Origin: Hygrocybe punicea | Lineage: Eukaryota > Basidiomycota > Agaricomycetes > Agaricales > Hygrophoraceae | Assembly (NCBI GenBank): GCA_963556145.1 | Contig: OY744466.1 | Coordinates: 186,001 to 250,000, forward strand | DNA length: 64,000 nt | Direction: 5' to 3' | Shown: positions 1-64,000 of the stretch, in pieces | Layout: each line of letters begins with the position of its first letter | How positions within the stretch are numbered: the stretch's first letter is position 1 | The notes under the pieces: model-generated | Databases searched by the model: none | What the model was told of the DNA's origin: nothing | Seen by the model: only the letters and a program-made list of their open reading frames with translations | Translations under genes and position numbers: made by a program

Positions 1-482
1 GCGGCAGCAGTAGCAGCACCAGCTGGATACTGGGTGTGGCATTACTCGAACATACTGTACTTGTCCTGTAGTTAATATAATAGTAATATATTTTATTGAT
101 TTCTGCAAATATCCATTCTCAGTGAAATAATAGAAGAATAAGTACTATTTAAGATTGATAAGTCGACAATAAGTCAGATTTAAGTCATTCAAGCAGAGAG
201 ACCTACTTAATTTCGTCTTAGTCGTCTTAGTGCTTAAGACGCTCTAAGACAGCTAAGTGCTGACTAAGAGCTGACTAAGGCGGGATAAGACCGAACCCCA
301 TTTCCTGATGTGGTCGTAAGCCAACCGGCAGAAAAAAAGGAGATTAGACACCTTTCGAAGTTAGCGTGCTCATCCCACCAATTTCACGTTCTTCTGTGTT
401 AAAAGGAGATCAAGATTGTCACGAAACCCTGCACCAGCGCGCCGAACGTTTTGCTATAATGGAGAGTACTGCCCTATATAGT
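1..482. other. Intergenic stretch with CTAAG-rich motif cluster
   Basis: I see no gene here. Between about 210 and 290 the words cttag and ctaag recur in both orientations, including agctgactaag. The same word occurs twice near 17955-17990. This could be the edge of an old repeat, but I could not define its borders. The last five bases, atagt at 478-482, are one half of the target duplication of the LTR that follows. Confidence 0.4.
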
Positions 483-2145
483 TGTTATGTTTCCAACTCC
501 GCTTCCAACCCCGATGCCCATTCTGATACCCACCATGACGATTCTGCACTAGCACTGCACACCTTCCTTTTCACTTCTTTTTCTCCTTTGTCTTCTTGTC
601 ATTGTTTCTTCATTTGGACATCCTTGTTTCTTCTTGTCCTTGTTCTCTTTTCTTCTAGAACAATCCAGACCGACCATGGACATATCCCACGTGACCTTGT
701 TGTACCCGAATAGTCTCCTTGCCGATGGACATCATCGCTATTGTCTTTTCCCTCGCCCTGACATATTGTTGACTTCATCCCATGACAAACCGATTCACAA
801 TGGCTGTACTCCTGACACAGCTCATTACCGTAATTGTTATTGGCAGCATTGCCATCACCTTCCTGATCGGTTTCTACTTTGTTATGATCTATCTTTGGCA
901 TCGGCACCGAAACCCTCCTGCCATCGATACACCCGACTTCCACCTCGACAATATATCGACACGTAATTGACAATTGCCATTCTCGGATATTTGGTTTCCA
1001 TATTCATACCCTGTGCCTACCATTATCCTCCCTGACGTTCCGACGACATTCCTCACCTGCATACAAACTCTGAACAATCCCCGATCACGAGACATCTCAC
1101 TGTTCTCTCTAATCCGACCATCGCTGGAGCATACTCTTTTGGACTTCGACCACAGACCATACGACTTCCCAAACAGTGAACCAACCCCTATCGCATATTG
1201 TTCGCACGACACCGCTTCAATGCAGTACCCGACGACTTGTTCCCACAGCTTGTCACTCGTGCCATGACTCGAAACCTGGACCCACATTCATTTAACCTTT
1301 TCCATCTATAACCTTGATATCTCCCACACTCGTTTACAATGATACCCTTTCTTGGACGAATACCGACATCAAGTGGACCTTCTTGTTCCACAAACAGGAC
1401 AAGACATCGCTCCTCGATACGTCATCAACACAGACATCGTCATCCGGTACAGCTTGTGCTGTTCACATGTCTGACCTCGACTAGCCCACCGTCCTAGTTG
1501 GTTTTCCTTCCACACATTCCTTTGTTTTCTTTCATGCAAACCTTGCCACTACATCCACACCACCTCAAGACATTCTCATCACCAATCCTACACTGGACGA
1601 TACCCATCTTCGACCTGACCGTGCAATGCACTTGCCAGACTGCACACTTGCTTGTTACAGCAAGTGTAGACCCCGAATAGGCAATTCTGCACATCACATG
1701 ATCCGATGACAAATCATCCGAGTCATCCGGACCCCCTCTATTCCTCAATGACACCCGGGCCTCCAGTTGGATCGCGAGAACATCGACATGAGGACGCCTC
1801 ATGTACGCCTCATGGTGAACACATGGTAGAGTTGGCCATGTTATGGCTTCATGGTTGTATTTCTATTTACCTCCCCTCAAGACCAGTCACTATATATACT
1901 GTTCTTGTTGTTGGTTCGGACTTTTTCTTCTTTTCCTTTCTTTACGTTTAGTCTGGTTCTTGGGGCAGACCCCCTTATCTTGGGTAACCCCCACGGCTCG
2001 CAATGACATTGTACCATGAATCCCCCTCCTCAGCAGTATTGTCTTAGTAGTAAGCAACAATGAAAACTGCTCTTCTCTCTTCTGGAATCCAATCCCCAGT
2101 TAAGTTGATTGTTGCCGGAGCCCGTTGCAGAAGCGATCCGTAACA
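483..2145 (+). mobile_element. Solo LTR, retrotransposon family A, copy 1
   Basis: A 1663 bp block begins TGTTATG and ends CGTAACA, so it has TG..CA ends and a short inverted repeat. It is flanked on both sides by atagt (478-482 and 2146-2150), a 5 bp target duplication typical of LTR retrotransposon integration. Related copies lie at 24418-26085 and 34824-36490. No internal region is attached, so it is a solo LTR left by LTR-LTR recombination. A TATA-like tatatata at about 1890 suggests a very long U3 of about 1.4 kb. The superfamily is not proven. Confidence 0.85.
800..970 (+). CDS. Small single-pass membrane ORF inside LTR family A (copy 1)
   Basis: A 56-codon ORF starts at an ATG in a good context (caca before ATG, G after it) and ends in TGA. 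The product is predicted to have one hydrophobic segment at about residues 8-32, followed by a basic turn (WHRHRNP) and a polar tail rich in D, N and S. Both other LTR copies keep the same frame open with the same length. The ORF lies in U3, upstream of the TATA-like box, so it would need its own promoter or be read from the 3' LTR. I recognise no family. It may be a real accessory gene, or it may be open by chance because the copies are young. Confidence 0.35.
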   Translation: MAVLLTQLITVIVIGSIAITFLIGFYFVMIYLWHRHRNPPAIDTPDFHLDNISTRN

Positions 2146-2499
2146 ATAGTCCGTCAATTTGGACCACCTGATCATTTCATTTATCTTACCAGTTTCGACC
2201 GAAAAGTTTTTCTTCTATTGCTCCAATAACTGAGAAAGAGTTGTAGAGCTTGACAAGTCCAGAATCACATATTGCTGCATAGTCATTGTAGTGTGATTGA
2301 AGCAATTCAATACTTAACTAGAGAAAGATTGTGAATAAATAAGGGATATGCGAACGGGCCATGCACTCGATTATGGGATTCACAGGAGATCTCAACTTCC
2401 ACCCGTTGGTAAATAGGAAAAACTTCACGCAACGGTCGTCTTCAGTGTGCATTGGAAAAATCTGAGTGTCTCAGACTCTCAGGTGTTGGTGTTGGCAAA
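2146..2499. other. No gene seen
   Basis: About 350 bp between the solo LTR and the decayed ATPase-like gene. I see no ORF, repeat or RNA gene. Confidence 0.4.
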
Positions 2500-3250
2500 C
2501 CTTCAGCAACAAACCGAATACTGCAGCACAGGAATTGTTGGCCTGGAATAACATGAGGTAGCTGCAATAGAGGAGAATAAAAGAACGGACCAAAGTAGCA
2601 TGGGCCATGCTCTATGTATCGCGGAATGGCATGACCAAATCATATTCATCGATAAGGACCACAACGGGCTTCTGGCAAACTCTCCGGAGCTCCCGCGAGA
2701 GGATCTTTTGTGCATTGCTCCTCCTCGCTTATTTATTATAAAAAGCCCCAGGTCCACGTAGTTCCGTGCAAAAGTTGTTACCCATCATAAAGGTCACTAT
2801 ATATGGGATTGGACAGACTTCTGAGTATTTCAAGGACCTTCGCGTTGAGGTAGATTAGCATTTTCTTCTGTCTGTGGTCCCATGGGCATCCTTGAACCGT
2901 GCAAAGTATGCCCCCCACCCCCCCTTTCGAGACGGAAACAAGCCGATCCACTTCAAGGTCAATGCACAAAACGGGATACAGTTGAAAGTGCTTCGAAACG
3001 AGGTCGCTATGGTCAGCAATGGCTGTCCGTGCAAACTGGCTGGTCGTCATATCTCGGGAGCTTGGTCCACGTTGAAAAAGGTCGCTACAGAAGCTCCCTG
3101 AAGGGCTCCGCGTCAGATCAGAAAGGAAACTCAACCGGACTATCAAGAGCGTGACGTCCTTTCCACAACACCTCGGGTGAAGAATGCGTGGCATTTGCAT
3201 CGTCAAATTGAGCAAAAGAGTTAGGTCCAGAGTAGACCGCATCCTCAACC
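2500..3250 (-). pseudogene. Decayed AAA-ATPase-like gene fragment
   Basis: On the minus strand, one reading piece (about 2700-2580) contains PVVVLIDEYD, a Walker B-like stretch typical of the predicted AAA-ATPase-like proteins that are abundant in basidiomycete genomes. It is followed by a TAG stop and then AHATLVRS, which fits the continuation of that family. Upstream on the same strand (3248-2778) a second piece reads SKHFQLYPVLCIDLE, which resembles the region before the Walker B in these proteins. The pieces are in different frames with stops between them, and no Walker A is visible. I judge it a pseudogene remnant. The family call rests on short motifs. Confidence 0.5.
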
Positions 3251-3481
3251 ATCACCTGCGGAAATCCGGTTAAATCTGAAAATGGTACTATTCTTGTACC
3301 ACCTTTGCAAATTTTTTACTCAAATGCTTCTAGCTCCCTTGTCACTACACATGCACCTCCCAAACTTGGTATTGGGTAGTACTAGTATCTTGTTAACAAT
3401 TCTATGTACTTTTTCAATTTTTACATGAAGAGGAAATGGTGTCGGGCAAGGGCCGAGACACCGATGTCAAATTTGGGGGGT
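3251..3481. other. No gene seen
   Basis: AT-rich spacer between the ATPase-like remnant and the left inverted repeat of the pogo element. No feature recognised. Confidence 0.4.
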
Positions 3482-6397
3482 GGGTCAGGTTATGCAAATT
3501 TTATGTCACGGTTAGTCACAAGGCACCAGAGCTCAAATTGAAGCGGAGTTCAGACACAACGGTGTAGGTACTGTAAGATATACAACTGCAAACGACGAAA
3601 GTTGTGTGCATCACGGACCTATATTATTTTCAGAAAAATAGTCATCATATTGTCAATTCCATACCTGGTGCCTCGGTGGTCAAAGAGTCACCACTTTCCG
3701 CATCCAGTCGTGGTCGCTGGGTGGGTGGTGGAGAAGTACCGCTGGTCGGCTCATTCTCTAACGTTAATGACCGCTTTTGACTGCGAGCTAGGCTAGTGTA
3801 TAATCCAGAAAAGCGTTCGTTGTGTTGGAGCTGATCTTGGTGTGATAGCAAATGATCGGTGATTCGTTTGATGAGATCTACTTTTGTTCCCTCCTGCGAC
3901 AAGAAGAAGGTGGCAGCAAGATTTTGAAGATCGTCCTTTCGCTTTGGTCCTAACGAACCAGTAAATGCCATTGTGTTGTCTGGATTCTCTCGCCGTGCCA
4001 CCTTTGCCGCTTCTGCTGCTGCTTTTCTATCCTGTGCTGCGGCCTTTCTCTTTTCCTTCTCCACACGCTCAGCTTCTGCACGCGCAGCCTCCGCTTTCCC
4101 CTCCGAAGATGTCACAATGCGAGATGTTGTGTAGATTCGCCGTGAGTTTTGATCCTTCTTGGCTTGTTTTGCGTTAAGCCGGCTCTGAAGCACAGCATTT
4201 TGACGTTGCGCCAGGATCGCGTGAGTTTCTGCCGCGTCACGTTGGGCTTGAAGGTCGGCCTTCTCTTGTGTCATCTTGTGGATGAGTTGTTGTAGATGTG
4301 CATTCTCCTCCTTTAGGTCTCCATAGCTCGAGCTGGAGAATGAGGCTCGCAATGGTGTTGGAGTGTGGTATTCGAGCTCAGATAGACGAGCGACGGATCG
4401 TGTTCGAGGGGGACCAGGCATTGGTGAGTCAAGAGTGGGTGGACTGGAAAGACGTCGATAATCTTTGGGAGCAGCAAGGGGTGTGGTTTCACAAGTTGTC
4501 GCAAGTGAAAAACCTTCCGAGGGACCCACATGGAGATTATCCGAGTCGGCAACTGGCTCGGAATCACTTGCAGACGATCCCGATTCAGAGTCAGAACCCG
4601 ACTCTGAACTCGACTCTGAACTCAGGTCATCTTCGTGTGGAGCATCCGGATCGTATATATCATCAGACGACACGTCGACAAAGGCAGGCATCTGTGTGGG
4701 GAATGTTGATGGCATGTGGGACAGGGTTGACGTAAAGTGGCTTGGGGCAAAGTCCGCCTCTGTGAAAATTCCTGGATTGATGGGTCGGAGCCCACTCTTG
4801 CGCCATGCGTTGAGTATCGTCTCAGTCTTGAATGACTCTACTCTCGCCGCCATGTATTCTTTCACAACATCTTTGATCTGCATGCCAAAACCTGTCGCCT
4901 CCAGAATCTGATCACAACGATAAAACCATGCTGTCTGCAGTGGCCCGAAAACTCCAACATCAAGTGGTTGAAGCCGATGTGTCGTGTGCGGAGGGAGACA
5001 GAACAAATGGATTCCGTTCTGGATCGCTACCTCGATCATCTTATATGCTGTGTGGGAGCCATGGCCATCATAAATCAGTAGAATGGGTTTTCCAGTGGTG
5101 TTACGTGCTGCAACGCCTGGTATGAAATGTTTTTCAAACCATTCAGCACATATCTCATCATCGGTCCAGCCATTTTCAGATGTTGCCACTCTTCAATCTG
5201 TCTATCAACAAATAATTCATCCTAGTGACAACATTTGCGACGTACAAAATGTTTTCCTCCTCAAACCACTCTTGACACTTCGTAACGCCAGAAAACACGA
5301 AACATGGCTTGATATCATGAGTACCATCAGCACAAACCACTTCGAGGATGGTCACGAGTTGTAAATCGTCATTCTGGACTTTGTACCTGGCTTTGTCTGC
5401 TCGAGAGAAGAAGTACTTCTGTTGGGATCCTTTTCTCCCACCCCCAAGTTGAATGCCTTTTTCATCCATGTTATAGACATTCTCCCATGGTATGTCGTGC
5501 TTCTCCAAAAAGTCTTTGAGTACTGAAAAATGATGGTTCACAGTTGCAAAGTTGAATGCCCGTGCACGCTTAGGGTCAAGCCCAGATGGCCGGCCCAAGA
5601 CAACATCTTTGTGTCGCAGCAGAAATCTCCGGATCCATGTTTTCGAGGGTCTTCTTCCCGACAGTGCCTGCACTTTAGGAGCCAAGGTGCGTTTCGAGAC
5701 TGGATGTCCTGTAGTCCCCAGATACTTAATCCAGTCGCACAGAATTGTCTCTTGGACTGGATTGAGCAACTGCTTCCGAGCGTGGGCTTGTTTCATGGGG
5801 AGGTGGGTTCCCAGACATCGTCGCCGCAGGGTGTGATATTTATCACTCGGAATTTCGAAATGGTGAGCTGCTTCCGTGTATTTCTTGAATTCTCCTTTCT
5901 GAAAAGCTTCGGCAGCTTTTTTGATTTTTTCTTCAACATTTTGAGTGATGGTTCGCTTCCTGGCAAGGGCTGGACGTGGCATGGTGGATGGAGGGGCACA
6001 CAGGAGAAGGAAATCGGCTGAGGCCAATGTCGGAGCACGAATGTGTCACAACTGCCTGAGTGCTGAGTCGTGCTCACCACTATTTACACCATTTTATACT
6101 GACTTTCAAGCACTAGCTTAAGAATAAATGTTGTTATGAGGTCTACAGAGTGTGTTTGCGAGGGCCCAGGTCCAAAAATGGGGAAAGATGGGCTAGATCT
6201 CTGGGATCTGAGCCCAAGAAGCTGTTACACCACCTCCTTTTCGACAAAGATTGCGACATATTATTTTTCCACTTCGACTTTTTTCAAACTTGAGCTGGTA
6301 GATCATGATCTTTATTATCTATCTACATTGGTTTTTTTTTTGGTGGTGAACGGAGCAGTGTAATGTATCATATTCAAGAATTTGCATAACCTGAACC
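3482..6397 (-). mobile_element. Fot1/pogo-type DNA transposon
   Basis: A 2.9 kb element is bounded by inverted repeats at 3482-3500 (ggtcaggttatgcaaatt core) and 6379-6397. They match at 18 of 19 positions when one is reverse-complemented. A second ggttatgcaaa copy lies just outside the right repeat (about 6399-6409), so the true tips may be slightly further out. I could not see a clean TA duplication. The interior carries one minus-strand transposase gene with about 400 bp of untranslated sequence on the 5' side. The reading frame is nearly complete, so the element may be recent or autonomous. Confidence 0.75.
3645..5982 (-). CDS. Pogo/Fot1 transposase (DDE_1), two exons
   Basis: This DDE-type transposase would cut and paste the element that carries it. 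I choose the ATG at 5982 (MPRPALARKR). Exon 1 runs 5982-5246 and exon 2 5190-3645, giving about 760 aa. The N-terminus has a psq-like helix-turn-helix (residues about 1-60) and a CENP-B/Tc5-like DNA-binding domain (about 80-150). The catalytic core shows YNMDEKG, LIYDGHGSH and HRLQPLDVG, a DD35D triad as in pogo/Fot1. The C-terminal half has an acidic Ser-rich linker, a Lys/Ala/Glu coiled coil and a SAP-like helix pair near residues 640-700. The frame changes between exons. A 55 bp intron (GTACGT donor, AAG acceptor) restores it and joins NIL to VATSENGW, a normal pogo junction. The alternative is a frameshift in a dead copy. Confidence 0.82.
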
Positions 6398-6570
6398 GTT
6401 TGCATAACCCGACCAAGAATAGTAAGTTGGCCAAACAAGGATAACTTTCGCTTATTAGGTTACTATCATGATAACCCGATGCTAGAACCCAATATGTAAC
6501 AAAGAATATACACGTTGCAATTGTCGTCGCCTTCAATCTCTCAGGCTGTTGCCACTCGCCGCGCGCTATC

Positions 6571-8738
6571 ATGTCATCGTCGCAGTACTCCCCAGGAGTC
6601 ATGTGGGCGGGAGGCTTCAACAGAAAGTTGTATACACTCATCACGATGTTTGCTTCCACTGAATTCAACCGTGACTTGCAAGAAAGTACGGGGCTGGTGA
6701 GTTCTTGGTGGTATATGGATGTCCTTTCAAACTTCGCTGGAGTGCTGAAGCCTTTTCTTTTTATTTTTTATTTTTTTTATTTTTATTACTAAGCCCGACG
6801 GGTTGGTGAGAAGGGCCTTCTTGGAACCCCGTACCGTGGAAACTCTTTGCCAAGCCGTTATCGATGCCACTGACGCCGTTGTTGAGAGATCGACGGATGG
6901 ATCAAGGTCAGGGGAATCGTTTCTCCCCACTTCGATTTTGTCCGAGGCAGAGAAAGAGCGGATGTTCAGCACGGTAATGCGTTTTTTTTTTGTTTGTTTG
7001 CTGGGCTGGGGCCAAAGTGATTCTACGTTGAAAGCCCTCCACACACAGGTACACTCACCCTTCTTCGGCGCGCTGGTGGCGTTGGTAAACCTTGTGAAAG
7101 AATATTCGAAGGCTTGGACAGGTCCCAATCGGGATACCTACATCATCCAACCGCTGAAAAAAAATTGGTCTAAAATGATACGCCATGTGAGCTTTTTGTT
7201 TTGTTTATTACAGTAAATAACAGTTTTGGGATGGGGGGGGGGGGGGGGGGGGATGTGGCACACTTTTTTTGAAACAGCATTTGTTTACTTGAGGGTTTTA
7301 GCTATGGGATGTGCCTGCACGATCTCTCGGGACGCGGAAGATATTCGAGGACGAGCGTCTTTTGATTCCTATAATTTTCGATGAGGTAATAAAGGTGGAA
7401 CGTTCCTTCGCAAGGTAAGGTTTTTCAAAAATCAGTGAGATGGAGGAAAATCTATTTTGTGTTTTGTATTAACTTGCCGATGCCCTTTCTAGCGTCATCG
7501 AAGACGACGCGGATCTCACGGTTTCCTTGCTCGCTCGGAATTGGGTCCATGCGGTTGGAGATTCAGAAATCGGACACTTGTTCATATTCTTTATCATGCT
7601 CATCCCTAGGCTCGACATCAAAGAACAATCGTGGGGGTCCCAACCTCAGCCTTTGTTCCTTGTACCGTCAGCAACTAACGATCCGACCTTGCCCATCTTG
7701 CGACGTATTTTCCAAAGCAACGAGTTCATCTCCGACTTCGTACGAGCTACCGCGTGTCATCTGCGACATTTCGGCGGCTTCGAGGCCGAGACTATCGCAT
7801 ATATCCTTGACAAGTTTTGGGCGTGGGCCACGGCCCATAAGCAAGATCCCTTGTGCGCACGGTTCTTGAGAGAACTTCGGACATCACAACTTTTATGGAG
7901 AAACCTCTTTGAGGCTTCATTGAAATCTGTTGGTGGTGGGAGCAACGACCAGTCCTTCCAATCCACGATACTCCATCATGCCGTTCTCTTGGTGAATCAA
8001 CTCATCGTTTCTTGCAACTCCCCCGAGGACGCTCAGGCTGTGACCAAGCTCTTGGTCTCCACTCGCATCTTCGACGCACTGGAGGCTTCCATCGAGGAAG
8101 TGTTCAGCCATGGCACGGAGGAGGATCAATTCCAACACGCTCGTGCGTACTCTCTCGTGTTCGGGTATTCTTCTTGATCAGAATAATATATATACACACA
8201 CACATAGGCAAACTCTTGCCCATTTATTTTGGCCTCAGCTATGGGATAGACCACGATCCTTGGTTTTCATCCTTGATGCGTGCTCAACTACCTCGCCCTC
8301 GGACGTCTCGTCGACTATGGGACATTTCGCTGAAGCTCTCGGGCGGTGGTGCCAAGCGAGTTGCGTCGACCCATGCCGCTCGAATGACGGTCTTTGCGAT
8401 AGAAGACATATTCCTCTTTCCCAATACCTGTAGGCGCAGAGGTTGTGAGAATAACGCGACGGCGAAATGTGCCCGGTGTGGGTTGGGATATTGTGGACCG
8501 GATTGTCAAAAGAGGTGGGTTTGCCCCCCGTCCCCTCCCCCCCCCCCCCTCCCTCCCTCACCCCCCATTAACGGTTGTCGTTCTCGCTGTTCATGTCCTT
8601 TCTAGAGACTGGAGGGACCACAAGATGATATGTGGTGTGTCGATGGACATGACTATGGAGGAGAAGGACGAGGCTTTCACTTTGATAGCGGGGGCTGAGG
8701 AGTTGGCAAAGGTTAGGGCCGAGATGGGTCGTGCTTAG
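6571..8738 (+). CDS. MYND-type zinc-finger protein, seven exons
   Basis: Inferred exons are 6571-6696, 6794-6973, 7049-7186, 7302-7414, 7493-8142, 8250-8514 and 8606-8738, together 534 codons plus a stop with all phases consistent. The final two exons encode a C-terminal MYND finger: CENNATAKCARCGLGYC, GPDC, then DHKMIC. MYND domains are zinc-binding protein-interaction modules. The upstream 450 residues are helical and look like the basidiomycete MYND proteins of unknown function. The exon 1/2 join uses an AAG acceptor, and the exon 5/6 join (GTGCGT to gggatag) could shift by a few bases. Exon 1 is the least certain. Intron 3 contains a long poly-G run and intron 6 a poly-C run. The gene opens the TE-poor island just right of the pogo element. 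Confidence 0.72.
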
Positions 8739-9293
8739 AGGGGGGGGCGGGGGGGTCGGGGGGGTTAAACGTTCGAGAATGGCTGCTGGATTTGTTCGAT
8801 ACTGTGTAAAATTAGATTGGGAATTCGGCTGTGATCAAAGAACGTGGTACTACAACTTTAGTACTATTCACTATTCGGAATAACTAGAAATATACATGAA
8901 TAGCTTAGGTGTACTCTCAAAGAACATGTTCAAAAACGAGTTGGGAACCGACTTTGGACTTGGTCGCCAAGGTCTTGGGTGATCAATTAGTGATTCTACC
9001 ATTGATCATCATTGCATCAGCTATCCCCGTGGTTCAGCGTCGGTCTTGTCGGAAAGCAAGCTTCTTGAAGGACAACTCGGCCAATACCCCTCGTGAAAAA
9101 GATCTCAGTCCGGGCAGGCGACCTCTCAGAAGCAGCAGCTTTAGCAGAAGCACTAGTACTGGTGTTTTTTTTCAGAACCAAAACAATCAATATTGTCAAT
9201 GTAACGTTAATTAACAATACTAAAATTACGCAAAATGCAAGTGGAATGATTTATTGTTCTGTTTTGATTCTGCCCCCCCCCCCTCGTTTATAA
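8739..9293. other. Intergenic, no gene recognised
   Basis: This region lies between two convergent genes. It starts with G-rich homopolymer runs right after the MYND stop codon. Short ORFs exist but begin with TTG and resemble nothing I know. A C-rich run at about 9273-9281 sits close to the end of the membrane-protein gene. Confidence 0.4.
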
Positions 9294-10424
9294 TTACTCA
9301 CTACCGTTGACACCCTGCCCGACCTCAACGTCAGCGACACCAAACTCGACATGCGGTATCTGCTCGTCATCGGTGTCGTCAACAGTCGCCCTGTGTGCGT
9401 GCTGGGTCGGCATGGCGATGAGGACCGCCAAGCGTAGGGTGGATGGCATCGACGACGACTTGTTGGATAACGGCAGGGCTACGGGCGAGGATATCGGTGG
9501 GGGAGAAGCGGGTGAAGGTGAGGGTGTCGGTGAGGGTGAGGGTGAGGGTGAGTGTGCAGGCGTCGCGGTGGTGCTGGTGGTAGACACTGGGAGAGGGAGA
9601 AGTACATTTGTTCGGTTTGTTCGGTGGAAGAAGGGAATAAGGCGGCCCATACGTGAGGGAGCGGTCGCAGGTGTGTGCGCGGTTCCATCGGGGATAGCAT
9701 GCTCTGTGTGCGAGGCTACGTATGTTGCTGAGAAGGGCTGTGACGCAACAAGAGCGTAAGACACGAGGATCAAAAAAAAAACGTTTAGTAAAAAAATCGA
9801 GGCGAGAACGTACCATGATAGCATCCCAATCCAGCTCCTCTGGAGCTGCCTTGCCGATTGTCGAGCCTTTCACGTCACCTACGAATGCCTCGTAGAGGGG
9901 GGGCTTTGTGCCGAGGTCACGGAAGCTGCCTAGGGTACGGGGAAACCAGGTTCCGTTATTGATCGCCTCTGCGATAATGCGATTACGTCGGCGGCGAAGA
10001 ACGAGGGAGCGGATAACGATTGCACAAGAGATACTCAGAAGGAGGACGAGAGTTGCTGAGTTTGAGTTGAGGTGAGTGAGGCTGTTAAACGAGAGTGAAC
10101 CACCAAGAGTTGCTAACCTAGAAAAGTATAAACTGGGGCAGTAGTGTTTTGAGTGAGCCTGAGACTCAGAGAGGAGGAATTGGGAGTGAAATGAAAAAAC
10201 GTACGATATAGAGCGCCTGAATCAGCCAGAGTGTTGTTGCTGGTGCTTGACTGCTGTTGATCAGGAGGCGGGTCAGTGGAAGATGCGGACTGGGTGATAG
10301 ATGGGGTTGGCGGGGCGGGGGTGGGTGCGAGGGTGGACGAGGAGGAAGAGAAGGAAGTTATTGCAAAGGCTGAAGCTGAAGGGGACAGTGTTTTGAGAGT
10401 TGAGTGAATTTGCTGCGAAGACAT
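9294..10424 (-). CDS. Single-pass membrane protein, conserved in Agaricomycetes
   Basis: Three exons (10424-10118, 10055-9814, 9737-9294) give 330 aa in continuous phase. The N-terminal about 100 residues are rich in Ser, Thr and Pro, as in a lumenal or extracellular stalk. The exon 1/2 join creates one hydrophobic helix (ATLVLLLSISCAIVI) followed at once by an Arg-rich stop-transfer (RSLVLRRRRNR). A cytoplasmic part follows with TWFPRT and KPPLYEA, a pattern I recognise from many short agaricomycete hypothetical proteins. The tail is Ser/Pro repeat-rich (PSPSPSPTPSPSP). No enzyme motif is visible and the function is unknown. The first donor (GTTAGC) is slightly unusual. The gene diverges from the MFS transporter. 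Confidence 0.7.
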
Positions 10425-11239
10425 GGAGAGCTCGAGGTCGAGGCCAGTGTTGAATTAATTAGGAAATGACAAGAAGAGAATTCGAAAAGGAGAGTTTGGA
10501 ACACTGCCCAGCAGCTGTCTCTCTCGGTTTTTCTTTGGTTGAAGGCTGTTGCTATAAACGACGAATGTCAACGCCAAACGACCGCAAACTATCGAGATTC
10601 GTTGTCTCGGCTCTTCTTTCACCTGATTAATATTCCGTATGCGCCACCCGGCATCATTCTCTCCGTCATCTCCACCAAGTAGCACAATCCGGTACAGCCT
10701 CTCCATCGGATAACAACGGTGACATCACTCCGAGGACCGTCTTGAACGGGGCGTCACTGACTCACTGTGGCGCATTCCTCGTTAGTTTGGAGCCCAACCT
10801 CGACTGGATACCGTCCGCATCAGCGGTGCATGCATGTCCGCGACCCCATCGTCGCAACATTCGTGGTGTTCTCGCAGAGCGCTATCCTTGCGCGATTGCG
10901 CCAACGCATAGGCGGTGTCCTGCAGGCCTGGCTACTTTTCTTTGGAATTCGAAGCAAGGAAATGAATAAAATGTCAACGGGTAGGACGATGGTGCCCCGT
11001 TATGGAAATTGGGCCCTTGATGATGGGGTCTTGGAAGGACGAGGAGCTTCGCCATTCCGCATGTATGGTCACACCGGACACGGATGTCCTCCACCTCCGC
11101 AGATACTTTATACGTTTGGGTGCTATTTGGACTTTTCCGTCGTACTTTATTTCATGTCCTCTTCCTCCTCCTCCTCCTAACTCTTATCTTCTTACTCTGG
11201 TCCTCTCTCTCTCTCTCTCCCATCGACGACGATCACGAC
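10425..11239. promoter_or_regulatory. Divergent intergenic region with CT-rich tract
   Basis: About 815 bp separate the starts of the minus-strand membrane protein and the plus-strand MFS gene. It must hold both promoters. A pyrimidine block at about 11157-11220 (tcctcctcctcc, then a tctctctctc run) lies just upstream of the MFS ATG, a common basidiomycete core-promoter feature. Short ORFs inside do not resemble known proteins. Confidence 0.5.
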
Positions 11240-13280
11240 ATGACGCTCACAAATACGGAAACTCTCTTCACGGTTCCAGAAAAAGCTTCGGAAATCGTCT
11301 CCAAGACGCACCAGTCTTCACATTCCCAGTCCGGCCGGTCGGATCTGGAGAGTTCCTCGCGCCCTCCCTCAGAACTCGAGCTTGAGACGGCACAAGAACC
11401 GCCGCTCAACCTCAGCTTTTCGCGTACAAATTTTATGCTCACCATGACTGCTAGTACGTCCCCTCGGGCCATCATAATCACAAAACCATATGTCGCCGTT
11501 TTTATATATATATTTTCTTTTTAATTGCAACAGTCTTGGTTGGAAATTTCCTCGCCTAGTAAGTTCGTCGTTCGTCGTCTTGAGCATGAATTCTTTTCTC
11601 ATCTCTGCTGCACAGTCTGACCGTACTGGCTCCAACGACTGCCCAACGCGCCATTGGCACCGATTTTCATAGCTTCTCAGGCCAAAATTACATTTTGACT
11701 GGGTATCTTATCGGATTTACTGTTACCCAAGTACCCCTGGCGAAGTTCTGCGACGTCTTTGGACGTGTTGTGGTGTTCAACGGCACATTGGTGATTTTCG
11801 TGGCTGGCACAATGTTGTGTGGGCTTGCACAGGTAACATGAATTTTTTTCTTTCTTGTGCTGGAATAATCAGAACAATATCCTCTAGTCCCCGACTTTAT
11901 TCCTTGTTGGAAGAGTCGTTCAAGGAATTGGGGCTGCTGGCCAACAGATAGTTGGCGTGATGGTCATTATCGATCTAACGACACCAGACAACCGAGGGTG
12001 GTGGCTAGGTGCGTTGATTAATTGCAAGTGTCTACCGTTATGCTAAGCTGTTTTTTTTTTTCGCAACATATTAAGGAATGCTTAATCTCGCAACATCTCT
12101 CGGCTTTGCCGCTGGTCCCATTCTCGGAGCCATTTTCTCCAAAAATGCATCCTGGAGATGGCTGTTTTGGATAGCACTCTTTCTCGCTTGTGTCGTTTAC
12201 GTTGTCGCTTTCATGGGCATGCGTTATCCCACCTCGCGGGGAAAGCGAAGCATCGGAATCTGGGGCCAATTGAAAGAATTGGACTTGATTGGTGCCATTT
12301 TGGCTGCTGGGATATTTGGCGCGATTTGCACCGCGATGGAAATGGGAAACAAGCAATTCAGTTGGCATGTGAGTTTCTTTTCCTACTTTTCTCCTGTTCA
12401 CAATCTCTTATCGAACCCCCCCCCGATCCAGTCAGCGCCCGTCATTATCTTGTTGGCTTCAGGCATCCTTCTCATCCCGCTGTTCGTTTTCTACGAACTC
12501 AAATTGGTGAAGGACCCAATCATCGACCTCCGCTTGTTCTCGATCCGTCATATTCCTATCGCCTGTCTCATGAATGTGATCAGCGGTGCCGTCTCGTTCG
12601 CCGCCATCATTTTTCTTCCGCGTTTCTTCGTCAACGTCAAGAATGCGTCCATCATCATGTCCAGCGTGCAAATGCTCGGGATATTCATTTCCATGGGTTT
12701 CTCGTCCCTCGCCGCAGCGCACGCTTTCTTCCACAGCGGACAGGTCCGCCTGATTGGATTCGTGGGCGGCATGTTGTACGCATTTGGCGCTACACTCATA
12801 CTCACGATCGAACGACAAACATCCATCGCAACCGTTGTTGGATATTCGATTTGCATCGGTATTGGAGCCGGTATCATATACCTCCCCGCTGTTCTTGTCG
12901 GTCCCATGTTGGTTTGCAAGCCCCACCACCAGATGGCGGGCATCAGCGCATTCTTGTCGTTTCTTCGGGCCTTTGGAGGCACCTTGGCTGTTACTCTGCT
13001 CACGGATCTATTCGAAGTGGGTTTCACGAGTGCATTGCGTGGGAAGATCCCAGATGCTCTCGTACGCCAGGGCCTCCCACTCGCAGACGAGCAAGTCGTG
13101 TATCCAGAGTACAGCGAGCAGATTGGCGAGGCGCTCATAAAGGGGTATCATCTAGCGAATATACCAACCATCGCTCTCGGTGTTATCTTTGCACTGGTGT
13201 TCGTCGTGCTTAGAAACATCGACGTGGTGCCAGCTTGGAAGAGGGACTCTACAAGGGCGGAGCCGGTAGAGGGGAAGTAG
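11240..13280 (+). CDS. MFS transporter, 14-TM drug:H+ antiporter type
   Basis: Exons at 11240-11453, 11534-11558, 11616-11832, 11888-12008, 12076-12368 and 12432-13280 join in phase to 572 aa. The first about 65 residues are a polar cytoplasmic tail. The membrane part begins MTAILVGNFLAYLTVLAPTT. Later segments include GYLIGFTVTQVPLAKFCDVFGR, matching the MFS loop 2-3 motif region (family GxLaDrxGrr), then VQGIGAAGQQ and LATSLGFAAGPILGAIF, the antiporter motif C region. Hydrophobic stretches continue to the C-terminus, as in fungal DHA2-like efflux pumps. The substrate cannot be read from sequence. The last intron (63 bp) has no stop and keeps the frame, so a retained-intron form would still translate. 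The fifth exon uses an AAG acceptor. Confidence 0.85.
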
Positions 13281-13495
13281 CCAGAGGAAGTAGCCGTATC
13301 GTCGAATAATTCGCGACTGTAAGAAAGTATTTCATGGTTGGCTCAATTATTACGTAAGGGCCCAATAATACAGATGACGATGTTGACGTCATCGAACTTC
13401 GGTGATCGCTCAAATACTCCAAACAAAGCTTCCCTTCCTCTGAAAACCCCAACAATTTATCGCGCCCTTCGAACGACTCGTCCTCAACGTGCATA
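13281..13495. other. Short spacer between MFS and YLP-repeat genes
   Basis: About 215 bp, which must hold the 3' end of the transporter and the promoter of the next gene on the same strand. No distinct motif is visible beyond a pyrimidine-rich stretch at about 13428-13445. Confidence 0.4.
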
Positions 13496-15020
13496 ATGAC
13501 CACAACCGACCAATCCACAGCCCCCACCATTGATGCCACGAGTACCCCAGCACACGATACCTCCGCCTCTGCAGTTCACCCCGAGCCTACTACATCTTCC
13601 GCCGCTACAACCAGTTCAGGCACCAACAAGCCAACCATCACATCCAGACTCAGTGCGGGGCCTAATTTTCCGGGAGCATATCCGAGCGAACGAGATATCA
13701 ATATACCTGACGTCGATCTGAACGCTGCCGCCGACCAGGTGAAGCAGGTGGCTATCAACGTCTTCAATACCGCCAAGGAATACCTTCCTACTCAAAGAGA
13801 GGCGGGGAATGCGGCGTCGAGCGCAGTGGGTACCGCCCGCGGGTACTTGCCTGCGCAAGAAGACATCATCAAAAGTGCAACCCGCAATGTTGTGGACACC
13901 GCCAAACAGTACTTGCCGGAAACGGTGGCAGCGTACTTACGTGCGTGTAATGTTTCTTTCTTTTTTTTTTTTCTCCTTCATTGCTTTCAGCTGAATCAGC
14001 TCTTTTTTTCCTTGATTCCTGTTCCTTCGAATTCGCAAGCGGATTCCGTCACTTCGACATCGACGTCTGCTTCTCTTCCCACCGCAGAAGTCTCTGGTGC
14101 CCAGATTGGGGAGAAAACCGATGGTGTTGGCGCCCTTCCAGGGCCCGTATCCGAATCGGGCGTTGCGGTTCTCCCGGAAGAACGCGGTCGTCTGAAAAGT
14201 TTAGCGGCACAACGTGGTCTGGGTGGTATCGGCACGTTATCGTGGGCCGGGAGTGAAAGTAGCATTGCAAAGTTACCGGACGAGAAGAATGCAACTCATG
14301 TGATCCCGGTTAGTAGTACTGGGGAAACTTCTGGCACGAACTTGAACAGAGAAGCGAAGGTGAGCCTTTTTTTTTTTTTGTTGTTTTCTTCGCGTGTTTG
14401 GTTAGCGTTTCGTTCCGCTTGCCTCTCTCTATTCCCGCAGCGCCGAAGCTCTGAATCAGGTGAACGAGTATGCCGCCTGACCGAATAGAGGGGAAAGTGC
14501 GCACAACAGCGAACCTTTTTCAACGAAGAATTTGCCCAAAGCGTATGTAAGGCGCGACCGCACAGCCAATGCGCTTGCATCATCCAGATAAATGGATCCT
14601 CGATTGTGGAGAATGGGAAAGCTGACCATGTTCCATTTTCAGAACAAAGAAAAGGATACGAACGGCGGTGACACGAAGGAGGAGGGTATTAAGGAAGAAG
14701 TGGCGGGTGACATGATCGTGGAGAAGCACAAGGCAAATGATGGTAGGAATCGCCCAGCTCAGGCCGCGGGCCACCCAGCGACCGACCCGTACCAAGCGGG
14801 AAAGACCAATCCCGAGCACGATTCATCCAGGAATGGGCCTGATGTTATAAGAAAGTCGACACTGTCTTCCGAGGCGCAGGGGAACGGGAGCACATGGCAT
14901 AAACCGAAGTTCATGGATCGGGTCAAGGGCGAGGCGAAAATCCTTGCAGGAAAATTGGGAGGGAGCGAGGAAAAAGTGGAGGAGGGGAGGCGTATGATAG
15001 GGAAAGAGCCGTTACTCTGA
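13496..15020 (+). CDS. Fungal protein with TAK..YLP repeats, unknown function
   Basis: My model has exons 13496-13940, 14040-14359, 14441-14467 and 14643-15020 (389 aa). The N-terminus is Ser/Thr-rich. Residues about 75-150 hold three imperfect repeats of amphipathic helix ending in YLP (NTAKEYLP, GTARGYLP, DTAKQYLP). The middle is low complexity (LPEERGRLKSLAAQRG). The C-terminus (KFMDRVKGEAKILAGKLGG, then EEKVEEGRRM) is a pattern I associate with conserved agaricomycete proteins of unknown role, somewhat LEA- or CsbD-like. The exon 1/2 join uses an AAG acceptor and gives YLPDSV, which fits the repeat. The small exon 3 and the 175 bp third intron are uncertain. If exon 3 reads on, the protein stops at 14488 without the C-terminal domain. 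Confidence 0.6.
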
Positions 15021-15339
15021 GTCTGATGGCCGCTTTTGTCAACCGATTGCGGAACCTCTGTGTATTTGTATCTGAAAACCCCATATGATAAATTGTATAC
15101 GCACGGATTCGTTTTTCTCCAGGACCCCATAATGGCTTATCATAAAATCTGCTGGCTAACCGAACCCATCCCGCAACCCGTTTCAGATCACCAGTACTGC
15201 CAAACCCCCTCCACCAATTATTGTCTTTCCAACGTCGAGTCAAGTCGTGTCCAGCAGCTGCCAAATGAGCCTGCCCTCACTTTCGTTGTGCAGAATGGCT
15301 CTTTCCCCACCCTATTTCGACCAATCAACCTCCCGCACT
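15021..15339. other. No gene seen
   Basis: Sequence after the YLP-repeat gene. No ORF with recognisable content. Confidence 0.35.
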
Positions 15340-15710
15340 TCGTTAGTGACGAAAGTGAGAGGTGGGGCCGTCCAAACCGCCCACGCTGCCGATTCAGCCC
15401 AAACCCTCCACCCCCACTTATCCAACTTCCAAGGCGCATGGATTTCGACGACCCCCAACTCGATTAGCCCCCCGCACCCGCCGCACTTTGTTCGCATTGA
15501 AAACGAGAAGTGGGGGGGCTCCAAATCCGTCGCGTCGCGCACTACTAGTATGTCCAAACTCCATCCCTCCACATCTAAGGCACACCCCTCTCGGACGGTT
15601 TTCGCCTACCCCCAACTCGATTAGCCTCCTCGCGTCCTGTCCGCATTGAAAACGAGAGGTCGTGGGGGGTCCCAATGCCTCCCCTCGCTGCCATGTGCCC
15701 CAGTTGATAT
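15340..15710. repeat. Degenerate tandem repeat, unit about 130-150 bp
   Basis: The pair cccccaactcgattagcc and gcattgaaaacgagaggtc-like words recurs at about 15448-15510 and 15608-15660. A weaker third copy (gacgaaagtgagaggtgggg) is at about 15347. ORFs here are by-products of the repeat. Confidence 0.45.
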
Positions 15711-18350
15711 TCTTGGGGTAGTTATTGATGGTCTCGTTCGGGTTCCTTATGGATCCCGCCAGCAAATTGAAACCGTTCAGCGTTGCTAAAGGTTGTCACC
15801 CAGACATCTGGCCAGCTACGCCGAAGGACCTTAATCCACGGTATGAATACCACCATGAAAACTACAGTTTATTCAAATTATCTAAACTTGTTCCAATCTT
15901 CCAAACAGGTCCTGAGACGAAGGTGGAGTCGATCGTGGCGTTATCGCCATTCCACCGGCAGTGCACAAGTGTTCTCTCTCTTGCATATGTTCCTGGGCGA
16001 ATGCGGTCCCCATCTACTCAGCCATTGTTTCGTCCCGGCTTGCTGCCAAATACACGGGCGGCAGATCTGCGTAGATGTAACATCGCTGGAAGCCAACGCA
16101 CAATTATCTAAACGATATCACTGCTGCAAACTTTTCCAAAGAGTTGCAGTACCTGGCATTCTTCATTTCTGGTCTCCGCACACTTCCTCCACGTCTCAAC
16201 TGAGATTTCTAGTTTGGTCACGCCAAAGATGCCTTTGCCTTCTTGTCGCAAGCTATATCAATCATGGAATGGGGCATCTTCTCACCAACTCGCAAAGCGG
16301 AATTGGAGCATGTCCGTGAGGTCTTGATCTCCTACGCAGCCGTATTATACACAACGATGCCTGAGCCCCAAGATCATGTGTACACCCCAATGTCTTATCC
16401 GCTATTGACGGCATTTTCGCCGAGCGGCCCACTGCCGTCGTCGCCTGGGACATGATAAGGCACCCTAAAACCATACAGTTTTGCTTTACGCCAGGATGTA
16501 AGGAATCGGCCCAATCGTCGGGGGTTTATCAGTGATGCAGTGGTTGTTGCATCGTTGCGTACTCCATCAAAGAGTGCCAAAAACGTGCCTGGACGGACAA
16601 GTGACTCCCGCACAAGTCGATCTGCAAAATGATGAAACAGGTTTTCGATGCTGGTGGGAATCATCTGCGGAATAACGATCAAGATAAGTTTGTGCAGGAG
16701 ATGGCAATGGCGAACGTGCCAGACTCTGGTGACGTTCAAGGAGGTTGGCATCTGGTTGTGTATGGTGTATGTGATGCTGCAGCGCAAGGGTCCACTCTTG
16801 ACGACGGATGTCCGCCAATATTTGTCGGAGCGACAGGGTTGGAAGGTGTGAGTGAGTTCATGTGGGAACGCGTCGACTCAGGTATCTTGAGCAGACGAAT
16901 GTTTTTTGACTTCAATTACGTAGAAATGCTTCGCTCGCTGTATCCTTTTCGCCTCATTAACCTCCAAACCACTCTCATCCTGCCCTCAGAAACTCACGCG
17001 TGTATTCCCACAGGCTTTCTTTCACCAGTCCATTATGAGCAAAACATTTCTCGTAGATAAGTGCGTATCTGGAAGTGGGCACATTTGCCTCATGGCCGTC
17101 ATCACCCAGTGGAGCGTCCGTGAGTTTGTCGTACCACTGCTTGCGCGGTGGTGGGAACGGTTGGGGAAGGGGAGAAACTGAAGCTGCGTGTGGATGAGCA
17201 GTTGAAAGACGACATGCATGAGGTATATGATTTGAGTGCACCCGGAACAGTTGGTGTCTGGAAGTCGGCGTTTGGGAGACGTGGTAGTCGCTGAGGGGTG
17301 CTGGGTGGCAGTGATTGCGGCTGAACGGGACTTCGACAGTGGATATGCGAGGTTGGTGGATCATCGTATCGTTCAATCAAGTTTTGGTAGAATAGTAATT
17401 TGTTTTCTTTTTGATCTCTTCCACCTTACACCGTTGTCTTCAATACCCCTCTACATCTCGTGGTCAATAGTAATGAAAAAGGCGGCAGGGAGATACAACT
17501 CACCTTCGGCATCGCCGACGTTCTTGTACCATATCTGCACTCGGCTAATGAACAGTATTCTGTAATTTGATCATTCGTTGCATGCGCTCGAAAAGATGAA
17601 CATACACAATTGGGCCTGGCACAGCTGCGAGTGTCTTCCCAATCTGTCCCCTGTGGACTGACATTTGGAATGATGTTCTTATACCACAGACTGACATACG
17701 CAGCCATATAGGGTAGTCAACAGTGTCGAACGGCGTTCTCGTAGGAGAGTTTGGTTTGTCGCTTGAGTTATGGAACACGTGATACGGACAGTTCCGAACT
17801 GCTGGGTATAAGGTCACCATTGTAACCTGTCACAGGAGATGCATGAGGATAAAATAAGTTACAACTGTTGAAGCATATGATGGGGGGGAATATATGGGAC
17901 AGTATTAGATGTCATAACACAGATGAGGGCTAGGTATGAACAGTTTGGGGGGTGAGAAGCGCGAAAGCTGACTAAGCATAAGCTGACTAAGCCAAAATCG
18001 AGTTTTCTTTCTGGGGAAAGGAGGGTTTTTGGCTTAGGAATTTGTGGTGGGAAAATGAGTTTAAAGGAGAAGAGGTCAACTTTTTGGGAGGAAAAGGGGA
18101 GCAAGGTTCTGAGCACATGGAAAAGTTGGGATGAAAAAGGCCAGATAATGATTGGGAGCAAATCCGAACTATACCAACCAGGGCTCAAGCTCACAACAGT
18201 CAGATTGCGATTGATCAGAATATGGCTTCCCTAAACTGAGATTGAGGACTGGAAAAGCAATGTATATGCAGTATGTAATGGTGTACAGGATGGTCTATGG
18301 AAATGCTTTTAGAATCTTAAGGTTTTGAAATCAGTAGCTAATTCTTGTAA
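15711..18350. other. Decayed or non-coding region, no gene recognised
   Basis: Several ORFs of 90-180 codons occur on both strands (for example at 15783-16319 and 16629-17060), but none begins with a convincing gene structure or shows a domain I know. One stretch (about 16240-16440, plus strand) reads like a protein fragment with LSQAISIMEWGIFSPTRK, which suggests an old coding remnant. At about 17955-17990 the word agctgactaag occurs twice, as it does near 240-280. Confidence 0.35.
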
Positions 18351-18710
18351 TCATTGTTTTTTATGGGTTTTGGAAATATGCATTGGTAAAATTTCTTTGA
18401 TGCATCTCCAGTACAGGAGGAAAGTGAGGGAGGTCCATCCACCAGTGGCAGCCACAATTTCAGGAGGTGTGCCGGCAAGGAGAAGTTCAGTGGAGCCTCC
18501 AATGTGAAATCCATGGCCCTCAGTTGCTGGTAGGTCTGCTTTTTTCCAAATTGAGTGGCATTCGGTAATGAAGCGTTGTTTGGTCATGTGAACCCAGGAG
18601 GAGGTGTTGAAGTAGGCAAAGAGGGGTGCACTGGGGGGGACTTGGGAATTAATGGTGAGGTGGTTATGGAGGGCGGCAATGGGGCAGAGGGTGTTGAAAG
18701 AGAAGACCAA
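18351..18710 (-). pseudogene. Tyrosine recombinase (DNA breaking-rejoining) C-terminal fragment
   Basis: The C-terminal catalytic part of a tyrosine recombinase of the kind found in basidiomycete Ngaro/DIRS- or Crypton-like elements. Visible pieces are GHGFHIGGSTELLLAG, then PEIVAATGGWTS, then FLLYWR with the likely nucleophile Tyr. Family members usually have H-x-x-R at the first motif (HxFR). Here the Arg position is His, so the fragment should be inactive. Upstream the frame breaks up within about 100 bp, and I see no reverse transcriptase nearby. It is a remnant of unknown element type. Confidence 0.65.
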
Positions 18711-18892
18711 GGAAGGCTAAAGGCTACAGGAAGAGGGGGGCAGAAAGAGGGGGAAATGCAAGAGCGAACGGATCCTTTTGAAGATACTGAAGACTATGTT
18801 TGCATGCTAGGATCATCTTCAAGTCAATCAGCTGTCTTATGTTTATCCTTAGATAAGCCCAATCCAGTCATTCCTCGCATCAGTCTTATTGT

Positions 18893-19244
18893 GGAATTTT
18901 TTGCCATCAAATAATATTGAGATATCCACTCAAATATTACAATTATTTTGTTGTTATCATAAGTTTGAAAATGTTGTAAACACTAAGGTTATCTAAAAGT
19001 GGTATTCACACTGAAGATAGTGCAGGCAGAATTTTAAACTATTTGGTCTCCAGATATTCAGGCACATGGCATTGTGTCTGAATATCTGGAAACCAAATAA
19101 TCTAAAATTTTGCTGCACACTACCTTTGGTGTGAATATGGCATTTGGATAACCTTACTTTTTACAACATTTTTGGACTTATGATAATAACAAAAATATTT
19201 AATATTTGAGTGGATATCTCAATATTATTTGATGGCAAAAAATC
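18893..19244. mobile_element. Palindromic MITE-like hairpin
   Basis: Two arms (18893-19066 and 19073-19244) are inverted copies separated by about 6 bp. Both tips read ggaattttttgccatc or its near copy, and the centre reads agatattcaggcaca against tgtgtctgaatatct. It has no coding content. It is probably a fold-back MITE, and I could not settle a target duplication. Confidence 0.75.
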
Positions 19245-21629
19245 CTCATCCGTCTCCTGTGTGTTGTACAATTACTTGGCCACATTTCTCCACAACTGCT
19301 CTGCCAATTTTTACAAATTGGGTACCATTGGAAAGTTATTGATCAAGAGAATCTTGTGGGATCTTAAATCTCAAGAAGTCTTGGTGCTCAAAATTTGACC
19401 AACCACTCACTAGCCCTGTAAAATTGTCTTTCCCCAATGTGTCCGTCAAGCCACAAAAATGTAAAATGAAAGCTGATATCAGTGGAACTCATAGCTCACT
19501 GACTCTCCAGTCTGCAGCTGACTTTAACAGTATAGAACAGAGTTCTGTGCCTGGGGCCCAAGTAAGACCCAAGTTAAGGGTGAGTCTGCATTGGTTTTGA
19601 CTATGTCCTGACTCATCAACTCTATCTGACATGGAACAACTAATGATGGACACTTGGCTGACATTGGATCCCTGCCACTAAATTCTAAGGCCCTGCTGTA
19701 TTTTGCCTCACTGTACAATATTATCATGTTATCTTTGTTGGTTCTGTAGTTTCTTGCATTGTGGTACTTGAATGGTACATGCCTCTCCCATTTGTTTCAC
19801 ATGTCATTCCCATTTGATGTTGAATTGTTGGATGACCCAACAAAACCAGTCAAGTGCCAAATCTGGCGGTCATTTACAAGAAATAAAGTCATGTGGTCAA
19901 ATGAATCTGGAAATTGAAGCAAAAGGATTTGCAGGAAAAGGTTTGATTGAAACAAAGTGAAACAAGTCACAGAGTGGACTGTTGAGGCACGAACTGACCC
20001 CAGTTGGCCTGGTGCACTTCTCTGATGTGTCAGAGAAAACAAGTTCTTGTTTGGTACTTTAGGGTAAAGTCCTGGAATTGCTCACATTCACTACTGAAAA
20101 AGGTGGTGTGACAAGTAAATGATAAATGCACCCAAGTGCTTATGACTATTGAAATAAGCATTGAGACCAAGATCTCATTAGGTGCACCCCGGGGTGCCAA
20201 ATAGAACTACCCATATATCTATTGGGGATAATAATGAAAATAGTTTCAATTTATAAGTCACTATCTACATATTATTCAAAATGGAGATATCTTCTCATGT
20301 TTCCTCAGGAATTAAAATTATTTTGAGGGGGAACAATCTGTAGTAGCCTTATTCTAATTACATAATCCCTCATTGGTGGACACATAGCTTTATCTAGTGA
20401 ATCAGGAAATGTAGTGAAAGAATTCACCAGGGGAGGAAATGGATAATTGAAAGGAGGCAGAAATACCAATTTGCTATGACTGGTCCCAAAATGCAGCCAC
20501 AACTATGGCAAATAAAAGTACAAATTTTGTGGCATAGAGCATTGGCAGGCAGCTTAGACCCATACTCAACCTAGTCCTCAGATCACATTCTGATCATCTG
20601 GCCAAGTGACTGGTGTGGAATCCAACAGAATGTCTTCAAATTGAATAGAAAAATGTCCCAGTTTGGAAGACATGGGAACAATCTTGCACAGATCAAATCA
20701 GGCTTTGCTTGTCATCAATAGAATCTGAAGAGTCTCCTCAAACTCCAGATTCCTCTGCAAACAATGGGACAACATAATTTATAATATATCATTCGAGCCC
20801 AGTGTAAGTCGTGATTTTCCCCCATGACCTGTTGACCCCACCATGTCAACTATGACCTTGCTCACCCCACTGACTACTCTGACTCACTTTCAGGAGACAG
20901 AATGGACAGTGGCATGCATGACACAAACTCTTGCCAACTGTCATGCTGACTTATTGGGGACCACACCAACTGTTACTTTCCAATTTATATTGTGAAGACA
21001 GCAACTGTTTTTGATTTAAAAGGTGCTTTTAATGTTGTGGACTCTGACATGATTTACCTCTGGCATCTTTCAGTTAAACAGGGGGTGCTGCAGAGCATGC
21101 TGCCATCAATAAATACTCTGGCTGATATCAATGGTACCCCACTTCTTGACAATGACCTTCACATCTCTGAGCTGTGTCTTGAGACCCAGGCAGACTATCT
21201 CCATGTCATCAGTATAAAGCACCTTACTAGTGAGTTCTGTGGTTTTTCCCTGTGATGAGTTGAAGGTTCTTTATCATAGTTCCAACAGGAGTGACGGGGA
21301 GAGATGAGAAACTAGATCTGAGACAGAAAATTGCAGACATTCCAGCCATCTCAACATGCAGCCAAGTACCTGCCAATTTCAATCCTCCCAGCCACAAACC
21401 CAAAACAATTTTGACTCCTTGGCCCTTTTATACCCAGTGATAGCACCCCTCACTGTCAATGCCAGCTCCTACCCCCTTTTAACCTCACCTCCTGCCAATG
21501 ATATCCAAGCTCTTCCTGTGACTTCAAATCTCCCTGCATTTCTGAATCTCCCTGTGACTCTGAATCTCTGTGACTCTGCATCTCCCTGTGACTTCAAATC
21601 TCCCTGTGACTCCAAATCTTGTTCCCAGT
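19245..21629. other. No supported gene
   Basis: AT-rich region. The longest ORFs (about 60-120 codons, for example 20992-21255 and 21356-21715) show no domain I recognise. No RNA gene was seen. Confidence 0.35.
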
Positions 21630-22974
21630 TATGGTGCAGGTCAGCTAGTCACTGCTACTTTTGTACAGCAGCCAAATCAGGTCGGCAACAACTCAGCACA
21701 AGATACCATAAATAGTAGTACTATTATACTACTACACTAGTGTAGCGAGAATGTAAAATTTTCACTGATCATTGGCCCGCCCCAAGAAACAACTTCTGTG
21801 TTAGAGTCATGCAGACAACTCTGGACAGAGTGGAGTTCATTGGAGGATCGGAGGTGTGAACTCTTGAAGTAGGTTAACTACTTCCTTAAGCTGTACTGAG
21901 TAGGCACGAAGCAGAGCAGAGTTAGTCTGGAGGTCTGGACTAAGGATGGAGGATAGTGAGCTTAAGGCAAAGTCTTAAGTTTGAAAGTGAAGGAGACAGA
22001 GGGTACTCTAGTCGATTTTCAGAACAAAGATACAGGACATAGTAGTTCTAGCTTATATACTAGTAAACTAATTGTTATGTCCTTGGTGATGAAAAGATAA
22101 TAGGAACTCTGGTAGGAGTACCGGAGTTTGGAGAAAGATAAAAGGGACAAAAGGTTGCTACATACAGCGACAAGTAAACAAAAGGGAGGAGACAGATAGG
22201 AGTGCAAAAGAAGATAAGATAGGAATGAAATGGGAAAGTCCAGAGTGGAGATGACCAGAGTTCGTCAGAGTACATCAGAGTTCATTGGAGTTCATTGGAG
22301 TTACATGAATATGACATTCTGGCTGCAGCTGCTCATGCTTGTACTGGTCGATGGCCTGCTCACCAAGCCACATCACAACCTCACTTGTGCAGGAGGTTAT
22401 TGAAGCTGCCAGGCATCTGTGCATCTTTCTTCCAAAATTTTACTGTGAACTCAACTTCATTGAGTTTTTTTGGGGGTGTGTATCTTCGTGATCACTGTGA
22501 TTACACATTTGAGACATTAAAAGCAAATCTCCCTGCAGTTATGGAATCTGTACCATTGCACACTATTTGGCATTGGGAGCACTGGATGATTCTGTGGATG
22601 GAGGCTTATCATTCTGGATTGCAAAGGAGACTCAAACTCAAGTTAAAACTTTCAGCTCAAGAAAGTACCAGTCTCACCATCACATTCCTGAGACAGTGGC
22701 TCCTGCTTTTGACACCTGATTATGTACAACTACTATATATGGTAATTTCCTTAAACTATATATGGTAATTATGCCAATATATAGTATATGGCAAAATCCT
22801 TGTGACGAAAATTTTATATCTCTAGCAATTTTGAAGGTACCAGAAATTCCTCTGGCCATAAGTTTCCCCTCATCACAAGGAGTGTTTTCACAAGAGGGAT
22901 AAGGACTTGTGAAAAAACTACCACCTCAGTTTCAGTTGTACAAAAGTAGCGGTGACTAGCTGACCTGCACCATA
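21630..22974 (+). mobile_element. DNA element with 38 bp terminal inverted repeats and TA ends
   Basis: The left end (21630-21667) begins TATGGTGCAGGTCAGCTAGT. The right end (22937-22974) is its reverse complement with one mismatch in 38. The outer TA dinucleotides fit a TA target duplication, as for Tc1/mariner-like elements. The interior of 1.3 kb holds a broken coding fragment on the plus strand (22440-22710). An AGAGT-rich stretch (about 21800-22290) may be a further insertion whose borders I could not define. Confidence 0.7.
22440..22710 (+). pseudogene. C-terminal fragment of an agaricomycete transposon-associated protein
   Basis: Plus-strand pieces read LRDHCDYTFETLKANLPAV, then WMEAYHSGL, then after a one-base frame change TQVKTFSSRKYQSH and PETVAPAFDT before a stop. 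I recall this order from the C-terminus of a large agaricomycete hypothetical protein family linked to DNA transposons. The frame change and missing N-terminus make it a pseudogene. Its function in intact copies is unknown. Confidence 0.5.
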
Positions 22975-24417
22975 GATCAATATAGTGAGAGCTGGGAGGT
23001 CTCAGAAAAAGCTTCAAAACAAAGGAAGGTTAGGGGAAATCCAATTTGTGTTGGTTCTATTCCAGAAGAGGGTTGGAAACACTTTTCATAAATTAGGGAT
23101 CTTACAGTTTTGAGGGTCTGGTAGCTCTTCTTCAAGTGGCCAGAGGCCATGATTGTGAACATTCTCCAGTAAGCTGGACATCCAATATTAATCATATCAT
23201 AGACAACAAATGAGCAACACACCAATTAGGAGATGACAACAGGCTCCTATGTTGCACCTTCAAGGCATGGAGAGGTGGGGGGAAATGCCATGCAAAACGG
23301 TGTTGTTTGACATGGTTGAACTTGGATTGAAGCTGAGCTTGAATTTTTAACCTTATTATTCCTAGTTGTTTTCCATGAAACCTTTGGGATTTTCCAAACT
23401 GTAGCTGCACCCACATACACCATACCATCATTGGGTATAGGTCAGAAAAACCTCACATACCTACAAGCAAAATACTTGACAATACCCTTGATACAGTGGG
23501 TAGGGTTACAAAAATATAACCTGAACTGCAACACCTGTGACTGGATGACTGTATGCATGATCGCTATAAGCCGTAGAATGAACCTTGATGTCTATGGACA
23601 CCAGAACTGAACCAGAAGGATACTGGTTATCAAACCAATGACCTCTGATCCCACATAGGAAAGGAACCCGATGTGCTGCTGACCAGTAAGGCAGTAAATG
23701 CACCAGAAAAAGAAACGATGAAGAATGAATCCCCATCCGAAATCCTTTGCCAATGTATAACTTGGAACTGGCAACTCTTTCATCTTCCTTATCCCGAATC
23801 TCCAAACATCTTCTGACCGACACCAAACCCTGTTGCATTCATGGAATATGAAGAAATCTCGCACACCATTTGAGTGTAGGAAATCCACGATCAGTCAACA
23901 ACACCGATATCTGAAATGATATAAATCTATGCCCATTCAAGTGTCCGTAATGACTATAAACTTCTGACACCCAGAACTCCCCTCATCCCCAAAACGCCGA
24001 CCACCTACTCCCCTTCAGACCGACGACCCAACCGAAATGTTATCAAACTATGACATACCTTGAATAACCACCTGGACCCCGACAACCCCTCACTCCTTCC
24101 AACCCCGACACCCTTGATGATTTAATGACAAAGAAACAACAACCCCTGATTATTGAAAATGACAAAAAATGACAAAAAAACAATTGGATGAACCCGGATA
24201 TATTTCTTTTGAAACCCTTGTAACTCAGTAACGTCTTCATGATTCAATGACCTTTGGACTGACATTTTTTCCTTCTTCATGTCTTTGATTTCTTGCCGAC
24301 CTTGATCATGTCGTTAAACTGTCTGTTCTTTCCTTGTATTTTTTTTCCTTTTTCTTTGTTTCCCTTTTTCTTTGTTCTTCCGGTTAATCGGGACGATTCC
24401 CCTTGTTCCGGGGGTAT
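22975..24417. other. Probable 3' internal remnant of retrotransposon family A
   Basis: I find no intact ORF of known type. The last bases before the LTR at 24418 (ccttgttccgggggtat) look like a polypurine tract. The LTR has no target duplication on this side, so this stretch (at least from about 23500) may be the 3' internal end of a 5'-truncated family A element. Frames and stops indicate heavy decay. Confidence 0.4.
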
Positions 24418-26085
24418 TGTTACGTTTCCAACTCCGCTTCCAACCCCGATGCCCATTCCGTTACCCACCATGACGATTCTGCACTGCACACCTTCCTTTT
24501 TCATTTCTTTTTGTCCTTTGTCTTCCTTTCAACGTCATTGTTTCTTCATTTGGACATCCTTGTATTTTCTTATTCTTGTTCTCTTTTTGCCCCTTCTTCT
24601 AGAACAATCCAGACCGACCATGGACATCTCCCACATGACCTTGTTGTACCCGAATAGTCTCCTTGCCGATGGACATCACCGACATTGTCTTTTCCCTTCG
24701 ATATCTTGTTTACGCTATCCCACGACAAACTGATCACAATGGCTGTACTCCCGACACAGCTCATTACCGTAATTGTTATTGGCAGCATTGCCATCACCTT
24801 CCTGATCGGTTTCTACCTTGTTATGATCTATCTTTGGCATCGGCACCGAAACCCTTCCGCCATTGATACTTCTGACTTCCACCTCGACAATATATCGACA
24901 CATAATTGACAATTGCCATTCCCGGATATTTGGTTTCCATATTCGTACCCTGTGCCCACCATTATCCTCCCTGACGATCCGACGACATTCCTCACCTGCA
25001 TGCGAACTCTGAACAATCCCCAATCACAAGACATTTCACTGTTCTCTCTAATCCGACCATCGCCGGAGCATACTCTTTTGGACTTCGACCACAGACCATA
25101 CGACTTCCCAAACAGTGAACCAACCCCTATCGTATATTGTTCGCACGACACCGCTTCAATGCAGTACCCGACGACTTGTTCCCACAGCTTGTCACTCATG
25201 CCATGACTCGAAACCTGGACCCACGTTCATTTATCCTTTTCCATCCATAATCTTGATACCTCCCACACTCGTTTACAATGATACCCTTTCTTGGACGAAT
25301 ACCGACATCAGGTGGACCACATTGTTCCACACACAGGACAAGACACCGCCCCTCGATACGTCATTGACACAGACATCGTCATCCGGTACAGCTTATGCTG
25401 TTCACATGTCTGACCTTGACTAGCCCACTGTCCTAGTTGGTTTTTTCCTCTATACATTCCTTCATTTTCTTTCATACCAACCTTGCCACTATATCCACGC
25501 TACCTCAAGACACTCTCATCACCAACCCCACACTGGACGATACCCATCTTCGACCCGACCGTGCAATGCACTTGCCAAACTGCACACTTGCCCGTTACAG
25601 CAAGTGTAGACCCCGAATTGGCAATTCTGCATGTCACATGATCCGATGACAAATCATCCGAGTCATCCGGACCTCTTCTATCCTCAACGACACCCAGGCC
25701 TCCAGTTGGATCGTGAGAACATCGACATGAGGACGCCTCATGTACGCCTCATGGTGAACACATGGTAGAGTTGGACATGTTGTGGCTTCATGGTTGTATT
25801 TCTATTTACCTCCCCTCAAGACCAGTCATTATATATACTGTTCTTGTTGTTGGTTCGGACTTTTTCTTCTTTTCCTTTCTTTACGTTTAGTCTGGTTCTT
25901 GGGGCAGACTCATCTTGTTTTGGGTAACCCCCACGGCTCGCAATGACACTAGACCTTGACCCCCCCCTGTTAGCAGTGTTGTCTTAGCTGTAAGCAACAA
26001 TGAAAGCTGCTGTTCTCCCCTCTGGAAGCCGATCCCCTGTTAAGTTGATTGTTGCCGGAGCCCGCTGCAGAAGCGATCCGTAACA
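24418..26085 (+). mobile_element. LTR, retrotransposon family A, copy 2
   Basis: A 1668 bp copy with TGTTACG at the start and CGTAACA at the end, closely matching 483-2145 and 34824-36490. Flanks ggtat (left) and catgg (right) do not match, unlike the other two copies. With the purine-rich gggggtat just upstream, this is most simply a 3' LTR of a truncated element rather than a solo LTR. It abuts the end of the KDZ element on the right. Confidence 0.8.
24739..24909 (+). CDS. Small single-pass membrane ORF inside LTR family A (copy 2)
   Basis: Same 56-codon frame as at 800-970, with the start, length, hydrophobic segment and WHRHRNP turn unchanged. Differences from copy 1 are a few substitutions, mostly outside the hydrophobic part (for example PSAIDTSD in place of PPAIDTPD). 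No function is known. Confidence 0.35.
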   Translation: MAVLPTQLITVIVIGSIAITFLIGFYLVMIYLWHRHRNPSAIDTSDFHLDNISTHN

Positions 26086-26239
26086 CATGGTATGCAAAAC
26101 ATGAACACCCTGCGGTGAGTAGTCAAGCTCTGGCCAGGATGGCGAGAACTCAGTCATGTTGTGGAAATGTGAGACACGAAATGTGGATTTGGTAATGCAG
26201 CTGTAGTCATAACAACTCTGCCCATCATTGAGATTTGAA

Positions 26240-26560
26240 GTTAACAAATAGAATTCAATCCGAGATAGCTACTACAAAATCTGTTAACCCAGCCACATCT
26301 TGTTCAATCTCATCGTCATCCACAGTGAAAGCGTGATCGGCCACCCAATCCTCAACTAAATGATCAACTCACTGAGGTCCATAGCGTACATCTGAGGCAA
26401 CATTGATGAGCCCATACTGTACCCCCACTCCCTGGAACACCCAAAAATCCACCCAATCATTCAATTCGATTCAAATGGTGTATGCTCACAGAATTGACCA
26501 TGGACCGCTTGCTCCAGTGCTTGCGCAACTCCTCAGCAAGTGGGGGATCCATGATGTTCA
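26240..26560 (-). pseudogene. KDZ transposase gene, extreme C-terminal part
   Basis: Reading minus-strand from 26560, the frame continues from the segment right of the hAT-like insertion: LNIMDPPLAEELRKHWSKR, then MVNSVSIHHL. This fits the end of KDZ proteins. Beyond it is an acidic stretch (VDDDEIEQD). It is separated from the rest of the gene by the insertion at 26569-27807. Confidence 0.5.
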
Positions 26561-26568
26561 AGTGCGTT

Positions 26569-27807
26569 TAGTGTTGCTGTAGTTCTGTTCCGAACCTAGC
26601 CGAACCCGGTTCAAACCCCGAACCGAACCCTAGGTTCAGTCTAAGTTCAGCCAAGTGCTGAACTGGACTGTGGGTTCAGTTCCGGGTTTCGAGGCCTGCC
26701 GGATTTCCTGAACGGCTCCAAACCGTGTCCAAACCGCGAACACAGATATTTTTAAGGTATTTATTTCATTTGTTTTTCGTATTTCTTTACTTACTTTTTC
26801 GTGGTAAACAGTATCATGTGACCATTACACGTAGGTTTTCCTCACCAACACCGCAACAACGCAAGGCCAATGAATGTGACACAATGTCGCATTCATGAAC
26901 ACAGGTAAGTCTCATAAAATTTCTTAACTTTACTAATATTATCTGCCACAGGCAACTTGACCGCGACCACATCGCGAGCACACGACCCGGCACAACATGG
27001 ATCCCAATGCCAACACAATGCCAATGGATGCGGGACAGCCGCAACACCACCACCACCACCAGCAGTGGCAACAGCAACGGCATCAACGACGATGGCAACG
27101 GCCATCAGCAGCGCCGGCAGCAGCAGAAGCACCTGCAACAGCAGCAGCAACGCCAGCAACAGCAGCAACGCCAGCAGCAGCAGCTGTGGCAGCAACACCA
27201 CCGCGACCATACCACCACCCGAAGAGGACAACAGCAGCAGTGCTGGCAGCAGCAGCAGCTGCTGCTGCTGCACCAGACCATCCAATGCCAATGGACACGG
27301 GACAGCCGCAACACCACCACCACCAGCAGCGGCAAGGCAACGACAATGGCGACGGCCAGCAGCAGCAGCAGCAGCAACAGCGGCAGCGGCAATGGCGACA
27401 ACAGCAGCAGCAGCAGCCGTGGCAGCAACACCACCACAACCATACCACCGCCCTGACAAGGACAACGGTTGGCAGCAGCAGTGCCGGCAATGCCACGCAG
27501 GGACCAGGGGACAAGACCCCCTGTCCCTCCACATCCCTTGGGGACAGGGCTCCCCCACACCCATCTACCTCGTGAAGTGCAGCGCCGTATCTATTGATAC
27601 GTGCCTGCCATTCGCGAGGAGAACGGATGGGGTGAGCCCACCTCGGTCTGGGTTTCAGACCGCGTCTGAACCCAGACCAAACGCGAAGAGACGGTTCGAT
27701 GCCATCTGGGTTCGGGTTTGGCCATGCGCCAAACCGGACCCGAAGTTCAGTTCACAGTTCCGCCAAAAAGGGTCAGAACCGGACCGAACTGAACTTTGGC
27801 AACACTA
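26569..27807. mobile_element. Non-autonomous hAT-like element with CAG/CAA-rich core
   Basis: Ends are TAGTGTTGC and GCAACACTA. The 8 bp agtgcgtt flanks both sides (26561-26568 and 27808-27815). An 8 bp duplication and TAGNG-type tips are hAT hallmarks. Subterminal regions are dense in gaacc and ggttc words. The core (about 26990-27560) is a CAG/CAA/CCA trinucleotide-rich tract that is open in several frames but looks non-coding. It is inserted in the 3' part of the KDZ gene. Confidence 0.8.
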
Positions 27808-27815
27808 AGTGCGTT

Positions 27816-28736
27816 ATGGTTTCTTCCATGTGAATCATTTCATTGTGAATAGCTGTGCGTAGACATGGAATTTCAACATTCAAACATGCAATCTCTGAAT
27901 GAGCTTGAGATAATTGCAAGTACTTGACTGTAGCTTCACGATGTGCTGGTTGAGCCCAAGCTGCAGTGTGGATGTCAGTTCATGAATAACGAAGAATGTT
28001 GAATTCAGCCAGAAAGCCATAATCAACAATTTCTTTCCAGGTTAGTGCTGGGCGGGAAATTTTGGCAGCTTTGGTGTTGTATTCAGTAAGTGTCTTTTGA
28101 ATGGCTTCAGAGCGCCATTGAAGTGCTCTTGAAATGTGTTGCCACATTTTGTAACCTAAACTGATTTAATCAAAGATGAAATATCATGGAAATCAACCCC
28201 ATACCAGTGCCGGACATATTGAGTTTTGTCAACTCAAAAAGTCGCTGTATTACGAGACGTTCAAGCTCATCCAAAGCTTGGTGATATTGCCGGTGAGTGA
28301 TTTCTCATTTTACCTCCTGGTATTCAGGGGATGATGGTTGCCAATGATCACCAATGAGATCAAGCTGATTTTCCAAACCTGCGACAAGTGTTTCAGAATT
28401 TTGAAGCTTCACATACATTGAATCAACCATATGTTGCACTTGTCAAATAGCAGCGGGCAAATTTTGTACCACGGTGTCACTGAAGACTCGATGAACTCCC
28501 CCTTGGGCATTGTCCCAATCCATTCTGGGGAACAGTATGACATTACTGGTTGCATGTGATTGTGCATAAGTACTGACTGGCATTGAGCGAGATCGTCGAG
28601 GGCATCAACATAACAAAATTGAAGCAGATATTCAGCAGGCTCCTCCTTCAAGCTCTCCAAATATCATTGCTCTTGCTCAAGGTATCCCTCAAAATCTGCA
28701 TCTACAATATTGAGACCCTCCCGTAGTTTCTGGAGG
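27816..28736 (-). pseudogene. KDZ transposase gene, C-terminal half
   Basis: Minus strand. Starting at the fold-back insertion point it reads DLQKLREGLNIVDADFEGYL, a TGA stop (28666-28664), then YLESLKEEPAEYLLQF and YVDALDDLAQCQ. Further on (28150-27830) come RALQWRSEAIQKTL, LTWKEIVDYGFLAEFNILR, a TGA, and AWAQPAHREATVKYLQL. This order is characteristic of the C-terminal half of agaricomycete KDZ transposases. The block is continuous with 36591 onward once the fold-back element is removed. It is disabled by stops and two insertions. Confidence 0.75.
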
Positions 28737-29559
28737 TCTGGAGTCACTTCAGGCTACCCCCAAACCTGAACAACTAGTTACAACTCACCTCTAGTACTGA
28801 ACCATCTACATGTTGGTAAAAGTACTGGGCAGCCCTGGGACGAAACCATTGTCCCTGGGACGATACGTTGGGACGTCCCATTGTCCCTGGTCCGGTGTAT
28901 GGGATGGCCCATGGGACGACATTTGGTGTTGTGGGATGTCCCATGTCCCATGGGACATCCCACACATAAGGGGTGTCTGGGGGCATTTGGGACGTCCCTT
29001 CTGTAGCTATTCAATAGAAATCTCAGAGTGATGACAGCATCTAATTATAAATTTCCAGGCCTTGTCATGGCCACTATGGGTACCATGGGTGCTATGGCAT
29101 AGTATAAGATTGTATATACTTATTCTTTTGAGAGTCACAGAGCTGATTGTCCTTCAAGGTCAGTGGCAGGGTGTGGAGATACAGCAGTTCTTTCCACATA
29201 TAAAGACAGAACGAGTGGGAGAGGAAAAGTGCTGGAGATGTTGGGTATTGAGATGGGATTGAGGGGGAGGATTGAGGGTGTGCTTCTAGTAAACCAATCC
29301 CTTGTGCATGTGGCAAGCTGAAGCTTGTAGGGGAGTAAGTGAGCAGAGCATGCATGATATACAAAGAAAAGTAGGGCTACATATGCAGAGGAGGCTGAGC
29401 TGAAAATTAAACACGTGTATTATGAAGACCTTTTGATCAGGATATCAGTGGTTATTACATTATGGGCTGTGCATACAATGGCTGACTGGGAAGCAGATGC
29501 AGAGGAGAGATCTGAAATTAGAGTGTGTCTTGAGGACAGTGGACTTGGGTAAGGAGACA

Positions 29560-30090
29560 TCTCACAGAGGTTTTATTGGGACATCCCACAGGCTCATCTG
29601 GGATGTCCCTGTCAGCTTGCAGCTGAGGCTTTCAGACATCCCTGTCATCTTGTGTGACATCCCACCAAGGCTTTCGGATGTCCCACAGCCTTGTCTGGGA
29701 CATCCCTGTCAGCTTGTGGGACATCCCACTGAGGCTTTGGGATGTCCCACAGACTTGTCTGGGATGTCCCTGTCAGCTTGTGGGACATCCCTACCAGCTT
29801 GTGGGACATCCCACCGAGGCTTTGGGACATCCCACAGCCTTCTCTGGGACGTCCCTGTCAGCTTGTGGGACGTCCCAGCCAGCTTGTGGGACGTCCCTGC
29901 CAGCTTGTGGGATGTCCCTGTCAGCTTGTGGGACATCCCACCGAGGCTTTGGGATGTCCCACGGCCTTGTCTGGGACATCCCTGTCAGCTTGTGGGACGT
30001 CCCACAGCCTTGTCTGGGACGTCCCTGTTAGCTTTTGGGATGTCCCACAGTCAGTTTGTGGGATGTCCCACAACCTGGTGTGGACATCCC
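29560..30090. repeat. GGGACRTCCC tandem array (left arm)
   Basis: More than fifteen copies of the near-palindromic decamer gggacatccc/gggatgtccc, spaced by short spacers such as tgtcagcttgt and accgaggcttt. The right arm counterpart (about 34020-34170) has only a handful, so the array has expanded or contracted since the arms formed. The peptide ORFs over it are by-products. Confidence 0.8.
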
Positions 30091-30529
30091 AATGTACAGG
30101 CTTGTGGGACTGCCTGCTTGCTCAGCGTCTGCTAAGTCATACAATAATAATCATTCCAATCCACATCTTACATAATTTTAAATAATTTACATTTAGCAAC
30201 TACTTAAAATAGATATAGCAAATCAAATAATTATTTTACCTAAATACATGGTATTCTACTTATCAGGGGAGAGGCAGGGAGGTGGAGGTGGAGGAGAGGA
30301 CAGGAGAGGGGGCAATGGCAGGGGCAATGGCAGGGGGTGGGCAAGGGGAGAAGGACAGGAGGTGGATGGGAGGTGGATGGGAGGTGGGGGTGGCAGGGGG
30401 CAGGAGATAGGCAGGGGAGAAGGGGCAGGTTAGGAAGGGACAGACTAGGAGACAGTCAGGGGGAGAATGGAAAGGAGGAGGGAGGAGGGGGAGGGGAAAG
30501 GAGGGGAAAAACCAACAAAATTACACACC

Positions 30530-30598
30530 GGTGTTCCCTGGTGTCCACACCCCTCCGCGTCCTCGCCCTTGTCCCCCTCCTCGTCCTCGTCCCCGTCC

Positions 30599-30630
<32 letters not shown>

Positions 30631-31430
30631 CCCTTCCCCGTCGTCCTCGTGTTTGTCGATTGCGTCCCTGTCCCCATCCTCGCCATCGTCCCGTACCCGT
30701 TCTCGTCGTCCTCGTCCTCGTCCCCATCCCCGTTGCCCTCGTCCTCGTCGTTTTCGTCCCTGTCCCTGTCCCTGTCCCTGTCCCCGCCGTCCCCGCTGTC
30801 CTCGCTGTCCTCGCTGTCCTCGCTGTCCCCGTCCTCGTCGTTGCCGTTGCCGTTGTCATGGTCCCAGTCCCCGTCGTTGTCGTTGTCGTCCTCGTCATCC
30901 CTGTTGCCGCCATCCTCGTTGTCCCGGTCTCTGTTGTCCTCGTCATCCCGTTCCCTCGTCCCGGTCATCCTCGTTTCCGTCGTCCATCGTCCGTTGCCCC
31001 CGTCCCCATTCCTGTGCTCGCTGCCCCCGTCGCCATCCTCGTCGTCGTCCCCGTCGTCCCCGTTGCAGTTGTCCTTGTTGTCCCCGGCTCCGTGGTCGTC
31101 GTCCCGTTCCCCCGTCCCGGTCGTCTTCGTTTCCGTCATCCGTCGTTCCCGTGCCCGTGCCCACTGTCCTCGTCTTTGTTGCCCCTGCTCGTCGTCGTCT
31201 TCCTGTTGTTGTGGTTCCCGTTCCCATTGCCGTCGTCTTCCCCTTTCACGCCGTCGTCACGTTTGTTCGTTTACCCCGTATTCCTCATTCTCGTCGTCCC
31301 CGTTCTTGCTGTCGTGGTCGGCCTGGGTTGTCCCCGTTCTGGGCTGTGTCCTCCCTCCTTGTCGCCCGCATCCGCGTCCGCTTGTTGGCCTTGTTCGCGT
31401 TCATTTGGCGCGAGGGTGCGGCAAAAAAAC
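30530..31430. repeat. GC-rich low-complexity tract, left arm (cgtcctcgtccccgtc type)
   Basis: A trinucleotide-like array of cgt, cct, ccc and gtc, open in nearly every frame on both strands. The mirror copy is at 32530-33600. On the minus strand it could extend the small ORF that starts at 31617, as an Asp/Glu/Gly/Asn-rich tail, but no single frame is clearly favoured. Confidence 0.7.
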
Positions 31431-32345
31431 CTAAAACTGTTTATTATTAATAATTAGTTAGTAGAATAAATGAAAAAGATAAATGGACGACTTACCTGGG
31501 GTGCTCTGGCATCCGCACCCGTTGTTGCGTCGTTGTTGAAAACGACAAGTCTTGTTGAACTCGTGCACAAGACTTTCAACCGGAATTTGCCGATGTCCCA
31601 AACGGGGTCGAGTTGCCATATAGGGAAGGGTGGCTGGATTTTCTTATTATTATTACATGTACTACAACACCTCAATGGCCAGGGCAAGACCCTGAAGAGA
31701 TGTAGGTATGATACACCTACCCCAAGGGGAGTTTATGCATTTTATTTCATTTTATATGTGGAGATATTCACCATGCATTTTATGCCTCTGCCAAAATTGG
31801 ACCCTTAAACAGCTAACTTTGCGAGTACACGTCTGAAAAATCTCAAATTAATTCTAGGAGTGCTAGGTAAGGTATAAATTGTGTTCCAGACAAGTGCCTG
31901 GTAGTTGGTGGTGCAGGGAATGTGTTGTAGCCAAAATATGATGAACTTGTCCCTCACATTCCATTCATGATTATGTGTGCTTATACGGACTTTTGATTGT
32001 CTAGCCACAATGCAAAGATCCAACTCCATTTTGGCTACAACACATTCCCTGCACCACCAACTACCAGGCACTTGTCTGGAACACAATGTATACCTTACCT
32101 AGCACTCCTAGAATTAATTTTAGATTTTTCAGATGTGTACTCGCAAAGTTAGCTGTTTAAGGGTCCAATTTTGGCAGAGGCATAAAATATATGGTGAATA
32201 TCTCCACATATAAAATGAAATAAAATACATAAACTCCCCTCGGGGTAGGTGCATCATACCTACATCTCTTAAGGGTTTTGCCCTGGCCATTGAGGTGTTG
32301 TAGTACATGTAATAATAATAAGAAAATTCAGCCACCCTTCCCTAT

Positions 32346-32680
32346 ATGGCAACTCGACCCCGTTTGGGACAGCGGCAAATTCCGGTTGAAAGTCTCGTGC
32401 ACGAGTTCAACAAGACTTGTCGCTTTCAACAACGACGCGACAACGGTGTGGATGCCAGAGCACCCCAGGTAAGTCATCCATTTATCTTTTTCATTTATTC
32501 TACTAACTACTTAAATACTTTTAGGTTTTTTTGCCGCACCCTCGTGCCAAACGAACGCGAACAAAACAAGCAGACGCGGATGCGGGCGACAAGGAGGGAG
32601 GTCACAGCCCAGAACGGGGACAACCCAGGCCCACCACGACAACAAGAACGGTGACGACGAGAATGAGGACGACGGGGTAA
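32346..32680 (+). CDS. Candidate intron-containing ORF of the fold-back element (right arm copy)
   Basis: An ATG at 32346 opens MATRPRLGQRQIPVESLVHE and continues to APQ, followed by a canonical intron (gtaagt donor after 32468, tactaac branch site, tttttag-like acceptor near 32523). The next exon is Arg/Lys/Asp-rich and runs into the GAC/GAG tract, where the frame stops within about 130 bp. The left arm carries the same start (31617, minus), intron and branch site, with a one-base difference before the donor. Conservation of all splice signals in both arms is suggestive, but the product resembles nothing known and may be a shared non-coding leader. Confidence 0.35.
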
Positions 32681-33414
32681 ACGAACGAACACGACCACGG
32701 CGCGAAAGGGGAAGACGACAACGGGAACTGGGAACCACGACAACGGGAAGACGACAACGAAGATGAGGATGACGAGTAGGGCAGCGGGCATGGGGACCGG
32801 GACGACGACCGGGAGGGGGAACGGGATGACGAGGACCACGGAGCCCGCGACAACAAGGACGACGGCAACGGGAACGACGAGCACGACGGGGACGACGACC
32901 AGGACGACGACCAGGACAGTGAGCACGGGAACGGGACGGGGACAACGGACGACGGAAATGAGGACGACCGGGACGAGGGAACAGGACAACGAGGACAACG
33001 GACCCAGGACAGCAAGGATGACGCAACGGGGACAACGAGGACAACGGGGGCGACGGGGGCGACGAGGACGATGGGGACGAGGACGACGAGGACGGGGACG
33101 ACATCGAGGACGACAACGAGGACAGCGAGCACGGGAACGGGGACGGGGGCAATGGACGACGGAAACGAGGATGACCGGGACGAGGGAACGGGATGACGAG
33201 GACAACGAGACCGGGACAGTGAGGACGACGGCAACAGGGACGACGAGGACGACAACGACAATGACAACGACGGGGACTGGGACCACAACAACAGCAACGA
33301 CGGCAATGGCAACGACGAGGACGGGGACGGTGAGGACAGCGAGGACGGCAGGGACGGCGGGGACGGGGACGGGGACAGGAACGAAAACGACGAGGACGAG
33401 GGTGACGGGGACGG

Positions 33415-33447
<33 letters not shown>

Positions 33448-33600
33448 GAATGGGGACGGGGACGACGGCGAGGACAGGAACGGGGACGAAAACGACAAAC
33501 ACGAGGACGACGGGGATGGGGACGAGGACGAGGACGACGAGGATGGGGACGGGGACGAGAACTGGGACAAGGCCGAGGGGTGTAGACACCAGGGAACACT
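32530..33600. repeat. GC-rich low-complexity tract, right arm (gacgaggacgacgg type)
   Basis: Inverted counterpart of 30530-31430 and about 170 bp longer. It is dominated by gac, gag, gga and acg triplets. All-frame openness is a composition effect. Confidence 0.7.
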
Positions 33601-34823
33601 GGTATGTAATTTTGTTGGGCCCTCCCTTTCCCTCCTTTCCCCTCCCCCTCCTCCCTCCTCCTTTCCATTCTCCCCCTGACTGTCTCCTAGTCTGTCCCTT
33701 CCTAACCTGCCCCTTCTCCCCTGCCTATCTCCTGTCCCCTGCCACCCCCACCTCCCATCCACCTCCTGTCCTTCTCCCCTTGCCCACCCCCTGCCATTGC
33801 CCCTGCCATTGCCCCCTCTCCTGTCCTCTCCTCCACCTCCACCTCCCTGCCTCTCCCCTGATAAGTAGAATACCATGTATTTAGGTAAAATAATTATTTG
33901 ATTTGCTATATCTATTTTAAGTAGTTGCTAAATGTAAATTATTTAAAATTATGTAAGATGTGGATTGGAATGATTATTATTGTATGACTTAGCAGATGCT
34001 GAGCAAGCAGGCAGTCCCACAAGCCTGACATTGGGATGTCCACACCAGGTTGTGGGACATCCCACAAACTGACTGTGGGACATCCCGAAAGCTAACAGGG
34101 ATGTCCGAAAGCCTCAGCGACAGGGACATCCCAGACGAGCCTGTGGGATGTCCCAATAAAGCCTCTGTGAGATGTCTCCTTCTGTCCTCAAGACACACTC
34201 TAATTTCAGATCTCTCCTCTGCATCTGCTTCCCAGTCAGCCATTGTATGCACAGCCAATAATGTAATAACCACTGATATCCTGATCAAATGCTCTTCATA
34301 ATACACGTGTTTAATTTTCAGCTCAGCCTCCTCTGCATATGTAGCCCTACTTTTCTTTGTATATCATGCATGCTCTGCTCACTTACTCCCCTACAAGCTT
34401 CAGCTTGCCACATGCACAAGGGATTGGTTTACCAGAAGCACACCCTCAATCCTCCCCCTCTTTCCCATCTCATTACCCAACATCTCCCTCTCCCACTCCT
34501 TCTGTCTTTATATGTTGAAACAACTGCTGTATCTCCACACCCTGCCACTGACCTTGAAGGACAATCAGCTCTGTGACTCTCAAAAGAATAAGTATATACA
34601 ATCTTATACTATGCTATAGCACCCATGGTACCCATAGTGGCCATGACAAGGCCTTGAAATTTACAACTAGATGCTATCATCATCCTGAGGTTTCTATTAA
34701 ATATCTAGAGAAGGGATGTCCCAAATGCCCCCAGACACCCCCACAACACCAAATGTTGTCCCATGGGCCATCCCATACACCGGACCAGGGACAATGGGAC
34801 GTCCCAACGTATCGTCCCAGGGC

Positions 34824-36490
34824 TGTTACATTTCCAACTCCGCTTCCGACCCCGATGCCCATTCCGATACCCACCATGACGATTCTACACTGCCACCTTC
34901 CTTTTTTATTTCATTTTGTCCTTTGTCTTTGTTTCGATGTCATTGTTTCTTCATTCGGACATCCTTGTACTTTCTTGTTCTTGTTCTCTTTTTGTCCCAC
35001 CTTCTAGAACAATCCAGACCGACCATGGACATATCCACGTGACCTCGTTGTACCCGAATAGTCTCCTTGCCGACGGACGTCACCGACATTGTCTTTTCCC
35101 TTCGATATCTTGTTTACGCTATCCCACGACAAACCGATCACAATGGCTGTACTCCCGACACAGCTCATTACTGTAATTGTTATTGGCAGCATTGCCATCA
35201 CCTTCCTGATCGGTTTCTACCTTGTTATGATCTATCTTTGGCATCGGCACCGAAACCCTTCCACCATTGATACTTCTGACTTCCACCTCAACAATATATC
35301 GACACGTAATTGACAATTGCCATTCCCGGATATTTGGTTTCCATATTCGTACCCTGTGCCCACCATTATCCTCCCTGACGATCCGACGACATTCCTCACC
35401 TGCATGCGAACTCTGAACAATCCCCGATCACAAGACATTTCACTGTTCTCTCTAATCCGACCATTGCCGAAGCACATTCTTTTGGACTTCGACCACAGAC
35501 CATACGACTTCCCAAACAGTGAACCAACCCCTATCGCATATTGTTCGCACGACACCGCTTCAATGCAGTACCCGACGACTTGTTCCCACAGCTTGTCACC
35601 TGTGCCCATGACTCGAAACCTGGACCCACATTCATTTAACCTTTTCCATCTATAACCTTGATATCTCCCACACTCGTTTACAATGATACCCTTTCTTGGA
35701 CGAATACCGACATCAAGTGGACCTTCTTGTTCCACAAACAGGACAAGACATCGCTCCTCGATATGTCATCAACACAGACATCGTCATCTGGTACAGCTTG
35801 TGCTGTTCACATGTCTGACCTCGACTATCCCACCATCCTAGTTGGTTTTCCCTCCATACATTCCTTTGTTTTCCTTTATATCGACCTTTCGCTATGTCCC
35901 CGCTACCTCAAGACACTCTCATCACCAATCCTACACTGGACGATACCCATCTTCGACCCGACCGTGCAATGCACTTGCCAGACTGCGCACTTGCCTGTTA
36001 CAGCAAGTGTAGACCCCGAATAGGCAATTCTGCACATCACATGATCCGATGACAAATCATCCGAGTCATCCGGACCCCCTCTATTCCTCAATGACACCTG
36101 GGCCTCCAGTTGGATCGCGAGAACATCGACATGAGGACGCCTCATGTCCGCCTCATGGTGAAAACATGGTGTAGTTGGACATGTTGTAGCTTCATGGTTG
36201 GATTCCCATTTACCTCCCCTCAAGTCCATTCACTATATCTACTGTCCTTGTTGTTGGTTCGGACTTTTTCTTCTTTTCCTTTCCTTACGTTTAGTCTGGT
36301 TCTTGGGGCAGACTCATCTTGTTTTGGGTAACCCCCACGGCTCGCAATGACATTAGACCTTGACCCCCCCCTTCTTAGCAGTGTTGTCTTAGCTGTAAGC
36401 AACAATGAAAGCTGCTGTTCTCCCCTCTGGAAGCCGATCCCCTGTTAAGTTGATTGTTGCTGGAGCCCGCTGCAGAAGCGATCCGTAACA
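34824..36490 (+). mobile_element. Solo LTR, retrotransposon family A, copy 3
   Basis: A 1667 bp block with TGTTACA start and CGTAACA end, flanked by agggc on both sides (34819-34823 and 36491-36495). It is inserted in the outer right arm of the fold-back element. Removing it and one agggc restores the match to the left arm. It is therefore younger than the fold-back insertion. Confidence 0.88.
35143..35313 (+). CDS. Small single-pass membrane ORF inside LTR family A (copy 3)
   Basis: The third intact copy of the 56-codon frame. The hydrophobic segment is identical in translation to copy 2. The tail differs by two residues (STIDTSD and HLNN). Same caveats as for the other copies. Confidence 0.35.
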   Translation: MAVLPTQLITVIVIGSIAITFLIGFYLVMIYLWHRHRNPSTIDTSDFHLNNISTRN

Positions 36491-36590
36491 AGGGCTGCCC
36501 AGTACTTTTACCAACATGTAGATGGTTCAGTACTAGAGGTGAGTTGTAACTAGTTGTTCAGGTTTGGGGGTAGCCTGAAGTGTCTGGAGT

Positions 36591-38560
36591 CAGTGTTTGG
36601 ATGACTGACAGTGCTGCATGATAATGATTAAACAGAAAATTCCCTAAGAAGTTGGTCATATTTCAGCTGCATGATTATTGAAGTATGGTACCCACCAAGT
36701 TCAGTGTACTTATCTTCATCCCAAAAGGCAAAGTGTTCCTTGATGGCTTGATGGCGATGAAACTTGCTTGCATGTCGTATGCCATGTGCAACAACATTGG
36801 AAGCCGAAAAGATTCTCTCACATCCTTCACCTTCCGATCGGCCCATACCCTTGATATAAAGAGGATGCCAATTTAATTGACACCCACGGTTATGAGCATG
36901 CCTATGAAAAGCATTAACTGACATGTGAAATTGCAGGCTCCACACAAGTGGACCAAGACTACTATCCTGGAGTGTTTTGTCAAATGCACAGCCAATATCA
37001 TATCGACATCCAATCTTGGGGCCATAAACTGAAAGCAGCTGGTCAACCATGGCAAGTGGATACTTGCGACTGCCACATAACATAACAGTTGAATATTGAA
37101 ACTAATCAGGAAAGGGATCTTACAGTTCCCTGCTTTGAATCATATCACAGATCTGCAGAACAAGGCCATGGCAACAGGCAACAATGAATATACCTGTTTC
37201 GTCAAATATTCCAAACTTCTTTTTCCACTCCTCTGGTCCTGCAACACGCCAACATTTGATGCAGTGTGCAACAGGGTCTGAAGGAGGCAAATCTTCCCAA
37301 TTGTCATTTGAATCTTCAGCTGCCGCTTTCACTTTGCCTGTACCTTGCTGAAAGAGATATCAGGATATATATATATTAGCATGTAAAATATCAAATATTA
37401 CTGATCGGGCCTCATCACGAAACTGGTCAATCTCTTTTGGTCCCATCCAGTAATCCGAGTGAGCTATTCAGCCATCTGGGTGGTCCTCTTGCAGACGAAT
37501 GAAGGCATGTGTTCAACAAAGTGAACTATTTGCATCCATTTTGCACAAGAATGAAAATATGAGCACTGGCTCATCTGCAAGTTGGTAGAAACAGGCTGGA
37601 CAGCACTTTAGCAGACGCCAGTTTGGTGTGTCTCATCCCAGTGCCGATTTGAGCTGCCTTTCAACCATGTAACCAATCTCCAAATATATATCATAAGCGA
37701 TGGAAATTTGATCACTCAGGTACCTGCGGTACAGCACCTGCAGTTACTGTCCCATCAATTAATATATACATTGGACTGAAAGAACAACATACATTATGTA
37801 AATGACATAATGCTCAAGCCTGACCCTGGATACTGAGGTGAGGGCTGACATGGTGAGTTTGACAGAATGCTGTCAGTGTCTGCAGTGATATAGCAACAGT
37901 CGGAAGAAGTGGGGAACAGCCAATATAGCCATGGCAAACTAATACTGTATTGAGGTGCAGGTCCATTGACAGGATAGGGAAGTGATGGTGGCCACAAGCT
38001 ACAAATTAAGTCAGAGGATAGCTGTTGTCAATTGGCTTGACATACAGAATGTATCAACGACCATGACATCAAGCAATTGAATGTTGTCATGTTCAACATG
38101 AATAGGGAGGATAGGAAGTTGTTCACCATTGTCGTGTAGCTGATGTCAACCAAGAATTTGAGCTGTGGAATCCAGTTAGCGGTTGTAATGTTTATGCGAT
38201 TGCTCCAGTCTCGATCATTGACACAACGGCTAGAATGCATTTTTAGTAGGTGCCTGAATAGTCAGACAGATATGCGTACATTCCTGCAAGATCCAACAAG
38301 CCTTCTACAAGTTCTTCATACAGATATTTGCCACTGACATGGCTCATATCAAGATCTTCATCTCCAGGTGGTGGTTGGCTGCAAATATCTGCAGCCCAGT
38401 CATCAGTTGCTGTTCCAGCATCCATATCCATGTGATAAATGGCCTCTCGGTCTTCATAGGACATCCCTTGGTCAAAACAGTGAGCTGTATCAAATTGCTT
38501 GAAGTATTGCTGTATACAGTCATTCATGGCTCCTTGAGACAGCATGGGTCCTTGAGACAA
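36591..38560 (-). pseudogene. KDZ transposase gene, N-terminal and catalytic part
   Basis: Minus strand. Block 37700-37440 reads EIGYMVERQLKSALG, DTPNWRLLKCCPACFYQL and HSDYWMGPKEIDQFRDEA, with stops. After an intron-like gap, 37332-37120 reads CIKCWRVAGPEEWKKKFGIF and DETGIFIVACCHG. Block 37083-36628 holds the KDZ core: KYPLAMVDQLL, GPKIGCRYDIGCAF, FHRHAHNRGCQLNWHP, GEGCERIFSASN and RHASKFHRHQAI. A one-base shift near 36640 leads to GNFLFNHYHAALSVIQTLTP, which runs into the fold-back insertion point and continues at 28736. The Asp- and Gln-rich segment 38560-38243 may be the N-terminal part. The gene belongs to the Kyakuja-Dileera-Zisupton superfamily and is inactivated by stops, frameshifts and insertions. 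Confidence 0.82.
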
Positions 38561-39624
38561 AGGCCCCAGAAGACATCAATTTCATTGAATACTCCCTCGG
38601 AGTTGACCATAGTACATAGACAATCTTCATACCCACCTGTTTATAAAATAATTGCAGTGCCTGACACTTGTTAGGCTTGGCACCATGCAGATTAGCGATG
38701 AAAATTCAATAAAATGTGCCATAACTCCCCAAATGATGACACCAATTTGTAGTAGTTTTTGTCTCACACTTCATGCACACACATTTGTACAACAAAAACA
38801 AACCATCTGCACCCAAGAAATGTGTATTCTCTGCTCAATGGCTGGCACAGTGAGCAGCATGTCATGCCACACTTCCCAATTAGGACTGACGCAAGCACAA
38901 ATTGCTTAGGAAGTCACGCTGATGTGACACTGTCGCAAGGACCCAATTAGGGCCAATAAGCACTTTTTCTAAAGATCCTTTTCATCGTCTATGTTCCTCA
39001 CCTCTGATAAGAATTCTGAAGCTTTCACTAGTAATATGACATATTTGACTAGTGGGGTGTGGGCCATTGCTTTGCATGGCAGGTTACTCGTCCCTTTTTA
39101 GTAATGAGAGTATACAAATAATACAGTATTATTACCCTGCTATGATAATAAATATTTGCGAAGTTATTGATATTTCCTTTATTAGTACATACTGATGCTA
39201 GTCAGATACCATTCTGATACCATACTACAATGATATTAATTGATTATATCCTGTTCCTTCCAATGTGTCATGACCTAATATCAGATCCCAAATTGACATC
39301 TTTCATATCAAGTTTGCAGTGTTCAAGTTGGCAGATATATAACTAACTACTTTACTACTTTATTATTAGTCATAGTTACTCTGAAAATTTTACAGAATAT
39401 GTAGTAAGTGTATCCAGAAATGCTAAGTATTTGAATTATTTGTCAGGTCAAGAGCAACCTCCTGTGAGTACTGTAGAAATAATCCCATGCACAATGATAC
39501 CAATTGCACTGCTATTGGAATCACTTTGATAAGATTGCTGGCTTTGATGAGTACCAGAATCAACAATATGACTGGTTCAGCTTGTGTACACTGGCAATGC
39601 TTCAGATTAAATGAAACTGGGAAA
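38561..39624. other. No gene recognised
   Basis: AT-rich sequence upstream of the KDZ gene and left of the gypsy element. Probably the 5' side of the KDZ element or its insertion site. No terminal repeat was identified. The last four bases of the flank (tcgg, 39625-39628) are the gypsy target duplication. Confidence 0.4.
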
Positions 39625-39628
39625 TCGG

Positions 39629-39687
39629 TGTAGAGGGTCCTCGACCCTCTGAGGCCGTAATATCGATATCTAGCGAATCCGCTCGAA
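39629..39687 (+). repeat. 5' LTR remnant of the gypsy element
   Basis: 59 bp matching the first 59 bp of the 3' LTR (from 47502) with two differences. The rest of the 5' LTR, the primer-binding site and the start of gag are missing. Confidence 0.88.
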
Positions 39688-40389
39688 TGTTACGGATCGC
39701 TTCTGCAGCGGGCTCCGGCAACAATCAACTTAACAGGGGATCGGTTTCCAGAGGAGAGAAGAGCAGCTTTCATTGTTGCTTACTACTAAGACAACACTGC
39801 TAAGAGGGGGGATTCATGGTACAATGTCATTGCGAACCGTGGGGGTTACCCAAGATAAGGGGGTCTGCCCCAAGAACCAGACTAAATGTAAAGAAAGGAA
39901 AAGAAGAAAAAGTCCGAACCAACAACAAGAACAGTATATATAATGACTGGTCTTGAGGGGAGGTAAATAGAAACGCAACCATGAAGCCACAACATGTCCA
40001 ACTACACCATGTGTTCACCATGAGGCGCACATGAGGCGTCCTCATGTACGCCTCATGGTGAACACATGGTAGAGTTGGACATGTTGTGGCTTCATGGTTG
40101 TATTTCTATTTACCTCCCCTCAAGTCCATTCACTATATCTACTGTCCTTGTTGTTGGTTCGGACTTTTTCTTCTTTTCCTTTCTTTACGTTTAGTCTGGT
40201 TCTTGGGGCAGACTCATCTTGTTTTGGGTAACCCCCACGGCTCGCAATGACACTAGACCTTGACCCCCCCCTGTTAGCAGTGTTGTCTTAGCTGTAAGCA
40301 ACAATGAAAGCTGCTGTTCTCCCCTCTGGAAGCCGATCCCCTGTTAAGTTGATTGTTGCCAGAGCCCACTGCAGAAGCGATCCATAACA
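39688..40389. repeat. Palindrome of two family A LTR 3' ends
   Basis: The left arm (39688-40027) is the reverse complement of the last 340 bp of LTR family A. The right arm (40049-40389) is the same end in forward orientation. A short spacer of about 21 bp joins them. Outer tips are TGTTACGG and CATAACA. No target duplication is visible around it, and it replaces part of the gypsy element, so a rearrangement or double LTR event is likelier than a simple insertion. Confidence 0.82.
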
Positions 40390-42074
40390 TCCAGGACTTC
40401 CACAATTGCGCCCACTTCCTGCTGGCCGGAACCGCGGCCAAACCATCCACCGTCTCTCGTCTATCGTCAACATCGCCTGCCGCCATCCGGTACTCGACTC
40501 CAATAGAACCCGCCACCCGCTACCAGCCACCCGCTCGCTATGACCCGGTCATTCCTAAAGCGGAACCGGTCGAACCTAACGTATCCGACCTATTTTGTCT
40601 TGTTTCGCAACAACTCGCTGTCCTCACGCAAGCCCTCACCGAACGCAACAACCCCCCAAAGCCGTGTGCAAATAGGGCTGAGCCGACCACCGCGGGACAG
40701 GGTTTGACCAACTTCAACTGCCTCTTTTGCGACGACCCATTCCATCGTATACGCGATTGTCCCATCTGCGAGCAGTACACTCGAGACGGAATATGCCACA
40801 AGAACAAGCACGGCCGCATCGTGTTGCCTAATGGAATGTATCTTCCAAAGGCTATCGTCGGCAAAAATATGAGGGAACGCTTCGATGCGTGGCACGCACA
40901 GAACCCCGGCAACCGCGCTCCTCCTGCCCGCAACCCCACAGAACCGTTCCAACGCGACCCGCCGCCTCATGTCAAAGCTAACTTCGTCTCCGCCGTCGAA
41001 GTACCCACCTACGAACCAGAGGTCACCACCGAGTACGCCGACATCTTTCAGTCCACGACGTCCGACATCGACGACGACAATGAACAAATCAAGGTTCTGG
41101 AAGCCGAAGTGCAGCGGCTTCGTAAACGGGTTAGATTTGACGGCGTAGAGATCCCCTCTAAAGCGAAAGGCAAGTCTAGAGAGACATATCCCAATCCGCC
41201 CGCCACTTCCACGTCTGTCCCCGCTGCGAAACCTGCCGAGAAAACGTCTACCAGACCTGTCAACGAGCACCCAATCACCATCGTTCCACCTTCGAACACG
41301 CGGCCGACCGAGCCAACTGCCTTCGTGCCACGCACTCCCCAGAACCTTCCCGCATCGCACCCCCAGTACCGCTACCAAGCCCCCATCGAAGATCCCGGTA
41401 TCGCCAAATCCGTCATCGACCGCGCGCTCGATTCTCAAGTCTGCATTTCGCAACGAGAACTTTTAGCCATGTCGTCCGACGCCTGCCGTCACATGAAGGA
41501 CCCCACTACGTCGAAAAAAGTCACCGCCGAGAGTAACAACGTCGAGGTCTTCCATTTTCACGCACCCGAAATCCCCACTCGCGCCTGTCAACACTGTCAG
41601 GAAAACGTCCCACTCGTCGTTGGCCGCGACTCAGTCCCTCTCCGTGCGGTCTACCCGCTCATCAACGGCAAATTCGTATTCGAGTGCGTCCTCGACAACG
41701 GTTCCATGATCATCGGCATGCGACGCGATATTTGGGAGAAACTCGGTTACGGCCTCCAAAACATGAAGATGCGAATGCAGTCGGCAAACAAGAGCGACAA
41801 CGATACCCTCGGCCGGATCGCGAATCTTAAATTCACCTTCGGCGACGTTGATCTTTTCCTCCAAGTCCAAGTCGTCGACGACGCCCCCTACGAAATCCTC
41901 ATCGGCCGCCCGTTCTTCACGCTTTCCGAGGCCCTTACGAAGGATTATAAAAACGGAGAGCAACAAGTCACGATCACGGATCCAAACACCAGCGCCGTCG
42001 TCACCTTGCCCACCATCGAGCACAACCAAAAGAACCGACGAGAGCGGTCCGACACCGGAAAGCCGGATTTTTAG
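40390..42074 (+). CDS. Gag-protease ORF of Ty3/gypsy element (5' truncated)
   Basis: The reading frame is open from the palindrome to the TAG at 42074. The first about 12 codons of the open frame (from 40353) derive from LTR A, so the native start is lost. A CCHC zinc knuckle, C-x2-C-x4-H-x4-C, lies at about 40719-40760 (CLFCDDPFHRIRDC), followed by a long disordered Pro/Thr/Lys-rich linker. The retropepsin-like domain has its active-site triplet at 41694-41702, here DNG where the family has DSG or DTG, and the later ILIGRPF strand. The change should impair protease activity. Pol follows in the -1 frame at a run of five T. Confidence 0.85.
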
Positions 42075-45000
42075 AAGTCGAGGACCCGGAGAAACCTCTC
42101 GGGAAGGACGCACCGGGAGATGAGAAGCCGCCACTCGAAAGCGACCACACCTATACCACAAACTATGCTTCCCTTTTGCCGTTTCCCCTAGAAGAGGACT
42201 TATGTTTTTCTATCGATTTAGATTTCTCTTCGTCTCAGCCTCAGACTGCCGCCCAGTACATTTCATTGTTGACCGATGTACAAAATCAGCTACATACTAC
42301 CGATACCCTTCCTTCGTCTTGTTCCGTCTCCGCTCCTGCGTCACATATTTCTTCTTCGAATATTTGTAACAAAGCCTCTACTGAACACGCTACTTATATC
42401 TCGTATACCACCCCCCCTACCAGGGACCTAAAAGGAGTCGTTACCAAGAAAAAGTATAAGAAGGTAGCCGATCGTATCCGCCCAATTTCTACCACTCTCC
42501 CCGACGAATACCGTATCATACGCGAGATCACCGGCGACCCGCTAGCCGATTTACCCACGCTCCCGACTCACCCGCCCGACTTTACACCCGGCACCCGCTA
42601 TACCCAGGAACGACACGATGCGATGCCGATGAACCCGGATGGATTCCTTTGGCCTGAGGAAGAAAAACTCGGCCACCATATCATCAAAACGCAAGAAGCT
42701 GCCTTCGCCTGGAACGAATCCGAGAAAGGCCAGTTCAATACGGACTACTTCCCGCCGATCCACATTCCCACCGTACCACACGACCCGTGGGTCCATCGCA
42801 ATATCCCAATCCCACCCGGCATCCTTAACGAAGTCATTGGCATCATCAAAGACAAAATTAACGCCGGTACCTATGAACCCTCGAATTCGTCATACCGCTC
42901 CCGCTGGTTCTGCGTTTTGAAAAAGGACGGGAAGTCTCTTCGAATCGTCCACGATCTACAGCCGCTTAACGCCGTCACTATCCGCGATCCCGCCGTACCG
43001 CCCATGACCGAGCACTTGGCCGAGGCCTTTGGCGGCCACTCTTGCTACGCTTCCTTCGACCTCTTCGTCTCTTTCGACCAATGCCTCGTCCACCCCTCGT
43101 CTCGGGACTATATGACCTTTCAGTCTCCACTCGGAACGCTTCGACTTACGCGGATTGCTATGGGATACACAAATTCCCCGCAGATCCTACACGGTGACTC
43201 CACGTACATCCTCCGTGACGAAATCCCTCATCTTGCCGTTCCGTATATGGACGATATTCCCGTCAAAGGGCCTCCAACCCGCTACGAGCAACCCGACGGT
43301 ACCTACGAGACTATACCCGAGAACCCGGCAATTCGACGTTTCATTTGGGAGCACTTCCAAGGTGTCAACCATGTCATTCAGCGTTTCCGCTATGTTGGCG
43401 GTACCTTCAACGGCAAAAAACTCGAGTTGTGTCGACCCTCAGTCATCGTTGTTGGCCACCGATGCACATACGAAGGAAGAGTAGCCGACGACTCCAAAGT
43501 ACAGAAGATTCGCGATTGGCCACTGCCGACCAACCTCACTGAAGTTCGCGCCTTTCTCGGTATCTGCGGCGTCTTGCGTATTTTTATCAAGGACTTCTCG
43601 CTCCACTCCCGACCCCTCGTCCGTCTTACCCGCAAAGGTATACCCTTCGAATTTGGTGAAGAAGAAGAGACCGCCGTCGACTACCTCAAAAACGCCGTCA
43701 TTACGTCGCCAGCGCTGTGCGCTATCGACTACACGCGTGAATGGGAAGTGATTCTCGCCGTCGATTCATCCGTTCTTGGAGTCGGCTTCGTTCTTATGCA
43801 AATCCGCGCCGACGGAAAGCGCTATCCGAATCGTTTTGGTTCAATATCGTGGAACGAACGCGAAGCCCGATACTCTCAGTCCAAGCTCGAGCTTTACGGT
43901 CTCTTCAGGGCCCTCCGCGCCTATCGGATTTTCATTATCGGCGTCCGCAACCTCACCGTTGAAGTCGACGCGAAGTACATAAAAGGGATGCTCAACAACC
44001 CCGACATTCAGCCCAATGCTACGATCAACTGATGGATAGCCGGCGTGCTCTTATTTGACTTTAGACTCATTCACGTACCCGCTTCCGCACACGGTGCACC
44101 CAACGGACTCTCCCGACGTCCCCGCGCTGCAGAAGACCCCGAGGAGATCAACGACTCCGACGATTGGCTCGACCACTCCTACGGTTTCTTTATGGAAGTC
44201 ATCAACTACCGACCCGCCCCCACACTGTCTAAGCCGATTGCCGTATGCGGCCGCTGCCATGCCACAGCCGACCGACTCCAAGAATTACCGGCCGTCCTCG
44301 TCTACACAAATCAGGAAGCCGTTTCTGACATACCGCGATCCGATAAAGCCCGCGCGGCCGACGTTCGTCTTGCCCTCGTCGAGATCTGGTTACGAGATCT
44401 AACCCGACCCGCGAACTTCACGGACGAAGAATACCGTCTGTTCTTACGATACGCCCTTGAATTCTTCGTCACCGATAACAAGCTTTGGCGCAAAGACCGT
44501 CACGGAAAACACAAACTCGTCATACCGCCCGACCGCCGGCTTCAGTTACTCAAAGACGCTCATGACTCTCTCGGCCACAAAGGTATATTCTCCGTCCGCG
44601 CTCGGCTACTCGATCGTTTCTGGTGGCCGCACCTCGACCACGACGTTAAGTGGTACGTCCAGTCTTGCCATCAGTGCCAAGTACGGCAAATGCGTTATCA
44701 TCACATTCCGCCCACCGTCACTATACCGGCCTCGCTATTTCGTAAAGCGTATGTCGACACAATGTTTATGCCACGATCCGGCGGCTATCGATACATCGTC
44801 CAAGCCCGTTGCTCCCTGTCCACTTACCCTGAGTTCTGCATGTTACGCCGTGAGACCGGCTCGACCATCGGCACATTCCTATTCGAAGACATCTTATGCC
44901 GTTGGGGCGCTCTCGAAGAAATCGTTACCGACAACGGCAAGCCGTTCGTAGAAGCGCTCGACTATCTCACCTCCCGCTACGGTATCCGGCACATCCGCAT

Positions 45001-45724
45001 TTCACCCTATAACTCACAAGCGAACGGACCCGTTGAGCGTCGCCACCTAGATGTCCGGGAGGCCATTATGAAAAGTTGTGACGGAGATGAAAAGAAATGG
45101 CACACCGTAACCCACTCCGTATTTTGGGCCGAAGGGGTCACGACACACAAAAGCCTTGGATACCCGTCCTACTACATCGCACACGGAGTAGAACCGCTTT
45201 TTCCATTCGATTTTGCCGAAGCTATGTACATGGTTCCGACGCAAGATACGATGTCTACGACCGACCTCATAGTCATCCGCGCCCGACAACTTCGTAAACG
45301 AGAAGCCGACCTCGATCGGGTCAAAGAAAAGCTTACCAAATCTCGGCTCGCGTCCGCCCGGCAATTCAAGCAGAAATACGCCAACACGATCAAAGTTTTC
45401 GACTTCGAACCCGGTAACCTCGTTCTCGTCCGAAATTCACGTATCGAAATGTCTCTCGATCGTAAAGCAAAACCGCGGTACTTTGGACCCATGGTTGTCG
45501 TCAGGAAAACAGAAGGCGGATCCTACATACTCGCCGAACTCGACGGTGCGGTTTCTAAATCTCGATTTGCCGCTTTCCGAGTCGTACCCTACCACGCCTG
45601 CTCAAAAATATCGATACCGTTGGACGACTTCTTACAATACCCCGATGCCGACGATACCGATTCAAACGATCTTGATGATCCGACGTACCCGCCCTCTATA
45701 GACTCCTCACCCGACGACGATTAA
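42074..45724 (+). pseudogene. Pol of Ty3/gypsy element: RT, RNase H, integrase (one internal stop)
   Basis: The pol frame is open from the end of gag, in the -1 phase. A run of five T at 42068-42072 just before the gag TAG could allow slippage. RT shows SRWFCVLKKDG, LRIVHDLQPLN, the FDLF catalytic region and YMDD at 43244-43255. RNase H follows (ILAVDSSVLGVGFVLMQ, then YSQSKLELYGLF). A TGA at 44030-44032 interrupts NATIN/WIAGVLLFDF, where relatives have Arg, and the same frame then runs on to 45724. Integrase has an HHCC zinc domain, Asp at about 44756, TDNGKPF at about 44927 and PVERRH at about 45029, then a GPY/F-like RYFGPMVVV. There is no chromodomain. One CGA to TGA change would explain the stop. 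Confidence 0.88.
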
Positions 45725-45933
45725 GCATTTCATTTATATTCTGTCCACGTTATACCCCCATTTTATTTAGTTCCTCTTAGTTTTCTAACGATATGACGAA
45801 TGATGCGAATAGTCCTATGTCTTCGGGAGCCGATCGGCTTTCCTTAGCTGGGTGAACAAGCTGACACGTCTTTTATGTACACGATATATTTTTTTTATAT
45901 ATACAATGGGCTTGTTATTTTTATATATATATT

Positions 45934-47330
45934 TTACAGGCGGCCGGTCTTGTAATCCCGCTTCAACATCGCCAACCTTGAGGTCGACCGTTCGAGATCG
46001 ACGCGAAGCCGCTGGAACTCTTGACCGAAGTGGACGAGGTGACGGTTGACGTTGGTGCCCAGGGCTCCCAGCTCCTCCGTAAGGACCGCTAGCCACGCCG
46101 ACACTTGCTCGTAATTCTCCATTGTCAAAACGAACGGGTTCGCTGCCGAGGCCGTCCTAAGCCTTTTCGTCGGCCGCTCTTCCTCCGACTCCTCCTTGTC
46201 TTCGTCATCGTCCTCGACCGACTCCACGTCCTCGACCCGCGGTTTGCTCGTTGAGGCCCGGGCAGGCCTACTGCGGATGGGCTTTGTCGTGAACGACAAC
46301 GGCTTCCTCGTGCCGACCGTGACCTCTTTGCCCTTTCCGGTATCCACCTTACGCCGGCCCCCACCCGTCCGGTGTGTAGCGTTAGTACATCTTTTCTTCA
46401 GCCTCCGGCTTTGTTCGCACACGTAGCCCGTGACGCCTCGACACGCCTCTTGAGCCTTGATGCAGTTGGTGCAGGGTTGTAGGGGAAACGGCCCGGTGAA
46501 CTATTACCAGGATCAGTGACTAAAGAACAAAGGAACCGACACAGGAACTCACCGTCGTACCAGCCAGGTCTCTGGTCTCTACGCCCGGCGTATCTACGTC
46601 TTCTACATCGGCCGGTGTCTCTGGTGCCGGGTCGACGGGGCCTTCCTCTGGCTCAACTGCGGCTTCGCCCTCCGGAATCAACTCAGTCCTTGGTTCACCC
46701 GCGACCGATGCGTTTGCTTCAGCTCGCCGTTCTTCGCTGAGCCGCCGCCGATACGCGGCTCCATCCCTTTCAACCCGGTCCGCTTCTTGATTCCAGTGCT
46801 GCTCGTGTTGTTCTATTCTAAGCCGCTCTCACCTTTCCTCTGCCGCCTTTCGCCTTTTCTCTGCCTCCGCTCGTGCATTTGCCTCTGCCATCCGTCTGGC
46901 CTCCTCTTCCCGCGTAGCCGCTTCTTCATCCGCCCGCCGTCTGGCTTCTTCCTGTTCCTGCCTCTCCCGGTCCGCCGCTTCTTTCAGCCACTCTTCGACA
47001 TCGTTGGCGTACGATTGGCGGTCGGCCCATAACGGTGGCGTTACTGGCCTCGTACCACCAGCTCGGAGTTCCGCGACGATTCCATTATAAGCACGCTGGC
47101 AGGACGACATGAGCTATCTTAGGACACGCGTAGTCAATAAGGAAACTCACCAACGCTTTCTTGCGGCCGCTTAACCATTGTTGGGCCATCCCTTCGTTGC
47201 TGTCCACCATCATTACGAGGTTGTCGCTATGAAACACGGTGACCGCGTTGACGGCCTCTTCGTAGTCCGCCCGGACATCGGGTTCGATGCTTTTGACGAA
47301 GGCGAGGAAGTTGTCGTAGACTTGGGACAT
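45934..47330 (-). pseudogene. Antisense three-exon gene inside the gypsy element, Zn2Cys6-like
   Basis: Minus-strand exons 47330-47151, 47095-46553 and 46500-45934 join in perfect phase through two short introns (55 and 52 bp, both GTGAGT donors, cag and tag acceptors) to 429 codons. Residues 1-60 are helical (MSQVYDNFLAFVKS). Exon 2 begins RAYNGIVAEL and becomes a long Glu/Arg/Ala coiled coil. A TGA at 46831-46829 interrupts it, after which the frame continues. Exon 3 carries C-x2-C-x6-C-x7-C-x2-S-x6-C (46473-46387) followed by basic residues. This is the GAL4-type Zn2Cys6 spacing with one Cys replaced by Ser. An acidic NLS-like region and a final coiled coil follow. The gene starts 172 bp from the 3' LTR and may be driven by it. 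Confidence 0.72.
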
Positions 47331-47501
47331 TGTGAACGTGTGATGGTGTAGAGGAAAGGTCGGATCAACAACGAGAATTTTTTTTATTTTTTTTACTTTG
47401 CCGTTGTTTGGCCGCTCACGTGATTGGCCACATTCGCGACCCGCATTCGGAGACCCCATATTCTCGACCACGGATGGTCTCTATTAGAAGACCCAAGGAG
47501 A

Positions 47502-48303
47502 TGTAGAGGGTCCTCAACCCTCTGAGGCCGTAACATCGATATCTAGCGAATCCGCTCGAACCCGACGTCTCTAGCAATCTACGTTCGAACCCGACGCAAC
47601 CCGATGCATACCGACTAGCACGGCCGCTCACGTACCTGGTCGGTCTATCTCCTAAACTCGCGGAACTTCAAATATCAAAGATAGATCTCATCCGACTGGG
47701 ATCCCGACATCGGACAGGGATCCCGACATCGGACTTGCCTTATTCACACCTAGCGTCTCCCTTATGGGGATATAGTAAAGTATTTTGCATCTTTTACGGT
47801 TTTTATATCTTCCACCCATTTTCCCTGTCATCGTCGCCTCGTAACGCTCTTCCTACTTCCCCATTTTTATTCTCCTTTGTTTCCTCTCATCGGCCGAGGA
47901 CTCTCGTCTGAATCTAGGTACAGAACTTTGTAGTATAAAAATGGTGCCCAAGCGCCGTCTCAAAATAAGAAACCAGTTCCCCCGTTTCCTCTCTCTGAGA
48001 ATTAGTCTCTCAGTAAAATCCATCGCACACATTACTCGTCGGATTCCTCAACGCTCTCCCCGTCATTCTACCGCCTTTATCTCTACGTCCATCGTCACCC
48101 GACACCCGACCCGCCGTACCCGACATCGTCGGCTTCGTCGGCTTCAACCGGTCTCGATAGATTTCAGTAGTTTACTCGGCGGCTTCTTACCTTTTATATC
48201 CTATTATCTTACTGAAGCTTGTTAGACTATTCCTAGTCACTTCTACGCTGACCCCACAGGCTTAGGATTATTATTCCGCAGCCACCCCGACCTCGCCTTT
48301 ACA
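47502..48303 (+). repeat. 3' LTR of the gypsy element
   Basis: 802 bp with TGTA..TACA ends. It is preceded by a purine-rich agacccaaggaga, a plausible polypurine tract. A TATA box (gtataaaa) at about 47932-47939 marks the likely U3/R start. An open frame at 47941-48225 starts right after it but resembles no protein. The flanking tcgg (48304-48307) matches the left flank of the element. Confidence 0.85.
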
Positions 48304-48307
48304 TCGG

Positions 48308-49760
48308 TGAGGCAATGTTCTTGTCCAACAGTTTGATGAGTATTGGACACCTGAATCACTTCCAGCACACATGATCAAGATAGGTGTGGCATGCACACAT
48401 GGAATTTATGGAACGGACAGTGTCTGTTGCACTGCAATGCTGCATACTGTGCCTGAGTCACTGGCCCAATGATTTGGTGAAAACCATTCAGCCTATTGTA
48501 CCAGTAATGATAATGTATTAAGTATGATGTGCATTGCAAGGTTATATAGCAATAGTACAGACCCACAGGTCATACTACTGTTTGTACAATGGCATTGCCC
48601 AGCACTGAATGCTTTGTGATACATTGTTCTACCTGTTAAATGAGTAAGCACTGCTTGCATTGTTAATGATTTCAAAGTGCATATTAAATATTGCTACATC
48701 ACAGACACATCCAATATGCTGTTACAGTGGTTTGTGCATTGGGAATGTCTCAGATAAAAACTGGAACACCTACCGAACACATACTGAACACATTTGGACC
48801 TGTGTGACAAATAGTCACTGCTTGCCTTGTCAGTAATTCTAATGCACATTGTACATGCATCTACATTACAGATGCATCCAATACATTGTTCGTACAGATG
48901 TTTGTGCAAGGGGAATGCCCAAGATTAAGGCTGGGACCACTACCGAACACTTTACCGAACACATCGAACACCTTTGGACCTGTGTGACAAATAGTCACTG
49001 CTTGCATTGTCAATAATCCTAATACACATTGTACATGCATCTACATTACAGATACATCCAATGCGTTGTTCATACAGATGTTTGTGCAAGGGGAATGCCC
49101 AAGATTAAGGCTTGGACACCTACCAAACACTTACCAAACACTTACCAAACATGTTCAATGTGTTCGGTGCAGTATATCTAGTCACACTGGTTTACTGAGA
49201 TGCACCAAACATGTCCACCGAATACACCGAACATGTTCGATGTTTTCGGTGTAGTATATCTGGTCATACCAGTTTACTGACATGCACCAAACATGTCTAC
49301 CAAACACACCGAACATGTCTACCGAACACACCAAACATGTCCACCGAACACACCGAACATGTTCGATGTATTTGGTGTAGTATATCTGGTCCTACCGGTT
49401 TACTGACATTCAACATGTCCACCGAACACAGCAAACATGTTCGATGTGTTCAGTGCAGTATATCTAGTCACACTGGTTTACTGATATGCACCAAACATGT
49501 CCACCGAAAACACTGTACAGATGTTTGTGCATGGGAATGCCCAGCTTAAGGCTGGGACACCTACCAAACACTCACCGAACACCTCTGGACCTGTGTGACA
49601 GGTATACAATGAACACTGTTCAACCTCTTTTCATTATCAACAATTCTAATACACACAGTAGATATAGCTACATGACAGATACCACTGACATATTGTTCAT
49701 TCATACATGGTGCATTGCATTACCGGTGCATGTGATTATTAGAAGAAAGTGATTGCAATT
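48308..49760. repeat. Two-level tandem repeat region
   Basis: A long unit of about 180 bp (tacagatgtttgtgcaagg and its neighbours) recurs at about 48700, 48880, 49065 and 49510. Between the last two, a shorter unit of about 80-110 bp built from accgaacatgttcgatgtgt and agtatatctggtcatacc occurs about four times (49130-49505). GAACATGTTC inside the unit is a palindrome. The ORFs over it simply translate the repeat. Confidence 0.75.
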
Positions 49761-50309
49761 GCAATACCAACATGATATAACACTACCATTTTCAAATTGG
49801 CTGCTTTGATCTGGCTGCCTTATTGTTCTTGCTGATTGGGACAACAAATTCTCACACTCAACTCCGCCCAGTCACACGGTTTCATTGTTATTCCCAGGGC
49901 TTCAAAATTGTTCCCACAGTTTCACAAAATTGTTCCCACAGCTTGGCAAATTAGAGTCTGACCCTGAGTTTGAGAATCCACTGTATAGAACGATTCCCTT
50001 ATAGGGACTCATAAGTATGACATCAGGTATTTACAGCATTTTTGGAAATCCTTGTCACGCGTGAAAAAAAAATTAAAATAAATAATACGGGTGGCTGAAG
50101 GTACAGAGTCAGGCAATTGCCATAGTAGGGTAGCACATCATGTGACTTTGAATTATTTTGCTTGAAAAGACTACTGATATGTACATTGTAAATTCAATGG
50201 GACATATATATGACATTTGACATATAGTAAAATTAGAATGACATCCATTGAATGTTTCTGTCAACTCAAATTATTATTTTTAGCTTTTATTCAGGTGATG
50301 TGATGTTAC
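49761..50309. other. No gene seen
   Basis: AT-rich stretch with no ORF or repeat of note. Confidence 0.4.
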
Positions 50310-51350
50310 AGCAGAGACCGGTTAAATATTTATTTTTGGGGGGACTGGACTGGTCCTAACCAGTCTCAACCAGGACCGTGCACACAACCGGTCAGAACTG
50401 AAGTAAATATACTAACTACCAACTAATGTATTAAATTTTAATAAATAAAATGGGGCATTGGCGGCCCCAGCATGTTCAAGTTGGTAGTTGGTGGCCACAA
50501 TTGTGGGCACATCGGTGATCACGTTGGGCGCACGGGTAGGCGCAGATGCGTTGGCCCTCTGTTAGGTGCGTGGGTGGTTGTGGACGCATTGGCGCGTTGG
50601 TGGCCCTGTTGCTGGTGTTGTGGTGGGGTGCCCAACATGGCCATCCTCCGAGTCCCAGTTACCTCATGGTTGCAGCGCCGACGTCGATTGACATGGCAGT
50701 GCACATCCGCAATTGGGGGTTGGTGGTGAGATGGCCGTGGCTGTCATCATGGTCATGGTCGTGGTTGTCGTTGTCATTGAGGTCGTTGTGGTTGTGGTTG
50801 TGATGGTCATTGTCATCATTGTAGTGGTGATGGTGGTGGTGGTGATGTTCGTGGTCACTATTGTTGATGTTGTCGTCGCCATCATCCCATTTGGAGGGCC
50901 GTGGGTGTCGTTGTCATTGTTGGGGTGGTGGCTGTCATTGTCATCCTTGTCCTCGCCATCTGTCATCCTCATTGGGTGCTTGTGTTATTTGTGTTGGTAC
51001 TGCTGTTGTCATCATTTGTGTAATTAGTAGCTGAGAAAACAAAAAAGACAAAACAAAATTACTTACCTTCTGCAGCGGGGATGGGTGTGCCAACCCACAC
51101 TGCCTTTTCTCATATTGCGTTCCCTCGTGATGCCGCCATTTTGCTGCCGTCATCGTCGTTTGCCACCGTCGTGGTCGTTTGCTGAAGGTTGAGTTGTAAC
51201 CAGTTGCATAAGCTTCATCCACCTCAGGAAACTGCAACCAGCAACCTCCCAAAAGTGGCCCAACCACAACCGGTGGTCTGGTTTTTTTGCGGTTGGGTCC
51301 GGTCCAGTTCCAGTTTTTTTCCGGTCCTATGGACTGGACCTTGAAACACT
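50310..51350. mobile_element. Probable non-autonomous hAT-like element
   Basis: The left part reads gagaccggttaaatatttat followed by ggactggactggtcc. The right part reads ccggtccagttccag and ends ggaccttgaaacacta. The repeated ggactgg and ccagtcc words at both ends and a gtggtg/gttgtc low-complexity core resemble the hAT-like element at 26569-27807. The left tip seems degenerate, and I found no 8 bp duplication, so the borders are approximate. Confidence 0.5.
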
Positions 51351-51519
51351 ACTCCAGTGCAGTTTTGAGGGCATCCAGGGGCGGTCTTGGTTCAAATCGC
51401 CTTCATCGTCCTCGCTGTCCTCATTTCTATCATTTTTGGGGGAGTGGGAGTGTAGCGGAATGGGGGATGATCATGATGTGGTGAAAGGCTGGAAGCCACT
51501 GGCATGTGATCAGACACAA

Positions 51520-51753
51520 TGTATTGGAATATATAGTTTGCAGTGGTTGTTGACCACTAAGTTACTTCATGTGGAATGAATTATATTTACCTCTCTCTGA
51601 GAGGGCTTTTATACTACTAGCTAAACCTACTAGAAGTTTCTTGTGGTGAGTAGAATACATGCTGCACTTCAGCATTATTCATCAGACAGGTGGGTTTGAG
51701 TTCCGGGGTCACGTGGTACCCTTTCCAAGACTATTCGGCTACTATTCCCAACA
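51520..51753 (-). repeat. 3' LTR of the Ty1/copia element
   Basis: On the minus strand the LTR begins TGTTGGGAATAGTAG right after a polypurine tract (aagggggag) and ends near tattccaataca, giving about 234 bp with TG..CA ends. The 5' LTR must lie beyond the right edge of the window. Confidence 0.65.
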
Positions 51754-52149
51754 CTCCCCCTTGGTCAAATACTCTTCAACTCGTTCCGGGTTGTGGTAAA
51801 CATCATCCATGTATTCCGTTACATGTTCTGCTCTTTCCAGTTCCTCTCCGGTCAATAGACCCAGTTTGGCTGTGAACTTTGCATGAAGTGGGCGAAGTAA
51901 CCCTTTGTAAATATGTCCACTAGATTTTCTTTGGAAGGAATATACATGACTTTGAGAATACCAGATGTGACGTGATCTTGTAGGAAATGTAGATTGATAT
52001 CTATGTGCATTGTCCATGTGTGGAATTCCAGGTTGTGTGATATAGCAATTGCAGCCTGATTGTCGGATTGTAAAATTGATGTTTTGTCGACCAGAACATG
52101 GTCCTATGAATAAATGAAACCGAAACCAACAAGAGTGAGCAGAAACGCA
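51754..52149 (-). pseudogene. Copia RNase H C-terminal segment
   Basis: Minus-strand fragments read SDNQAAIAISHNLEFH-like sequence, then YIPSKENLVDIFTKGL and RPLHAKFTAKLGLLTGEELE up to a stop before the polypurine tract. This is the C-terminus of copia RNase H. Frame changes interrupt it. Confidence 0.7.
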
Positions 52150-52583
52150 CCTTGATTGAGTACGCGACATGAGTCGGAGAGCTCTTGTATGCTGCACATG
52201 CAACAAGACCCAATATCATGTATGCAACTGTAACTGTTGCGCAATTCACATGGACCTGAGTCCAGAACACTGGACAGCACTTAAAAGGATATTCCGCTAC
52301 CTAAAGGGAATGATGGATTACGAACTAATGTACAGCGAAAAGGACCAATGGACTATAATGGAGAGCATTCATTACGTCAATGCCAATTGGGGATCCAACC
52401 CACACCACAAATCCATTAGTGGATATGTGTTCATGATTGCAGGGGGAGCCATGGCTTGGAGCTTGAAGAAGCAAAGCACGATTGCGTTGTCAATGGCCGA
52501 AGCGGAATATGTCACTGCTACTCATGCCATGAAACAGCTAATCTGGCATAGAAATTTATTGAAGGAATTAGACCTACAGTTGC
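52150..52583 (+). pseudogene. Inverted copia RT/RNase H segment
   Basis: This stretch of copia coding sequence lies on the plus strand, opposite to the rest of the element. It reads ATRPNIMYATVTVAQF, then after a one-base change SPEHWTALKRIFRYLKGM, SISGYVFMIAGGAMAW and LSMAEAEYVTATHAMKQLIW. At 52583 the minus-strand RT ends in KPVSTPMQL, exactly where this piece should join. At the other end, minus-strand RNase H resumes. A local inversion inside the element explains this. Confidence 0.75.
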
Positions 52584-53744
52584 ATCGGGGTTGATACCGG
52601 CTTGGCATCCTTCATTCCAGCCTTCACAAGGATCTTCCAGATATATCGGCTTTGTGATAGGGTGACTTTCCATTGTTGGCAGTCTCGTTTGATATGGATT
52701 CCGAGCAGTAATGTTGGCTTTCAAATGACCATTACCGTGTATTTTTCCTTCAGCTGGTTGATTACCCACTGATTGATTGCTCAGTTGTTTGCGTAAGCCA
52801 TGAGGTCATCAATTTATACAAGTACGATGGAAAAGTTTTCACCTTCCTGATAGTAGTACGCATAGTAGTCAGTCCACAATCTCATATAACAAAATTCCTT
52901 CATCGTGTTATCGAAATCCATGTTTCATACATCTCCGGCTTGTCTGAGACCATATATAGGGCATATGAGGCGGCAAACCTGTCTGGTTCCATCCTCAAAT
53001 TCCGCCGGCTGTTTCATGTACAGCTCCTCCTTCACCCATCTGTTAAGGTATGTGCCCTTGATATCCATCTGCTGGATATCCCAATCCTTGACTGCAGAAT
53101 ATCTGAGCAACATCATAACGTCTCAAACCACATCACAGGAGCGAATGTTCCGGTTTCGCTGAAATCCACTCCGGGCTTCTGTGAGAACCCCTCGGCTCTT
53201 AATCAGGCCTTGTGTCTAGCAATTGCACCCGTCTCATTGCATTTCCAGTGGAAAACCCACTTGCTTCTGATGGCTTCCTGCCCCTCTGGTATGTCTATGA
53301 GTTTCCAAATTCCCATTTCTTGTAGCTGATCAAATTCCTCTTTCATCACTACCTTCCAGTTCTCCCACCCAATCTACAGCTTCCCTGGCTTCCTTTAAAT
53401 CCCATGGGTCCTTGTCAGTGAGACTGCTATCCTGCTGCATTGTGCTCAAGAACGCATATGCTATGGTTGTTTCCGTGCTGACTTTTTCCTTTTGTTTTGC
53501 TGTGGATGATTCCATTGGTCTTTGTACATCAAGCAGTTGGTGTATCTCGCATTGTGTCGGTTGTGCACGTGGGTTGTTTAACTGTTGGTAGTCATGGTCG
53601 ACTCCTCAGGTTGCTCTCGGTGGGTATGTTATTTTGTTTTCCAGTCTGTGAATGGCCCTTTCCATTACAGTGGGTTCCAGTGATTCCATTGCAGGTTCCG
53701 GTGGTTCCAAAGTTTGCGAGTCATCGGATAGGACCCTGGAATGT
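52584..53744 (-). pseudogene. Copia reverse transcriptase
   Basis: Minus strand. RT reads EFDQLQEMGIW-like sequence, SKWVFHWKCNETG, KPGVDFSETGTFAPV, DWDIQQMDIKGTYLN, EELYMKQPAEFEDG, YGLRQAG, then the catalytic region VYIDDLMAYANN and KAGMKDAKPVSTPMQ. YIDD replaces the usual YVDD. Upstream (53740-53500) lies the Ser/Glu-rich linker after integrase. Several stops and frameshifts are present. Confidence 0.75.
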
Positions 53745-56700
53745 CTCAGTAAATGTTAGATTTTTATCTGGACGTGAAAGGGGTTAAAGAGGCCAGAAGG
53801 CCACTGTAAAATCCGGACATGAGCCGCCAAAAAGCTGTTTAGGCCAGTGTAATATCCGGACATGAGTGGGCAGGCATGTCAGACAGCTACTATATCATCC
53901 GGACATCGTCATTCATGAATGTTCAACGAACGAGCTCAAGTTTCTACTAGTAGTACACTAGAACTAGAACTGGAAATTTTATTTATTTGTAACACCTGAT
54001 GCTGCCTACCAATGCTCCTATTGTGCTCAACTTCGACCAGGAGGATTTGCCAGCATACTGCCTGGACAATTGGATTTGTAAAGGGAAAAAAATTGAAAAT
54101 GTTCCCCTCCAAGTCCTCTCAGCCCACACAGAAGCATTCGCTGTTCCAACGGCATTCTGGAAAGACTTTGCAGATCCAGGCCTGCCTATCATCGACTTCA
54201 TACAACTAAATCTTCCCAAGCAGTCATCAACCATTACAGTGACGCACATTAACAAATGGTTCAGTCCAGACACACCCAAAGATGATGTCGCAAGGATTAA
54301 ATCTCGGGTGATTCCTCCTCAATCTCTCCTAACAGACCTTTGAGCTGCCTGTCAGCAAGCCTGGCTTGATGGCACATATTCAATCACAGACCCATGTTTT
54401 AATAAAGGAGCTGAGCGGTTCCCGCTCTGGATAATCACATATTGGATCACAATCAGCAATACCATTCGGGCACAGACAGAATGGATGTGCGCACGAGAAT
54501 GGATTGAAGACCAATCTCAAGTTGCGCGCTTCCCTGATTATTATGGAACGTCAACAGAGATATTTGGATCGCTTGGATGGAATGCACCACAGATGCACCT
54601 GAATATACACATTTCCATGTGGAAACTGTGTCAACTTCTCAGCACCCGCTGGCTCTGTGACAACATAATGGACCTCCTCATTAATGACCTGCAAGCCCAA
54701 CTCAAGAAGGATCCCATTAGATCACGGAAAATTTTCATTGCTCCCTCGATTTTTTATTCGGTTTTCGCACCTGCAAGAGAGAACAGTTATCACTTTGACA
54801 AGTTGCCTCAATGTTTGAAGAAGATTGAGAACCTAGTCAAAAACGAGGGGCTTCAGTATCTCTACATTACTGTTCTAGTCGATTCCAACCATGAGATTGC
54901 CATCTATGTTGATTTTGTTGAGAAGAGATGTGGATGGGGTACGAGCAGAGAAAACCCTGGAATGCTTCATTAGTTGGACTAACATGTCATCATGCAGGGG
55001 ATTCACTTTCAGGAGAATATCCTTCTCCTACGGTCTTCATGGATAATCTGACAAGTTGGCTTGGTGCTCGCTTTGGAGGAGGCTTTCAGAACTGTGGTGA
55101 CTCTCTCGAGCATGGTGAACAACGGGACACTTACTCCTGTTTAATCTGTACTGCCAACACGATAGCACACGCCGTCTTTGGAGATGAATTATGGAACTCC
55201 GAGCGCAGGGCAGTGAACTGGTTATATTGGTTCTTGAAGTTTACAGGATGAGATGTAAGTGCATTGTGATCTAGTTCATTCCATAGTTGCATGTGCTCAC
55301 CATTAGAAACCAGCCGAACCACAATCCCACAGTTGCTCAAACCCAGAGCTCCGAACAGATGGCTATCTCATACCTCACAATGGTGTCAGAGGACATGACC
55401 AGAACCATCTGGGAAGATTTGATCAGCACAAGTGAAGCAACGCTGATCTCTACAGACAATTCTATTAAACCTACAGACTCCACCAAGATAGCAGAGGTTG
55501 CAGCAAAAGCAAACATTAAAGCTGTTGGTGACAAGATGAACACTAATGGTTTGAGCATGAAGAAAACTCTCACCGGTTTCTTCCCAATGTTCTCAAAATG
55601 CACCAAGTGGCACACACGCTCACCTAGCACTTCATCCTCATCCAGTGGATCACATGACAGATCAACAACAAACAAGCAAAGGAAAGTTGGGAGAAAGACC
55701 AGTAGGTCATAGTCGTTCGGCTGTGTCTGAACGGCAGACTCGAGAGGCAGCTGATGCAGGAACCCTTAATGTGAACACCAAAAAACTCACCAATTTCCAC
55801 AACAAGATTCGCACTCTGGATCCATATGCTGAGTTTGATGAGGAAAACATCCACTTGGTCCGTCATTCTGGCTGTGGAAACAAGCTGCTGATGAAGGAAC
55901 CTTACAATGTAACCCAGTTTCGGATGCACATCGAGGAATGTAAAGCTGACAAAAAAAATGCAAATGCAGCTGGTCAGATGCGCACCTTGACAGCAATGGC
56001 AACAGACAAAGGCTGGAGTGCAGAACAAAAGCCTGGCCACAAGCAGAAACCCGCGCAACATTTATCGACTCCATGTCCTGGCGTGACAGAGGTTGACCAC
56101 GCAAGTATACCAATTTATTTGCGCAGATCCACAGTCGAAGGAGGTGGGGCACGATTGCTGAGCATCATTTCCAAAGAACATTTTGGCAGAACCTTTGGTG
56201 ACCTCAGCACCAAATGGCAACAGACAATCATAGACACACAGCGACATGAGTGGAAATGGCAAAGTGACCACAAGCATTTACGTATCTTCTCAACTGCATG
56301 TGAAAAGTCAAGCAGGATGAAGCCGGGACAACACCACAGCGCTCCTTGTTCCCAATGCTCGGAGCTACTCACCAATCAGTGGTTCCTCGACCTCTTGAAC
56401 AAACCTGTATCAGCCGACAAGAACTATATCCACATTAATCGTCAATTTCGAAATCAGATCTTGGGTGAAGCTTTTGCAAAAACAAAAGGGCTTAAAAGTA
56501 TCATCGAGACGGTGGTGAGGCCATTATATTAATACATGTTCATCAAAATTCTGATGCAGACACACAGGATGCCAACAAGTCACCGTTTATTCACTTTGCA
56601 GAAGGCGCTCTGTGGGGCAAGTACAAGAATTATCAAGTCTTTATTGGCCTTGTGGAAACCATGGTTCTCAAAGTTGACAAGGAAGAGTGTGGGGTAGGCA

Positions 56701-59700
56701 TGCGCAACTTCACCTATGCACCAGCATGGGATGAGTTTAGTGCACTCGTCTGCATCCAAGCCCCTCGAATACATGCGCTCTTGTCAGAGCATTTTGCCAC
56801 ACGATGCCTCCGTAGTATTCGGTGAAGCCGCACCAGTTATGCTGAAAGACCAATACTAATTGGACCTCTCAGAATGAAACAGGCCCGCATTCCTCACTCT
56901 CCTTTGACCATCTCTGACCGCACATTTGACCTTGCTGCCGAACACCTCCGAAATCACAAGTATACTGGGATCACAGCGCTGAGTTGTGATGACACTAAGC
57001 TTTTGAGCTTGTTGTGTCTATACTTCGACTCCGCCATTCGTGGACATTTTCTAGTGGGAGCAGTTGGTGGTCCGATTGCAGTGCCAAACCCAAATGCAAT
57101 TGACGACATAATGTCAGATCCAAATGTGGTGAAAGGCACAAAGATTCGTGTTTCGATACTCTCAGCATTGACATTCAAGATAACATCATAAAATAGCTAC
57201 ATTTATGGTGCTTGACAATCCCTCTCCCCAAAGTCCCTCCATTTCTTTTGCAGGCCATCGCAATTCCAAACAATCTAAAGGCCAATGAACTTCTCGCCTA
57301 CACAGAGCAAATCGTCAAAGGCTTTATTAGTCACCAGATCAATGTTGTCTCATATGCTTGCGATGGAACAGAGACGGAATGTAGTGTTTAACGACTGCTG
57401 ACGACCAGAGCAGATCACCACCTAACCTACACTGTCACAAACCAAGAGGGTTTCCGCAAACTCAAATTCAATATCCCAATTATTGGTGATCAACCTCTCG
57501 TGATGGTACAAGATTCTAAGCATGCGCTCAAGACATACCGGAACAATATGTTCTCAGGTGCTCGACTATTCACTCTCGGAAACTACATCGCTATCTATCA
57601 ATCCATCCGGGATATTGCCTTTGAGGATAGCAGTCCTCTGTACCGACGGGATGTAGAAAAATTGGATTGCAGGATGACAATGCGGTGGCACAATTGTTTT
57701 CTGCAGGTACACTGGACTACATGAAGAAGAAGCATCCCTCCCATCTAGGAGAAATTGTATATCTATTTGTTTTCGGAGAACTTGTGGATGCCTATCAGAA
57801 CCGTCACATCAATCACAACGAGCGCACAAAGATGGTTTTGCGAGCCCATTTCTTCCTTCAGATGTGGGACACTTATTTGCAACACACTGGCCATCAAGTC
57901 GAACACTATTGTTTGTCTTGGGAAGCAATGGACATCAGTCACATTCTCATAAACGGTTTTCTGTCATTGATTGTTGTCTATTGTGATTATGGACCAGAAC
58001 GGTTTCCTCTCCTCCCATGGCTCCACTCAACAGAGGCATGCAAGCATGTCTTTGGAACTGCTCATCTTATCATCAAGGATTTCACATTACTCGATTTCAT
58101 GTATATGCAACCAAAGATTGGGTGTAAAGTAAGGGCTGATGTCCTGAAAGCTCAATCCTCAGATCCTAGGGTGCGCGCTGGTGGATACAATCAGACATAC
58201 TTTGACAATGCAGCACTTGACGCAATTACCCTTGCCTCTTTCCCATCTAACACCGAAATCAATCGTATTGCGAATCATGCAGTGCAGGAGGCTAGTAGCC
58301 TGGTGGCACTCCTCGGTATCAGTGTCAACCACCTGTTGAATCGTCAGAAGACAATCACCCTTCCGGCAATCAGTACTTGGTACCAGGAAGATGAGCCCTT
58401 GGTGGAGGATTCATTTGATGATGACGACAAAAGTATTTCCGGTGATGATGAAGCAACTGAGTTGCAGCAGCTCGTCCAACACTCAGAGGTGGTGATAGAA
58501 GATCTTCCACAGCGAGATCAGGAAGATTTAGGGTCTCTGGCATGTGCAGCCCTTGCGCTCACTGCAAATGATATGATGAAAGTGTACGTTACTTGCTTCT
58601 TTACTACAGATTGTTAGGTTTATCTGGTCACAGCCAAACTCTGCATGAGCCCCGTGGCGATGAAGATGATGACCATGATGACTATGTCATTGCCGAAGAT
58701 TGCCAGCACATCAAACAAGCTGTTAATATTGTGCCGCAGTCGATTTCGACCATGGATGAGGAGTCATTGCCATTCGGCTATGGAGACTTTGAGCCTGATT
58801 TTGCTGAACTCAACTTGGATAACCTCATTCAGATGCGTTTCCTCCATCAAACGCCACAGCAGCAAATGGCATCTGTATTCAAGGCAAGGGTGATACAGCT
58901 GCCAGCACTGAGGGAGTATCTATGTGCCAGCAACTAATTCGCAAGTTCCACGAGGTGTTGAAGCGACAGCAAGAGCGAGGTGTGGGATCTGGGTGTGATC
59001 GTGCTGCCCGCTGGGATGACAATGCAGGAGGGGGAAATGCAACTAGTAATGGTAATTCAGCCAATGCAGTGCTTGCTGCTACTGCACTGACAAAAAAGGT
59101 ATCCTCGCACTTGCCTACTCGCCTACTGTAACTCATGATATACCACACCGGCAGGCTGCTACCAACAGACATAAGGCATTCATTCAAGCTAAAGTTTTCC
59201 ACCTGGATGCCGTCTCCGATGGTCGTGTTTCTGCCCTCAGGCCTATCAAATGTGGTGATTTTGTGTTTGTCTTCAAAGATGACAATGCATGGATTATGCT
59301 TGGGAAAGGTGCGCAATGTTATTGGCGAAGTTTTACTTTAACCATTGTCATATTAGTGATTGCGCTCTACTCTAAAACTGGCGGCAAGAATAGCAAGCAT
59401 GCAGCAATTACAGGATCCACTAGTATATCTGGCCTCTCCCACGTAGGCCTGCAAGTTTTCAAGAACATTGTGAACTGCAAGTTTCGAACCATCCCTGAGA
59501 GTACCGCACTCTTCCAGACGTTCCAATTTGCTCTGGTCCTGCCCATCTCTGTCCTTTGCCTCCTCCACCAACCCCAGTCGTTGGTAGAGCATGCATAGAA
59601 GTGTCGGTTGAGGATGGCCAGTTGTTCCGAGCGCTTCATGCTGGCAAAGACAATGTAGTGCTGGCACTCAAGCAGCTTCGCAAGTGCAGAAAAGGAGATG

Positions 59701-59914
59701 TGGATGTGGGCAGTGAATGAGGCCATGAGTATCACGGATTATATACCTGTCCTACATCGTATACAGTGTTATGGGGAAAGAAAATAAGGCCACTGCACCA
59801 TCCGGACATGAAATTGCCTCGGCGGGAGGCTAGCGTAGCATCTGGACGTGAAAATCCAAATTTTTGTCTGGACATGGACCCCCGAAAACAGGCAAAAAAA
59901 AATCTAGCCTTTAG
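53745..59914 (+). mobile_element. Large DNA transposon with Ulp1-like protease and DDE-type gene
   Basis: Outside borders are set by the copia frame, which reads MSR-HSRVLSDDSQ when the block is removed. The tips, ctcagtaaatgttagattttt and the reverse complement of the right end, ctaaaggctagattttt, form an imperfect inverted repeat. Near both ends the word atccggacatga or a close variant recurs (about 53770, 53812, 53851 and 53897; 59799, 59838 and 59863) in the same orientation. No target duplication is obvious. One long plus-strand gene fills the interior. Confidence 0.65.
53999..59720 (+). pseudogene. Ulp1-like protease plus DDE-type transposase gene (agaricomycete family)
   Basis: ATG at 53999. 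The N-terminal third is helical, with a TGA at 54341-54343 in an otherwise continuous frame. Around 54880-55170 is a Ulp1/C48-like cysteine protease: SNHEIAIYVDF (His), GWGDSL (Asp) across a 59 bp intron (54939-54997), then GEQRDTYSC (Gln and Cys). A second TGA is at 55249. Next comes a Cys/His-containing region (RHSGCGNKLLMKEPYNVTQF) that may bind DNA. The transposase-like part has SCDDTKL, ACDGTE, DSKHALKTYRNNMFSGAR, FVFGELVDAYQNR and PWLHSTEACKHVFG, then SKTGGKNSKHA near the C-terminus. At least three frameshifts exist (about 55690, 57690 and 59596). I recall the family as widespread in Agaricomycetes but unnamed. It may relate to KDZ/Zisupton, which also carry Ulp1 domains. Confidence 0.65.
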
Positions 59915-60536
59915 CGGGACATTTGGGGGTCCTCATCAGATTCACTCTGCTCCCCATCGAATTGCAAACCCGGTAAGTCAGATACAATCTGGACTTCCTG
60001 CAATGCCCCATCCTCATGAAATGGAACATTCCATGACATTTTAACAGTCCACATTGTGGCATCGTAGTATCGGATAGCCTTCTGCGACTCCACAAATCCA
60101 ACGAACTTCATCTTAGCTGATCGTGGTGCCAGCTTCGATCTCTTTCCACCTTGATATAAGACCCAAACATTTCATCCGAACTCCTGGAAATGCAATACGT
60201 CTGGCTTCTTGCCAGTCCAGGCTTCATGTGGAGTCATTCCATCTTGAGCCTTGGTGGGGGATCAGTTTTGAATGTATGCTGCATGTGCAACGGCTTCTGG
60301 CCAAAGGAATGCAGGCAGGTTTTTAGTGATCAACATTGCACAGGCTAACTCCAGTAACGTGTGATTAAATCTTTCCGCTGTTCCATGTTGCGAGGGTGAG
60401 TAAGGGGCCGTTGTTTCGATGACAATTCCCTTCTCTGCTGCCCATCTCTTGACTTCCTTGTTGACAAGTTCCTGTCCATTATCGAACCACAAATATTTAG
60501 GGTTTCGATTGAACTTCTTCTCAATCATGGTAACGT
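59915..60536 (-). pseudogene. Copia integrase, C-terminal part and linker
   Basis: Minus strand from 60536: DNGQELVNKEVKRWAAEKGI, then APYSPSQHGTAERFNHTLLE with the catalytic Glu, LPAFLWPEAVAHAAYIQN, then HEAWTGKKP and the linker to the DNA transposon insertion (KFVGFVESQKAIRYYD, PGLQFDGEQSESDEDPQ). One stop lies near 60265. The upstream half of integrase is on the other side of the TRIM-like element. Confidence 0.78.
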
Positions 60537-60692
60537 TGGAGTGGTACCGAGGTACCACTCCGGGGGCTCACGCAGGACTCGAGGGAAAGGTCGACTGGAT
60601 AGGAAGGATGGACTGACTACTACATCGGGAAGGCTACTAACTAGGTCAACCGTGGGAGCCTGGTCACGTGACTGGCAGGTCCCACTACTCCA
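60537..60692 (-). repeat. TRIM-like element LTR (left)
   Basis: 156 bp. It begins with a near-perfect palindrome of 24 bp (ggagtggtacc, ga, ggtaccactcc, 60538-60561). I found no difference from the copy at 62523-62678. Confidence 0.88.
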
Positions 60693-61299
60693 AGTGCCCC
60701 TTTTCCTCATGGCGACGCCCTCGTCGCCAACTGCTACAGAAAAGAACACGAAACAAACAAAACTGACCAAAAAACTCTCAAGCCACAACTCCCAGTCCCT
60801 CAGAATGCCTCGAATCAAGGCCAGGGCCTTATATCGTGAAGCGGGAAGTCGTCCTCACGCAGGGGGCGGTAGATGACCAGACTATACAAGACTCTCCTCA
60901 AACTCAAAACTCTTCGAATGCCTCCCTCGCAAGGGTTCGGGCTCACAACGCAAGGCCAAAGATCCCTCAAATCGTCCTAGCAAGTACTTAGCGCAGTGTG
61001 AAGGTTCAGGTGGTCCAAAATATAACTGTATTGGCGGAGATCGGGTAAACGGGTGCATGAACGTAGTGTAGTGACGGCGTGTAGGTAGACTGTGATTGAC
61101 ATCCAGTATCGGGGGAACGGGGGACGAGGCTATAATAAAAGCTATAATACTGACGGGGCATAGGGTTGTACTTAACAAGGGCATGGTATCCCGACGCGGA
61201 GGGGGTTGGCGTATCACGCGAAGAGATCGGGGTGGCTCGTCCAGGTCGAGAACGATGCCGCAGGGAGCTGAACGAGGGTTCGCGGGGCCAGGTATGGTG

Positions 61300-62514
61300 T
61301 TAGGAACTGGCCGGGGGGTTGTGACGTGGCGGAACGCGGTGGGGGTCTGGGAACGGCGGGCACAGTCCACTCGCGGTATTGGAGGGAGGTGGGGTGCTCC
61401 GGGATGGTGAACGGGTGGGCCGCGAGTGTCGTGAGTCGACCCGGGGCCGGCTACGTTGGCAGAACGGAGCCGCGCGGTGGTGACGTGGCGCGGGGCTGGG
61501 GTGTCTGGAGGTGACGGCGGGGGTTCGTTTGGTGCGACGAAAGGGAACGGGGGTCCTGGCCGGTGGAACGAGGGCACGGGAGGTCGTATGGGTCCGTGTG
61601 GGGCTGGGGTACACGAAAGAACTGGGGTCCGGCGGGGGGGCGCGACGAATCCGTGGTGTGACCAAAAACGGCGGTGGGGGCTCGTTCGGGGCGTTAGCGA
61701 GACGCAGGGTGCTCTGGGGGGTGGGCCGCGAGTTTGGTGAGCTGGTCTGGGGCCGGTTGTGCTGGCAGAACGGGGCCGCGCGAGGTGACGTGGCGCGTGG
61801 CTCGGGTGTCCGAAAACGACGGTGGGGGTTCGTTTGGCACAATGGAGGGGAACGGGGGGTCCTGGCCGGTGGGACGAGTGTGCGGGGAGTCGAATGGGTC
61901 CGTGTAGGGGTGGGGGTGACGAGAAACGGGGGGTCTAACAATGGTGACGTGGCAGATCCATGGGGCGACCAAAAGGTGCGGGGCGGTTCGTTTGAGACGA
62001 CGAGGCGCGACGGGGGGTTCTGGCAGATGAGCCAAGGGTGCGGGGAGTCGAACGCGTGCATTTTGGGTCCGGGGTGCATGAAAAAAAACGGGGTCCGCGC
62101 AGCGGCGATGCGATTTTCGTTGGGTTGTCCAAAACTCGCAGTAGCGGGCCATGTGGGATCCTGATGGGGAACGCGGGGCTCCGGAACGTCGAACGAAGTT
62201 GCGGGGGGTCGTGTGGACATAGCTGGGTCTAGGGAAAGTGGAAATTCGGAGGGTCGAAAAAGTGACGTGGCCTGCCGCTTGGGTGCTGAGAAGGGTCGCG
62301 GGCGTGTTTTTTGGGTCAACGGGGGGCGACGCGGGGCCCTATTGGGTTGAACATGTGCACCGGGGGGTAATTTGAGTGTTGTACGGCCGTGAGTGAAGAG
62401 AAAATGCGCGGTTGCGCAGCTGAGGCCGAAAAAAGGTCGTCTCGCGAGAAAGTCGTAAGGAGTGGGAACCCGAGAGAAAAAAGAGAGAGGCGTGGAGTCG
62501 AAGAACACTCTCAT
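61300..62514 (-). CDS. Proline-rich tandem-repeat ORF in the TRIM-like element
   Basis: A minus-strand frame of about 404 codons from an ATG at 62514 to a stop at 61300. The product is rich in Pro, Arg, Ser and Thr and contains repeated blocks such as LVPPARTP, FLVTPTPTRTH, PPLCQTNPH and PFCQHNRPQ at roughly 100-residue spacing. The DNA has matching tandem repeats of about 300 bp. No known domain is visible. A long open frame in a G/C-skewed repeat can arise by chance, and the opposite strand is partly open too. Confidence 0.35.
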   Translation of the reverse strand: MRVFFDSTPLSFFSRVPTPYDFLARRPFFGLSCATAHFLFTHGRTTLKLPPGAHVQPNRAPRRPPLTQKTRPRPFSAPKRQATSLFRPSEFPLSLDPAMSTRPPATSFDVPEPRVPHQDPTWPATASFGQPNENRIAAARTPFFFMHPGPKMHAFDSPHPWLICQNPPSRLVVSNEPPRTFWSPHGSATSPLLDPPFLVTPTPTRTHSTPRTLVPPARTPRSPPLCQTNPHRRFRTPEPRATSPRAAPFCQHNRPQTSSPNSRPTPQSTLRLANAPNEPPPPFLVTPRIRRAPPPDPSSFVYPSPTRTHTTSRALVPPARTPVPFRRTKRTPAVTSRHPSPAPRHHRAAPFCQRSRPRVDSRHSRPTRSPSRSTPPPSNTASGLCPPFPDPHRVPPRHNPPASS

Positions 62515-62522
62515 CACCACGT

Positions 62523-62678
62523 TGGAGTGGTACCGAGGTACCACTCCGGGGGCTCACGCAGGACTCGAGGGAAAGGTCGACTGGATAGGAAGGATGGACT
62601 GACTACTACATCGGGAAGGCTACTAACTAGGTCAACCGTGGGAGCCTGGTCACGTGACTGGCAGGTCCCACTACTCCA
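62523..62678 (-). repeat. TRIM-like element LTR (right)
   Basis: Second 156 bp LTR with the same palindromic tip (62524-62547). In element orientation it is the 5' LTR. Confidence 0.88.
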
Positions 62679-62682
62679 ACGT

Positions 62683-63084
62683 AAGCCTTGATGCGTTCCG
62701 TTGCCATTTTATAAATAAAGTGGTTATGGTGTGTGTCGCATCATCCATGAATGAGATATAGTATCTTGATCCTCTGATGGACTCTACATGTGCTGGGCCC
62801 CAGATGTTACTCAAAGTCCGCTCTCCAGTGACTTTGGATCGTCCATTGGCCTCTTTCAGAAATGGCTGGATGGCTTGCTTTGTCTGAATGCAAGCCTCAC
62901 AGGTTCGGGAAGGGACACTCCCTTCATCAATTTCTAGACCCATGACTAACCCTCTTCTCTGCAGGGTCTCGAGTCCACTCATTCCAATGTGTCCATACAG
63001 GTGGTGCCATTCGTCCCAAGACATTTTCTTCGGTGTGGCTACATTGGCCTTTTCTGGCATGCGGGATTGCGCTCGGGCATTCAA
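62683..63084 (-). pseudogene. Copia pre-integrase and integrase N-terminal half
   Basis: Minus strand. The GAG-pre-integrase zinc domain reads WHHLYGHIGMSGLETLQRR, then SRTCEACIQTKQ. The integrase core starts with LSNIWGPAHVESIRGSRYYI and FMDDATH (first catalytic Asp). It breaks at the TRIM-like element and resumes at 60536. Confidence 0.78.
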
Positions 63085-63243
63085 ACAGTATAGTCATCCA
63101 TCTTTCCGGCCTGTTCCGACAAGTTTATTCTCCTTCGTATAGAGCCTGCATATTCCGTTGCAGAAGTTAACCCATCCACCACTTTCATCAAATCAGCTCA
63201 GCGATAGTAGTGAGTTCTGTGACTCCAGTACATGTAGTACGTC

Positions 63244-63510
63244 TCATAGCTGATGCTGTACATCCTTTCTGTCCACTGTGAAGTGTAAAACAACAGTTCC
63301 ATGACCAAGAGCTCGAGCGGCTACCTTTCCTAGTCCTTGAACAGTGGCTTTGTCCAGAGTTTTGTATGCGATAAATGTGTTTCGGGAATTGCTGATGTGA
63401 CTTGTCGTTCCAGAATCCAGTAACCAATCATAGTTTGAAATATTGCCTGTATTCACTGCGTATGCTACATCCTGTAACATATTATTGACATTGTCCGCAG
63501 CTTGATTCAA
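63244..63510 (-). pseudogene. Copia protease domain
   Basis: Minus strand: NYDWLLDSGTTSHISNSRNT, the copia retropepsin active site (DSGTTSH), then TVQGLGKVAARALGHGTV. The segment ends at a stop, and the frame changes before the pre-integrase part. Confidence 0.75.
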
Positions 63511-63577
63511 TCGGTTCCGGTGGTTTCCACCCTTTCTGGCAACCCTTTCCTTTCCCTTTCAGCCCTTGCCCTTCCTT

Positions 63578-64000
63578 TCAGCCACCTTTATACCAGCAGT
63601 CCGTCGCCATATGTCCCTTCTTGTGGCAGTTGAAGCATTCCATTTCAGAATTGGCCACCTGCTTTCTGTTACCCTTTCCATCGCACTTTCTGGTGAACCT
63701 CCCATGCATAGTGACATTGTTAGGATCTCCACTGCACTCATGGCACCTGCGGTCTTCCTCTAATAGGATCGCGACTAGTTTGTGTGACATCAGTGACGTT
63801 CCATCCTTCTTCGAGCCTAAATACGCTGATGTATACAAGTCCCAACTTTCCAGTAAGGAGGATACAAGTATCATCACGAAGTCTTCGTCGGAAACAAGGC
63901 TCCTCATCAAGTGGAGCTCCTCCTGCAGTTTCCAGAGCTTTGATATGTGCTCGATTAGGTCAAATCCTTCTTTGGCAATTGACCGGTACAGTGCACATCG
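63578..64000 (-). pseudogene. Copia Gag with CCHC zinc knuckle (partial)
   Basis: Minus strand: LVSDEDFVMILVSSLLESWD, typical of UBN2-type copia Gag, then CHECSGD, then the zinc knuckle CFNCHKKGHMATDC (C-x2-C-x4-H-x4-C). The N-terminal part, primer-binding site and 5' LTR lie outside the window. Confidence 0.75.

Follow-up and report, generated by a model that had tools for sequence, protein, structure and literature searches.

A very long palindromic transposon probably tied to the KDZ family by a common array of short motifs resembling binding sites

The element at positions 28745-36582 of the window, by which we mean the whole 64,000-nucleotide stretch of DNA that was analysed, is a real mobile fold-back DNA element present in many copies. 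We assign it, with a probability of roughly 0.85, to a KDZ (Kyakuja-Dileera-Zisupton superfamily) family of cut-and-paste transposons in an agaricomycete-like genome, as a fold-back member that is non-autonomous. Carrying no known transposase of its own, it cannot move by itself and probably uses that of a rare relative whose ends match. The features concerned are these:

28737..28744, no strand: left copy of the 8-bp target duplication, TCTGGAGT, an exact match to the right copy
28745..28836, + strand: left terminal inverted repeat (TIR; CACTTCAGGCTACC...), 92 bp, same as the right tip
28745..31937, + strand: left arm of the fold-back, an inverted match to the right arm
28870-28998: further left-arm decamers (motif count)
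29578..30069, + strand: main decamer array (GGGAYRTCCC), mostly 21-22 bp apart, candidate transposase-binding sites (motif count)
31938..32027, no strand: loop of 90 bp separating the arms
32028..34823, - strand: inner part of the right arm as far as the solo LTR, an inverted match
32346..32680, + strand: spliced-ORF-like piece, non-conserved (exon 32346-32468, intron 32469-32524, stop by 32680), with an inverted counterpart in the left arm
34054..34154, - strand: right-arm decamer array, reduced to 4 decamers, with 2 more at 34713 and 34796
34824..36490, no strand: solo LTR, 1,667 bp (TGTTAC...GTAACA, AGGGC flanks), inside the right arm and not fold-back sequence
36491..36582, - strand: right TIR, 92 bp, same as the left tip
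36583..36590, no strand: right copy of the 8-bp target duplication, TCTGGAGT, an exact match to the left copy
36628..37101, - strand: part of an older KDZ transposase gene (PF18758, E 1.4e-45), the target of the fold-back insertion by the empty-site match

Self-comparison of the window showed the two tips to be identical over 92 bp, well past the 17 bp that an earlier note on this DNA had recognised; the perfect 8-bp duplication and the 90-bp spacer of that note, which is the loop, were both found as it had described them. Complementarity is 96% in the central 419-bp arms, and the chained arm matches average 86.4%. Folding of the central 928 nt gave -774.9 kcal/mol, versus -242.3 +/- 9.2 for shuffled sequences (n=20), and as this energy lies far below that of the 20 shuffles, chance pairing of the arms is excluded. 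The arms make up most of the element (58% of its length, solo LTR included), the loop is small, the tips are conserved and repeats are present internally, as in the fold-back class. The arms measure "about 3 kb", as had been claimed, only after subtraction of the LTR, since the latter splits the right arm, and they are unequal (24 decamers on the left against 6 on the right). The surplus sequence of the right arm was ruled out as a part of the fold-back: it is a solo LTR, flanked by the 5-bp duplication AGGGC and inserted near the right-arm tip later than the fold-back, with relatives elsewhere in the genome (some paired ~4.5-4.7 kb apart) and two more near-full copies in the window. Rfam, at the gathering threshold, gave zero matches within the window.

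The intron-containing ORF that the earlier note had placed in each arm is there as letters, beginning with the ATG at 32346 and running to 91 codons once the intron is spliced, but it is not conserved as a gene. A start or a splice donor could not be recognised in 12 of the 48 arm copies; the other 36 include 23 whose frame differs, and the exon contains a stop in 3. The reading frame not being kept, a captured functional gene in the arms was ruled out. Both strands have several open frames through the Asp/Gly/Arg-rich continuation of this piece; such openness is uninformative because GAC/GAG/GGG repeats keep frames open.

That the element moved as one unit, as had been proposed, is borne out by its empty site: the flanks, joined over 600 nt with a single copy of the duplication, have a counterpart at C41:1203909-1204507 (96% identity) and another at C6:1627728-1628326 (93%). 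The uninterrupted target is therefore present elsewhere in the genome, and the window element was inserted as a single unit. On the evidence of sequence, what it landed in is the older KDZ transposase gene listed above. The 14-bp tip has 133 exact genomic copies (reversed control, 0), not the single copy that had been named beforehand as speaking against mobility, and many unlinked elements have these tips in common, often as convergent pairs with 7-8-bp duplications. Exact target duplications of 8 bp flank 12 of the 30 two-tipped elements and duplications of 7 bp another 13, an exact 7- or 8-bp duplication being missing in 5; the arms are at least 1 kb long in 26 of the 30, and at least half of the element length in 21. 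Of 65 fetched ends, 40 agree throughout the first 96 bp of the tip, many fetched copies measure 4-8 kb, so that the window element is of ordinary size for its family, and several family hairpins are nearly perfect across 1-2.5 kb.

The claim that the element carries its own decamer arrays also stood, as all 30 decamers of the window (GGGA[CT][AG]TCCC) lie in the element and 0 in the other 56 kb. Genome-wide, GGGAYRTCCC was counted 3,150 times and the reversed pattern 138 times (23-fold). Of the first 100 sites listed, 98 are no more than 3 kb from a tip; such tip-near sequence makes up 1.6% of that stretch. By analogy with Galileo of Drosophila, the array is a candidate transposase-binding array.

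No transposase was found inside the window copy among the PF18758 matches listed in a profile search, in agreement with the earlier note. One of the 30 two-tipped elements, C34:778003-790273 (12.3 kb; hereafter the coding element), does code for a KDZ transposase. Its TIRs of 2,334 bp are 99.87% identical, its target duplication is AGAGAGAA, its left tip and the window tip agree at every base for 96 bp, and its right tip has one mismatch. The KDZ domain (PF18758) was found with an E value of 6.1e-58, and CxC1 (E 6.3e-7; 29.9 bits, cut-off 26.9) in an exon-like stretch upstream of the KDZ exon; other transposase domains, hAT and THAP/P included, were absent from the ten ORFs scanned with Pfam. 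This close coding copy is single in the assembly: besides a 100% match there were 22 others, at 63-78%. Its TIRs agree with the fold-back arm at 90% over the outermost ~0.86 kb and at 78% over a further 165 bp, and nowhere else. Because the inner parts of the arms differ, an origin of the fold-backs as plain deletion derivatives of this element is unsupported.

A diverged KDZ relative (65% nucleotide identity) has tips CACTTCAGGCC.../CAATTCAGGCC..., TIRs of about 1.37 kb at 95.8% and, as judged by eye at its ends, the duplication ACATATT. There are 22 decamers in the coding element and 25 in this relative, every one inside the TIRs. The tip core CACTTCAGGC was found at one or both ends of diverged KDZ loci, six on C1, C2 and C7 and one on C34. 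Convergent CACTTCAGGCNNCC tips 10.1-11.3 kb apart bracket four of the six, and the other two have a single such tip within 15 kb (genome count 222, versus 4 for the reversed pattern). The six leave out the short KDZ fragment C1:5971729-5972011 and the KDZ loci on C8, C40 and C41, and the tip test took in a minority of the genome's 186 KDZ matches; lineages of KDZ elements that have different ends may well be present here. None of the Tet_JBP matches listed falls inside the coding element or the four tip-flanked KDZ elements of C1, C2 and C7. A 28-kb copy on C8 contains a Tet_JBP and KDZ pair, apparently nested.

PF18758 between the common tips of a relative, 7-8-bp duplications and CxC1 are thus what place the window element as a non-autonomous KDZ member. 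Kyakuja (TET+), defined by the lack of TIRs and the carriage of TET/JBP, does not fit, TIRs being present in the coding element, and neither does the P superfamily of Galileo, where the coding relative would have a THAP/P transposase; KDZ stands there instead. We infer that the CACTTCAGGC tip and the GGGAYRTCCC arrays are the sites where KDZ transposase, supplied by the coding element or a close relation, would recognise and pair both ends; the enzyme would then excise the 6-8-kb palindrome and insert it by a 7- or 8-bp staggered cut.

A single inverted duplication around a common loop (at least 60 bp of loop sequence occurs in 23 of 35 stretches examined) may have founded the arms, which would then have spread as a unit, and the copying of one arm onto its partner may have restored identity in some copies. 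The nearest neighbour of an arm is on the same side in 26 of 42 cases, on the opposite side in 10 and tied in 6 (leaving out L047, whose apparent own-arm pair is two left ends), and median identities are near equal (AA 0.939, BB 0.937, AB 0.936); a strict inheritance of left and right arms as two lineages is only partly supported by these comparisons. CpG sites in the aligned family copies are hypermutable, 88-94% of CpG columns being polymorphic versus 17-21% of other columns. This decay suggests past cytosine methylation, whatever its cause. The earlier note had mentioned neither the decay nor the solo LTR, the KDZ transposase of the tip-matched sister or the KDZ gene at the insertion point.

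It could be argued that the fold-backs are moved by another transposase, such as hAT, which usually gives 8-bp duplications (Kojima 2025, PMC12730594, in the passages available), and that the KDZ gene of the coding element is a passenger between the tips, exactly the window tip being found in only one close KDZ-coding element. However, the same tip core lies at one or both ends of six further KDZ loci, the 65%-identical relative has like tips, decamer-bearing TIRs and a 7-bp duplication, and the ORFs scanned in the coding element held no further transposase; moreover, passages of PMC12810828 describe a Cryptococcus KDZ1 of ~11 kb that encodes KDZ and CxC1 domains, has TIRs and gives 8-bp duplications. 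We regard a passenger KDZ gene as very unlikely. A local inverted duplication or an assembly artefact, rather than a mobile element, is barely credible. At C33:3389122-3402866 mirror-image flanks do extend past the element tips, and inverted duplication of a wider region therefore seems to happen in this genome, but a direct 8-bp duplication flanks the window copy, at least two empty sites lie elsewhere and the tips are common to many unlinked elements; an artefact or a lone local inversion is ruled out by the empty sites and the copy number.

One might also speculate that the fold-backs are sources of hairpin RNA silencing the KDZ family, in the manner of Mu killer of maize (described in the parts of PMC3440606 available), which would explain both their retention and the CpG decay. 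The long hairpins, some of them nearly perfect, the roughly 0.9 kb that the arms have in common with the TIRs of the coding element and the excess of polymorphic CpG columns are in keeping with this. Yet the arms gave no hit in the coding region of the transposase, the decay hints at past methylation and not at what caused it, and simple transposition accounts for the copy number, so we think such silencing rather unlikely. Equally doubtful is a distinct KDZ fold-back lineage in which a Galileo-like multi-site transposase platform, made of kilobase TIRs with tens of palindromic decamers, would have arisen independently, and in which hairpin RNA from palindromic derivatives that have TIR sequence in common with the single close coding copy would act as a Mu killer-like brake, through family-wide cytosine methylation that left the CpG decay.

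The KDZ reading that we prefer finds its nearest parallel in KDZ1-KDZ3 of Cryptococcus neoformans, which, in the passages of PMC12810828 available, have a KDZ and CxC1 transposase, coding elements of 9-11 kb with TIRs, and target duplications of 8 bp (KDZ1) or 4-8 bp (KDZ2/3). Their TIRs are of 139-241 bp, whereas those of the coding element on C34 reach 2,334 bp and the non-coding arms up to about 3 kb, and those passages mention neither fold-back derivatives nor decamer arrays, both present here. Kyakuja (TET+) of Laccaria and other Agaricomycotina likewise belongs to the KDZ superfamily, with CA..TG termini and 7-bp duplications, but is described, in the parts of PMC12730594 available, as without TIRs and with TET/JBP; the elements here have very long TIRs. 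Galileo, of a different transposase superfamily (P), is alike in its fold-back-like coding element, its long, internally repetitive TIRs, its many two-TIR copies without a coding region and the exchange between copies; the available sections of PMC3688188 and PMC3573991 report several transposase-binding sites in its TIR tandem repeats, where we have decamers as candidate sites. FoldBack (FB4) of Drosophila has long inverted repeats, a variable loop and conserved complex termini (PMC4022104, in part), and both it and the Mutator-type fold-backs (PMC3310237 and PMC3169594) resemble the window element in shape alone. The mushroom element of PMC10051438 has TIRs (93-96 bp), a loop and no intact transposase gene, but differs in its 9-bp target duplications and its length of about 1-1.4 kb, and the passages available mention no KDZ link. 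No earlier account of fold-back or long-TIR KDZ elements was found among the listed papers and passages of open-licence full texts.

Fold-back elements have long been known and, to our knowledge, have seldom been linked to an enzyme. Here, one genome links a tip, a decamer array, a KDZ/CxC1 transposase and a 7/8-bp duplication for such elements. Its coding copy has TIRs that barely differ from each other, the motif recurs in diverged coding relatives, and the palindromic derivatives number in the dozens. GGGAYRTCCC, plus CACTTCAGGC at the ends, are the predicted binding sites of the KDZ transposase, and the multi-site, long-TIR design of Galileo would thus extend to a second superfamily. These natural kilobase palindromes are also offered for the study of arm conversion, hairpin RNA and CpG methylation.

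The fold-back element in the window was inserted as a single unit, as the earlier note had held. A query joining 300 nt of either flank with one copy of the target duplication is matched without a break at C41:1203909-1204507 (96%) and C6:1627728-1628326 (93%; C-numbers are contigs of the genome), and almost in full at 3 additional places (78-79%); the target thus exists uninterrupted elsewhere. The 8-bp duplication around the element is exact.

Features of the window element, its target and two KDZ-coding relatives (window positions unless a contig is named)
28745-36582: fold-back element, between the two copies of a perfect 8-bp duplication TCTGGAGT
31938-32027: loop between the arms, 90 bp
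34824-36490: solo LTR splitting the right arm, 1,667 bp, TGTTAC...GTAACA, 5-bp duplication AGGGC
36628-37101, minus strand: target KDZ transposase gene, not of the tip family (PF18758, E 1.4e-45)
C34:778003-790273: C34 element, 12,271 bp; TIRs of 2,334 bp with 3 mismatches; duplication AGAGAGAA
C34:1.726-1.737 Mb: diverged KDZ relative; tips CACTTCAGGCCACCC / CAATTCAGGCCCCCC; TIRs about 1.37 kb long, 95.8% identical

The tips are identical inverted copies over their terminal 92 bp, well beyond the 17 bp first noticed. Inward of them the arms align in gapped blocks, 83-100% identical, up to the loop, and the central 928 nt fold computationally into a near-perfect hairpin. The description as inverted arms of about 3 kb around a 90-bp spacer is exact for the loop, but a solo LTR interrupts the right arm. 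The intron-containing ORF attributed to the arms must be given up as a conserved gene: spliced in the right arm it has 91 codons, and its frame differs in 23 of the 36 arm copies in which start and donor can be recognised.

The solo LTR has at least 45 genomic matches, at least 36 of them near-full (itself included), both lower bounds because 40 of 1,233 candidates were scored; near-full pairs among the matches listed stand about 4.6-4.7 kb apart, the spacing expected of LTR retrotransposons. It is 100% identical (as rounded) to C8:458825-460492, and the window holds further near-full copies at 24418-26085 and 483-2145 (94% and 91%) and a partial one at 40029-40389. Tandem arrays of 180-, 82- and 78-bp units made of ACCAAACATGTCC-like words occupy 48694-49513.

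A genome search for the tip, which the earlier note had suggested, returned 133 exact copies of its 14-bp form (68 forward, 65 reverse; none for the reversed control) and 71 of its 37-bp form. We examined the window copy and 34 other stretches picked through tips or arm matches. Target duplications around the 30 two-tipped elements are exact over 8 bp in 12 and over 7 bp in 13, a near-equal mixture of staggers for a single tip type; one has a 6-bp match in mirror-image flanks and 4 have no exact duplication. Chained inverted arms reach at least 1 kb in 26 of these elements, and account for half or more of the length in 21. The first 96 bp of the window copy are matched exactly in 40 of 65 ends, and identity to the majority, 99% over the first 100 bp, drops with distance to 86-92% at 850-1000 bp, the outermost bases being biased because ends were chosen through the exact 14-mer. 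The family is real and looks recently mobile. Loop sequence (at least 60 bp) present in 23 of the 35 stretches argues for a single founding inverted duplication behind the fold-backs.

Several copies depart from this form. Two are MITE-like derivatives with family tips, C7:1196818-1196947 (130 bp, exact 8-bp duplication) and C7:2971589-2971988 (400 bp, exact 7-bp duplication). The 13.7-kb copy at C33:3389122-3402866 has flanks that mirror each other for about 0.6 kb past both tips (89%), with an apparent 45-bp-period repeat, perhaps an inverted duplication bigger than the element itself. A fold-back-like locus at C1:1622008-1628728 is doubly tipped, with two nested CACTTCAGGC tip pairs (outer CCACC, inner TGCC) 395 bp apart on each side and decamer arrays on both sides. 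A fold-back copy enlarged to 27.8 kb (C8:3667803-3695605) has a Tet_JBP match at 3686563 and, 2.8 kb away, a KDZ match at 3689322; it apparently holds a nested TET-carrying KDZ element.

Arms were compared across elements after orientation by the loop. Of 42 arms, 26 have their nearest neighbour among other elements on the same side and 10 on the opposite side, with 6 ties; the medians of same-side and cross-side identity hardly differ. After removal of one false pair, 26 true subterminal left/right pairs remained: 12 with at least 99.7% identity, 3 with 99.0-99.5% and 11 with no more than 97.6%, each of the 11 being closer to another element. Symmetrical elements therefore coexist with elements, the window copy included, that have two diverged arms; arm-to-arm copying would be the simplest cause of the symmetry. 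Polymorphism affects 88-94% of CpG columns vs 17-21% of others, a gap favoured by the definition of CpG columns; in the fairer majority-dinucleotide control, CG is polymorphic in 38/38, 2/2 and 16/16 cases vs 17-70% for other dinucleotides. This is best read as a footprint of cytosine methylation, which would account for the CG, CA and TG versions of the decamer GGGAYRTCCC.

The C34 element links these tips to a transposase. It contains a KDZ exon (E 6.1e-58) with a CxC1 stretch upstream (E 6.3e-7), and resembles the fold-back arm over the outer 0.86 kb or so (90%) and another 165 bp (78%), deeper parts being different. Its coding stretch is without another close copy, with 22 other genomic matches at 63-78%. 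The exon has 827 relatives at E <=0.001 in the protein collection, with the KDZ domain in all 120 listed; the organisms named among these we take to be agaricomycetes. The diverged relative, one of the 22 genomic matches, has a duplication ACATATT, identified by visual inspection of its ends. The pattern CACTTCAGGCNNCC occurs at 222 places in the genome vs 4 for the reversed control. The comparison covered the first 100 of these places (up to C7:4.3 Mb) and six KDZ loci on C1, C2 and C7 (a short fragment dropped), taken from the matches to the C34 coding stretch, which also include loci on C8, C40 and C41; KDZ matches number 186 genome-wide. Four of the six loci are enclosed by convergent tips at a spacing of 10,070-11,329 bp, and the other two show a single tip within 15 kb.

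Decamer arrays had been ascribed to the window element, and its 30 sites (24 in the left arm, 6 in the right) are confined to the arms, with none in the rest of the 64-kb window. The C34 element has 22 and the diverged relative 25, all inside the TIRs, in tandem units that differ between the two. Genome-wide there are 3,150 sites vs 138 for the reversed control; 98 of the first 100 listed are no more than 3 kb from a tip, in regions that account for 1.6% of that stretch. A decamer kept across otherwise diverged TIRs fits the expectation for transposase-binding sites, and we infer that the decamers are candidates for such sites, for which the account of Galileo consulted (PMC3688188) offers a precedent in TIRs.

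Fold-back shape and the KDZ superfamily are each known already; in the literature searched we found no report combining them with a shared decamer array. An assignment to the TET+ Kyakuja, as presented in the parts consulted of Kojima (PMC12730594), was rejected, since the family here differs in having TIRs, and neither the C34 element nor any of the four KDZ elements flanked by tips contains a listed Tet_JBP place. Among the systems compared, the nearest described architecture is Cryptococcus KDZ1, about 11 kb long with 241-bp TIRs, 8-bp duplications, and KDZ plus CxC1 (PMC12810828). From the sequence comparisons, the fold-back family is most probably a non-autonomous offshoot of a KDZ family that has very long TIRs.
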